37,380 nucleotides of DNA from a virus, in IMG/VR virus record IMGVR_UViG_3300040781_000495, positions 1 to 37,380 of that record; one strand, given 5' to 3'. Positions within the stretch are counted from its first letter, which is position 1. The number at the start of each line of letters is the position of its first letter. Below the pieces are notes generated by a model that saw nothing but the letters and a program-made list of their open reading frames with translations, searched no databases and was not told where the DNA came from. The translations under genes and the position numbers were made by a program. Shown here in pieces: positions 1 through 37,380 of the stretch.

Positions 1-792
1 CTATTTGTTTAAAAGACTTTTAATTTGCACCACTTCTGCCTCTAGATCAGTAACACGATCATACATATCTGCAGGATTTGAAAAGTTAAATAGAAAAGCA
101 GTTTTAAGCTTCCATAGTTCCAGTACATCCTCAGGCTTTACCGTGTAAGATGGGTATTCCTTTCTATTGTCTGACTTTAGAAAAAGGTTTCCATACTTCT
201 CAACCCGGTTCAAAACTCTTTTAATGACAATTCCGTCTTCCCGAGTAACGACAATATAGATGCTATCATCAGTAATGTCATTAAAGCTTTCACACCATTC
301 CCCTACAGCAATAGAGCCGTCATGCAAGGTAGGTGTCATGCTGTGGCCTTTTACTTCAAACATCCTAAAGGTACCATTACTAAGTTTAGGCAACCGGTAA
401 GTTGGTAGCTGCTCTAAGAACGAGGTGTCGCCATAACCGTCCAGGTACCCTGCCTGTGCATAGTGAGGGACCATAATCACATTCTCGTTGCCTTCCGCAT
501 CTGCAACAATTACTTTAGGTAACTGTGCATAAATAGGCAAGGGCTCAAAAAAAGCATTAGTGGTTTGCAAATGTTGCTTTTCTATAAACATAGATCCATC
601 TCCGGTAAGTAGCCAATTTATGTTCACATCAAACTTTTGTTTGATTGCAGACAATGTTCTGCCATCAGGAATCCTACCTTTTGTGTAATTATTTACAGCA
701 GTCCAAGAAACTCCTATTTTTTTCGAAAAGTCAGTAACAGTAAGCTCTAAAGAGTCCATTACGGACTTTATTCTTGTTGCAATATCTTCCAT
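1..792 (-). CDS. Phage repressor, HTH + S24 peptidase-like (CI/LexA type)
   Basis: Predicted lysogeny repressor that binds the adjacent operator region and is inactivated by self-cleavage. From the preferred start at 792 (MEDIATRIK) the first 60 residues form an XRE-like helix-turn-helix. A hinge carries an Ala-Gly cleavage-like site (AQAGY), and the C-terminal half has the S24 signature: Ser in EVKGHSM and the general-base Lys in GIVIKRVL. An upstream start at 831 is in frame but adds 13 residues before the HTH and would run into the putative operators. It is transcribed away from the transposase operon, as c is in Mu. The C-terminus looks like a short coiled coil. The class is clear; the target sites are inferred. 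Confidence 0.9.
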   Translation of the reverse strand: MEDIATRIKSVMDSLELTVTDFSKKIGVSWTAVNNYTKGRIPDGRTLSAIKQKFDVNINWLLTGDGSMFIEKQHLQTTNAFFEPLPIYAQLPKVIVADAEGNENVIMVPHYAQAGYLDGYGDTSFLEQLPTYRLPKLSNGTFRMFEVKGHSMTPTLHDGSIAVGEWCESFNDITDDSIYIVVTREDGIVIKRVLNRVEKYGNLFLKSDNRKEYPSYTVKPEDVLELWKLKTAFLFNFSNPADMYDRVTDLEAEVVQIKSLLNK

Positions 793-794
793 AG

Positions 795-861
795 TGAAAA
801 GTTTTTCAAACAAAAGTTTGGTATAAACCAAACGATTGTTATAAATTTACCAAAAGTTTTG
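795..861. promoter_or_regulatory. Putative repressor/Ner operator cluster
   Basis: Three imperfect palindromes share the core AAAAGTTT at 797-804, 812-819 and 852-859: TGAAAAGTTTTTCA (795-808), CAAAAGTTTG (811-820) and CAAAAGTTTTG (851-861). A further inverted repeat GTTTGGT-N4-ACCAAAC spans 816-833. They lie between the divergent repressor and Ner-like genes, where a Mu-type operator is expected. Binding is inferred from position and symmetry only. Confidence 0.55.
817..849 (+). promoter_or_regulatory. Candidate early (transposition operon) promoter
   Basis: TTTG at 817-820 and TAAATTTA at 842-849 are 21 bp apart. This resembles the Bacteroidota promoter pattern (TTTG, TAnnTTTG) with one mismatch in the -7 box. 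The predicted start, near 855, falls in the third palindrome of the operator cluster, so repression by occlusion is plausible. Confidence 0.45.
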
Positions 862-887
862 AAAACGTACTAAAACACTCCAAAGAT

Positions 888-1124
888 ATGCAAACACATA
901 TTAAACAAACGGCTGAAAACCAAACAAATGATAGAAAACATCTTAAATCACACCTAAAGCATGGTGATTTAGGACGTATCGCTAAAACTGCTTCTGTTGG
1001 TTTAAACACCCTTTGGCGATGGTTTAATGACGATAGCTATACGAACATCTTCATAGAGGCAGCTGTTTATGAGATGATAGACAAAAACAAAAAAAGCTTA
1101 CAGAATAACTTAAAGAACCTATAA
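888..1124 (+). CDS. Small HTH protein, Ner/Cro-like
   Basis: A 78-residue basic protein. Residues about 22-50 (GDLGRIAKTASVGLNTLWRW) read as a helix-turn-helix, followed by an acidic helix. Its position, first gene of the rightward early operon opposite the repressor, is that of Mu ner, which damps early transcription. The stop overlaps the transposase start (TAATG, one base shared), so the two are probably translationally coupled. The function is inferred from HTH shape and synteny; I do not recognise a specific family. Confidence 0.6.
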   Translation: MQTHIKQTAENQTNDRKHLKSHLKHGDLGRIAKTASVGLNTLWRWFNDDSYTNIFIEAAVYEMIDKNKKSLQNNLKNL

Positions 1125-3118
1125 TGTACTACGCTTTCCAAAATACAATGTGCGTCGACCAGAGCGTGTTCTATGAGCACCTAGATATCTTGTCTTATGG
1201 GGCGTTTAAAAAATGGGTGCAGCGCAATAAGCTGCGTCGCCTTCGTACGGCTGGCAACGGCCGCTGCGGTCTCATTGACTGGCAATCGGTGCCTGCAGAG
1301 TTCAAAGCGATCATACGCAAAGCATTCGGCGATCCGTATAACCAAGACGACCTGCAAACATTCCTAAATCAATTACAACCCGACCCAGAGGCAGCGCTAT
1401 TCTACGAGCGCTACAAGCTTGCCGATAGATCGGCACTACCCAACAACAAAATAGCCCAGTACTACGCAGAGGCTATCGTTCTAAACCTATACGATCAGCT
1501 TTGTACCAAGCTCAACAAAAAGAAAATGCTCGGCACAGGCATCAAGATTACCGCTGCCAAAGAAAAAATAGTCGCCATTATCAAAGACCTCAAAACGGTC
1601 AAAAACCAAAACGGCGCTCCAAAGTACCCGCACAACTTGCCTACTAACTACCGCGCCATGGATCGCAAGTTGAACAAGTTTAAAGCTGACGGCTACGCCT
1701 CGCTCATTCACAGCAACATCGGAACAGCTTCTAATAACATTAAGATCACCGGTGAGGTGGCAGACTGGCTACTGGGCTACTACAGCCTGCCCAATAAGCC
1801 TGTTGTACCGGTCCTGCACAACGAGTACATGAAGGTGCGCGAGTCCCGCAACTGGCCTACCCTATCAGAGAGCGCCGTTGCTAAGTGGCTCGAGAAACCA
1901 GCACAGCGCAAAAAATGGTTCCTTGCACGTCATGGTGCCGAGGAGTACCGCCGAATCTATGGCCACAAAATTACCCGCGACCGCAGCGACATGTTCCCTA
2001 ACTGCCACTGGGCAATTGACGGGACAAAGCTCGACTGGATCCACCTTAAAGACAATGCCCAGGGCATGGGCGCAGACCTTAAGATTGACGTGGTTTTCGA
2101 TGTGTACAGCGAGAAGATCCTGGGCTACTATATCGGTACTGATCACGAGAGCTATAAGCATCACTTTAAGGCGCTTAAAATGGCAGCAAACGAGGCGCAA
2201 TCACGCCCTTACTTAATCAACTACGACGGGCAGGGTGGTCACATCACCGGCACCATGCAGCATTTATATAGCAATCTAGTGGCACGCAATGGCGGCACGC
2301 ATTACAAGCACCGCGCACAGCAACACGGCTCACCTGCAGAGCAGCTTTTTAAACGCTTCCAGCAGCAGGTGTTAAACACTAAATGGTTTAGCGATGGTCA
2401 AGGAATCGCTTCTAGTAAAACGCTAGACAGTAAGATGAACACTGACTTTATCATGGCAAACAAGCACCGATTGATGAACATCGACCAGCTTATAGAGGCT
2501 TTTAAACTAGAGGTGCAAAAGTGGAACACGATGCGCCACCCGCATTATAAAGAAACACGCAACGCCATTTACAACCGCGAGGCGATTGTCAACGAGCCGT
2601 TAAACATGTTTGAAACTGTAGAACTATTCTGGGTAAGCACTAAAGATACACGCCGCTACGAGCGCGACGGCATCAAGCCAGTCATTGACAAGGTGCAATA
2701 CCACTTCGAGGTGTATGATGAGAATGGCATGCCTGACCTAGACTTCCGCGATAAGTACACCGAGAGCAAGTTTTACATCAAGTACGACCCCGACCAGCTG
2801 GACAACTTCGTGCGATTAGAAATGGAGATGCCCGACGGTGACCGCAAGTTTATAGCAGACGCACAACCTGTTAAAAAGCTCAAACAGGTGCCTGTGCTTA
2901 TGACGCCAGAAGATCACCAGCTCGCACAACGCATGCGCAAGGTGCGCGACATCGAGGAGCAGCGCATACGCAAAGACATCGCTGCACGAGAAGTGCGCAC
3001 AGGCATCACGCCAGATAAATTAATAGACGATCAGGAACTCGAGATAAAATTCGGCGGTACGTTGCCTAAGCAACAACGCTCCGTGGCCGAGGCCGACTCC
3101 TTCTTGCTTAGAATGTAA
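1124..3118 (+). CDS. Mu-type DDE transposase (MuA homologue)
   Basis: Catalyses strand transfer for integration and replicative transposition. It has 664 residues, close to MuA. The N-terminus has a winged-helix/HTH region (about 10-75). The retroviral-integrase-like core carries the DDE triad, read as D299 in CHWAIDGTK, D368 in LINYDGQGG and E406 in HGSPAEQLFKRF. A beta-barrel and basic C-terminal region follow, the latter expected to contact the MuB-like partner. All three catalytic residues are present, so it looks functional. It is co-transcribed with the Ner-like and MuB-like genes. Confidence 0.95.
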   Translation: MYYAFQNTMCVDQSVFYEHLDILSYGAFKKWVQRNKLRRLRTAGNGRCGLIDWQSVPAEFKAIIRKAFGDPYNQDDLQTFLNQLQPDPEAALFYERYKLADRSALPNNKIAQYYAEAIVLNLYDQLCTKLNKKKMLGTGIKITAAKEKIVAIIKDLKTVKNQNGAPKYPHNLPTNYRAMDRKLNKFKADGYASLIHSNIGTASNNIKITGEVADWLLGYYSLPNKPVVPVLHNEYMKVRESRNWPTLSESAVAKWLEKPAQRKKWFLARHGAEEYRRIYGHKITRDRSDMFPNCHWAIDGTKLDWIHLKDNAQGMGADLKIDVVFDVYSEKILGYYIGTDHESYKHHFKALKMAANEAQSRPYLINYDGQGGHITGTMQHLYSNLVARNGGTHYKHRAQQHGSPAEQLFKRFQQQVLNTKWFSDGQGIASSKTLDSKMNTDFIMANKHRLMNIDQLIEAFKLEVQKWNTMRHPHYKETRNAIYNREAIVNEPLNMFETVELFWVSTKDTRRYERDGIKPVIDKVQYHFEVYDENGMPDLDFRDKYTESKFYIKYDPDQLDNFVRLEMEMPDGDRKFIADAQPVKKLKQVPVLMTPEDHQLAQRMRKVRDIEEQRIRKDIAAREVRTGITPDKLIDDQELEIKFGGTLPKQQRSVAEADSFLLRM

Positions 3119-3142
3119 TTAATCCTTTAAAAACTACAACAA

Positions 3143-4009
3143 ATGAATGCAAAAAACAAAACAAGTATAGCGCAAGAGCTCGCCCGCATGGGCAAGCGCA
3201 AAAGCCAGAAACGCCTAGCAGTAGCTTGTAACGTATCTACGGCAACAATCTCACAAATGATCAACGGCAACTGGGAGCTTATCTCAGACGAGATGTGGTC
3301 CCGCGTTAAGGTGTCCCTAGGTATCGACCCTAACTGGAATACAGTAGACACTGCCAACTTTCAACTACTGCACAACTTACTGATCAATGCGCAAGAGCAA
3401 AGCATCACCATTTGTATCAGCGACAATCCAGGGCTGGGGAAATCAGAGTCGTTTAAGGCTTATGACCGCCAAGGCACCAATGTTATTTACATAGAGTGCA
3501 AAAACTCTTGGACTAAAAAAACATACATGCGCAATTTGCTAGGTGCTGCGGGTATAGAGGCGATAGGTACTACAGAGCAGCTTATCGACAAGTTTATATC
3601 ACACCTTAAGGGCCTCACAAACCCCCTAGTGATCATTGATCAGTTTGATAAGCTTAAGGACCCGCAGGTAGACTTGTTCATGGACTTCTACAACGACCTT
3701 AATGGACATTGTGGCTTTGTGTTGAGCGGTGTTAAGGCTTTAGAAAAGCGATTGCTTAAAGGTGTCAACTACGATAAGATAGGCTATGCCGAGATCTACA
3801 GCCGCATCGGTCGCAAGTTCATAAAGCTAGACCCTATAAGTTATGCCGATGTGCAAGCTATTTGCCTAGCAAATGGCGTGAATAATGAAGACGACGTGCA
3901 TTACATCTATCACAACTGCGAGAACGATTTGCGACGTGTCAAGCGCGATGTAGAGATCAAGTTGCGCCTGCAGCGCAGTGCAAAACAACGCCAGCTTATA
4001 GAAGACTAG
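3143..4009 (+). CDS. MuB-like AAA+ ATPase (transposition target protein)
   Basis: Expected to bind target DNA and activate the transposase. The first 60 residues form a helix-turn-helix (KRLAVACNVSTATISQMING) like the N-terminal domain of MuB. The ATPase domain has Walker A SDNPGLGKS (about 93-101) and Walker B PLVIIDQFDK with D166. The length (288 aa) is near that of MuB. It lies 24 bp after the transposase stop and two bases before the next gene. Identification rests on domain order and synteny. Confidence 0.9.
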   Translation: MNAKNKTSIAQELARMGKRKSQKRLAVACNVSTATISQMINGNWELISDEMWSRVKVSLGIDPNWNTVDTANFQLLHNLLINAQEQSITICISDNPGLGKSESFKAYDRQGTNVIYIECKNSWTKKTYMRNLLGAAGIEAIGTTEQLIDKFISHLKGLTNPLVIIDQFDKLKDPQVDLFMDFYNDLNGHCGFVLSGVKALEKRLLKGVNYDKIGYAEIYSRIGRKFIKLDPISYADVQAICLANGVNNEDDVHYIYHNCENDLRRVKRDVEIKLRLQRSAKQRQLIED

Positions 4010-4010
4010 C

Positions 4011-4646
4011 ATGGCGAGAGTTAAGAGAGCATTGTCAGCTACCGAGCTGCAATTTAAAAAGTTCATTGAAATTCCTGTTGCTTCCCAGTTCGAGAGCCTT
4101 GTCGGCAAGCCGTCGCTTGGTGCCTCTTGGATTATCTGGGGCGGGTCTGGAGAGGGTAAAACAACCTTCTCCATGCAGTTGGCTAAAGAGCTCTCTAACC
4201 ATCACAAGGTAGAATACCTTTCTAGTGAAGAGGGGTTCTCAAAGTCCATGCAAGAGGCTGTCGCACACAACCGCATGCACGAGTGTAGGCGCGGCTTCTT
4301 TAAGCTGCTCGAGCCTATGACCTTTCAAGAGCTGGACCAGCGCTTATCTCGCCCTCGGGCTGCAAAGATTGTGTTTATCGATAGTGTGCAATACATGTTT
4401 ATCACAAAGCGTGAGTACTTTGACTTTAAAAACAAACACAAAGACAAGCTCATCATTTGGATAAGCCATGCCAAAGGCCGAGAGCCTAAAGGCGATGTAG
4501 CCGATGCGATAAGATACGATAGCGACGTCAAAATCTTTGTAAAGGGATACCTAGCAACAGCAAAATCACGCCTCGCAAGGGGAAAGATAACAGAGCCATA
4601 CATTATATGGCAAGAAGGATATAACAACTATTACAACGTATTATGA
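4011..4646 (+). CDS. RecA-fold ATPase (RadA/Sak4-like)
   Basis: A 211-residue P-loop NTPase: Walker A WGGSGEGKTT (about 43-52), Walker B AKIVFIDSVQ (about 118-127) and a polar motif IIWISHAKG typical of RecA/DnaB-fold motor proteins. Phage proteins of this size include Sak4-type recombination ATPases. It directly follows MuB, and its stop overlaps the next start (ATGA at 4643-4646). A DNA repair, recombination or replication role is inferred. It is a second, distinct ATPase in the transposition operon. Confidence 0.7.
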   Translation: MARVKRALSATELQFKKFIEIPVASQFESLVGKPSLGASWIIWGGSGEGKTTFSMQLAKELSNHHKVEYLSSEEGFSKSMQEAVAHNRMHECRRGFFKLLEPMTFQELDQRLSRPRAAKIVFIDSVQYMFITKREYFDFKNKHKDKLIIWISHAKGREPKGDVADAIRYDSDVKIFVKGYLATAKSRLARGKITEPYIIWQEGYNNYYNVL

Positions 4647-4999
4647 AAATTATAGATTACCTACACATCACCATAGAAGAGTACAACGATCTACTCTTTG
4701 AAACTTATTTAAAATGGTGCGCAAAAATGTCGCAAAATGATTACGATTTGCAACAGCTTTTGGCAAATGCTAAAATGTATAAATGGTTCCTCTTCAACAT
4801 CAACGGCCTAGAGCAGGAGTTTATGGAAGATGCACTACCGTATTTAGAACTCAAAAACTCACAGGCTATGGTAGAGCTTTGGAAAAAACACACTATGAAA
4901 ATCTATTACTACTACAGTGTGCCATTGATCAATGTAGCCAGAAAAACAACAATAATTAATATCATTCAACCTCATGACCTTAACAGCCTTAGAAATTAG
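4643..4999 (+). CDS. Hypothetical early protein
   Basis: 118 residues, mostly helical with many aromatic residues (YYYYSVPLI near the C-terminus) and no recognised motif. It overlaps the ATPase stop by four bases and the next gene by 26 bases, so it belongs to the same operon. The overlaps and compact packing suggest a real gene; the function is unknown. Confidence 0.7.
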   Translation: MKIIDYLHITIEEYNDLLFETYLKWCAKMSQNDYDLQQLLANAKMYKWFLFNINGLEQEFMEDALPYLELKNSQAMVELWKKHTMKIYYYYSVPLINVARKTTIINIIQPHDLNSLRN

Positions 5000-5249
5000 A
5001 CGGGTATTGTGCTATGACCGCTTTCGCGAAAGCGAATACAGCCCAGGTAAACGCATTGCGATACATCAATACCTTGCAGGACAGGCACCGCTGCCAGATC
5101 ACCTTGTGAATAAACTGCTAAAAGATCATTACAAGATCAAAAAAAGCGGCTGGGAAGTGCCAGAAATGAGGTATGACAACGATAGAAGTTTGATCTATTA
5201 CTGCAATAAAGAAAATTTTTTTAAACCCTTAACCCTTTTTAAACGATGA
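4974..5249 (+). CDS. Hypothetical early protein
   Basis: A 91-residue basic protein of unknown function. It begins inside the preceding gene and ends four bases into the DUF3164 gene, so it is tightly coupled in the early operon. The palindrome at 5019-5034 lies in this gene and is translated as RFRES. The region LAGQAPLPDHLVNKLLKDHY could be a small HTH-like helix pair, but this is weak. Confidence 0.65.
   Translation: MTLTALEIRRVLCYDRFRESEYSPGKRIAIHQYLAGQAPLPDHLVNKLLKDHYKIKKSGWEVPEMRYDNDRSLIYYCNKENFFKPLTLFKR
5019..5034. repeat. Iterated palindrome, copy 1 (CGCTTTCGCGAAAGCG)
   Basis: Perfect 16-bp palindrome inside the 4974-5249 gene, read in the frame giving RFRES. See the other seven copies and the matching finding. 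Confidence 0.95.
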
Positions 5250-5881
5250 ATACAATTGAATTAACAGATGAGCAATTAGAACGCGAATTAAAAGCGCGTA
5301 AAGCGGCAAGAGCTGCCGCAGCAAAACGTGAAGAGCAGGCTTACATAGCTGGCCGAGACACCACCATTAAAGCAATCATGACCGAGGTGGTCGCAGCACA
5401 TGAAAAGCTTAAAGAATTAAAGCAGCTGTGCCACGAGCGTATGGAAACACAGGCGTTAAAACTTGCTGAATATGGCAAATTGCGCAGCAATAGCAAGGGT
5501 GGCTTTTCTATCACTACACAGGCGGGTGACTTACGAGTTACCAGACGTCGTGATACCGAGCCTTGCTGGGATGAGCGCAGCGAAAAGGCTATGGAGCTGA
5601 TTAAAGACTTTCTAGGCGACACGGTAAAAAAAAGAGACCAAAAGCTTTATGAGATTCTTATATCGCTAATCGCTCGAAATGAAAATAATGACCTAGAATA
5701 TAGCGAGGTCATGAACTTGTTGAAACATGAGGACAAGTTTACCGACCCTCGATGGATAGAAGGTCTTAAACTAATTCGTGAGTCATTCTCAAACCACCTA
5801 AAAGGCTATGGCTACGAGTTTAAAGTAGTAGGTGCAGATGGTAAGTGGGAATCGCTATCGCTTAACTTTTCAAGCTTGTAG
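5246..5881 (+). CDS. DUF3164 family protein
   Basis: 211 residues that fit the DUF3164 family found in the early region of Mu-like phages, a family without an assigned biochemical activity. An Ala/Lys/Arg-rich coiled N-terminus (about 10-60) is followed by a beta-rich segment GGFSITTQAGDLRVTRRRD and a helical C-terminal half. It overlaps its upstream neighbour by four bases. It probably acts with transposition or replication proteins, judged only from conserved synteny. Confidence 0.8.
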   Translation: MNTIELTDEQLERELKARKAARAAAAKREEQAYIAGRDTTIKAIMTEVVAAHEKLKELKQLCHERMETQALKLAEYGKLRSNSKGGFSITTQAGDLRVTRRRDTEPCWDERSEKAMELIKDFLGDTVKKRDQKLYEILISLIARNENNDLEYSEVMNLLKHEDKFTDPRWIEGLKLIRESFSNHLKGYGYEFKVVGADGKWESLSLNFSSL

Positions 5882-5883
5882 CC

Positions 5884-6054
5884 ATGTCTGTAACCATCAA
5901 GAGAATCAACGACGACACCTACCATGTGAATGGTAAATCTGTCATAAAAGACATGGAAGGCCGCTGGATAGCAACAGTAGAACTAAGCAACATTGAAGCT
6001 GGAACTTTTAATACACACTTGCACCATGAGCGACAACAGGCACAAGAAAATTGA
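5884..6054 (+). CDS. Small hypothetical protein (56 aa)
   Basis: ATG at 5884 lies two bases after the DUF3164 stop, and the frame runs 56 codons to TGA at 6052-6054. The translation starts MSVTIKRINDDTYHVNGKSV, which looks like a compact beta-strand protein rather than random sequence. It overlaps the next gene by 29 bases. The function is unknown. Confidence 0.5.
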   Translation: MSVTIKRINDDTYHVNGKSVIKDMEGRWIATVELSNIEAGTFNTHLHHERQQAQEN

Positions 6055-6238
6055 CGAGATAGAGCCGCCAGAGTTTCCACATCGTATTGCGATGGCGAAC
6101 AATCCAGAATATTTGCTTAAAAAAGCCAAAGCCTGCATTGAAACACAGCGCAAAAGGGAGCAAGAACTACGCTCGCACGGATGGAAATGGAAACATGATC
6201 GCGTTACCAGATCTTCAAGGCTCACAAAAGATGAATAG
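6026..6238 (+). CDS. Small hypothetical basic protein
   Basis: 70 residues from the preferred ATG at 6026 (MSDNRHKKIDEIEPPEF). An in-frame ATG at 5993 would add a less protein-like stretch and a deeper overlap. The protein is rich in Lys/Arg/Glu with one long helix (EYLLKKAKACIETQRKREQEL). Function unknown. The last gene before a short intergenic gap. Confidence 0.5.
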   Translation: MSDNRHKKIDEIEPPEFPHRIAMANNPEYLLKKAKACIETQRKREQELRSHGWKWKHDRVTRSSRLTKDE

Positions 6239-6257
6239 TCATCATATACTATCAAAC

Positions 6258-6278
6258 GCCCTTCTCATAGGGAAGGGC
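6258..6278 (+). other. Intergenic hairpin
   Basis: GCCCTTC (6258-6264) pairs with GAAGGGC (6272-6278) around a 7-nt loop, in the 81-bp gap before the next gene. No T-run follows, so it is not a typical terminator. It may be an mRNA processing or stability element. Confidence 0.4.
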
Positions 6279-6319
6279 TGGCGATAGGAATTTATACACA
6301 ACTACTTAACTACAACAAG

Positions 6320-6628
6320 ATGAACATTAAGCAACAATTAAAGTATAAGCAAGAAATTAAAGATTTTATAGCTGATAGAAAGGTAAAAGGTAAAGCAGTA
6401 ATTGAAATGTTTTGCCCTCACTGCAAAGAAATAGTAGAGACAGCTGTAGCGCCAGTTTCCACTTGGAAGAATCCCGAGTTTGATTATGTAACTAAAGTGT
6501 GTCAGGAATGCTTAGGTGTTTCGGGCGTAAAAATTTATGCTGACAGAGTGGTAACACACAAGTTTGACTGTAATAAGGTTAAACATATAATGAAAATACC
6601 TTACAGCATTAACTTAAAAAACGCATAA
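6320..6628 (+). CDS. Putative zinc-ribbon protein
   Basis: 102 residues. Two Cys pairs, MFCPHCKE (about 31-38) and VCQECLG, are spaced like a zinc ribbon or treble clef. The N-terminus is a basic helix (MNIKQQLKYKQEIKDF). A nucleic-acid-binding role is likely but not assignable to a family. It starts a new run of early genes after an intergenic hairpin. Confidence 0.6.
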   Translation: MNIKQQLKYKQEIKDFIADRKVKGKAVIEMFCPHCKEIVETAVAPVSTWKNPEFDYVTKVCQECLGVSGVKIYADRVVTHKFDCNKVKHIMKIPYSINLKNA

Positions 6629-6630
6629 CA

Positions 6631-6846
6631 ATGAGTGCAACTATCAGAGAAATTATAGACACTGAAGATAAAACAGAGATCATAATCGCTGCTTTTGAGC
6701 AGTATATTAAACGCTGCAAAACAAATGCAAAAGCTACACTTAACGGTTATGGCAACGCGTCATCACAGCTTAAAAGAGAGCAATGGGAACAACGTTGTGA
6801 ACAGGCAAGCGAGCTGCTTAACGAATTACTAAATGAGCTATCATGA
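6631..6846 (+). CDS. Small helical hypothetical protein
   Basis: 71 residues, predicted all-helical with an acidic/leucine-rich C-terminus (EQASELLNELLNELS). It starts two bases after the zinc-ribbon gene and overlaps the gp16-like gene by four bases (ATGA). The operon context supports a real gene; the function is unknown. Confidence 0.6.
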   Translation: MSATIREIIDTEDKTEIIIAAFEQYIKRCKTNAKATLNGYGNASSQLKREQWEQRCEQASELLNELLNELS

Positions 6847-7283
6847 ACGCAACTCCCAAACAAAAACAGCTGATTCACATTAACGCGCCCACTAGAGACA
6901 TTAAAGAAGAGCTAGTGCAATGGGCTTGCGATGATAACAGTAAAACCAGCACAAACGATCTTTCCTTTGCACAGGCAAATACTATTCTACAACGTCTAGG
7001 TGTGCCACAGCATCACAACAGCTTTAAAAGTGATGCCATGAAGTACGCATCTTTTGACAAGTCCAAGCAGCAGCACATGAAAGTACTAGCAACACTTATT
7101 ACAATGGGATGGAGCTTACCACACCCTAAATATAACCGCACTGCCGACCTCGAGCGATTTGGTAACTGGTTGCGAAGTGATAGAGCACCTGTGCGCAAAC
7201 CACTGCGCAAAATGACCGCTCATGAGGTGACGACCATTATAAATGCGCTAGAATCTATGACTGTCAAAAAGTTTGGCAAATGA
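6843..7283 (+). CDS. Mu gp16 / GemA-like regulator
   Basis: 146 residues. The start (TPKQKQLIHI) and the C-terminal pattern (ITMGWSLPHP, then RFGNWLRSDRAPVRKPLRKM and a helix ending NALESM) resemble the gp16/GemA (DUF1018-like) family conserved in Mu-like phages. GemA in Mu modulates host gene expression and DNA topology. The assignment is by pattern and by its early-region position; a search would confirm it. Confidence 0.65.
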   Translation: MNATPKQKQLIHINAPTRDIKEELVQWACDDNSKTSTNDLSFAQANTILQRLGVPQHHNSFKSDAMKYASFDKSKQQHMKVLATLITMGWSLPHPKYNRTADLERFGNWLRSDRAPVRKPLRKMTAHEVTTIINALESMTVKKFGK

Positions 7284-7411
7284 TAGAATGTACACACCCA
7301 GCAGAAAATCGCATTATCAAAGTCATAAATTCGGTGTTATGCTGCGAGACTACAGCGCATTATTGCACCGCTTGCAACACCTTATTAACTCAACCAGAAA
7401 CTAACTGTTAA
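7280..7411 (+). CDS. 43-aa Cys-rich mini-protein
   Basis: ATG at 7280 overlaps the gp16-like stop by four bases, and TAA is at 7409-7411. The translation MIECTHPAENR...VLCCETTAHYCTACNTL has a C-x2-H near the start and C-C and C-x2-C pairs later, a pattern suited to one zinc ion. Coupling by overlap supports expression. Function unknown. Confidence 0.55.
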   Translation: MIECTHPAENRIIKVINSVLCCETTAHYCTACNTLLTQPETNC

Positions 7412-7423
7412 AATTAAATTATC

Positions 7424-7630
7424 ATGAATCTAGCTATTATTATTTTATCACTGATCTATTTTGGTGTCAATGCCTGTTTTGCACATGTCATCTGGTCCTA
7501 TCAAAAATCAGTTGACTGTGAATACCAAGACCCATTGTATAAGCGCATTTTTGCAGCTTGTTTTTTCTTATTGATAGGCCTTCCTTTCTTCATATACGAA
7601 ATGGTTTACTTATTCATCATAAAGAGATGA
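7424..7630 (+). CDS. Small membrane protein
   Basis: 68 residues with two predicted membrane segments (AIIILSLIYFGVNACFAHVI at about 3-22, and FAACFFLLIGLPFFIYEMVY at about 43-62) joined by a short polar loop. It overlaps the next gene by four bases. Being in the early operon argues against a lysis holin. An exclusion or envelope-acting role is possible but unproven. Confidence 0.6.
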   Translation: MNLAIIILSLIYFGVNACFAHVIWSYQKSVDCEYQDPLYKRIFAACFFLLIGLPFFIYEMVYLFIIKR

Positions 7631-7860
7631 CTTATCGCGAGCACATAAAATCACTAAAGCAACAACGCCGCGCATTGATGCACTATATGTTGCGAGATGC
7701 TTATAATCTATCTCATCAACAGGAACACATGATCGCTTGGGAAGTCAGCAACATCTCCCTGCGCATTAAAGAAATCGCAAGCGATACAAACATCAAACGC
7801 ACCGATTTAGTGCCGTTAGAAATCATTTATATCACCGCAAATCTTCACTATGAAAATTAA
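7627..7860 (+). CDS. Hypothetical early protein
   Basis: 77 residues from ATG 7627 (MTYREHIKSLKQQRR), chosen because it overlaps the previous stop by ATGA. An in-frame upstream ATG at 7558 would lie deep inside the membrane-protein gene. Basic, helical protein with no recognised motif. It overlaps the following gene by 11 bases. Confidence 0.55.
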   Translation: MTYREHIKSLKQQRRALMHYMLRDAYNLSHQQEHMIAWEVSNISLRIKEIASDTNIKRTDLVPLEIIYITANLHYEN

Positions 7861-8176
7861 AATAAAAGCCCGCCCATCTGCTTACATCACGCTATCAAAC
7901 ATCGTCGATCCTGTCAAATTGTTTGTACCGGTAAGCGCACCGCTGCAAATGCGTGTGTATGTGTCTATTTTATATCCGCTTTCGCGAAAGCTACAACAAC
8001 AAGCAGACAACATGCTTTCAAAAGACCACAAGCAGAAAGAATATGGCATGAACATGTCTCTGCATGAAGCCTGGGCACTAGAAAAGTACCTGCGCCACCA
8101 CATGATGCAACTAGAGGCTTATGAAGGCAATGTCGCGCACATTATAGCAAATCAACTTAACGAAAAAATGGCATAA
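7850..8176 (+). CDS. Hypothetical early protein
   Basis: 108 residues: a beta-like N-terminus (MKIKIKARPSAYITLSNIV) and a helical, His/Met-rich C-terminus. It carries one copy of the palindrome at 7978-7991, read as LSRK. It ends one base before the HNH gene starts. Function unknown. Confidence 0.6.
   Translation: MKIKIKARPSAYITLSNIVDPVKLFVPVSAPLQMRVYVSILYPLSRKLQQQADNMLSKDHKQKEYGMNMSLHEAWALEKYLRHHMMQLEAYEGNVAHIIANQLNEKMA
7978..7991. repeat. Iterated palindrome, copy 2 (GCTTTCGCGAAAGC)
   Basis: Perfect 14-bp palindrome inside the 7850-8176 gene, read in the frame giving LSRK. Confidence 0.95.
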
Positions 8177-8177
8177 C

Positions 8178-8888
8178 ATGGCATATGATTTAACACAGGA
8201 ACAAATAAATTGGTTGCATTTGTATTACCACCATTATTCTAATGAGAAGATTTACGAACTTTTAGTGCCAGACCAACGTGTGGGTTTCACGACTTTCAGA
8301 ACGGCAATGTACCAGCACGGTTTTAAACGCTTTAACATACAGCAGTGGACTGAAGATGAAGAGCAATGCCTGATAGATCATTATGACTACATAGGCAATC
8401 AAGCCATGGCAGATCACTTGACCGCCAAGTTTGGCCGCAAGTTCAAACCAAAACAAATAGAAAAGAAGCTTGTCCTGCTAGGCCTTACCAGAACACCAGA
8501 AGGATTTAAACGCATACGCAATGGCTATATAAAAAAAGGTGTTTATCGCAAGGCCAACATAAAGAGGTGGGAAGCATTTGTATCGCCTAATGGCAGCTTA
8601 AAAGCATGGAAAGGCCGCTTGTATATTAAAATCAAAGGAAAATTTATACCGGCCGCACCTTACTGGTGGAAGCTTAAACACGGTAAACCGCCTGCTGGTC
8701 ATGTGGTGTGGCACAAAGACGGCAACTCATTAAACAGCGGGCCCGACTGCAACAACCTCGAGCTGATCACCAGGGCCGAAGCACAAGCGCGTATTGTAAA
8801 AGAAATTCACCAGCGGCCAGAATCGCTTAAAACTGCAGTAAAACTTTTTAATAAACTCAAAAAACAAATAAAAAATGAACAATCTTAA
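8178..8888 (+). CDS. HNH endonuclease-like protein with N-terminal HTH
   Basis: 236 residues. The N-terminal half holds two HTH-like repeats, including a Myb-like stretch (QWTEDEEQCLIDHYDYIGN). The C-terminal part has an HNH_3-type motif: GHVVWHKDGNSLN, a Cys-containing insert, then NNLELITRAEA (about 175-205). The usual His-His is Trp-His here, so one catalytic position differs from consensus. Possibly a homing or phage-specific nuclease that binds DNA through the N-terminal domain. It overlaps the next gene by 14 bases. Confidence 0.75.
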   Translation: MAYDLTQEQINWLHLYYHHYSNEKIYELLVPDQRVGFTTFRTAMYQHGFKRFNIQQWTEDEEQCLIDHYDYIGNQAMADHLTAKFGRKFKPKQIEKKLVLLGLTRTPEGFKRIRNGYIKKGVYRKANIKRWEAFVSPNGSLKAWKGRLYIKIKGKFIPAAPYWWKLKHGKPPAGHVVWHKDGNSLNSGPDCNNLELITRAEAQARIVKEIHQRPESLKTAVKLFNKLKKQIKNEQS

Positions 8889-9264
8889 TGATCTCAACAG
8901 CGTGTTATTTGACACGATTAACCAGTTAAAAGAAGGCAAAATAGAAGTGTCTACCGCCAATGCGGTTAAAGGCCTAAGCGACACAGTAATTAATGGTGCA
9001 AAAACACTATTGCAAGCGCACAAACAAGCAAATGCCAGCGCTGCGCCAGACTTCTTTCAACTGCCAGAACCACAACCACGCTTTAAAGCGGTTGGAAAAC
9101 CAAAAGCTACTGACGCACAAGGAAAATCTCCAGGAGAAATACTTGCAAATAGAGAGGGGTTTCAAAGTGTTGCAGCTTGCAGGGCAGAACTAGGAGAGGT
9201 AGTGTATGCAGAAAAGATAAGAGCCATTAAAAAAGAACTAGAATCACCTTTTAACCGAATGTAA
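8875..9264 (+). CDS. Hypothetical phage protein
   Basis: 129 residues. The N-terminal 45 residues (starting MNNLNDLNSVLFDTINQLKE) form a helical segment resembling small phage proteins of unknown role. A proline-rich linker and a second helical region follow. The stop overlaps the next start (TAATG). It lies between the HNH gene and a replication-like gene. No function can be assigned. Confidence 0.6.
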   Translation: MNNLNDLNSVLFDTINQLKEGKIEVSTANAVKGLSDTVINGAKTLLQAHKQANASAAPDFFQLPEPQPRFKAVGKPKATDAQGKSPGEILANREGFQSVAACRAELGEVVYAEKIRAIKKELESPFNRM

Positions 9265-9695
9265 TGGCAGGCAAGACGTACACCATAACAGCACCACATG
9301 CGCACATTACCTGGAAGTTTACTTATGACCTTGCAGGTAATTTAACCAGCTTTGAATTCTTAGAAGGCGCACTAACTGAAGGACAGATCAAGTGGCTGTT
9401 TACCGAGAATCACTTTCCTTATAATGAGCAGCGTCTTAAAGAGGTGTATTCAAAGCACAAGAACTTTACTCTTACCTATGGCGCGCCAGATCTTTCTTTC
9501 AATACCTTTTGGGATGCATACGATAAAAAAGAAAAGCGCAAAGTAACCAAGGCCATTTGGGACAAAATGAAAGAGGTGGACAAGATTGCAGCCTTGCGCT
9601 ACATCAAGCGCTACAACTACAAGCTAAAGATCAACGGCACCGCAAAAGCCTATCCCGACACCTTTTTAAACCAGCAACGCTGGACAGATGAATAG
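9264..9695 (+). CDS. Possible replication-associated protein (phage replisome C-terminal-like)
   Basis: 143 residues. The second half (FNTFWDAYDKKEKRK ... AIWDKMK ... YPDTFLNQQRWTDE) resembles the C-terminal segment of phage replication-initiation proteins and DnaT-like factors, where an FWxAYPKK start and an ATWLNQxRW end are typical. It is coupled to the upstream gene by TAATG. It closes the long early operon. Moderate confidence in resemblance, low in function. Confidence 0.5.
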   Translation: MAGKTYTITAPHAHITWKFTYDLAGNLTSFEFLEGALTEGQIKWLFTENHFPYNEQRLKEVYSKHKNFTLTYGAPDLSFNTFWDAYDKKEKRKVTKAIWDKMKEVDKIAALRYIKRYNYKLKINGTAKAYPDTFLNQQRWTDE

Positions 9696-9775
9696 TTAAA
9701 CACCCTTTAAACAACATTTAAACATGAATAAAAACCCAATTGTCCAATTGTCGTTAGATCTTGCATAACGGAAAA

Positions 9776-9953
9776 GCATAACAACAGTAACGGAATATTA
9801 ATAACTAAATAAGTAAAAATGAAAGAAATAATTGTAGATTTTTTAGAATGGATGCCAGATAATATTGAAGATATATTTGAGCTTGTAGACAACCCTGAAA
9901 AAGTTGTAGAAAAATATTTAAAAGAAAACGATAAGTAGTTATTGTTGTTATGC
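9776..9953. repeat. Inverted repeat flanking a mini-ORF
   Basis: GCATAACAACAGTAAC (9776-9791) and GTTATTGTTGTTATGC (9938-9953) are reverse complements at 15 of 16 positions and enclose the 39-aa ORF. Too short for a recognised insertion sequence. It could fold the whole mRNA or mark a cassette exchange site. Confidence 0.6.
9819..9938 (+). CDS. 39-aa acidic mini-protein
   Basis: ATG at 9819 to TAG at 9936-9938. The translation (starting MKEIIVDFLEWMPDNIEDIF) is acidic and amphipathic with clean helical periodicity. It is bracketed by the inverted repeat described separately. Codon use fits coding sequence, but the short length keeps confidence low. Function unknown. Confidence 0.4.
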   Translation: MKEIIVDFLEWMPDNIEDIFELVDNPEKVVEKYLKENDK

Positions 9954-10148
9954 ATTGTTACTTGCAGGTTGGCAATACAAGTTCTTGAAAGTGGTGATCT
10001 ATTTTGGTCCAGCTCCTAGTTCTCGAGAAAGGTTTGAATTTTAAGCCAACTTGCTATGTAACTCGTATATATACGCATCTTGTTAAATTTTAATTATTAC
10101 ACAAATCTGTAATAAACTCACATTATTACATAAAAATGAAGCAAAAAA

Positions 10149-10607
10149 ATGAAAAACAAAACCAAAATAGTCAACATACCATTTATGAGCTATTATGCTA
10201 AGGCTAGTGGCTTTGCCGGTGAGCCTACATTATTTGAAAATAAAATAGTAAGTGGGTCAAAAACACACACGATAAGAGCCAGCTACGACTACTGGTCGCA
10301 GCGCATTAATGCTGCGCATGCCGCGCCAGGTTCTATCTATAAGCTATCGCTTTGGTCTGATCAGCCCTATGTTTCAAAACAGTACCAGGCACAAACAGGC
10401 GACGCACAACAGCTGTGGTATCTGCCCATTACCTTTAGCAAGCTGAAAGAGGACACACTGCTAATTAATGACAAGCCTTACCCGCTAGAACTGGTGGCAA
10501 TAAACGACGGCCTCACACCGGAAGTCTTTAAGGACTGGTTCAAGTCCTTTGTAGACGAAGACAAGCCCAGCATCATCATCGGGTGGACACCATGTATTTA
10601 TAATTAA
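10149..10607 (+). CDS. ASCH/PUA-like domain protein
   Basis: 152 residues. The segment SGSKTHTIRA (about 35-44) matches the ligand-pocket signature of ASCH/PUA-like domains (GxKTxTIR), followed by a PGSIYKLSLW strand where family members have PGD.l.v. ASCH proteins bind RNA or act on modified nucleosides (for example acetylcytidine). Since a dCMP-type TS homologue lies at the right end, binding or editing of modified pyrimidines is conceivable but is inference. Separate small transcription unit. Confidence 0.6.
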   Translation: MKNKTKIVNIPFMSYYAKASGFAGEPTLFENKIVSGSKTHTIRASYDYWSQRINAAHAAPGSIYKLSLWSDQPYVSKQYQAQTGDAQQLWYLPITFSKLKEDTLLINDKPYPLELVAINDGLTPEVFKDWFKSFVDEDKPSIIIGWTPCIYN

Positions 10608-10634
10608 CATAAAAACAATCACATCCCTAAAATC

Positions 10635-10847
10635 ATGCAAACAAAAAAACAATCATTTATAGAATCGCTCACAAACACAGCTGTGGGTTTCTCCATTTCA
10701 CTAGCTGCCACCTTTGCGGTGTTCCCGCTGGTAGGTATTAACTCTAGCGGTGGTCAGAACCTCGCTGTTACCATCTTCTACACCGCCATAAGCATCGCCC
10801 GTGGCTATGTGATCAGGAGGTGGTTCACAAAACGCCACCAGCTGTAA
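10635..10847 (+). CDS. Small phage membrane protein (DUF7220-like)
   Basis: 70 residues: MQTKKQSFIESLTNTAVGF start, a membrane segment with ISLAATFAVFPLVGI, a second hydrophobic stretch AVTIFYTAISIARGYVI, and a basic tail RRWFTKRHQL. This matches a widespread small two-TM phage protein family often labelled DUF7220, role unknown. It is followed by a strong terminator. It lies 27 bp after the ASCH-like gene and is probably co-transcribed. Confidence 0.7.
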   Translation: MQTKKQSFIESLTNTAVGFSISLAATFAVFPLVGINSSGGQNLAVTIFYTAISIARGYVIRRWFTKRHQL

Positions 10848-10861
10848 AGCTCTTAGACCAT

Positions 10862-10897
10862 AAACCATTTTGTTGACGTCAACAAAATGGTTTTTTT
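10862..10897 (+). terminator. Terminator: 32-bp perfect palindrome plus T-run
   Basis: AAACCATTTTGTTGAC (10862-10877) is followed with no spacer by its exact reverse complement (10878-10893), then T's to 10897. It ends the 10149-10847 unit. Confidence 0.85.
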
Positions 10898-10942
10898 ATG
10901 GGCTTGAAACACCAGTAAAACCGTCTTAAATGTTAAAGTTTA

Positions 10943-10974
10943 AAATAAAACCACGTAATTACGTGGTTTTATTT
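10943..10974. terminator. Second 32-bp perfect palindrome (terminator-like)
   Basis: Perfect self-complementary sequence centred between 10958 and 10959 (core CCACGTAATTACGTGG) with A- and T-rich outer arms. It could terminate either strand. It sits 50 bp after the previous terminator and abuts the promoter of the acidic gene. A protein-binding site is an alternative. Confidence 0.65.
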
Positions 10975-11004
10975 GGTAGCAAACTAAGTAATGACGTATA
11001 TTTG
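10972..11004 (+). promoter_or_regulatory. Bacteroidota-type promoter of the acidic gene
   Basis: TTTG at 10972-10975 and TATATTTG at 10997-11004 are separated by 21 bp, a full match to the TTTG / TAnnTTTG pattern. The start is expected near 11011, giving a 5' leader of about 34 nt for the gene at 11045. Confidence 0.7.
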
Positions 11005-11044
11005 TCTCATCAAACAATAAGTAATAACATTTTAATCTTAAATT

Positions 11045-11353
11045 ATGAAATTTTTAATCAAACAAACCAAAGAAAACGTAAGAGCTTACCAAACTATCGG
11101 TAACAAAGGTGTACAAGTCCTTGACACTGTAGATTCACTTGAGGACCTTTACAACAAAGTGCAAACACTAGAAGACGATGACTTTTACCCACAAGAAGAT
11201 GGCATCGTATTAAATGCTGCAGGTAACGAAGTTTTTGACCCAAATTATCCAAATGATTTTGATTTTGTTGACTACAAGTACTATATGGTGGATCAAGAAG
11301 ATTTAGATGATTACAAAGATGCGCACATTCTTAATGTTATCGCTGCTTATTAA
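11045..11353 (+). CDS. Acidic monocistronic protein (moron candidate)
   Basis: 102 residues, strongly acidic: about a quarter Asp/Glu, with clusters such as LEDDDFYPQEDG and VDQEDLDDYKD and few basic residues. It has its own promoter and is closed on both sides by strong terminators, so it is expressed independently of the lytic programme. Acidic, small, isolated phage proteins are often DNA mimics or anti-defence proteins, but no known family is recognised here. The function is open. Confidence 0.75.
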   Translation: MKFLIKQTKENVRAYQTIGNKGVQVLDTVDSLEDLYNKVQTLEDDDFYPQEDGIVLNAAGNEVFDPNYPNDFDFVDYKYYMVDQEDLDDYKDAHILNVIAAY

Positions 11354-11357
11354 AATC

Positions 11358-11393
11358 AAATAGCCCCATGCGACAACATGGGGCTATTTTTTT
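11358..11393 (+). terminator. Rho-independent terminator
   Basis: AAATAGCCCCATG (11358-11370), a 6-nt loop, CATGGGGCTATTT (11377-11389) and a T-run to 11393. A 13-bp stem directly after the acidic gene. The A-rich left flank could make it bidirectional. Confidence 0.9.
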
Positions 11394-11461
11394 CAAACAA
11401 TAGGAAACATCTAAACGTTAACTATGGGATGCAAATATAAACCTTTCAAAGAATTTCAAAA

Positions 11462-11857
11462 ATGGGTGATATGGCGATTAAAATAAAAGACGTGCGCGAT
11501 GCACTAGGTATTACTAATGCCGACATCGCTAAAATGCTAGGCTTTAAAGATGCTACCTCTTATAGCAACAGCCCAAAGCGCAAGTTTTATGAAGACACTA
11601 TTATTACTATTTTTAATAGCACAAAAGACATTATGAGCAACAATAGATTTATCGTGAAGCCCAGCGAGACAAAAGGCTATCACATCATCACAGACACAAC
11701 TAACATGATTGTCGTGCAATGGCAACAGGGTGATTTTAACAACACCCAAAAAGCCATAGAGCTATACGAAACCTCACACCTATCAGTAACAGAAATCGCC
11801 CACTCCATGCGAGAGATAGGCGACTACCTAGTTAAAAATCACGCTAAATTACTGTAA
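11462..11857 (+). CDS. HTH-type regulator
   Basis: 131 residues. The N-terminal 40 residues read as a helix-turn-helix (IKDVRDALGITNADIAKMLG), followed by a beta/alpha domain (KGYHIITDTTNMIVVQW) and a C-terminal helix. A start at 11471 (MAIKIKD) is nearly as good. It precedes the structured RNA and the antirepressor, so it may take part in the lysis-lysogeny or immunity switch. I recognise no specific family. Confidence 0.65.
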   Translation: MGDMAIKIKDVRDALGITNADIAKMLGFKDATSYSNSPKRKFYEDTIITIFNSTKDIMSNNRFIVKPSETKGYHIITDTTNMIVVQWQQGDFNNTQKAIELYETSHLSVTEIAHSMREIGDYLVKNHAKLL

Positions 11858-11893
11858 GGCAACAAAAAAAACTTGCTGTTTTTAAAAATAAAA

Positions 11894-11923
11894 TTTGCAC
11901 ATCTCAAAAAGTTTGTATATTTG
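11894..11923 (+). promoter_or_regulatory. Promoter of the structured RNA/antirepressor
   Basis: TTTG at 11894-11897 and TATATTTG at 11916-11923 with 18 bp between them. The predicted start (about 11928-11930) falls at the first base of the long-range stem described next, so the transcript would begin with the structure itself. Confidence 0.65.
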
Positions 11924-11926
11924 CCA

Positions 11927-12078
11927 TGTCAAACAGTCTGAGAGAAATCTTAGAACTTTATTTTTAATTATAGCGTAGCCTTACTACGGTGTTCCGGTTG
12001 TTCATATTTTTGAGCATTCAAAGCGAAAGCAGGAAAATCCAGTCTTAGACTGTTTGACACACCTAACGTAAGGCTACG
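11927..12078 (+). ncRNA. Structured RNA leader with competing hairpins and pseudoknot
   Basis: Long-range stem 1: TGTCAAACAGTCTGAGA (11927-11943) pairs with 12043-12059, 17 bp with one G-U. Long-range stem 2: CGTAGCCTTAC (11974-11984) pairs with GTAAGGCTACG (12068-12078). They interleave as a pseudoknot. Each has a local competitor. TCTGAGA (11937-11943) can pair with TCTTAGA (11948-11954) around a GAAA loop. CGTAG (11974-11978) can pair with CTACG (11984-11988). A GCGAAAGC mini-hairpin lies at about 12023-12030. It ends 19 nt before the antirepressor ATG. No known RNA family is recognised. A cis-regulatory switch or an independent small RNA are the two readings. Confidence 0.65.
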
Positions 12079-12097
12079 TGCGTTTAATTATACCGAT

Positions 12098-12829
12098 ATG
12101 TCAAAGGTAAATTATAGTCAAGCTGCGACTCTAAACCAGCAATTATCTAAAAGCGCCACATCTGAAGAAGTGCGCAACTATTTTTTAACTGTTTTTGCCT
12201 TAAAACAAAACACTAGTGCGGACTTTCCTATAAATCTGGACGATGTTTGGCCTTTAGCGTACTCACAGAAAAAAGATGCAATGAGAATTTTGCAAAGAGA
12301 ATTTATGGAAGGAGAAGAATATCAAGCTTTCCAAAATGGCAAGGTTCTAAAAATAAAAGACTTAAAAAATGGTGTTAGGTCAAACGTGTTTATTTCATTA
12401 AATGTTATGGAATACTTAATTGCCCGCAAGGTAAAAGAAGTCTTTAACGTGTACCGTGAGGTGTTTCACCAGCGCATAGACAAAGCATTGCAATCTAAAA
12501 ACAATGTGCGCCTACTTAAATCGCAGCTTAACGACAGCGAGGTGCTCGATGCACGAGATGTTCCGTACAGCTTTGTCATGGAAAATGGCGTTAAAGTGAG
12601 CCGTGTTTTTATAAAAGGTTGTACATTGTACGCGCTTACCGACTTGCGAGCAGCTTATAAAATAGCCAGTAACAACTCAAAAATCGCAAAGCAAATAAAC
12701 GCCGTGAGCGAGAACGCTGTAAAGCTTTGCCTATTCGGCAAGCCTACTACGTGGTTTGTTAACGACCTAGGCTTAGACCTAATAAAATCACGTCAGGGTG
12801 TACATAACCAAACAACACTAGCGCTATGA
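12098..12829 (+). CDS. Phage antirepressor (AntA/AntB-like)
   Basis: 243 residues. Residues about 42-110 (FPINLDDVWPLAYSQKKDAM ... FMEGEEYQAF) fit the AntA/AntB N-terminal domain; the C-terminal half is a separate DNA- or protein-binding region with a lysine-rich helix. Such proteins block the repressor or related regulators and favour lytic growth. The gene lies just downstream of the structured RNA, so its translation may be controlled. It overlaps the next gene by four bases. Confidence 0.75.
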   Translation: MSKVNYSQAATLNQQLSKSATSEEVRNYFLTVFALKQNTSADFPINLDDVWPLAYSQKKDAMRILQREFMEGEEYQAFQNGKVLKIKDLKNGVRSNVFISLNVMEYLIARKVKEVFNVYREVFHQRIDKALQSKNNVRLLKSQLNDSEVLDARDVPYSFVMENGVKVSRVFIKGCTLYALTDLRAAYKIASNNSKIAKQINAVSENAVKLCLFGKPTTWFVNDLGLDLIKSRQGVHNQTTLAL

Positions 12830-13056
12830 GCATGGTACTAGACAAAGAGGGCAACATCGTTACAAAGAGTAACTTTGCCCCGCATGACCCTAGCGAAGAT
12901 GTGGTGACACGCATGCACGTGCTTATAGGCCTTATACAACAACAAGACCCCGACTGCCACGACCCGCACCAAAACGCGGTAGCACTCGAAATGCTCAAAG
13001 AAATGCTACCCACTAAAGAGCAGGTAGCTGTGTACATTAACCCTTTAAAACAATAA
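12826..13056 (+). CDS. Small hypothetical protein
   Basis: 76 residues, Asp/His-rich in the middle (QQDPDCHDPHQNAVALEML), helical at the C-terminus. It is coupled to the antirepressor by a four-base overlap. The function is unknown; it probably acts with the antirepressor or in the same switch. Confidence 0.6.
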   Translation: MSMVLDKEGNIVTKSNFAPHDPSEDVVTRMHVLIGLIQQQDPDCHDPHQNAVALEMLKEMLPTKEQVAVYINPLKQ

Positions 13057-13078
13057 CTTAAACTTTAATTTTTTCATT

Positions 13079-13267
13079 ATGGCTTACCTATTTGGAGCAC
13101 TCGTTTTTTTAGTAGCTTTCATTTTTGCAATGCGCTTGCTCGGCGCATGGATGTTGCGCATCAACGAAATCATCAAGTATCAAGAGATCACCATTAACGA
13201 GCTGCGCAAGCTCAATGGTAGTTACGGCTATAACAACAACAATCGCAACCAGCAACGCTTGGACTAG
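13079..13267 (+). CDS. Small N-terminally anchored membrane protein
   Basis: 62 residues: one membrane segment (LFGALVFLVAFIFAMRLLGAW, about 4-24) followed by a charged helix and an Asn/Gln-rich tail. Short spacing after the previous gene indicates the same transcript. It could tether an early complex to the membrane. No family recognised. Confidence 0.55.
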   Translation: MAYLFGALVFLVAFIFAMRLLGAWMLRINEIIKYQEITINELRKLNGSYGYNNNNRNQQRLD

Positions 13268-13315
13268 TTGAATAACCTGTTAAAAACCGCGCTAGGTCTG
13301 GACTAGCGATTTGTT

Positions 13316-13348
13316 AAAAAGCGTGTTACATTTGTTAACACGCTTTTT
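13316..13348. terminator. Bidirectional terminator between early and late genes
   Basis: AAAAAGCGTGTTA (13316-13328), a 7-nt loop, TAACACGCTTTTT (13336-13348). Both strands end in a T-run, so it can stop the early plus-strand operon and the minus-strand head operon. It sits two bases upstream of the 13351 ORF. Confidence 0.85.
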
Positions 13349-13350
13349 TT

Positions 13351-13557
13351 ATGGAGTACCACCAGCTTAGTAGCAGCCAGCGTAAGAAGATGCGCAGCGA
13401 GGAGATACGCAAACGATTTGCCGACCTTGAGAGCCGCCGCGAGCATGGCGTGCGCAAATACACCCGCGAGTGGGTCCTACAAACACTCGCCCGCCAGTAC
13501 TGGCTCTCTGCCATTACCATAGAACACATCGTCTTTTACCGCAATGGCTACGAGTAG
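13351..13557 (+). CDS. Small HTH protein, candidate late regulator
   Basis: 68 residues, strongly basic. SEEIRKRFADLESRREHG is followed by an HTH-like segment REWVLQTLARQYWLSAITIEHIV, similar to small Bacteroidota phage proteins with sigma-like HTHs. It lies at the early/late boundary, the position of the Mu middle/late activators (Mor, C). The start lies just after a terminator T-run, so either readthrough or a cryptic promoter must express it. Its stop abuts that of the convergent head operon. Confidence 0.55.
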   Translation: MEYHQLSSSQRKKMRSEEIRKRFADLESRREHGVRKYTREWVLQTLARQYWLSAITIEHIVFYRNGYE

Positions 13558-14064
13558 CTAGATCATAAAATCACTAATAGCAAGCTCACCAGGCGTCTCG
13601 CCATTATAGCCTTTTACCGCGCTGTGGTCGCGTGTGTGTGCTGTAAAGGTTACACGGTAAAGGTTACCCGCACCACCTGTATTTACCCGCCCAAAGGCCA
13701 CCCTGCGCATGTTGTCCACAGCCGCACTGCTATAACCGTGTAAGGCGGCGTTTATGGTGGTCAAGTCCTTCAGGTAGTCAATCGCTTGCTGGCTGTTGTG
13801 CGATTGGTAAGCCGTGTCCAGGAATGTTTCGTAAAACAAATACACATCGACTTGCAAATCCAGCTCTTGGGCAAGCTCGCCCAGATCACCGGTAGGCACG
13901 CCTCTAAAGTCGTAAAACAAGGCGGGTGCTTCCCAAGGGTGTTCTGTATCTAAAAAGTTGACTTGCTCGTGGTACAGGTCCTGGTGATTGATATGGGGTA
14001 GCTGTGTCGCCATGTGCTGGCACAAGTCGTTATAAAGCTCGTCAAATGATTGTATGTCTGCCAT
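13558..14064 (-). CDS. Tail terminator/gp37-like protein
   Basis: 168 residues. The pattern of a helical N-terminus, then FLDTEHPWEAPALFYDFRGV and long strand DLQVDVYLFYETF fits the tail-terminator/minor tail fold placed at the end of head-completion modules. It is the last gene of the minus-strand operon, four bases after the gpG-like gene. Mu gp37-like (DUF1834) is an alternative. The family is tentative, the structural role likely. Confidence 0.55.
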   Translation of the reverse strand: MADIQSFDELYNDLCQHMATQLPHINHQDLYHEQVNFLDTEHPWEAPALFYDFRGVPTGDLGELAQELDLQVDVYLFYETFLDTAYQSHNSQQAIDYLKDLTTINAALHGYSSAAVDNMRRVAFGRVNTGGAGNLYRVTFTAHTRDHSAVKGYNGETPGELAISDFMI

Positions 14065-14068
14065 TGTT

Positions 14069-14581
14069 TTATCCTCGTTTAAATCGTCTTTGAAGCTCGT
14101 TTAAAAGCCATTTATCTAGCTGCGTTAACAGCGTGCGGCTATTCCCCATAAATTGCCTTTGGGGCATCACAAAGGTAAAGGCGCGTTTCTTTGTCAGCGC
14201 CATCGCTTTGTATCGGTTCTCGCCTGTCTCCTTAAATTTCGCCCAGAAATACTTGCGCATCTTATCGGTGATAGGGATGGTGACCGTCCCTCCGTTATTG
14301 TGAATACTTGCATAGGGGGCGTCGTTAACAATGCGCACGACTCGTTTTGCTGCTTGCGCAATGCGCAGCTCATTCTGTAAATAGCTGGTGTCGGTAAGCA
14401 CGGCACGCCCGCTATCTGTTCCACCCTTACGAGCTGGCCATGCAGTAAAGGTCCCATCGTCCCATCCTTGCTTGACAAAGCTTTCTTGAAAGAAGTTGAG
14501 CGCCGTGACACTGGCATAGCGAGGTAAGTCAGCAAGAATGCCGTTTGCAATCTTTTTAAAATTGGGAGCATCATTCTTCAT
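14069..14581 (-). CDS. Mu gpG-like virion morphogenesis protein
   Basis: 170 residues. The motif WPARKGGTDSGRAVLTDTSYL with YASIHNNGGTVTIP (about 55-110) is typical of the phage virion-morphogenesis family (Mu gpG, P2 gpS), which completes tails or the head-tail joint. A basic C-terminus ends LQRRFKRG. It overlaps the portal-gpF fusion stop by 11 bases. Confidence 0.8.
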   Translation of the reverse strand: MKNDAPNFKKIANGILADLPRYASVTALNFFQESFVKQGWDDGTFTAWPARKGGTDSGRAVLTDTSYLQNELRIAQAAKRVVRIVNDAPYASIHNNGGTVTIPITDKMRKYFWAKFKETGENRYKAMALTKKRAFTFVMPQRQFMGNSRTLLTQLDKWLLNELQRRFKRG

Positions 14582-16694
14582 TAAGCTTGTTCCATTTATC
14601 GTCTATGTCGTCGCTTACCTCTCTGGGTAAGTTGACAAACACCGGGTGTGCATCGTCAAAGGGCTTCAATGTTTTACCCACATGCTGGCTAAAGCCTTTG
14701 TCGGGGTTAATGGTCACGGTGCCACCAGTAACGGCCTTATCTGTTTGCCGCACACTGCACCGGCAACGGAAACCATTAGGCGGGTACCACTTATCCCAAA
14801 AGGCATCATTCAGGGGTTTCACCGTTCCTTCCAGGGCATCATGATCATCACGCACGCGCGAGTCGCCCACGGTTCTATATTCCAAATTCGGAAAGAGATC
14901 GGCATTTTCTTGAAAGCTCTCCCATTGTCTGATGGCTTGCGCGCTACGTCGGGCAGTTTGAAATTCTGCCTGCAGGTAATTGCGGTTAAAGGTTTCATTC
15001 ACCTTCTCGGCTTCTTTTTTAAATTCTGCCCACGAGCGCAACTGGCCGTTCTCATCGAGCAACCTCGCGGTGAGCTCTACTTGTTGGGCGTATGTTTTGG
15101 CAGCAGAGAAGCGGTACACGTTGTTACGCACACGTCTGGCGGTTGCCTTCTTATCATCGGGCACGTCTTCGTCCTCGAGGTCATAATCATCACCCAGACC
15201 ATCAAGAGCTGCACCGTCTAGCTCGGCATAAATAAGCATGATCAAGTCCTCGTTTAAATCGCTGGCTTTAATGGTTCCATCATACAGCTGTCTAGCGATG
15301 GCAAGCACCACCGCGCGCCATTTCTTAAGGTCTGCTGCCTGTGGTTCTGTAGCGCTACTCCCAATGCCTTGCGCCTCATAGTAGGCGGCAATTTCTGCCG
15401 CGATGGCATTGGGGCTATTCTTTCCCGGCACCACGCCAGGCATCGCACTGCGGTAACCGGTAATGGTAATGCCCAGGCGTTCGCTCAACTCGTCGGTGTC
15501 GAGTTCAAAACCTGCTTGTGCGAGCTGCACGGCAAGGGTGCCCACTTGGTTAGGCGACAACTCCTCGCTGTCGTCCCACACCACCGAGTGGGTCGCAAAT
15601 GCGCTGTAGGCACTACTTATTAATGCCAGTTGCGGGAACAGCTGCTTGTTAATCACATGCTGCACAAGCATGCGGTCGGTTTCGTGCCGGTCTTCACTCA
15701 CTTCTTGCATGACACTCATGCTGCCAAAGGTGCCTGTCTTTTCTTTGGCATCTACCGTTCCGGCTTGGCCTAGAATCGCCTTGCTCAACTCGTCGTTAAT
15801 GATAGCGATAAGCTCCTTGTAAATTTGGTAAGCATCGCGGTCGGTGCTTTCCAGCGCTTCTACACGCTCGCCTTCACGCAGCACCATCACGTCGTGTGAC
15901 TTGAGATTGATGAGTGCATCATAGAGCAAGTCCTCACGCTCTTTGGTGTAGTTGTTGGTGTACGCTACACGCGGGTCAACGCCATATTTCTCAACATAAT
16001 TCAACCAGCTACCCATGCTCAACTTTTTGGCAAGTATCAATGGTGCGAGATTGCTCAATTCGCCTATCTCGTTGTCCTCACCTATTTGCAGGTAATATCT
16101 AGCAATGCCGCCTTTGCGGTAGTCAAACCCTGTGGTGTCTCCCAGCTCCCGGGCAATCATTCCCTTTTTAGGAATTAAATGCGCCATGGGAATGTCTACT
16201 ATTTTTTTAAGCTCGAGCGCCTCGTCCAGTTCTGCCAGCTCTAGCACCTTCACACCGGTAAACTGGTGCATCACGACCGCCTTACAGAAGTCGGCAAACC
16301 AAGGGCGTTGTAAGAGCTTGGTCAGATCTTCGTTCTCGTTGCCATTGGCATCGACTACCTTTATTTTAGACCGTGTAACACGCATCACACGGGTCTCCAT
16401 CACCGCGCGCGTGTGACTGTCTAGCAGCAGGTTGTTGTACAGCTCGGCAAGGTACTGCAAGTTGGGCGTGTCGGGGTCGGTGGCAGTTTGCAAGGCGCTG
16501 TTCCAGTCGCTTATTGTCTTCGGTGTAAACAGCAAGGCATTGCCTTTAATTTGGGTGCTCAATGTTTTAGTTGAACCACCTGCACGCGCTTGGTGTCTGT
16601 TTACATATTCCAACCTTACCTGGTCGTCACTCAGGCTTTTTACAACGCTTTCGCGAAAGCGTGACGGGTTAAAAATGCGGTCTATTAAGCTCAT
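14571..16694 (-). CDS. Portal (DUF935/gp29-like) fused to gpF head-morphogenesis domain
   Basis: 707 residues, much longer than either family alone. The N-terminal two thirds are portal-like (SDWNSALQTATDPDTPNLQYL; DDSEELSPNQVG), matching DUF935. The C-terminus (about 560-650) has the gpF/SPP1-gp7 signature: TARRSAQAIRQWESF, then RVRDDHDALEGTV, then WYPPNGFRCRC with Cys644 and Cys646. In Mu these are separate proteins (gp29, gp30). Palindrome copy 3 is near its N-terminus and reads RFRES. The fusion should put both functions at the portal vertex. Confidence 0.85.
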   Translation of the reverse strand: MSLIDRIFNPSRFRESVVKSLSDDQVRLEYVNRHQARAGGSTKTLSTQIKGNALLFTPKTISDWNSALQTATDPDTPNLQYLAELYNNLLLDSHTRAVMETRVMRVTRSKIKVVDANGNENEDLTKLLQRPWFADFCKAVVMHQFTGVKVLELAELDEALELKKIVDIPMAHLIPKKGMIARELGDTTGFDYRKGGIARYYLQIGEDNEIGELSNLAPLILAKKLSMGSWLNYVEKYGVDPRVAYTNNYTKEREDLLYDALINLKSHDVMVLREGERVEALESTDRDAYQIYKELIAIINDELSKAILGQAGTVDAKEKTGTFGSMSVMQEVSEDRHETDRMLVQHVINKQLFPQLALISSAYSAFATHSVVWDDSEELSPNQVGTLAVQLAQAGFELDTDELSERLGITITGYRSAMPGVVPGKNSPNAIAAEIAAYYEAQGIGSSATEPQAADLKKWRAVVLAIARQLYDGTIKASDLNEDLIMLIYAELDGAALDGLGDDYDLEDEDVPDDKKATARRVRNNVYRFSAAKTYAQQVELTARLLDENGQLRSWAEFKKEAEKVNETFNRNYLQAEFQTARRSAQAIRQWESFQENADLFPNLEYRTVGDSRVRDDHDALEGTVKPLNDAFWDKWYPPNGFRCRCSVRQTDKAVTGGTVTINPDKGFSQHVGKTLKPFDDAHPVFVNLPREVSDDIDDKWNKLNEE
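16645..16662. repeat. Iterated palindrome, copy 3 (18 bp)
   Basis: ACGCTTTCGCGAAAGCGT, perfect over 18 bp, inside the portal-gpF gene and read as RFRES. Confidence 0.95.
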
Positions 16695-17107
16695 ATCATC
16701 CAGTCTGAATTAGTAATGTTACCTTTGATTAAATTGCCACCTTCTGCGGGCACAGGCAGGCCGTCTGCGACCATGGTACCGCTGGCTAGTTTCTCTAGCT
16801 GGCTCATCGCCCAGTCGCGCTCACGGGCATAGTCTTCTGGCACCTTGCGATAGGCATTGCGACGCACATAGTCAAACACGATGAGCTTGCTCAAAATCTT
16901 GACGATTAAATAATGCCGCGCAAAGCCTGTCGCGGCAAAAATCGCGTCTATGTCATAGCGGCCTTGCAGCTTGCTGCGTATAAGGCTTATGTTCTGAAGC
17001 TCTAATGCTTCAAGTATTGCGGGGATGTTCTCCTCGCTGCGCTCGGTGAGAATCTTTTCGAGAGCGACTGTCTCTAAGTCTGCCTGTGTGATAAATGTAA
17101 ATGCCAT
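16691..17107 (-). CDS. Mu gp36-like (DUF1320) protein
   Basis: 138 residues. The order of an ITQADLETVALEKILTE start, IRSKLQGRYD helix, YLIVKILSKLIVFDYVRR helix and the acidic loop PEDYARERDWAMSQLEKLASG matches DUF1320/Mu gp36, a head-tail connector-type protein. It overlaps TerL by one base and the portal by four, all in the minus-strand operon. Confidence 0.75.
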   Translation of the reverse strand: MAFTFITQADLETVALEKILTERSEENIPAILEALELQNISLIRSKLQGRYDIDAIFAATGFARHYLIVKILSKLIVFDYVRRNAYRKVPEDYARERDWAMSQLEKLASGTMVADGLPVPAEGGNLIKGNITNSDWMI

Positions 17108-18618
17108 TAGAATCGTCGTTTTGTTGGGTAACTGCCCATTCTTATTGTGTTGTTATTGCCCTGCCTGATGTGCCTGCTTAAATACTCGATGGCTTGCTGA
17201 TCTGCATCGGGGCCGTCGTCTGGTGTGTTGTAGCCCGGTTCAATGCCTAGCAGTTGAGCAATGCCTTCTTGCGTGTCGTTGTGGGCTTTCAATGCCTCGT
17301 CATAAAAGCAGCGCCCATTTTGGTAATATACTTGCTGCATCAGGATGCGGTCATACTTCTTGGTTCTGGGCGTGTCTACTTTAATAAGGTTAAGGCTAAT
17401 GCCTTGCTCTTGCTCTACCTCGCGTATGGTGCGGTCAACTTCTTCATTCCAGAACTGCGACTCATAGCGCCAGTGTATGCTTACCGTGGCGGGTAGGTTC
17501 TTTTGAACATCGCACATCCAGTAAAGGGCTGCGCGCATCTTGCTGCGCTTTACATAGTTGTTTAAGTTCCAGAAGTTGGTACCATGCAAGCCCCACACCT
17601 TTACGGCGTTAAAGTCGGCTGTGGGTGTGCCGGCATAGGCAATATCCCAATGCCCGCAAATCACTTCAAAATGGTTCATGGCTGGTCGCTTTCCCCATTG
17701 TATTTGCTCGTTGGTAAAGATTTTACCTTCCACATGTGGCTCATTGTTATACTCTGCCTTAGCCGCTAGAATGCCTATCTCTTGCTCGACCAGCCTAAAG
17801 TAGTCGGCATCATATTTTGATGCCCATGTAGGCGCATAGGTTACAGGATCATACGCATTCACCCGATGCACTTTCCACTTGGGGTGGCGTTTCTGTAGTT
17901 CTGTCTGAATCATGCGGGGTGCAAAACGGTTGTTTGCATAAAGCATGCGACGTCGGGGACCGTCCATAGTAGGTAATAAATCACGTTCTACCCACCGCAC
18001 AATCTCGTCTTGGCGCTTGGGGTTCTTAACCAGATCCTTGGTCTCTACGTCATCCAGTATCACGATGTCTGGTCTTTGTGCCTGGACACGCAGTCCACGG
18101 ACACTTTGCCCCATCCCAAGCGATTTACCTATAAGTCCGCCGCGTGTTCTAAAGTTACCCGCTTCCCACTGGCCGTCGAGCTTTTGCTCGCCGTAGTCGG
18201 CAATAATGCGCGGATTGGCTTCAAGCTCTGCCTGCAAGTCTTCTAGTAATGTACGTGCTTTATCGAGGTTGTTACCGATAAGCACCACATAGTTACACTC
18301 CCCATTTGCCCACAGGTAGAAGGGTAGAATCACATCACACCACACCGACTTTGCCAGGGCGCGTCCCCACTCGGCAAAGTGCTTACCTGTGGGGTCTTTA
18401 AGTACCGCTTTCGCGAAAGCGATATGAAAAGGTGCACTCTCCACCGTCGCATAGTGCGGGAAGTAATACTCCACAAAGGCTTTCGGGTCCTTTTTAAGCC
18501 GCGCGATGCGGTCGGTCTTTTCGGTCTTGCTTTCAGACGCGTTGACCATGCCGCTACTAGCGACAAGGCGCAGCTTCTCGCGGTACCTGTTTAACGCTAT
18601 TTTGTCGGCTTGCCTCAT
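17107..18618 (-). CDS. Terminase large subunit
   Basis: 503 residues, the packaging motor and nuclease. The ATPase has a Walker A variant WGRALAKS (84-91) and Walker B IVILDD (185-190). The RNase H-like nuclease has D325 in CGHWDIAYAG, D335 in TPTADFNAV, and C-terminal acids around DDGPDADQQ (467-473). It overlaps the upstream membrane-protein gene by four bases. Palindrome copy 4 lies at residues about 67-71 (AFAKA). The key residues are intact. Confidence 0.95.
   Translation of the reverse strand: MRQADKIALNRYREKLRLVASSGMVNASESKTEKTDRIARLKKDPKAFVEYYFPHYATVESAPFHIAFAKAVLKDPTGKHFAEWGRALAKSVWCDVILPFYLWANGECNYVVLIGNNLDKARTLLEDLQAELEANPRIIADYGEQKLDGQWEAGNFRTRGGLIGKSLGMGQSVRGLRVQAQRPDIVILDDVETKDLVKNPKRQDEIVRWVERDLLPTMDGPRRRMLYANNRFAPRMIQTELQKRHPKWKVHRVNAYDPVTYAPTWASKYDADYFRLVEQEIGILAAKAEYNNEPHVEGKIFTNEQIQWGKRPAMNHFEVICGHWDIAYAGTPTADFNAVKVWGLHGTNFWNLNNYVKRSKMRAALYWMCDVQKNLPATVSIHWRYESQFWNEEVDRTIREVEQEQGISLNLIKVDTPRTKKYDRILMQQVYYQNGRCFYDEALKAHNDTQEGIAQLLGIEPGYNTPDDGPDADQQAIEYLSRHIRQGNNNTIRMGSYPTKRRF
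18406..18421. repeat. Iterated palindrome, copy 4 (16 bp)
   Basis: CGCTTTCGCGAAAGCG inside the terminase gene, read in a third frame as AFAKA. Confidence 0.95.
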
Positions 18619-19025
18619 TTAATAAAACGGTCGCTTATGCCTTTTAACGGCTTGTCCTGATACGTGGTATTAATCTTGTTGTTCCTGAAATCGTAGTGCA
18701 AATTCTGCACATATTTTGTGAACACCTTACCAGTTACGGTCTTTTTGAACCGCACCGGCTGCCCCACTTGCAGGTTAGCACCGTGAATGAGAAACACACG
18801 CCCTATCTCTAGTTGCCATTGCGGAATGCCAGCACGGTGGTAGGATAGCGACAGAATGATCGTGAACATCTTAACGATTAGTGCCAGTGCCCAGAACAAG
18901 CCATAGCACAGGCACAACGGTAGTGTGAGGCAGCGCGAGACGATGTCAAAGGGTTTGCGGGTCATGTTTTTAAACGCCCATAAATAAAGGTTTAAACGCT
19001 CTTTAATGGTGATTTTACGGCTCAT
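18615..19025 (-). CDS. Membrane protein between TerS and TerL
   Basis: 136 residues with a basic N-terminus (MSRKITIKERLNLYLWAFKN), a long hydrophobic region (about 33-65: LTLPLCLCYGLFWALALIVK and beyond) likely spanning the membrane once or twice, and a polar C-terminal domain (GQPVRFKKTVTGKVFTKYVQ). Overlapping both terminase genes, it should be translated with them. Membrane proteins are not usual inside terminase operons; the role is unknown. Confidence 0.6.
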   Translation of the reverse strand: MSRKITIKERLNLYLWAFKNMTRKPFDIVSRCLTLPLCLCYGLFWALALIVKMFTIILSLSYHRAGIPQWQLEIGRVFLIHGANLQVGQPVRFKKTVTGKVFTKYVQNLHYDFRNNKINTTYQDKPLKGISDRFIK

Positions 19026-19519
19026 TACTTGTACTTGCTTGAAATGTTAGAAAGGTGTTGCTCTTGAAACTCGATGAGCTGGGCAAAGAGCTTAGGCTCT
19101 TGTTTGTGTAAGGCATTAAAGATGTCGTCCATCACGTCGAGGTAAACACCCAGACTCACCCGGTGGCGCTCGTCGAGGTTCTCGAGGGTCTTGTTGTATT
19201 TGCTTATCTCGTCTGCAATGCTCGCGGCTTGCTTGCTTAGCGACAGGCTCTCTTCTTTGTCACCGTCTTGCTCTGCCTTTTTTGCCTTATCAAACAGGTC
19301 TAGGCGTTGCTGCGTGAGCTTGCCTATCACGTCTTTAAGGGCGTTGATTTGGTTCCGCGATCCATTGATGCGTGCCTCGCGTTCTGCCTTCCAGCCGTAC
19401 TTGCTCACCCACTCGGTGATGGTCTTTTCGCTCACGTTGAGTAAGGAGGCAATCTCCTTCTGCTCCTTGAATTGCATGTAGAATTCTTTAGCGGCTCGGC
19501 GCTCTGTTGTCTTGGCCAT
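19025..19519 (-). CDS. Terminase small subunit-like protein
   Basis: 164 residues. An N-terminal HTH (QKEIASLLNVSEKTITEWVS) with a conserved KYGWKAEREAR tail, then long acidic helices (about 75-115) and a C-terminal oligomer-type helix. This is the usual small terminase layout (HTH plus coiled coil). It is the first gene of the minus-strand head operon, next to the divergent late control region. Confidence 0.8.
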   Translation of the reverse strand: MAKTTERRAAKEFYMQFKEQKEIASLLNVSEKTITEWVSKYGWKAEREARINGSRNQINALKDVIGKLTQQRLDLFDKAKKAEQDGDKEESLSLSKQAASIADEISKYNKTLENLDERHRVSLGVYLDVMDDIFNALHKQEPKLFAQLIEFQEQHLSNISSKYK

Positions 19520-19582
19520 AAATCTTTAATTACATGGCAAATTTGACCTGAATTAACCTTTTTAAAAAATAGCCTATCCATG

Positions 19583-19625
19583 CTTGTATCAAATCGTTAC
19601 AAGGTTTGTATCAAATAGCTACAAG
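19583..19625. promoter_or_regulatory. Tandem 20-bp repeats in divergent late control region
   Basis: TTGTATCAAATCGTTACAAG (19584-19603) and TTGTATCAAATAGCTACAAG (19606-19625) match at 18 of 20 positions and repeat every 22 bp, about two helical turns. Each has TTGTA/TACAA inverted arms, and the first extends to CTTGTA/TACAAG. They lie between the TerS operon and the protease-capsid operon. Position suggests binding sites for a late activator that fires both operons; the 13351-13557 protein is a candidate. Confidence 0.6.
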
Positions 19626-19668
19626 CTTGGAAGCCTTATTTTTTTAAGCTCAAAAAGCCCCGCATATT

Positions 19669-19676
19669 TGTCACCA
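19669..19676 (+). promoter_or_regulatory. Weak -7-like box of the capsid operon
   Basis: CATATTTG-like sequence about 40 bp before the protease start, one base from TAnnTTTG, with no clear TTTG at -33. A weak core next to strong repeats fits an activator-dependent late promoter. Low certainty. Confidence 0.3.
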
Positions 19677-19713
19677 CAAACGCCGCAAAAGGCATCATTT
19701 AAAACAGGTTTAT

Positions 19714-20853
19714 TTGAACACAAACAAGAACATATGGGCAACAGCAGCGAGCAGCAGACCGCTCACTATAGAAGCAGTATCTAAAGAAGGTCTTGCGCAT
19801 ATTTCTATTATTGGACAAATATCTAACTGGTCCGAAGCGAACAGCAGCCAAGTGCGCGCTGACATTGCAGCACTGGGTAAAAAACACACCACAGCCCAAG
19901 TCTACATTAATAGCGAGGGCGGTAGCTGTATCGAGGCAAATGAGATAGTAAACGTTCTACAAGATAACTTTGAAGACATTACAATTATAGGTGGCGCTAT
20001 TGTTGCCAGTGCTGCGTCTTTTATATTTTGCTCATTCCCAAATAAGCTGAGCAAGAATAGCCAGGTGATGATACACGAGCCACGAGGCTACTATGCCGGC
20101 ACCTTTAAGAATGTAAGCAAGCAGCTGAAGCTCCTCAAAGCATTAGAAGATGACTATGTGAGCGTTTATGCCACCAAAACAGGCAAAACCAAAGAGGACA
20201 TCATTGCTCTATGGAACGATGGCGATCACTGGATGACGGCCAAAGAAGCCCTTGCAGACGGATTTGCCGATGCCATAGAAGGTGAAGAAACGATCACCAC
20301 CGAAGACGCACAAATGATTACCGCCATGGGCTCGCCTTATCAGGTAAAAGCCACGGCACCAACAGCTAATTTTAAACCCAAGAATATGAATCAGGAAGTA
20401 CTAGCCGTGTCTATCGGCTTACCTAAAGATGCTACCGAGTCACAGATCACTGCAAAGATTGCAGAAATTAAGACCACAGCAGACACTGCCGCGACGCTAA
20501 AAGCACAGCTAGAGCAGCAAAGTAGATCGCAAAAAGCCGCGAGCATTAAAGCCCTGCTTGATCAAGCAGAGCTAGATAAGAAAATCACTCCAGAAGTGCG
20601 TGCAAGCTATGAGAAACTTGCAGAAAGCGACATCGACAGCGTTAAGGCTATCGTTGATGGACTGCCAAAGATCACACCTATTTCTGCCCAGATGCAGACA
20701 GGCAGTCAAGGTGTTCCAGGTGCGGGAGCAGATTTTAAATATGAATCTTACGAGGCTTGTCTAGAAGCAAACGATGCAAAAGCATTTGAGGCCTATATGC
20801 AGGACCAACCACAAAAAGCCCAGGCATTGCTTGACGCTTATTACACAAACTAA
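19714..20853 (+). CDS. Prohead protease (ClpP/S14-like) fused to scaffold
   Basis: 379 residues from a TTG start (TTGAACACAAACAAG). The N-terminal protease (about 15-205) has the ClpP fold: INSEGGSCIEANEIV, nucleophile Ser99 in GGAIVASAASF and His121 in VMIHEP. The C-terminal 150 residues are helical, Gln/Ala/Lys-rich and end in an acidic tail, as in scaffolds. An internal ATG at residue 225 could make the scaffold alone (see that entry), as with Mu gpI/gpZ. It precedes the capsid gene by 15 bp. Confidence 0.85.
   Translation: MNTNKNIWATAASSRPLTIEAVSKEGLAHISIIGQISNWSEANSSQVRADIAALGKKHTTAQVYINSEGGSCIEANEIVNVLQDNFEDITIIGGAIVASAASFIFCSFPNKLSKNSQVMIHEPRGYYAGTFKNVSKQLKLLKALEDDYVSVYATKTGKTKEDIIALWNDGDHWMTAKEALADGFADAIEGEETITTEDAQMITAMGSPYQVKATAPTANFKPKNMNQEVLAVSIGLPKDATESQITAKIAEIKTTADTAATLKAQLEQQSRSQKAASIKALLDQAELDKKITPEVRASYEKLAESDIDSVKAIVDGLPKITPISAQMQTGSQGVPGAGADFKYESYEACLEANDAKAFEAYMQDQPQKAQALLDAYYTN
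20386..20853 (+). CDS. Possible internal-start scaffold protein
   Basis: In-frame ATG at 20386 (MNQEVLAVSIGLPKDATESQ) begins exactly at the scaffold-like part of the protease gene, after the linker. 155 residues, low-complexity helical. In Mu the scaffold gpZ is made from an internal start in the protease gene; the same plan is inferred here from the position of the Met and the domain boundary. Confidence 0.4.
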   Translation: MNQEVLAVSIGLPKDATESQITAKIAEIKTTADTAATLKAQLEQQSRSQKAASIKALLDQAELDKKITPEVRASYEKLAESDIDSVKAIVDGLPKITPISAQMQTGSQGVPGAGADFKYESYEACLEANDAKAFEAYMQDQPQKAQALLDAYYTN

Positions 20854-20868
20854 AAAAAGAGAAAAGCA

Positions 20869-21888
20869 ATGAAAAAATCATTCAAATTAGTATTAGGCCT
20901 ATTTATGGCACTCGTGGCACTTTTTGCCATGGCATTACCCGACACTGGCTTTGTGGCCAATGCAATAACAGATAGTGGACTTGATGTCCCTATGAAAATC
21001 TTACCTGTTGCTGCAGTAGCAAAAAATGAGCTGCGCGAGCGCGAATTGATTAAGAAATTCCGCCATGAGGGAACGTGGTTGTCTCGCATCCCTAGCAAAA
21101 ACAACTGGGTGAACAACGACACCATAAGGTTGAACGAAATGGGCGCAGACCCAGCCGTGTTAATTAACAACACGACTTACCCCATTCCGGTAAACGAGCG
21201 CACCGATGCGAGCCAAGCAATCTCCTTATTTAAGTACGATACCGAAAACACCAAAGTAAGCGACGACGAGCTTTATGGCTTGCCATATGACAAGATAGGC
21301 AGCGTGCAAATGCAGCACCGTGAGGTTCTTGAAGAGCGCACTAGAGAGCATGCATTACACTCACTTGCACCTGCTGAAAATACTGCAAACACGCCTATTA
21401 TAGAAACTAGCGGTGAGCTGGTAGCTGGTCGCAGACGTTTGATTTATGCAGACTTGGTCAACTTAAAGACCAAAATGGACAAGTTAAAGATACCTGCTGC
21501 AGGCCGCATCTTGGTCTTAAGCACCACGCATTTAGCTGACCTCTTACTGGAGGACAAGGCACTACAAGTGCAGCTGCACAACCACACCAATGGGTTGTTG
21601 TCAAAAAGCTACTGTGGTTTTGAGTTGTATGAAGATGTCTACAGCCCCAAATATGTAGCCGCTACCAAGGTAAAGATACCATTTGGCGCAGCGACTGCGG
21701 GTCTAGAAGCCTCTATCGTGTTCCACACCGGAACGACTGCACAAGCCCGTGGTTCTGTAACTGCATACACCCAGCGTGCGGCAGACAACCCGACCATGAG
21801 AGAGACTGTGCTTGGTTTCCGTCTTTGGTTCCTTGCCATACCATTACGAGATTTAGGACAAGCGGCTATAGTAGATGCTACTTCATAA
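20869..21888 (+). CDS. Major capsid protein with signal-like N-terminus
   Basis: 339 residues. The position after the protease-scaffold and the body pattern (FRHEGTWLSRIPSKNNWVNN, AISLFKYDTENTKVSDDELY, then RGSVTAYTQRAADNPTMRE) fit a Mu-type (gpT-like/HK97-fold) capsid. Unusually the first 32 residues are MKKSFKLVLGLFMALVALF followed by an ALPDTGFVANA stretch, which reads like a signal peptide or membrane anchor. Cleavage by the adjacent protease during maturation is the likely fate. Confidence 0.85.
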   Translation: MKKSFKLVLGLFMALVALFAMALPDTGFVANAITDSGLDVPMKILPVAAVAKNELRERELIKKFRHEGTWLSRIPSKNNWVNNDTIRLNEMGADPAVLINNTTYPIPVNERTDASQAISLFKYDTENTKVSDDELYGLPYDKIGSVQMQHREVLEERTREHALHSLAPAENTANTPIIETSGELVAGRRRLIYADLVNLKTKMDKLKIPAAGRILVLSTTHLADLLLEDKALQVQLHNHTNGLLSKSYCGFELYEDVYSPKYVAATKVKIPFGAATAGLEASIVFHTGTTAQARGSVTAYTQRAADNPTMRETVLGFRLWFLAIPLRDLGQAAIVDATS

Positions 21889-21971
21889 CAACGTATGACG
21901 TTGTAGTTGGCGGGCTCGCCTATTGCAGGCAGCTCGCTCACCTACGGGTGAACAATTAACACAAAAACAAG

Positions 21972-22403
21972 ATGGTTACAAGCGCACAATGTATCAAGAA
22001 GTATGGAGAGCCTACCCCAGCAATGGAGCGTAAGCACATGATACTTTGGGACATTCCTGCAGATATTAATGCAGCGATACCAGCACTGCCTAACAGGCTT
22101 TACTGCAACAAAGACATCGTTGCACCATTAGAGCAAGCCTTTAGGAATATTATAGACCGTGGTCTAGAAGACGAGGTCGAGAGTTGGGACGGGTGTTTTA
22201 ACATCCGCAACAAGCGTGGTTTAAAATCGTGGTCCTTACATGCCTGGGCAATAGCCGTAGACATTAATGCAGCTCGCAACGGGCTGGGTAAAAAGCCCAC
22301 CATGAGTAAAGAGCTTGTCGCATGTTTTACCGATGCTGGCTTTGACTGGGGCGGTAAATGGCGACGACCAGACGGCATGCACTTTCAACTATCAAAGATA
22401 TGA
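21972..22403 (+). CDS. Endolysin, M15 peptidase (VanY-like)
   Basis: 143 residues. The zinc site is seen as H90 and D97 in SWSLHAWAIAVDIN, and the second motif RRPDGMHFQL gives D134 and H137. The family cleaves peptide cross-links in peptidoglycan (D-Ala or L-Ala-D-Glu carboxy/endopeptidase). There is no signal sequence, so a holin or other membrane lesion is needed to release it. It overlaps the spanin start by four bases. It lies between capsid and tail genes. Confidence 0.9.
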   Translation: MVTSAQCIKKYGEPTPAMERKHMILWDIPADINAAIPALPNRLYCNKDIVAPLEQAFRNIIDRGLEDEVESWDGCFNIRNKRGLKSWSLHAWAIAVDINAARNGLGKKPTMSKELVACFTDAGFDWGGKWRRPDGMHFQLSKI

Positions 22404-22897
22404 GAGCAGTGGTATCCATTTTATTGGTGTTGATATTAAGCAGCTGTGGCGCAAGAAAGCCGCGACTGGTTTCAACCGATAGAGTGATTAAAGATAGTGT
22501 TATTGTCACTAAACGTTATGAAACCTATTATGACACGGTAAGCATTGCTGCAGATAGTGTGAAGCTTACCACACCCATAGAAAAGTTAAATGAAACCCCG
22601 ATAACACTTACAAGCCCTAGTGGCAGGTCTCGTGTTTCGCTTTCGCGAAAGGGTAATCAAATCACCGGCACGTCTCATTGCAACGAGCTAGAAGAGCTTG
22701 TTGCCATGCAGCGTGAGATCATCGATAGCCAGCGGTTTAGAATCGATGAATTAAAAGAAGTAAAAGAAGTAACCGTTGACAAAGTGCCATTCTTGTATCA
22801 AGTAGGCATGATCATATCATTAGTGAGCAATTTCTTACTGCTGATTGCAGTGGTTTTTTTGCTCTTTAAATCAAATATTAAAAGACCATTTTTATGA
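22400..22897 (+). CDS. Unimolecular spanin (lipoprotein with C-terminal TM)
   Basis: 165 residues from ATG at 22400 (ATGA overlap with the endolysin stop). MRAVVSILLVLILSSCGARK gives a lipoprotein signal with Cys16 as the lipidated residue. A periplasmic region with a helical part (LEELVAMQREIIDSQRFRID) ends in a membrane helix (135-156, GMIISLVSNFLLLIAVVFLL) and a basic tail. This OM-lipid plus IM-helix plan is that of phage u-spanins (T1 gp11), which fuse the membranes at lysis. An alternative start at 22358 would hide the signal. Confidence 0.8.
   Translation: MRAVVSILLVLILSSCGARKPRLVSTDRVIKDSVIVTKRYETYYDTVSIAADSVKLTTPIEKLNETPITLTSPSGRSRVSLSRKGNQITGTSHCNELEELVAMQREIIDSQRFRIDELKEVKEVTVDKVPFLYQVGMIISLVSNFLLLIAVVFLLFKSNIKRPFL
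22640..22651. repeat. Iterated palindrome, copy 5 (12-bp core)
   Basis: CTTTCGCGAAAG, in the spanin gene, read as LSRK. One flanking base is mutated relative to the longer copies. Confidence 0.9.
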
Positions 22898-23205
22898 GCA
22901 CAAAAAAATATATCACCAGCGATGAGCAAGTGTTTACTAGCAAAAATTACGCTATACTTCATTCCAACACTTTAGGCAATAAACTTGTCAAAGAGATAGG
23001 CGAAGACCAGGAAGCAACAGCAGATCAAACAAAGGTAAAACCATTACTTACCAATGCTAAAGAAATCATCGATTTCATTACTGACTGCGAAGACCTCGAT
23101 TTGATCGAGCAATACAAGCAGGCCGAGCTTGACAAAAACAAGCCTAGAGTGTCGGTATTAGACACCATCGAAGCACGAACTGAAGACATCACCAAAGAAG
23201 CATAA
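22894..23205 (+). CDS. Hypothetical late protein
   Basis: 103 residues, acidic, ending in an EARTEDITKEA tail. It overlaps the spanin by four bases and lies three bases before the sheath gene. The position suggests a head-tail or tail-associated protein; no motif is recognised. Confidence 0.65.
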   Translation: MSTKKYITSDEQVFTSKNYAILHSNTLGNKLVKEIGEDQEATADQTKVKPLLTNAKEIIDFITDCEDLDLIEQYKQAELDKNKPRVSVLDTIEARTEDITKEA

Positions 23206-23208
23206 AAC

Positions 23209-24432
23209 ATGGATCCATTTAACGGAACAACAATAAACAAGCTCGATGGCGGGCTAGGCCGCAAGGCTGCAAATCTTGACAACGTGTCATTGCTTGTCAT
23301 TGAAAGCACAGTGCCTGCTACAGATCTAGCCATAGGCACAGCCAAAGAGGTTATCGACCTTAAAGCCGCAGAGCAGCTAGGCATTAATGCCAGCTTTGAC
23401 GACACCAACAACTTGTTGGCACACCACCACATAAGCGAGGTGTTTAGAATCAATCCAGATGCCAAGCTTTATGTGCTTTTTACTGATGGCGTTACCCGCA
23501 ATGCTACGATAGTCGAGGCGGTGAGAACATTTCCAGACATTAAGCTGATAGCCTATGCAAATCACGTAATTATCACACCTGTAGCTATTGCAACACAAGT
23601 AGCAGATTTTCAAACAAAGGTGGTAGATGTTTTAGCAACAGATAAAATGCTTATAGACGTGGTGATCATCGAGAGCGACATGATAGACGATGCTACCGCT
23701 ATAAGCGCCTACCCAGACTTGCGCGCTCTTGCAGCACCTAATGTGGCTGTGTGTATTGCACAAGACACCACCGTTGCCGCATCTAATGCAGCATTTGCAA
23801 ACTATGCCGCCATAGGTAGTGCCCTGGGCGCATTGAGCAGACGTAGTGTTAATGAAAACTTAGGCTCGGTAGATGTGAACAACAAGCCTGCATATGCAAA
23901 AGGCTTGAATTACTTCTCGCTTACCGATGTGAACACAGGCAGGTGGTTAAACACTTCTCTACAGTCAGGTAGAACTTTTGCATCGCTCACCAATGCAGAG
24001 CGCACAGAGCTGAACGAGAAAGGCTACATCTTTGCGGGCAACTATGCAGGCTTTGTTGGCTTTTACTTTAGCAACAGCCCCGTGTGTACAGCCGCTACCA
24101 GCGACTATGCTTACATTGAAAACAACCGCGTTTGGAACAAAGCAGCAAGAGGCATACGCCAGGCATTATTGCCACGCGTTAAACGCAACTTGCTAAAAGA
24201 CCCAGCCACAGGGTTTATAAAGCAAAGCGAGGTTAAAGAGCTCGAGCAGCTGGCACTCGTTCCTTTACAGGACATGATCACTGCAGAGGAGATAAGCGGT
24301 GCGGTGGTGTACATCAACCCAGCACAATCGCTGGTAGACGAGACGCCGTTGCAGGTGTCTGGTAAAATTCAGTATAACGGCATCATTTTCGAATTTAACT
24401 TCGATCTTGGTGGCACAACATCTATAAGCTAA
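23209..24432 (+). CDS. Tail sheath protein (DUF2586-like)
   Basis: 407 residues. The start (NKLDGGLGRKAANLDNVSLL) and the central part (LFTDGVTRNATIVEAV, then TGRWLNTSLQSGRTFASLTN) fit the DUF2586 contractile sheath family of Bacteroidota Mu-like phages. This makes the virion a myovirus. Its stop overlaps the tube gene start. Confidence 0.85.
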   Translation: MDPFNGTTINKLDGGLGRKAANLDNVSLLVIESTVPATDLAIGTAKEVIDLKAAEQLGINASFDDTNNLLAHHHISEVFRINPDAKLYVLFTDGVTRNATIVEAVRTFPDIKLIAYANHVIITPVAIATQVADFQTKVVDVLATDKMLIDVVIIESDMIDDATAISAYPDLRALAAPNVAVCIAQDTTVAASNAAFANYAAIGSALGALSRRSVNENLGSVDVNNKPAYAKGLNYFSLTDVNTGRWLNTSLQSGRTFASLTNAERTELNEKGYIFAGNYAGFVGFYFSNSPVCTAATSDYAYIENNRVWNKAARGIRQALLPRVKRNLLKDPATGFIKQSEVKELEQLALVPLQDMITAEEISGAVVYINPAQSLVDETPLQVSGKIQYNGIIFEFNFDLGGTTSIS

Positions 24433-24860
24433 TGAGCACAGTAATCGTAAATAGCCTCGGCCAGATAGCCGGGTGGAACAATGTAACCGTGCGCGCTTTA
24501 GGGCGTGACTTTGTAGGCGTGTCCCGCGTGCAATATGGCGAGACCTATGAAGATGAGAACCTTTATGGCGCTGGCGACTATCCAATAGGCCATGGTAGAG
24601 GCAACGCGCTACCTACCGCAGCAATAGACTTGTATGAAGAAGAAGTACAGAAACTGCGAGAGCTATTGCCAGCTGGCAAGAGGCTGCGCGACATCGACCC
24701 TTTTCAAATCATTGTGACCTACCAGTACAAGGAGCGCACGGTGACAGACGTCATTATGGGCTGCCGTTTTACTGGGGCTAGTAAAGAAATCACACAAGGG
24801 CAAAAAGGTATCATTACCTCTTTCCCGCTATTGTGTACAGAAATAAGAGAAAACGTATAA
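24432..24860 (+). CDS. Tail tube protein
   Basis: 142 residues directly after the sheath, the standard tube position. Beta-rich, with a long middle loop (HGRGNALPTAAIDLYEEEVQ) and a strand pair ending FTGASKEITQGQKGIITSF. The family call rests mainly on synteny and size. Confidence 0.75.
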   Translation: MSTVIVNSLGQIAGWNNVTVRALGRDFVGVSRVQYGETYEDENLYGAGDYPIGHGRGNALPTAAIDLYEEEVQKLRELLPAGKRLRDIDPFQIIVTYQYKERTVTDVIMGCRFTGASKEITQGQKGIITSFPLLCTEIRENV

Positions 24861-24863
24861 CAC

Positions 24864-25205
24864 ATGGAAACTACAACAAAAAGCGAGTACATAGGAAAAG
24901 CCACTAGCGATCAAATCGCGGTGTGGAAAAATAAGCACGGCAACGTGTTTGCCTTTGAGCAGGCAGATAAGAAAGACGAAAATAAGGTACACCTTACCTA
25001 CGTCAAAAAGCCTAGCCTGCCCCAGGTGCAGAATGCGTTTAGATTTCTAAATGAGGACCCTATAAAGTCAGGGTTGATGTTATTGAGCGATTGCCGTTTA
25101 GGTGGTAGCGAGGTAACAGTAAACGACGACGAGTACAAGCTGGGCATTGCTAACAAAATGATCGGCTTGTTCAAGCCTGTGGTTGCAGACCTAAAGGAAG
25201 TTTAA
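24864..25205 (+). CDS. Tail assembly chaperone, short form (gpG-like)
   Basis: 113 residues, between tube and tape measure, where lambda gpG and its relatives sit. It carries a helical C-terminal half (KMIGLFKPVVADLKEV). A -1 frame stays open beyond its stop and ends at the tape measure start, so a longer G-T form is expected (next entry). Confidence 0.75.
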   Translation: METTTKSEYIGKATSDQIAVWKNKHGNVFAFEQADKKDENKVHLTYVKKPSLPQVQNAFRFLNEDPIKSGLMLLSDCRLGGSEVTVNDDEYKLGIANKMIGLFKPVVADLKEV

Positions 25206-25408
25206 GCGCTGCTCAGTTAAAGGGTGACGAGCTCGACGTAGAGCTGCGTAAAGGAAACGCGCTCATAAGAAGCGCGTTTCCTTTTTTAGACCCTGAGCAA
25301 ATGGACACACATACCTGGTCACATCGCTATCACGAGGCGATGTACATTGAGGAGCGCAGAATAAAAGAATTATTAATCACACTACAAGCCCTAAAGGCAC
25401 CACAATAG
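25154..25408 (+). CDS. -1 frame extension of the tail chaperone (gpT-like)
   Basis: In the -1 frame the sequence is open from 25154 to TAG at 25406-25408, immediately before the tape measure ATG at 25409. If ribosomes slip near CCTAAAG (25190-25196) the fused protein has about 111 + 70 residues, with a protein-like tail ending IKELLITLQALKAPQ. Canonical XXXYYYZ is absent: the A-site AAG to AAA step pairs well, the P-site CTA to CCT step does not. A separate small gene from ATG 25301 (35 codons) is the alternative. Confidence 0.65.
   Translation, partial: QNDRLVQACGCRPKGSLSAAQLKGDELDVELRKGNALIRSAFPFLDPEQMDTHTWSHRYHEAMYIEERRIKELLITLQALKAPQ
25250..25287 (+). other. 14-bp hairpin inside the chaperone extension
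   Basis: AAAGGAAACGCGCT (25250-25263), 7-nt loop, AGCGCGTTTCCTTT (25271-25284), then T's to 25287. It looks like a terminator but lies inside coding sequence, about 54 nt after the putative slip site. It may pause ribosomes or limit downstream transcription. Confidence 0.7.
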
Positions 25409-27232
25409 ATGTCACAACAGAAGTCAGAATGGATATTGGAGCTCAAAGACCTCATGTCAAAAAAGGTCGAGGGCATCGATGACGAGGTCTTAAAGTTGCA
25501 AAAAGACTTTAAGAAGATGCTTGATGAGATTGAGACGCCCAAAACAGGCGGTCTTGATGACATAGGTTTAAGTGCAAAAGAAGCGGGTAGGGAGATAAGC
25601 AATGCCAGTAGTGAAGTAGCAGAATTATACGGGGCACTGCTTTCTGGTAACGCTGCAGGAGCTGCCAGTGCGATAAGCGGGCTCGCTAGTAACTTTGGTA
25701 ATTTAACCAAGGCCGCATGGGCTTTTATAGCCACGCCCATAGGGGCTGCTATTGCTGCACTGGCGGCCATAGGACTAGCCACTAAGGAATGGGTAGAATT
25801 TAATCAAGAAGCCAAAGAGGCTAACATCTTAGTAAAAGCCATTACCAATGACCAGGACAGCGCATTGAGCGGTTTGCGTGTGCGCGCTATGGCGCTGCAA
25901 GACACCTTTGGAGGTGACTGGCAAGACCATTTAAGACAAGTTACCAGCTTGCAAAAAGGTTTTGGTATCAGCAGTCAAGAAGCCTTTGACGTTTACACCC
26001 GAGGCATGGTAGAAGGTGGCCGTGCAAACGACGAGTTTAAAAGCTCGATAAACGAGTACCCAAAGCTATTTGAAAAGTATGGCTTTAGTGCGCAGGAGTT
26101 TGTAAACGTCATTAACGACTCGCAAGCCGCGGGCGTGTGGTCTGACAAGCTACCAGATGCCCTGAAGGAGTTTGGTTTATCTATTGAGGAACAAACACAA
26201 GGCTCGCGCGATGCCTTAGAAAATGCCTTTGGTAAGAAGTTTACCGACGGGCTGTTTAAAAATGTGCGTGAAGGCTCTATCACGGTGCGTGAGGCCTTAA
26301 AAATGGTAGGCGCTGAAGCAGACAAAACCAGCCTGAACCAGCAGCAACAAGCCCAGCTTACCGCAGACTTGTTTAGAGGTGCGGGTGAAGATGCTGGTGG
26401 CTTTGCCACAGTTATGGGCATTTTTGGAAGCGCTACGAGTGAGGCTGAGAGAGAATTAAGTCGCTTAGAACAAAAGCTTAGCGATGTAGCTGATAGGAAT
26501 GAGCGTCTTAGAATTGCGCAAAAAGAGGCTTTGGAAAGCGAAACTTATAAGGTTTTTGCGGAGGAAGTTTCTGCTGTGTGGGATGAGATTAAAATATGGT
26601 GGTATAATTTACTTACTGGTTTTCAAGATGGTATATTGACAATCTCTGATAGTGCTAGGGATTTATTAGCAGGTTTTAAAGGAATGTTTTCTGAAGCGAT
26701 TAGCTCTATATTTTCAGATTTTATTGCCTTAAAAAATGAAATAGGCGATGTGATTAATGCCTTTATGGAAGCTGGTAACGTTTGGGATGCGTTTAAAAAC
26801 GATGGATTTAGCGCAGGTGTTGAAGCGGCTAAAGCCTGGGCAAAAAACATTAAAGACGAGGTAGCAGATGTAGGCGATGTGGAGGCAGATCGTGCTGGTC
26901 GCATGGGTGATGCCTTTATGCAAGGTGTCGTTGATCAACAACTTTCAAAGGAAGCAAACAAGCTACTTTTTATAGAAGAATATGATGCACAAAATAAAGC
27001 AGAGGAAGAAGGGAAAAAAGGAAAATCTTTACTGGGCGGTGATGGCAGCAACACCACACCCCTAGGTATAGGCGGTAATGGTGGCGGTGGGCGTGTGATT
27101 AACATGACGCTAGACATCAAGAATTACTTTAACACGGGCGATAGCAAGCGTGCAGACGTTACCCGCATGGCAGACGAGATCATAGGTGTAGTAGTAGATA
27201 GATTAAGAGACAGCGCAATATCAATAGCATAA
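25409..27232 (+). CDS. Tail tape measure protein
   Basis: 607 residues, the longest late protein after the portal fusion. N-terminal coiled coil (about 10-50), hydrophobic Gly/Ala segments (GAIASAI... type, around 75-130), TMP-type repeats (EEQTQGSRDALENAFGKKF), further hydrophobic stretches (about 400-480), and a glycine-rich linker (GIGGNGGGGRV) before the C-terminal helix. At about 0.15 nm per residue this suggests a tail near 90 nm. Starts right at the stop of the chaperone extension. Confidence 0.85.
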   Translation: MSQQKSEWILELKDLMSKKVEGIDDEVLKLQKDFKKMLDEIETPKTGGLDDIGLSAKEAGREISNASSEVAELYGALLSGNAAGAASAISGLASNFGNLTKAAWAFIATPIGAAIAALAAIGLATKEWVEFNQEAKEANILVKAITNDQDSALSGLRVRAMALQDTFGGDWQDHLRQVTSLQKGFGISSQEAFDVYTRGMVEGGRANDEFKSSINEYPKLFEKYGFSAQEFVNVINDSQAAGVWSDKLPDALKEFGLSIEEQTQGSRDALENAFGKKFTDGLFKNVREGSITVREALKMVGAEADKTSLNQQQQAQLTADLFRGAGEDAGGFATVMGIFGSATSEAERELSRLEQKLSDVADRNERLRIAQKEALESETYKVFAEEVSAVWDEIKIWWYNLLTGFQDGILTISDSARDLLAGFKGMFSEAISSIFSDFIALKNEIGDVINAFMEAGNVWDAFKNDGFSAGVEAAKAWAKNIKDEVADVGDVEADRAGRMGDAFMQGVVDQQLSKEANKLLFIEEYDAQNKAEEEGKKGKSLLGGDGSNTTPLGIGGNGGGGRVINMTLDIKNYFNTGDSKRADVTRMADEIIGVVVDRLRDSAISIA

Positions 27233-27765
27233 TGAATTACCAAATCAGCACATCGCAAAGCGAACTTTTTGACAGCACCGGCGAGGCGCGTTACTCTCGT
27301 TATGGCCGCCCGGTGCAGTTTGCTATCACCTTTGAGGCTGGTAACTACCTGGTATATGATGATCAGGGTACGCTTTCGCGAAAGCGATATAACAGTTTCT
27401 TATTGCCACTTACCGCTATATTAAGCGTGCGCAAGCCAAAAAGACGTACAAGAGTGCTAGAAATCACTGAGCAGTATTTGCCAACCAGCTTTATCATAGA
27501 CATCACCGGGGAATGTTACAACGACCCCGACAGAACCGAAGACCCAAGCGCCCATGAACAAAAGCGCAGGCTCATGCTGTGGGACCGCATTGCAGACACT
27601 ATTCTGGTAAGCGGTAAGGGCTTTGAAGACCTAGACATTACCGAGCTAGAAATTACAGATATCGCATTTACACAGCTACCGGGTAAGCCCGACCGCATTC
27701 CCTTTGCCATACGTGCAGAGTCGCACATACCATTTGAAATTAAAACAGGCACAGGCAATGGTTAA
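27232..27765 (+). CDS. Tail/baseplate protein, DUF6046-like
   Basis: 177 residues after the tape measure. Strand-rich with a conserved LPTSFIIDITGECYNDP core and an SAHEQKRRLMLWDRIADTIL helix, similar to DUF6046 proteins in Bacteroidota phages. It may be a distal tail or hub partner. Palindrome copy 6 reads LSRK in it. It overlaps the hub gene by eight bases. Confidence 0.55.
   Translation: MNYQISTSQSELFDSTGEARYSRYGRPVQFAITFEAGNYLVYDDQGTLSRKRYNSFLLPLTAILSVRKPKRRTRVLEITEQYLPTSFIIDITGECYNDPDRTEDPSAHEQKRRLMLWDRIADTILVSGKGFEDLDITELEITDIAFTQLPGKPDRIPFAIRAESHIPFEIKTGTGNG
27371..27386. repeat. Iterated palindrome, copy 6 (16 bp)
   Basis: CGCTTTCGCGAAAGCG in the DUF6046-like gene, read as LSRK. A decayed relative, 13 of 16 matches, lies at 27885-27900. 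Confidence 0.95.
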
Positions 27766-28723
27766 GAGTATGAACGCACATATCACCATTACTGCAGCAG
27801 GGCGCGACCCGCTCATCATTACCATGCCCGACAGCGTGGTGATAGAAAGCAGCTGGCGCATGCTTACGGATAAGGCTACCATAACGCTTGCGCGAAAGTC
27901 GCTACTCAAAGAGAATGAGCGCGTGCGCGACATCTTCCCGGTAGGTGCTGGAGTAGTGATTAAGCTAGGTTTTAACATGCAATTTACGACGGAATTTGTG
28001 GGCTATGTAACCAATGTAAGTGACGAGCTGCCACTCACAATCACCTGTGAAGACGAGATGTGGAAGTTGAAGACCGTGCCCGTGCATCTCGCCACCAGGA
28101 AACAAACCTATTTGCCTGACTTTATTGCCAGCATTACCAGCGTGCCTATTAAAGCCGTAGCGCCTTATACCATAGGTGCCGTGCGATTTAACGACACCAC
28201 CGTTGCCAAAGTGCTGGAGTACTTTCAGGAAAAGTTAAAGCTTTACAGCTATTTTGACAACGGCCAGCTGGTTGTGGGCGAAGTCTATGCAGACGATGCA
28301 GGCGTGCCACCAATAACAATAAATCTAGACCTTGCTACCAACAGCAGCCTAAAGTTTGAGGACCGCGAGAAAACACCCGTTAAGTTAACAGCCGTAAGCA
28401 CACTGAGCAATGGTAGTAAAATTCAAGTTACCGTAGGAGATGAAAACGGCATCGAGCAACGCACGGCACATTATAACATCACCAGTAAGAGCGAGCTGGA
28501 GAAACTCGCCCAAGAAGACCTGCGCAAATACAGCCGCAGCCGCTATGTAGGTAGTTTTGAAACCTACCAAGATGTTGTGGTGCGCCACGGCTATAAAGTG
28601 AAGCTAACCAGCGATCTCTACCCAGAGCGCGCTGGCTTGTATTATTGCGATAAAACCACGGTGCGATTTGACAGCACACCACAGAACCGCCGCGAGATAG
28701 GCCTAGATGAATTGGTACAATGA
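27758..28723 (+). CDS. Baseplate hub protein (gpD/gp44-like)
   Basis: 321 residues from ATG 27758 (MVKSMNAHITI); an upstream in-frame ATG at 27704 overlaps the prior gene too far. Two barrel-like halves with a late-control-D-like plan: ITLARKSLL ... VGYVTNVSDELPLTITCED early, then a helical YFQEKLKLYSYFDNG middle. It would form the hub that carries the spike encoded next (four-base overlap). Family inferred from synteny and fold pattern. Confidence 0.65.
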   Translation: MVKSMNAHITITAAGRDPLIITMPDSVVIESSWRMLTDKATITLARKSLLKENERVRDIFPVGAGVVIKLGFNMQFTTEFVGYVTNVSDELPLTITCEDEMWKLKTVPVHLATRKQTYLPDFIASITSVPIKAVAPYTIGAVRFNDTTVAKVLEYFQEKLKLYSYFDNGQLVVGEVYADDAGVPPITINLDLATNSSLKFEDREKTPVKLTAVSTLSNGSKIQVTVGDENGIEQRTAHYNITSKSELEKLAQEDLRKYSRSRYVGSFETYQDVVVRHGYKVKLTSDLYPERAGLYYCDKTTVRFDSTPQNRREIGLDELVQ

Positions 28724-29286
28724 TAGAAGAAAGAGGCAATAACATAGATGTGTTTAAAACACTATTGAAAGAAGGCAACGAGGCAGCAGTGCCTATGACC
28801 TTACGGCGCGTGAAAGTTAGCGCTGTAGACTGGGAAGCCAAAACCATGGATGCGATAGATCTGGTGGATGATCTAGAACATTATGACATACGCCTGGGCA
28901 TGGGTGCGATTTTTATAAGACCAGCCATAGATACCTTGTGTTTGATCGCATTGATAGGTAAAGAAGTGGTAGACACCATTCTGATAGCTGCAGCCGAGAT
29001 TGAGCAAATAGAGATTACCGATAAAACAGGGTTTAAAGTCGATTTAAACGAGGGTAAAATGACTATTAATGGCGATGCCTTTGGCGGTATAGTCAATGCC
29101 AAAGAGCTAAAGCAGCAAGTCGATAAGAACACCGCGCTGTTACAACGCATGCAGCAAGTTTTTAGCGCATGGACACCCGTGCCAAGTGACGGTGGAGCAG
29201 CATTAAAGGCGCAAGTAACACAATTTACCAGCATGCCCCGTGCAGATTTGAGTAACATAGAAAACAAGAACATAAGCCATGGCTAA
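28720..29286 (+). CDS. Baseplate spike protein (gpV/gp45-like)
   Basis: 188 residues: an OB-fold-like N-terminal half (VPMTLRRVKVSAVDWEAKTM) and repeated short strands (TGFKVDLNEGKMTINGDAFG) typical of spike needles. It is preceded by the hub and followed by a wedge-like protein, as in other contractile phages. C-terminus ends in SHG, possibly at the tip. Confidence 0.7.
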   Translation: MIEERGNNIDVFKTLLKEGNEAAVPMTLRRVKVSAVDWEAKTMDAIDLVDDLEHYDIRLGMGAIFIRPAIDTLCLIALIGKEVVDTILIAAAEIEQIEITDKTGFKVDLNEGKMTINGDAFGGIVNAKELKQQVDKNTALLQRMQQVFSAWTPVPSDGGAALKAQVTQFTSMPRADLSNIENKNISHG

Positions 29287-29557
29287 CACAGACTACCTTA
29301 TAGATGAAGACGGCAACTACCTGATAGAAAATGGGGACTTTGTTGTAGGCCCTAGTGAGCTGCAAGAGGTGGGCGAGATACTCGAAGGCCACCCTGGCGA
29401 ATTTAAAGAGGACCCAATAATAGGCGCTGCGCTTACCACGATGTTAAAGAGCAAGTATGACGCACAACGCGTGCGGCAGCACATTAAGAAACACCTAGCC
29501 CGCGATGGCAAGGACTATGAAGATTACAAGAATAACATAAGATTAAACGAGAATTAA
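29279..29557 (+). CDS. Baseplate wedge protein (gp46-like, small)
   Basis: 92 residues. The segment LEGHPGEFKEDPIIGAALTT matches short baseplate proteins (gp46/W-like) that follow the spike in Mu-type phages. It overlaps the spike gene by eight bases and the next by one. Moderate support. Confidence 0.6.
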   Translation: MANTDYLIDEDGNYLIENGDFVVGPSELQEVGEILEGHPGEFKEDPIIGAALTTMLKSKYDAQRVRQHIKKHLARDGKDYEDYKNNIRLNEN

Positions 29558-29997
29558 TGATGGAGCTGTTAAAAGACCACATAGGCGAAGCTGTGATACT
29601 GCTAGTAGGCGGGATAGTCACCTTTTTGCAAAACATGAAATCAAAGCGCGACCTAAAAGATCTGGACAAACAGCTGGAATTAAAAGATGCGGAGCTCGCC
29701 AAGTTAAAGCTAGACAATGGTGATCAGATCATGGAGCAGTACCGCAAGGCGCTAGATGATCTAGAAAATAGATATGAGAAAAGACACCAGCACCTAGAAG
29801 AAGACTATAAGCGCAGGCTAGAAGATATAAAAGAAGATTATGAACGCCGCATTGCATCTATTAAAGAGCAAAACGAAGATAGGTATAGAACCATGCAGCG
29901 GATGATAGATGGAATGAAAAGGCAAATAGATAACTGGAAGGAAAAATATAACATGCTAAAAGCGGAGTTTGACTCCTATAGAAAAAAACACGCATGA
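29557..29997 (+). CDS. Membrane-anchored coiled-coil protein
   Basis: 146 residues: one membrane helix (EAVILLVGGIVTFLQ, about 11-25) and then about 110 residues of charged coiled coil rich in Lys/Glu/Arg heptads (EDYKRRLEDIKEDYERRI). Within the baseplate block but unlike a baseplate part. It could be a holin-like or superinfection-exclusion membrane protein; undecided. Confidence 0.55.
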   Translation: MMELLKDHIGEAVILLVGGIVTFLQNMKSKRDLKDLDKQLELKDAELAKLKLDNGDQIMEQYRKALDDLENRYEKRHQHLEEDYKRRLEDIKEDYERRIASIKEQNEDRYRTMQRMIDGMKRQIDNWKEKYNMLKAEFDSYRKKHA

Positions 29998-30479
29998 CAC
30001 TAGAGGAAGAGCAAACATGGCTAGACATCGCGCTAGCCCAATATGGTAACGTGGCAACAGCCGTGCAGCTGTCTATTTCTAACCAGCAATCACTGAGCGA
30101 CACACTCGCTGCAGGTAGTGAGGTGGTAACGATAGAAAGCAGCTATAACGTGCCTGTATTTGCCACCTACCAGCAATCTATCAAAGAGTCAATGGTTATT
30201 GTACAAGATAATCAGTCTTTGCTAGATGTAAGCATGCAAGTAGCAGGTGATGCGCGACAGGCAATAGCCATTGCATTGTTAAATGACCAAGCTCTTACAC
30301 AGCCGCTTGATGCAGGCGCAGAATTAAAAACTGCCGTTGGTTTGATTGCAAGAGATGTGATTCTTACCTATGGTCGCACAGGCTATGTGCCTGCAACAGG
30401 TTTTACACCAGCGATAGGAGAAAATAATATTGATGGCGTCTATGTGCTAGGCGTTTTTGAACCAAACATATATGAATAA
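29994..30479 (+). CDS. LysM-like duplicated tail protein
   Basis: 161 residues with two related repeats: TWLDIALAQYGNVATAVQLS continuing to LAAGSEV (about 8-44), and SLLDVSMQVAGDARQAIAIA continuing to LDAGAEL (about 74-110). The spacing fits a LysM/tail-X-type domain that can bind peptidoglycan or the hub. It overlaps the previous gene by four bases. Function is inferred. Confidence 0.6.
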   Translation: MTLEEEQTWLDIALAQYGNVATAVQLSISNQQSLSDTLAAGSEVVTIESSYNVPVFATYQQSIKESMVIVQDNQSLLDVSMQVAGDARQAIAIALLNDQALTQPLDAGAELKTAVGLIARDVILTYGRTGYVPATGFTPAIGENNIDGVYVLGVFEPNIYE

Positions 30480-31153
30480 TGGCAGTAACTAGAAGATTAA
30501 TAAAAGGCTCGCCCCTCACCGCACAAGAGCACGACGACAATGTCGATGCCTTTGACCGCTATAAAGGCGTACATGTAGATCTCGCCGCCCTAAACACCGC
30601 CGCACCCACACCTCTAAACGGCTGGTGGGCACTGCGCGCAGATGGCGTGGTGCGGTTTTATGCCTTTGAGGGCGTGTGGCGTGAGGAGTTGCTGGTAGGT
30701 GATTTAGAAATAATAGACAATCAGGTAGTTGAAGCTCCAGGGGGTATACTTAAATCTATTAACATAGGTAAGCTCGCTGGTTATAAGGCGATGGAGTTTC
30801 ATGTGGCATTTCAAAAAGACCACGCCTTTTCCTGCTCTATGAATATTACCCTTAGAAATAGTGGGGATAATAGCATCGTGACATTTGTGAGCAACAACAC
30901 CATTTCTACCTCTGCAAGATTTGCACCATTTACACAATTTCACATCAGTATAGATGCGGCAAATCTTGTTATAAGACGCGGAGGATTTGCAAACAATGAT
31001 TTAAGTGCCACCGGTGTAACTTCTACTTCTGGAGCTTTCCCTATAACCTTAACAGATGACTATTTTTTTGAAGTTAAAGTAAACAATGGGGCAACGGACC
31101 CTGTAGCAAACCCTGTGCGCATATATCTTGTACAATTAAAATTAAAGCGATGA
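30479..31153 (+). CDS. Tail fibre or baseplate-associated protein
   Basis: 224 residues. A short N-terminal helix (SPLTAQEHDDNVDAFDRY) typical of fibre/baseplate attachment, then beta-rich sequence with many Asn, Ser and Thr (MNITLRNSGDNSIVTFVSNN). It overlaps its neighbours by one and four bases. Reading as receptor-binding or fibre protein is plausible. Confidence 0.6.
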   Translation: MAVTRRLIKGSPLTAQEHDDNVDAFDRYKGVHVDLAALNTAAPTPLNGWWALRADGVVRFYAFEGVWREELLVGDLEIIDNQVVEAPGGILKSINIGKLAGYKAMEFHVAFQKDHAFSCSMNITLRNSGDNSIVTFVSNNTISTSARFAPFTQFHISIDAANLVIRRGGFANNDLSATGVTSTSGAFPITLTDDYFFEVKVNNGATDPVANPVRIYLVQLKLKR

Positions 31154-31653
31154 GATATATTATATCACATATAGATGATAGATTAATCGCTGGGCTGGCT
31201 GTTGCAAACTACCAGCCTCGTGCTGGTGAGTATATAATTGAAACTAGCGAGCAGCCTGTACACCTGATTAATATATGGAATGGCAGCACCTTTATTGAAG
31301 GCGCCACGCTAGAGCAGTTGCAAGCTGCCTCAGAACAAGCCCGCGACAATGCTATCAGAGAATTTATGCAGCGTAAAGAGCAAGACGGCAAAGCCTATGC
31401 AGACGCGATGCGATTTGAAATAACCAAGGAGTTAATAGGTAAGCCTATTGCAACGGTAAACGAAATAGACGGGCAGACAAAAGTAACCGTCATGCCTTTG
31501 CTCGAGTTAATCGAAAACAAAGGCGACTACTGGACTGCTATGAATTTAGCAATGACAATCGCACCACCCACTAACGCTATTGCCTTGTGTTACTTTAATG
31601 ACTTAAAAGGCTACATCATCAATTACGTACAAACTAATTACCCTACAGATTAA
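31150..31653 (+). CDS. Hypothetical tail-associated protein
   Basis: 167 residues, mixed alpha/beta, with a helix-rich centre (LEQLQAASEQARDNAIREFM). It follows the fibre-like protein with a four-base overlap, so it may be a fibre partner or assembly factor. No recognised motif. Confidence 0.55.
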   Translation: MRYIISHIDDRLIAGLAVANYQPRAGEYIIETSEQPVHLINIWNGSTFIEGATLEQLQAASEQARDNAIREFMQRKEQDGKAYADAMRFEITKELIGKPIATVNEIDGQTKVTVMPLLELIENKGDYWTAMNLAMTIAPPTNAIALCYFNDLKGYIINYVQTNYPTD

Positions 31654-31654
31654 C

Positions 31655-32020
31655 ATGAACACCTATAACACAGCCATACATATAACCACCGCCCGGCAAC
31701 AGCTCGAAGAGTTTAACCCTGTTATTTACCGCTATGCCTTTAATGGCAGCAAGTGGCGCAGGTTTGAGCTGATGCGCGACGTGCTGGTACAGCTGCCACA
31801 AGGGCTGTTGCTTATAGAAAAGGGCTTTATGTGGGATCTATCCAGCGTTCCTGCCATGTTCTGGTGGTTTATGAAACCCTTTGGCCGTTATGACCTGGCA
31901 TATTTAAAACATGACCACCTATATCAAAATAAGGGCAACTGGAATAGATATTTTTTTACGAGACCAAAGGTGTTCTATAGGAAAGGGTGGTGTGGTAGCG
32001 GATCTATCAAGTGTCTTTGA
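31655..32020 (+). pseudogene. Truncated DUF1353-like protein
   Basis: 121 residues. FMWDLSSVPAMFWWFMKPFG and YLKHDHLYQNK are DUF1353 signatures. After KHDHLYQNK the frame runs into a short unrelated tail (to KCL), and the normal C-terminal half is missing. Another frame from the same point reads on into a fibre-like tail (next entry), so a recombination junction near 31925-31990 probably cut this gene. Confidence 0.65.
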
Positions 32021-32180
32021 AGTATCTAGCAATAGATTAGGTTCTTTACCATTCCCAAGATTAACACAAACACAAAGAACAGCTATTGCAGCACCAGCAA
32101 CAGGACTACACGTGTATCAAACAGATGGAACAGAGGGCGTTTACGTATATAAATCAACAGGCTGGCAACTAGCCTATTAA
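31911..32180 (+). CDS. Fibre-type C-terminal fragment at a junction
   Basis: Up to 89 residues. The last 60 (VVADLSSVFEVSSNRLGSLP then FPRLTQTQRTAIAAPATGLH and VYKSTGWQLAY) are a typical Bacteroidota phage fibre tail. The first 30 residues overlap the DUF1353 gene in another frame and look unnatural, so this is likely a decapitated fibre gene, possibly read by coupling. Confidence 0.5.
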   Translation: MTTYIKIRATGIDIFLRDQRCSIGKGGVVADLSSVFEVSSNRLGSLPFPRLTQTQRTAIAAPATGLHVYQTDGTEGVYVYKSTGWQLAY

Positions 32181-32190
32181 ATAAATAAAC

Positions 32191-32631
32191 ATGATAGCAA
32201 GAATTAAAAGTTTAATACCGCTACCTTATGATAGCGAAGATGGCAAAAAAGCCATAATACATGTAGAAGTAACAGGTTTCTTTTTTGAATTAAGAGCCGA
32301 ACGTTTTATCGCAATGTTACAACACTATTACTTTGATGCTAATGGTAACAAAGTAATCATTAAAGAAAGAAACTCACCTTATGCAAGTATAGAAGTAGAT
32401 AGTTTATTTACTTTTTTAAACAATGACATTGAAAAAACAGAAAGTTTTTCAACTGAATTTGCATCACTTATAACGCAATCACTATTGTTTGAATTTCAAG
32501 TAATTACTTATGAAGATGGTCTATGTGCTTATAGATCACAACCGCAAGACTGGGTGATAGATGTACAACCTCTTGAACCTACTCCAGATTCAACACCACA
32601 ACCAATCACCGAACCAGTAGTAAATCAATAA
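32191..32631 (+). CDS. Hypothetical protein in AT-rich cassette
   Basis: 146 residues, beta-rich, with a proline-rich tail (LEPTPDSTPQPITEPVVNQ). Its third-codon positions are markedly more A/T than in the flanking baseplate genes. It is the first complete gene of the inserted cassette. No family recognised. Confidence 0.6.
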   Translation: MIARIKSLIPLPYDSEDGKKAIIHVEVTGFFFELRAERFIAMLQHYYFDANGNKVIIKERNSPYASIEVDSLFTFLNNDIEKTESFSTEFASLITQSLLFEFQVITYEDGLCAYRSQPQDWVIDVQPLEPTPDSTPQPITEPVVNQ

Positions 32632-32662
32632 TCAATAATCAATAATTTTAAAAACAAAAACA

Positions 32663-33175
32663 ATGAAAAAAGTAACAACAATTATTACCATGCTATTAAT
32701 AGTAGCATCAATGACCACTGCAAACGCACAATGGTTTAAAAAGAAAGAAAAAGTAGACAAGTATGCTCCAAAAGTAGACACACTTTATAGAGTAGAAGTG
32801 CCGCAAAAATTACCAGTATGGTATGTGACAGAATACCGATACAACATGGGTGTTTTTACAGCAAAAGAAACTTTGTACTTTGACCAAAAGAACATCAACA
32901 AAGAAAAGTTTAATGAAACTAAAGGTACTTATGACTATCTAGTGATTGAAAAAAAGTACAAAACTTTAAACTTTTACTATCAGCTATTAAAAGAAAAGCA
33001 AGAGCAAGATAAATTAAAAGCTGAAAAAGAATTAAAACTTAAAGAAGCACAACAACTAGCAGCAGATAAAGAAATTGCTAGAAAAATAGTTGAAGCTAAT
33101 CAAGCTAAAGTAAAAGCAGATAAAGAATTTCAAGAATCATTAAAACCTAAGAAAGAAGCTAACAATCAAAACTAA
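32663..33175 (+). CDS. Exported coiled-coil protein
   Basis: 170 residues. A clear Sec signal peptide (MKKVTTIITMLLIVASM then TTANAQ, likely cut after ANA) and a mature part with a Tyr-rich front and a long Lys/Glu/Gln/Ala helix (about 110-165). It has no lipobox. A secreted or periplasmic coiled-coil protein in the late region suggests superinfection exclusion or envelope modification, but this is open. Confidence 0.65.
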   Translation: MKKVTTIITMLLIVASMTTANAQWFKKKEKVDKYAPKVDTLYRVEVPQKLPVWYVTEYRYNMGVFTAKETLYFDQKNINKEKFNETKGTYDYLVIEKKYKTLNFYYQLLKEKQEQDKLKAEKELKLKEAQQLAADKEIARKIVEANQAKVKADKEFQESLKPKKEANNQN

Positions 33176-33179
33176 AACA

Positions 33180-33482
33180 ATGAAAAACTTTTTCCAAAAA
33201 TTAACAGACATTGACAAAGTAAAACACCAAGTAGGTGGCGCACTTTTATTCATTCTCACCTTTATTGCAGCAACTTTTTTGTTTGCTGGCGATGGTATTT
33301 ACACGCATTTTAGTGGTTATTTATTTTCCTTTGTAGTTACTTTTTTAGTAGCTTGTGCATGGGAAATAGTAAGGCTTTATACAACTAAAAACAATTTCTT
33401 TGATTGGCAAGATGTGTGGGCAACGATGCTAGGTGCATTATACGGTGCAGTTTTAGTATCTATCTACCTATCTATATTTTAA
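33180..33482 (+). CDS. Small polytopic membrane protein (VanZ/DUF2279-like)
   Basis: 100 residues with three membrane segments. A DKVKHQVGG motif begins the first, and FFDWQDVWATMLGAL precedes the last, a layout like VanZ/DUF2279-type small membrane proteins found in phages. It could act as the holin for the M15 endolysin, though it is far from it. It lies four bases after the exported-protein gene. Confidence 0.55.
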   Translation: MKNFFQKLTDIDKVKHQVGGALLFILTFIAATFLFAGDGIYTHFSGYLFSFVVTFLVACAWEIVRLYTTKNNFFDWQDVWATMLGALYGAVLVSIYLSIF

Positions 33483-33485
33483 ATA

Positions 33486-34121
33486 ATGGGCTTGTTATCC
33501 CTACTTAAAAGCATTTCTATTGGCTCTTTTACAAACAAAAAAGAGTACGAAAATCACCCATTTTGGGAGTTAAGAGATAATGAACTACTCTTAAAACAGC
33601 ATTTTAAAATACTTACGGAATCTTTAGCTTTTAATGTTGATAAGGAAATAGTGCAGCTTTTTCAAACTGCTTGCTATTATTTCATGCAAAATCCTAGTAA
33701 GTATGATGGCGCTAGTGGTGATGTAGAGCTTTTTAAGATTGATAAATTTAGATATGATCGCGCAGCAATCATTCACGACTATCTTGATGCGATAAACTTT
33801 ACCTACACCTTTCAGAACCTAAGACTTGCAGACAAGGTTTTCGCAAAAATCATGAAGGATATAGGCGTGCCGGCCATACACTATAATAAGCGTATAGGTT
33901 TACTTTTATTAATTGCACCCTTAAGATTCTCGCTTTCGCGAAAGCGAAGAAACAATCTAGCCATACCAACGCACGATTTAAAAGTGATGTTAGAAAATTA
34001 CGTAAAAGATTTTAGGGTAGATTACCGACAATTTTTCACCTACCTAATGGCTGGTATAGCCTTAATCATAGTGTGCGCCACGCATCCATGGGTAATGAAG
34101 GTGTATAAATTTTTATTTTAA
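33486..34121 (+). CDS. DUF1353-like membrane-associated protein
   Basis: 211 residues. The middle (RAAIIHDYLDAINFTYTFQN, then LADKVFAKIMKDIGVPAI) resembles the core of DUF1353 proteins; a C-terminal membrane helix (YLMAGIALIIVCATHP) is extra. The truncated DUF1353 gene lies 1.5 kb upstream, so two relatives bracket the cassette. Palindrome copy 7 reads LSRK. Function of DUF1353 is unknown. Confidence 0.45.
   Translation: MGLLSLLKSISIGSFTNKKEYENHPFWELRDNELLLKQHFKILTESLAFNVDKEIVQLFQTACYYFMQNPSKYDGASGDVELFKIDKFRYDRAAIIHDYLDAINFTYTFQNLRLADKVFAKIMKDIGVPAIHYNKRIGLLLLIAPLRFSLSRKRRNNLAIPTHDLKVMLENYVKDFRVDYRQFFTYLMAGIALIIVCATHPWVMKVYKFLF
33930..33947. repeat. Iterated palindrome, copy 7 (18 bp)
   Basis: TCGCTTTCGCGAAAGCGA, perfect over 18 bp, read as LSRK. 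Confidence 0.95.
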
Positions 34122-34139
34122 AAACAAATTAACCAAATA

Positions 34140-35039
34140 ATGGCCAGAACATTAGAAGAAATACAACAACAGCTGGTCGATGCCCTTAACGCATCGCAAC
34201 AGCTCGCACCCCTAGAAGCACTCACCACAGACGAGCTACAGCAAACGCCACCCACAAGCAACAGTCGTGTGGCACAATGGCGCAAGCTATTACATGCCGT
34301 TGCTACCTGCATTTACTTTCTAGAAGTGTTGATGGACGAGTTTTACAAGCGTGTAGAAGAACGCATCGCCTCGCAGCGGGTAAGTAAGATCAGTTGGTAT
34401 CAAGAGCAGGCCTTAAGGTTTCAATTTGGCGCCACGACCGATGCCAATGGGTATTATGACAACAGCAACAGAACCACTGCTGAAGTAGAGGCCATGCGCG
34501 TGTTTAAGTTTGCCGCCATTACCAGAACCATACAGCAAGGGCAGATCATCATGAGGTGCAAAGTGGCAGGCCTTAACAATGGTGTTTTGGTAGCAGTTAC
34601 CCCCCAACAGCTGGCAGCAGGACAAGCATTTATCACAGAGAACACACCCGCAGGGACAAACACGATAGTCACTACTGGACCCGGTGATTTACTTAAGCTA
34701 GAGCTGGACATCTATTTTAATCCGCAAGTGCTTGACACCGACGGTAAGCGACTAGACGGCACCAATGACACACCTGTGATAGATGCTACCGAGCAATTTT
34801 TAAAAGACATCACTTTTAACGACAGCTATGTGCGCGCCTATCATACAGATGCACTGCAAACCGTAGAAGGCGTGCGCATACCAGTAGTGCGATTTGCAGC
34901 ATCTAGATATGGCATACACCAATACAACAGCACAGGCATAGCCAATGCAGGAGTGATAGATCAGTTGCGTGTGGCAGATAGCGGCTATTTCATTATCGAC
35001 GAGGCAGAGCTTGTGATTAATTACATTCCGTATGAATAA
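34140..35039 (+). CDS. Baseplate J-like protein (gp47-like)
   Basis: 299 residues. The size, helical start and middle region (ITRTIQQGQIIMRCKVAGLN, then LVAVTPQQLAAGQAFITENT) fit the Bacteroidota form of baseplate wedge J. Base composition returns to that of the tail genes here, marking the right edge of the cassette. It overlaps the next gene by eight bases. Confidence 0.65.
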   Translation: MARTLEEIQQQLVDALNASQQLAPLEALTTDELQQTPPTSNSRVAQWRKLLHAVATCIYFLEVLMDEFYKRVEERIASQRVSKISWYQEQALRFQFGATTDANGYYDNSNRTTAEVEAMRVFKFAAITRTIQQGQIIMRCKVAGLNNGVLVAVTPQQLAAGQAFITENTPAGTNTIVTTGPGDLLKLELDIYFNPQVLDTDGKRLDGTNDTPVIDATEQFLKDITFNDSYVRAYHTDALQTVEGVRIPVVRFAASRYGIHQYNSTGIANAGVIDQLRVADSGYFIIDEAELVINYIPYE

Positions 35040-35547
35040 TCCTTTATTTAACACAGACTTTTTAAAGCTTGGGGAGCAGTTTATAAGGCCTGGTCATCGA
35101 GCGGGTAATCAAGGCTCATTTATGCGCAGCATTATGGTAGGACTTGCCGAGCTGGACTTGTATTTTAGACGCTTTCGCGAAAGCGCACATTACAGCCTAG
35201 AGCATGACTACAGGAAAATAAGCATTGAAAAGGTGTTGAATGATGCATTTGATCCCTTTGCCAGACGCATTTATATAGATAATGTAGCACCGCCAGAACA
35301 GGTCTATTTATACGAGCCAGGCGATGACCGACCAGTCTATCTATATGAGCCGGCAGATGATCAGCCAGTTTATCTCACAGAACTATCTACTGTAGAACTA
35401 CAGGCCATCAACTTTATAGTTTACCTGCCCCTAGCCATAAGAGCAGCAACAACAGTAGGGCAAACAAGGCAAGATGTGCTGATCAACACACATGTTAACA
35501 AATACAAAGACGACAGTAAAAACCACAGATTATTATGGATCAATTAA
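35032..35547 (+). CDS. Tail protein I-like (gp48-like)
   Basis: 171 residues following the J-like gene as expected. A distinctive internal repeat VYLYEPGDD / VYLYEPADD / VYLTELS (about 90-120) gives beta strands. Palindrome copy 8 near the start reads RFRES. It overlaps the fibre gene by 13 bases. The role is inferred from order. Confidence 0.6.
   Translation: MNNPLFNTDFLKLGEQFIRPGHRAGNQGSFMRSIMVGLAELDLYFRRFRESAHYSLEHDYRKISIEKVLNDAFDPFARRIYIDNVAPPEQVYLYEPGDDRPVYLYEPADDQPVYLTELSTVELQAINFIVYLPLAIRAATTVGQTRQDVLINTHVNKYKDDSKNHRLLWIN
35170..35185. repeat. Iterated palindrome, copy 8 (16 bp)
   Basis: CGCTTTCGCGAAAGCG inside the tail-I-like gene, read as RFRES. Confidence 0.95.
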
Positions 35548-36248
35548 TAGTATCAGATACAGGCTTTCCTTTAGACAACGAGAGCCTAAGACGCATACAA
35601 CAAGCGTATGGGACACCATTTGAAGGCATGGCAGCCGCACTGGGCGACATGGTAATAATAGCAGGAGTAGAAGACACAGGCGCAGCTTTAACAGGTGGCT
35701 GGGTAATCTTTAACAACGAGCTGCTACCAGTACAAGCAGGCGCATTGCAGCCCAACCTTGAACTTGTAAGCGAGATAACCGATTTGTTTTATGACAATGG
35801 GCAGCCCACGCCATTGCCAGGTTATGAACGCAGGTTTATGCGCCCTGTGGCAGGCGCTGGAACACCTATAAGCGATTTTAAAAGATTGATTGAGCAAAAG
35901 GAGCTTACTAAACTTACCAGAGTAGGACGCGCCTCTTTTATATATGATGGCAATTCACAAAACACGACAACCATTGTGTTTTATGGAGAAATCATTAATG
36001 CTTATAGGATGGACATATTAGGCAAAGTTTTATTCAGATTTACAGTTCCGCCTAAATACCTACCATTTATACCACTTGTAAACAGGGCAGGTATAAATCA
36101 AGGAGTAGATGCTTTGTCTTATGATGTTTTGCCTACCGCCTCTTTAGGACCAGCAATAAACCAAAATGAAATTACTATTAACGTTCATAATCTAGATGTG
36201 GGAACACCATTTAGATACACCTTTGACATAAACATCTTACACTCATGA
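35535..36248 (+). CDS. Tail fibre protein
   Basis: 237 residues. The N-terminus (DTGFPLDNESLRRIQQAYGT) is typical of fibre attachment helices; the rest is beta-rich with a VPPKYLPFIPLVNR segment and a strand-rich tip. It lies after the last baseplate gene and before a chaperone-like gene. Host-range role inferred. Confidence 0.65.
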   Translation: MDQLIVSDTGFPLDNESLRRIQQAYGTPFEGMAAALGDMVIIAGVEDTGAALTGGWVIFNNELLPVQAGALQPNLELVSEITDLFYDNGQPTPLPGYERRFMRPVAGAGTPISDFKRLIEQKELTKLTRVGRASFIYDGNSQNTTTIVFYGEIINAYRMDILGKVLFRFTVPPKYLPFIPLVNRAGINQGVDALSYDVLPTASLGPAINQNEITINVHNLDVGTPFRYTFDINILHS

Positions 36249-36592
36249 TATACTTACTAAAAAGAACAGGACCAACAGTCATTGCATTGATTACTATTGC
36301 TAATGATGACGAGATACCCAGCGGTTTTGAAGTAATCACCGAGGCGCAATACGACCAGGCACAATCTGCACTTGATAAAGACGAATACTTGCTATATGAT
36401 GATCAAACAGGAGTGTTTACCGCAAACAATGAACTGGCCAATGAGGCAGAAGCCATCGATAACAAACTTGCTTTGCGATCTAGATTAAGAAAATTAAGTA
36501 TAGAGCTAGATCTAGCTGCTAGAATGGTAGAAGACACCACCGCTTTGCAAAGCGAGTTTGCGGCATTAAAGGCTGACTATGAGGCTTTGTAA
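36245..36592 (+). CDS. Tail fibre assembly chaperone-like protein
   Basis: 115 residues. A front half with IPSGFEVITEAQYDQAQ and a DDQTGVFTANN loop, then a long helix (LRSRLRKLSIELDLAARMVE). Small proteins with this plan after the fibre gene often help it fold or trimerise. It ends the late operon; a terminator region follows. Confidence 0.6.
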   Translation: MIYLLKRTGPTVIALITIANDDEIPSGFEVITEAQYDQAQSALDKDEYLLYDDQTGVFTANNELANEAEAIDNKLALRSRLRKLSIELDLAARMVEDTTALQSEFAALKADYEAL

Positions 36593-36603
36593 TTGATATT
36601 ATG

Positions 36604-36624
36604 AGGGGATAAAAAAAGTCCCCT
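36604..36624 (+). other. Small hairpin after the late operon
   Basis: AGGGGA (36604-36609) pairs with TCCCCT (36619-36624) around an A-rich loop. It has no T-run. It may support termination or mRNA 3' end stability. Confidence 0.4.
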
Positions 36625-36637
36625 GCTAAAATAAGAG

Positions 36638-36726
36638 TCTCACCACTTATTAAAATAGCCCTAACGAGCGCAGAGGACATAATGTCTACCTGCTCGTTAG
36701 GGCTATTTATTTTAATCGCGGTGAGA
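36638..36726. terminator. Long bidirectional terminator/inverted repeat
   Basis: AAATAGCCCTAACGAGC (36653-36669) pairs with GCTCGTTAGGGCTATTT (36692-36708) over 17 bp with a 22-nt loop. An outer 7-bp arm, TCTCACC (36638-36644) with GGTGAGA (36720-36726), encloses it. It separates the late operon from the TS-like gene. Confidence 0.85.
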
Positions 36727-36744
36727 TCTGCAAATATAACATTT

Positions 36745-37380
36745 ATGAACAAATATCATTTAAAACTAGAAAGAATCCTTGCAAAAGGCAAGGTGCAAGA
36801 GAACAAGAAAGGTAACATTACCTACCTTACTAACGAGGTGCTAGAGCTTAAGCCTATAGATTTGCTAGAGCTTTTTGAAGGCCGCAACATGCCAAGAAAG
36901 AAGCTTAAGGATGAGCTACAGCTATTTATTGCCGGTGAGCGTCGGACAGAAGCTTATAGAGAAGCTGGTGTTACTTGGTGGGACTATGTAGGACCAATAA
37001 TGATAAACACTTATCCTACTTACTTAGAGCAGTTACCGCCGCTTATTAAGCGCATAAACATGGAAAAGCGCACAAGCAAGAACTATGTCTTATTCCTAGG
37101 CGCTAACAACGCGGAGAGCAGTCAGCAACCATGTTTAAGCCTTATACAGTTTCAGATTGATAAAGGTAAATTAGTGCTAACAGCTTACCAGAGGAGCAGT
37201 GATGCGAGCTTAGGACTTCCCTCAGACATATATCATTTGTATTTGATAAGTAGAGAGATTGATGTTCCTTTAAAGTCAATAACATTGTTCCTAGGTAATG
37301 TACATGTATATGAGAACAACATAGAAGCTACAAGAGCGCTGTTAGCAGGTAAAGAAGCTTCATTTACATTGAACGTTTAA
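36745..37380 (+). CDS. Thymidylate-synthase-superfamily enzyme, dCMP-type (predicted)
   Basis: 211 residues from ATG 36745 (MNKYHLKLER); the longer frame from 36682 would run through the terminator. TS landmarks: E57 in KDELQLFI, WWD at 78-80, catalytic C130 in SQQPCLSLIQF, R150-S151 in QRSSD, then GLPSD with Asp161 where TS has the Asn that selects dUMP, and H187/Y189 in NVHVYENN. The change is that of dCMP hydroxymethylases, so dCMP (hydroxy)methylation is predicted. The N-terminal phosphate loop and the paired arginines are not recognisable, and the C-terminus is short; low activity or a new substrate is possible. Position matches Mu mom. Confidence 0.75.
   Translation: MNKYHLKLERILAKGKVQENKKGNITYLTNEVLELKPIDLLELFEGRNMPRKKLKDELQLFIAGERRTEAYREAGVTWWDYVGPIMINTYPTYLEQLPPLIKRINMEKRTSKNYVLFLGANNAESSQQPCLSLIQFQIDKGKLVLTAYQRSSDASLGLPSDIYHLYLISREIDVPLKSITLFLGNVHVYENNIEATRALLAGKEASFTLNV

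Follow-up and report, generated by a model that had tools for sequence, protein, structure and literature searches.

A c4-type antisense RNA probably precedes the antirepressor gene of a Mu-like Bacteroidota phage

The sar RNA of phage P22 is a separate antisense transcript made from the opposite strand. It controls the initiation of ant translation (PMC12197685), and antisense control of antirepressors by c4 RNA is already known from phages P1 and P7, with c4 RNAs catalogued in Proteobacteria and phages (PMC2864571). In phage P1, RNase P releases c4 from a longer transcript by cutting at a GGW motif (PMC5320573). The processed RNA acts in trans (PMC5320573, PMC8546580), and its loops a' and b' contact the target both upstream of the ribosome-binding site and at the site itself (PMC8546580, citing Hartmann 1995). 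The phage P1 record gives the order promoter, a1, b1, c4 RNA (77 nt), a2, b2, icd and ant, with a1 and b1 listed as ‘putative target sites’ and a2 and b2 as target sites. Here we describe an element that is very likely a c4-type antisense RNA in the antirepressor mRNA leader of a Mu-like Bacteroidota phage, where it would block the start of the antirepressor gene. Antisense control of an antirepressor is what this locus would have in common with the sar/ant pair of P22, but its antisense segment lies on the same strand and the same transcript as its target. Throughout, stem P1 denotes the long-range helix between segments A and A' of the leader, and phage P1 denotes the virus with c4.

The window analyzed here is the whole of IMG/VR record IMGVR_UViG_3300040781_000495 (37,380 nt), a Mu-like temperate phage with MuA/MuB-type transposition proteins, an S24/HTH repressor at 1-831, and Bacteroidota-type promoters. 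We take the host to be a member of the Bacteroidota because of this promoter type and because two MAGs, named Bacteroides sp. and Saprospiraceae, carry related loci. Between 1124 and 19519, the early region is on the plus strand and the genes from 13558 to ~19519 are on the minus strand, with later genes back on the plus strand. The leader, which is the 5' region of the antirepressor mRNA, fills the 240 nt between the end of an ORF at 11857 and the start of an antirepressor-like ORF at 12098, and all features described below are on the plus strand. Bacteroidota promoters have a -33/-7 consensus, and a promoter of this type is predicted at 11894-11923, with a -33 TTTG (11894-11897), 18 nt of spacer and a -7 TATATTTG (11916-11923). 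Most homologous leaders likewise have a TAnnTTTG element directly 5' of segment A. An earlier note on this DNA had placed a promoter so that transcription begins at the first base of the first stem, and the positions found here agree with it, the predicted transcript start being ~11926-11927.

Between 11900 and 12110, the longest helix is the 17-bp stem P1, formed by UGUCAAACAGUCUGAGA (segment A, 11927-11943) and UCUUAGACUGUUUGACA (segment A', 12043-12059) with one G.U pair. The second longest, P2a, has 12 bp between GCGUAGCCUUAC (11973-11984) and GUAAGGCUACGU (12068-12079), 11 of them Watson-Crick and one G.U. The strands of the two helices alternate in the order 5'-1, 5'-2, 3'-1, 3'-2, which bears out the interleaved 17-bp and 11-bp stems of the earlier note, the second stem gaining a base pair when its G.U is counted. 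This interleaving is far above chance, as the top-scoring interleaved pair reaches 67, compared with 35.5 +/- 3.4 (maximum 50) in 400 dinucleotide shuffles, and the thermodynamic fold of the leader has an MFE z of -4.2. The competition described in the earlier note is also present. UCUUAGA occurs at 11948-11954 and again at 12043-12049, and both copies are rivals for one partner, UCUGAGA at 11937-11943. The first copy gives a local 5' hairpin with a GAAA loop, UCUGAGA-GAAA-UCUUAGA (11937-11954, -7.2 kcal/mol), that rivals stem P1, while a second hairpin in the fold, CAGUC-UUA-GACUG (12040-12052, -4.0 kcal/mol), is excluded when stem P1 forms.

Two further features emerged beyond those in the earlier note. 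A 4-bp helix, P2b, between GGUG (11988-11991) and CACC (12060-12063), stacks on the 12-bp stem via a UAC/UAAC internal loop, and its 3' strand, seen both in the fold and in relatives, is followed by a conserved UAA. In addition, the 3' part of A', UUUGACA (12053-12059), is complementary to UGUCAAA (12099-12105), a segment we call A'', which overlaps the antirepressor start codon (ATG at 12098). Segment A is itself a copy of this start region, having AUGUCAAA in common with 12098-12105. With the extra helix and the complementarity to the start codon, the functional element extends from ~11894 to 12105.

This layout resembles that of phage P1/P7 c4, in that a promoter, a target copy, an antisense domain, a second target copy and an antirepressor follow one another in like order, with segment A in the position of a1/b1 and A'' in that of a2. 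Folding of 11973-12082 gives the outer stem, the inner GGUG/CACC stem, and hairpins followed by a mostly unpaired antisense stretch; the folds of L012, L027 and phage P1 c4 (L081 344-420 in our alignment) also contain an outer stem and two hairpins, and their closing strand likewise comes after an antisense stretch that is largely free of pairing; the hairpin at 12040-12052 is the counterpart of the second c4 hairpin. Phage P1 c4 starts with GGUG and ends with CCACC, and the window has the same UAY-GGUG...CACC frame. Aligned with it, the putative mature RNA of the window (11988-12063) would be 76 nt long, compared with 77 nt in phage P1. Specificity set by variability of the a' type is common to phage P1/P7 c4 and the window type. 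Thus, of the three kinds of element that the earlier note had offered (riboswitch-, thermo- or sRNA-like), the sRNA-like one proved apt, since the architecture equals the c4/a1b1/a2b2 arrangement of phage P1. The window also departs from phage P1 c4 in several ways, as it has the 12-bp P2a as an extra outer stem beyond the internal loop, a continuous 17-bp a1:a' pairing in place of the two short blocks, a and b, a target that overlaps the antirepressor start codon with no icd between, and a Bacteroidota promoter and host. Phage P1 Ant1 showed no sequence relationship to the N-domain profile of the window's antirepressor.

The element is a divergent Bacteroidota-phage variant of the known c4 kind that Rfam models miss. 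An Rfam scan of the whole window gave no match at gathering thresholds, including to C4 (RF01695), c4-2 (RF02944) and c4-a1b1 (RF03163), and these three models gave none on 11850-12150 even at E<=10; phage P1, in comparison, scores 68.8 bits with Rfam C4 and also matches c4-a1b1. However, c4-2 is also found in leaders of the window's own antirepressor family, reaching 53.9 bits in L034 and 43.3 bits in L054 (gathering 41), with L036 (31.7) and L030 (25.9) below the threshold. The c4-2 fold has an outer stem, a UAU/UAA internal loop, an inner GG/CC stem and a GAAA-loop hairpin as in the window, although in the window the GAAA hairpin is separate and small, and the central part is longer. The earlier statement that no known RNA family could be recognized therefore holds for the window's own Rfam matches, but not for the kind of RNA, which is a known one with same-class leaders matching c4-2 above threshold.

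The candidate regulated gene (12098-12829) encodes a 243-aa antirepressor-like protein that has no match in Pfam or PHROG. Its classification follows from its N-domain family, A2, and the domains of its relatives: 6 of 13 homologous N-domains in A2 match Pfam AntA (AntA/AntB, PF08346) weakly (best 4.5e-4), and gut-phage relatives have Ant-type C-terminal domains. A search with the full-length protein matched nothing in viral records but near-identical contigs and two contigs from gut phages, and returned no match among genome contigs, so that N-domain alignments (A1, A2) were needed; these reached ~60 loci in IMG/VR and the two MAGs. In both gut contigs, a promoter lies just 5' of the gene and is followed by dissimilar sequence with an identical interleaved plan. 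Interleaved stems are present in many of the ~60 related leaders, and leader interleaving scores exceed those of coding-region controls (Mann-Whitney p = 1.8e-7). The full plan of promoter, A, P2, A', P2', A'' and antirepressor recurs, in unrelated sequence, in ~20 independent leaders of other phages. A DNA similarity search with the RNA in phage records returned chance matches only, as did the pattern CTACGGTG...GACACACCTAA apart from the window's own strain copies. The leaders of some homologues (e.g. L018, L019, L062 and L070) have no interleaved stems, and others, which we term class 2 (L017, L020, L035, L040, L045:1352-1468, L065, L013/L015 and L014), have shorter pseudoknots before AntA-like genes and lack the copy at the start codon; the first six of these were kept out of the start-codon-type set. 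A pseudoknotted RNA directly before a gene could also belong to a type III toxin-antitoxin-like system with the toxin encoded downstream. We give this next to no credence, as the gene downstream encodes a member of an AntA-like antirepressor family, there is no repeat array, and Pfam and PHROGs hold no toxin match.

Searching from the RNA rather than the protein leads to the same type of gene. Scanning IMG/VR with a DNA pattern that describes the inner stem found 23 stretches, 14 of which are c4-like by model score and two of which are contigs already reached by the protein search. The genes 3' of these RNAs encode Bro-N, KilA-N, AntA (3e-26), ORF6N and Rha+ANT proteins; this variety after a motif-only search indicates that the link between the RNA and antirepressor-type genes does not depend on the protein family seen in the window. 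In L095 and L096, a c4-like RNA stands before short uncharacterized ORFs. The 14 R2-type source loci have no Rfam match above gathering (R2 being our refined covariance model, built from 15 loci without the window). The earlier note had named covariance in related phages as a check on its stems, and in an alignment of 15 loci (A7; 14 distinct, window left out) the outer stem covaries, with changes on both sides at 11/11 pairs and 97% of pairs formed. The structure as a whole has a covariation score of 0.678, versus 0.199 for shuffled and 0.11-0.14 for slid controls (maximum 0.137). Most A7 members were found by the exact TATGGTGG...GTCACACCTA pattern, in which GGUGG and GUCACACC are fixed; the constancy of those letters in A7 is therefore partly ascertainment, while P2a, A and A'' were unconstrained. 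The window, L027, L030, L036 and L045 were reached otherwise, by protein homology or model search, and all keep GGUG/CACACC.

Covariance models also return to this locus. A model of three relatives has its top match in the 37 kb here (17.2 bits, E 0.012), and R2 gives 11973-12079 on the plus strand as its sole match in all 37,380 bases, at a moderate score (21.7 bits, E=7.8e-4), where the limits of P2 coincide with those of the stem in the earlier note. The central part of the window's domain is longer than that of the relatives and different from it. We preferred covariance-model alignment to RNAalifold on a MAFFT alignment, which was abandoned because it mixed c4-2-like and window-like domains and misaligned them. 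Among 395 genomes of the phylum of the Saprospiraceae MAG, neither R2, scored on only 10 candidates per genome, nor the R2 pattern gave a match, and with so few candidates scored the R2 result carries no information.

Inverted repeats are equally visible in DNA, and the interleaved pair could conceivably be an operator, a recombination site or a MITE. The cassette of RNA and antirepressor is indeed missing from phage L009 (IMGVR_UViG_3300035698_008001), whose transposase is 72% identical and in which the neighboring small ORFs are adjacent (13090-13362); the RNA-antirepressor module is therefore optional. A DNA element is nonetheless highly improbable given that R2 reports the plus strand only, that A:A' makes use of G.U pairs, that the repeats are anchored in a strand-specific manner to a promoter and a start codon, that the window phage has a single copy, and that related leaders match the RNA family c4-2.

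The third pairing ties the antisense RNA to its presumptive target. Segment A, the 5' half of the long stem, is found again as A'' at the antirepressor start codon in many related leaders, which gives A' two possible partners. We assessed this by permutation in 24 independent leaders, taking A' from the two stems alone and using anchored local alignment as the measure; RNAduplex energies of the whole leader against the start region were dropped because they were too noisy with internal loops. Summed over the 24 leaders, A' fits its own start region with a score of 190.0 (133.2 +/- 5.9 for permuted partners), and A resembles its own start region with a score of 202.5 (146.9 +/- 6.5 for permuted partners); in both cases, 0/100,000 permutations attain the observed value. 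This complementarity is a property of the class; the window's own A'/A'' match, UGUCAAA, is 7 nt long and alone is not significant, with 8/58 cross comparisons as good. In L024, the closest protein relative of the window, the match is 14 nt. Start-codon-type leaders have the same anchoring throughout, with A after the promoter, A' before CACACCUA, and A'' from AUG+1. The window fits the R2-type layout, as its A follows TATATTTGCCA (the TAnnTTTG promoter), its A' precedes CACCUAA in keeping with the CACACCUA rule, its A'' is at AUG+1, and its AUG is 32 nt from CACCUA (31-42 nt in R2-type leaders). At positions 3-7, the A-A' and A''-A' letters vary in concert. In 8/15 start-codon-type leaders, A:A' has a U.G wobble at position 8, while most A'' copies keep a Watson-Crick C-G there, as if A were tuned to be weaker than the target at that position.

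These patterns of conservation bear on the riboswitch and thermosensor that the earlier note had also entertained. Competing stems 5' of a start codon would suit a metabolite riboswitch, an ion switch or an RNA thermometer, but we find such an element barely credible, since there is no conserved unpaired, aptamer-like core, and what is conserved is the complementarity of sequences that change in concert while their letters are hypervariable. No Rfam riboswitch model matches in the window, and the same RNA stands before both phage regulatory genes and small ORFs.

If the element is a c4-type antisense RNA, transcription would start at segment A (11927), cross the c4-like domain and continue into the antirepressor gene, and the domain would display the antisense strand A' (12043-12059), whose UUUGACA could pair with A'' (within AUGUCAAA) at the start codon. 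By analogy with phage P1 c4, RNase P probably cuts at UAC/GGUG (11985-11991), between C11987 and G11988, the first G of a GGW motif, to release a ~76-nt GGUG...CACC RNA. In a lysogen, the processed RNA would pair with the start site of the antirepressor, acting either in trans or in cis, and so block translation and protect the repressor and lysogeny. In the uncut precursor, segment A would act as a second, a1-like target copy that holds A' in the 17-bp stem and leaves the start codon free; in the processed RNA, A' would be free and the start codon blocked. Calculated pairing is much stronger for A:A' than for A'':A' (-26.1 vs -8.3 kcal/mol), which suggests that repression needs A to be cut off or trapped, and in single-transcript folding the start codon is unpaired both with and without A. 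The idea in the earlier note that the leader controls the antirepressor gains weight from these mutually exclusive pairings, which are transcribed into the gene and covary in related phages.

The same three segments might also operate within a single molecule. In a cis-only riboregulator or attenuator, A would be the anti-sequestor, A' the sequestor and A'' the start region, no processed trans RNA would be involved, and a protein, translation of a 13-codon ORF at A, or transcription kinetics would pick A or the start codon as the partner of A'. That a single transcript carries A, A' and A'' in mutually exclusive pairings, that A:A' pairing is strong, and that A of the window opens with the AUG of this ORF would all agree with such control, and a U-tract 3' of P2 in many relatives makes transcriptional attenuation conceivable there. 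We consider it unlikely, however, as no U-tract follows P2 in the window, relatives do not keep the 13-codon ORF, the UAY-GGUG...CACC frame fits a processing site, and the architecture is that of phage P1, whose c4 is processed and trans-acting. The ORF itself, MSNSLREILELYF (11926-11967), lies on the expected transcript start and has AUGUCAAA in common with the antirepressor start. A peptide-leader attenuator built on it was rejected as the main explanation because the leaders of relatives lack the ORF.

Within the preferred reading, control by a c4-type RNA, it is possible, though we hold this doubtful, that the precursor is a processing-gated switch. Segment A would then lock A' in the pseudoknot, and the antirepressor would be translatable until an RNase P cut at UAC/GGUG parts A from A', so that the ratio of cut to uncut leader sets immunity. 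Phages would carry orthogonal A/A'/A'' codes, some of them for genes other than antirepressors. Classic c4 is not known to be gated in this way. If a diversified Bacteroidota branch of c4-like RNAs does exist, a short, readable RNA code would widely determine the lysogeny and immunity of gut and environmental Bacteroidota phages. Immunity groups would then be predictable from A' and A'', and superinfection compatibility could be tested from sequence. GGUG/CACC is spared from variation at the expected RNase P site, which makes processing directly testable.

Several smaller observations concern the surroundings of these RNAs. Directly 3' of the window's antirepressor, a 76-aa ORF (12826-13056) occupies the same place as a small ORF in L030 (2345-2605) and is a possible operon partner. 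A second, weaker c4-like RNA in L030 (2717-3114, 21.5 bits) stands before a paralogue of that small ORF 3' of the antirepressor, which suggests that a phage may have several c4-like modules. In L045, a c4-like leader at 760-1119 (60-80 bits, R1/R2) with A, A' and A'' precedes a 63-aa ORF that has a hydrophobic segment and is not an antirepressor, and the same locus has another, different pseudoknot leader before its AntA-like gene. In the human-gut leaders L007 (3545-3560), L016 (1316-1328) and L071, an inner reverse complement of the TATCTTTG promoter element is a possible antisense promoter. Finally, TTTAATTATA is found on either flank of the window's outer stem (11963-11972 and 12084-12093), and the UAAUUA parts of these repeats could pair to lengthen the outer stem toward the start codon.
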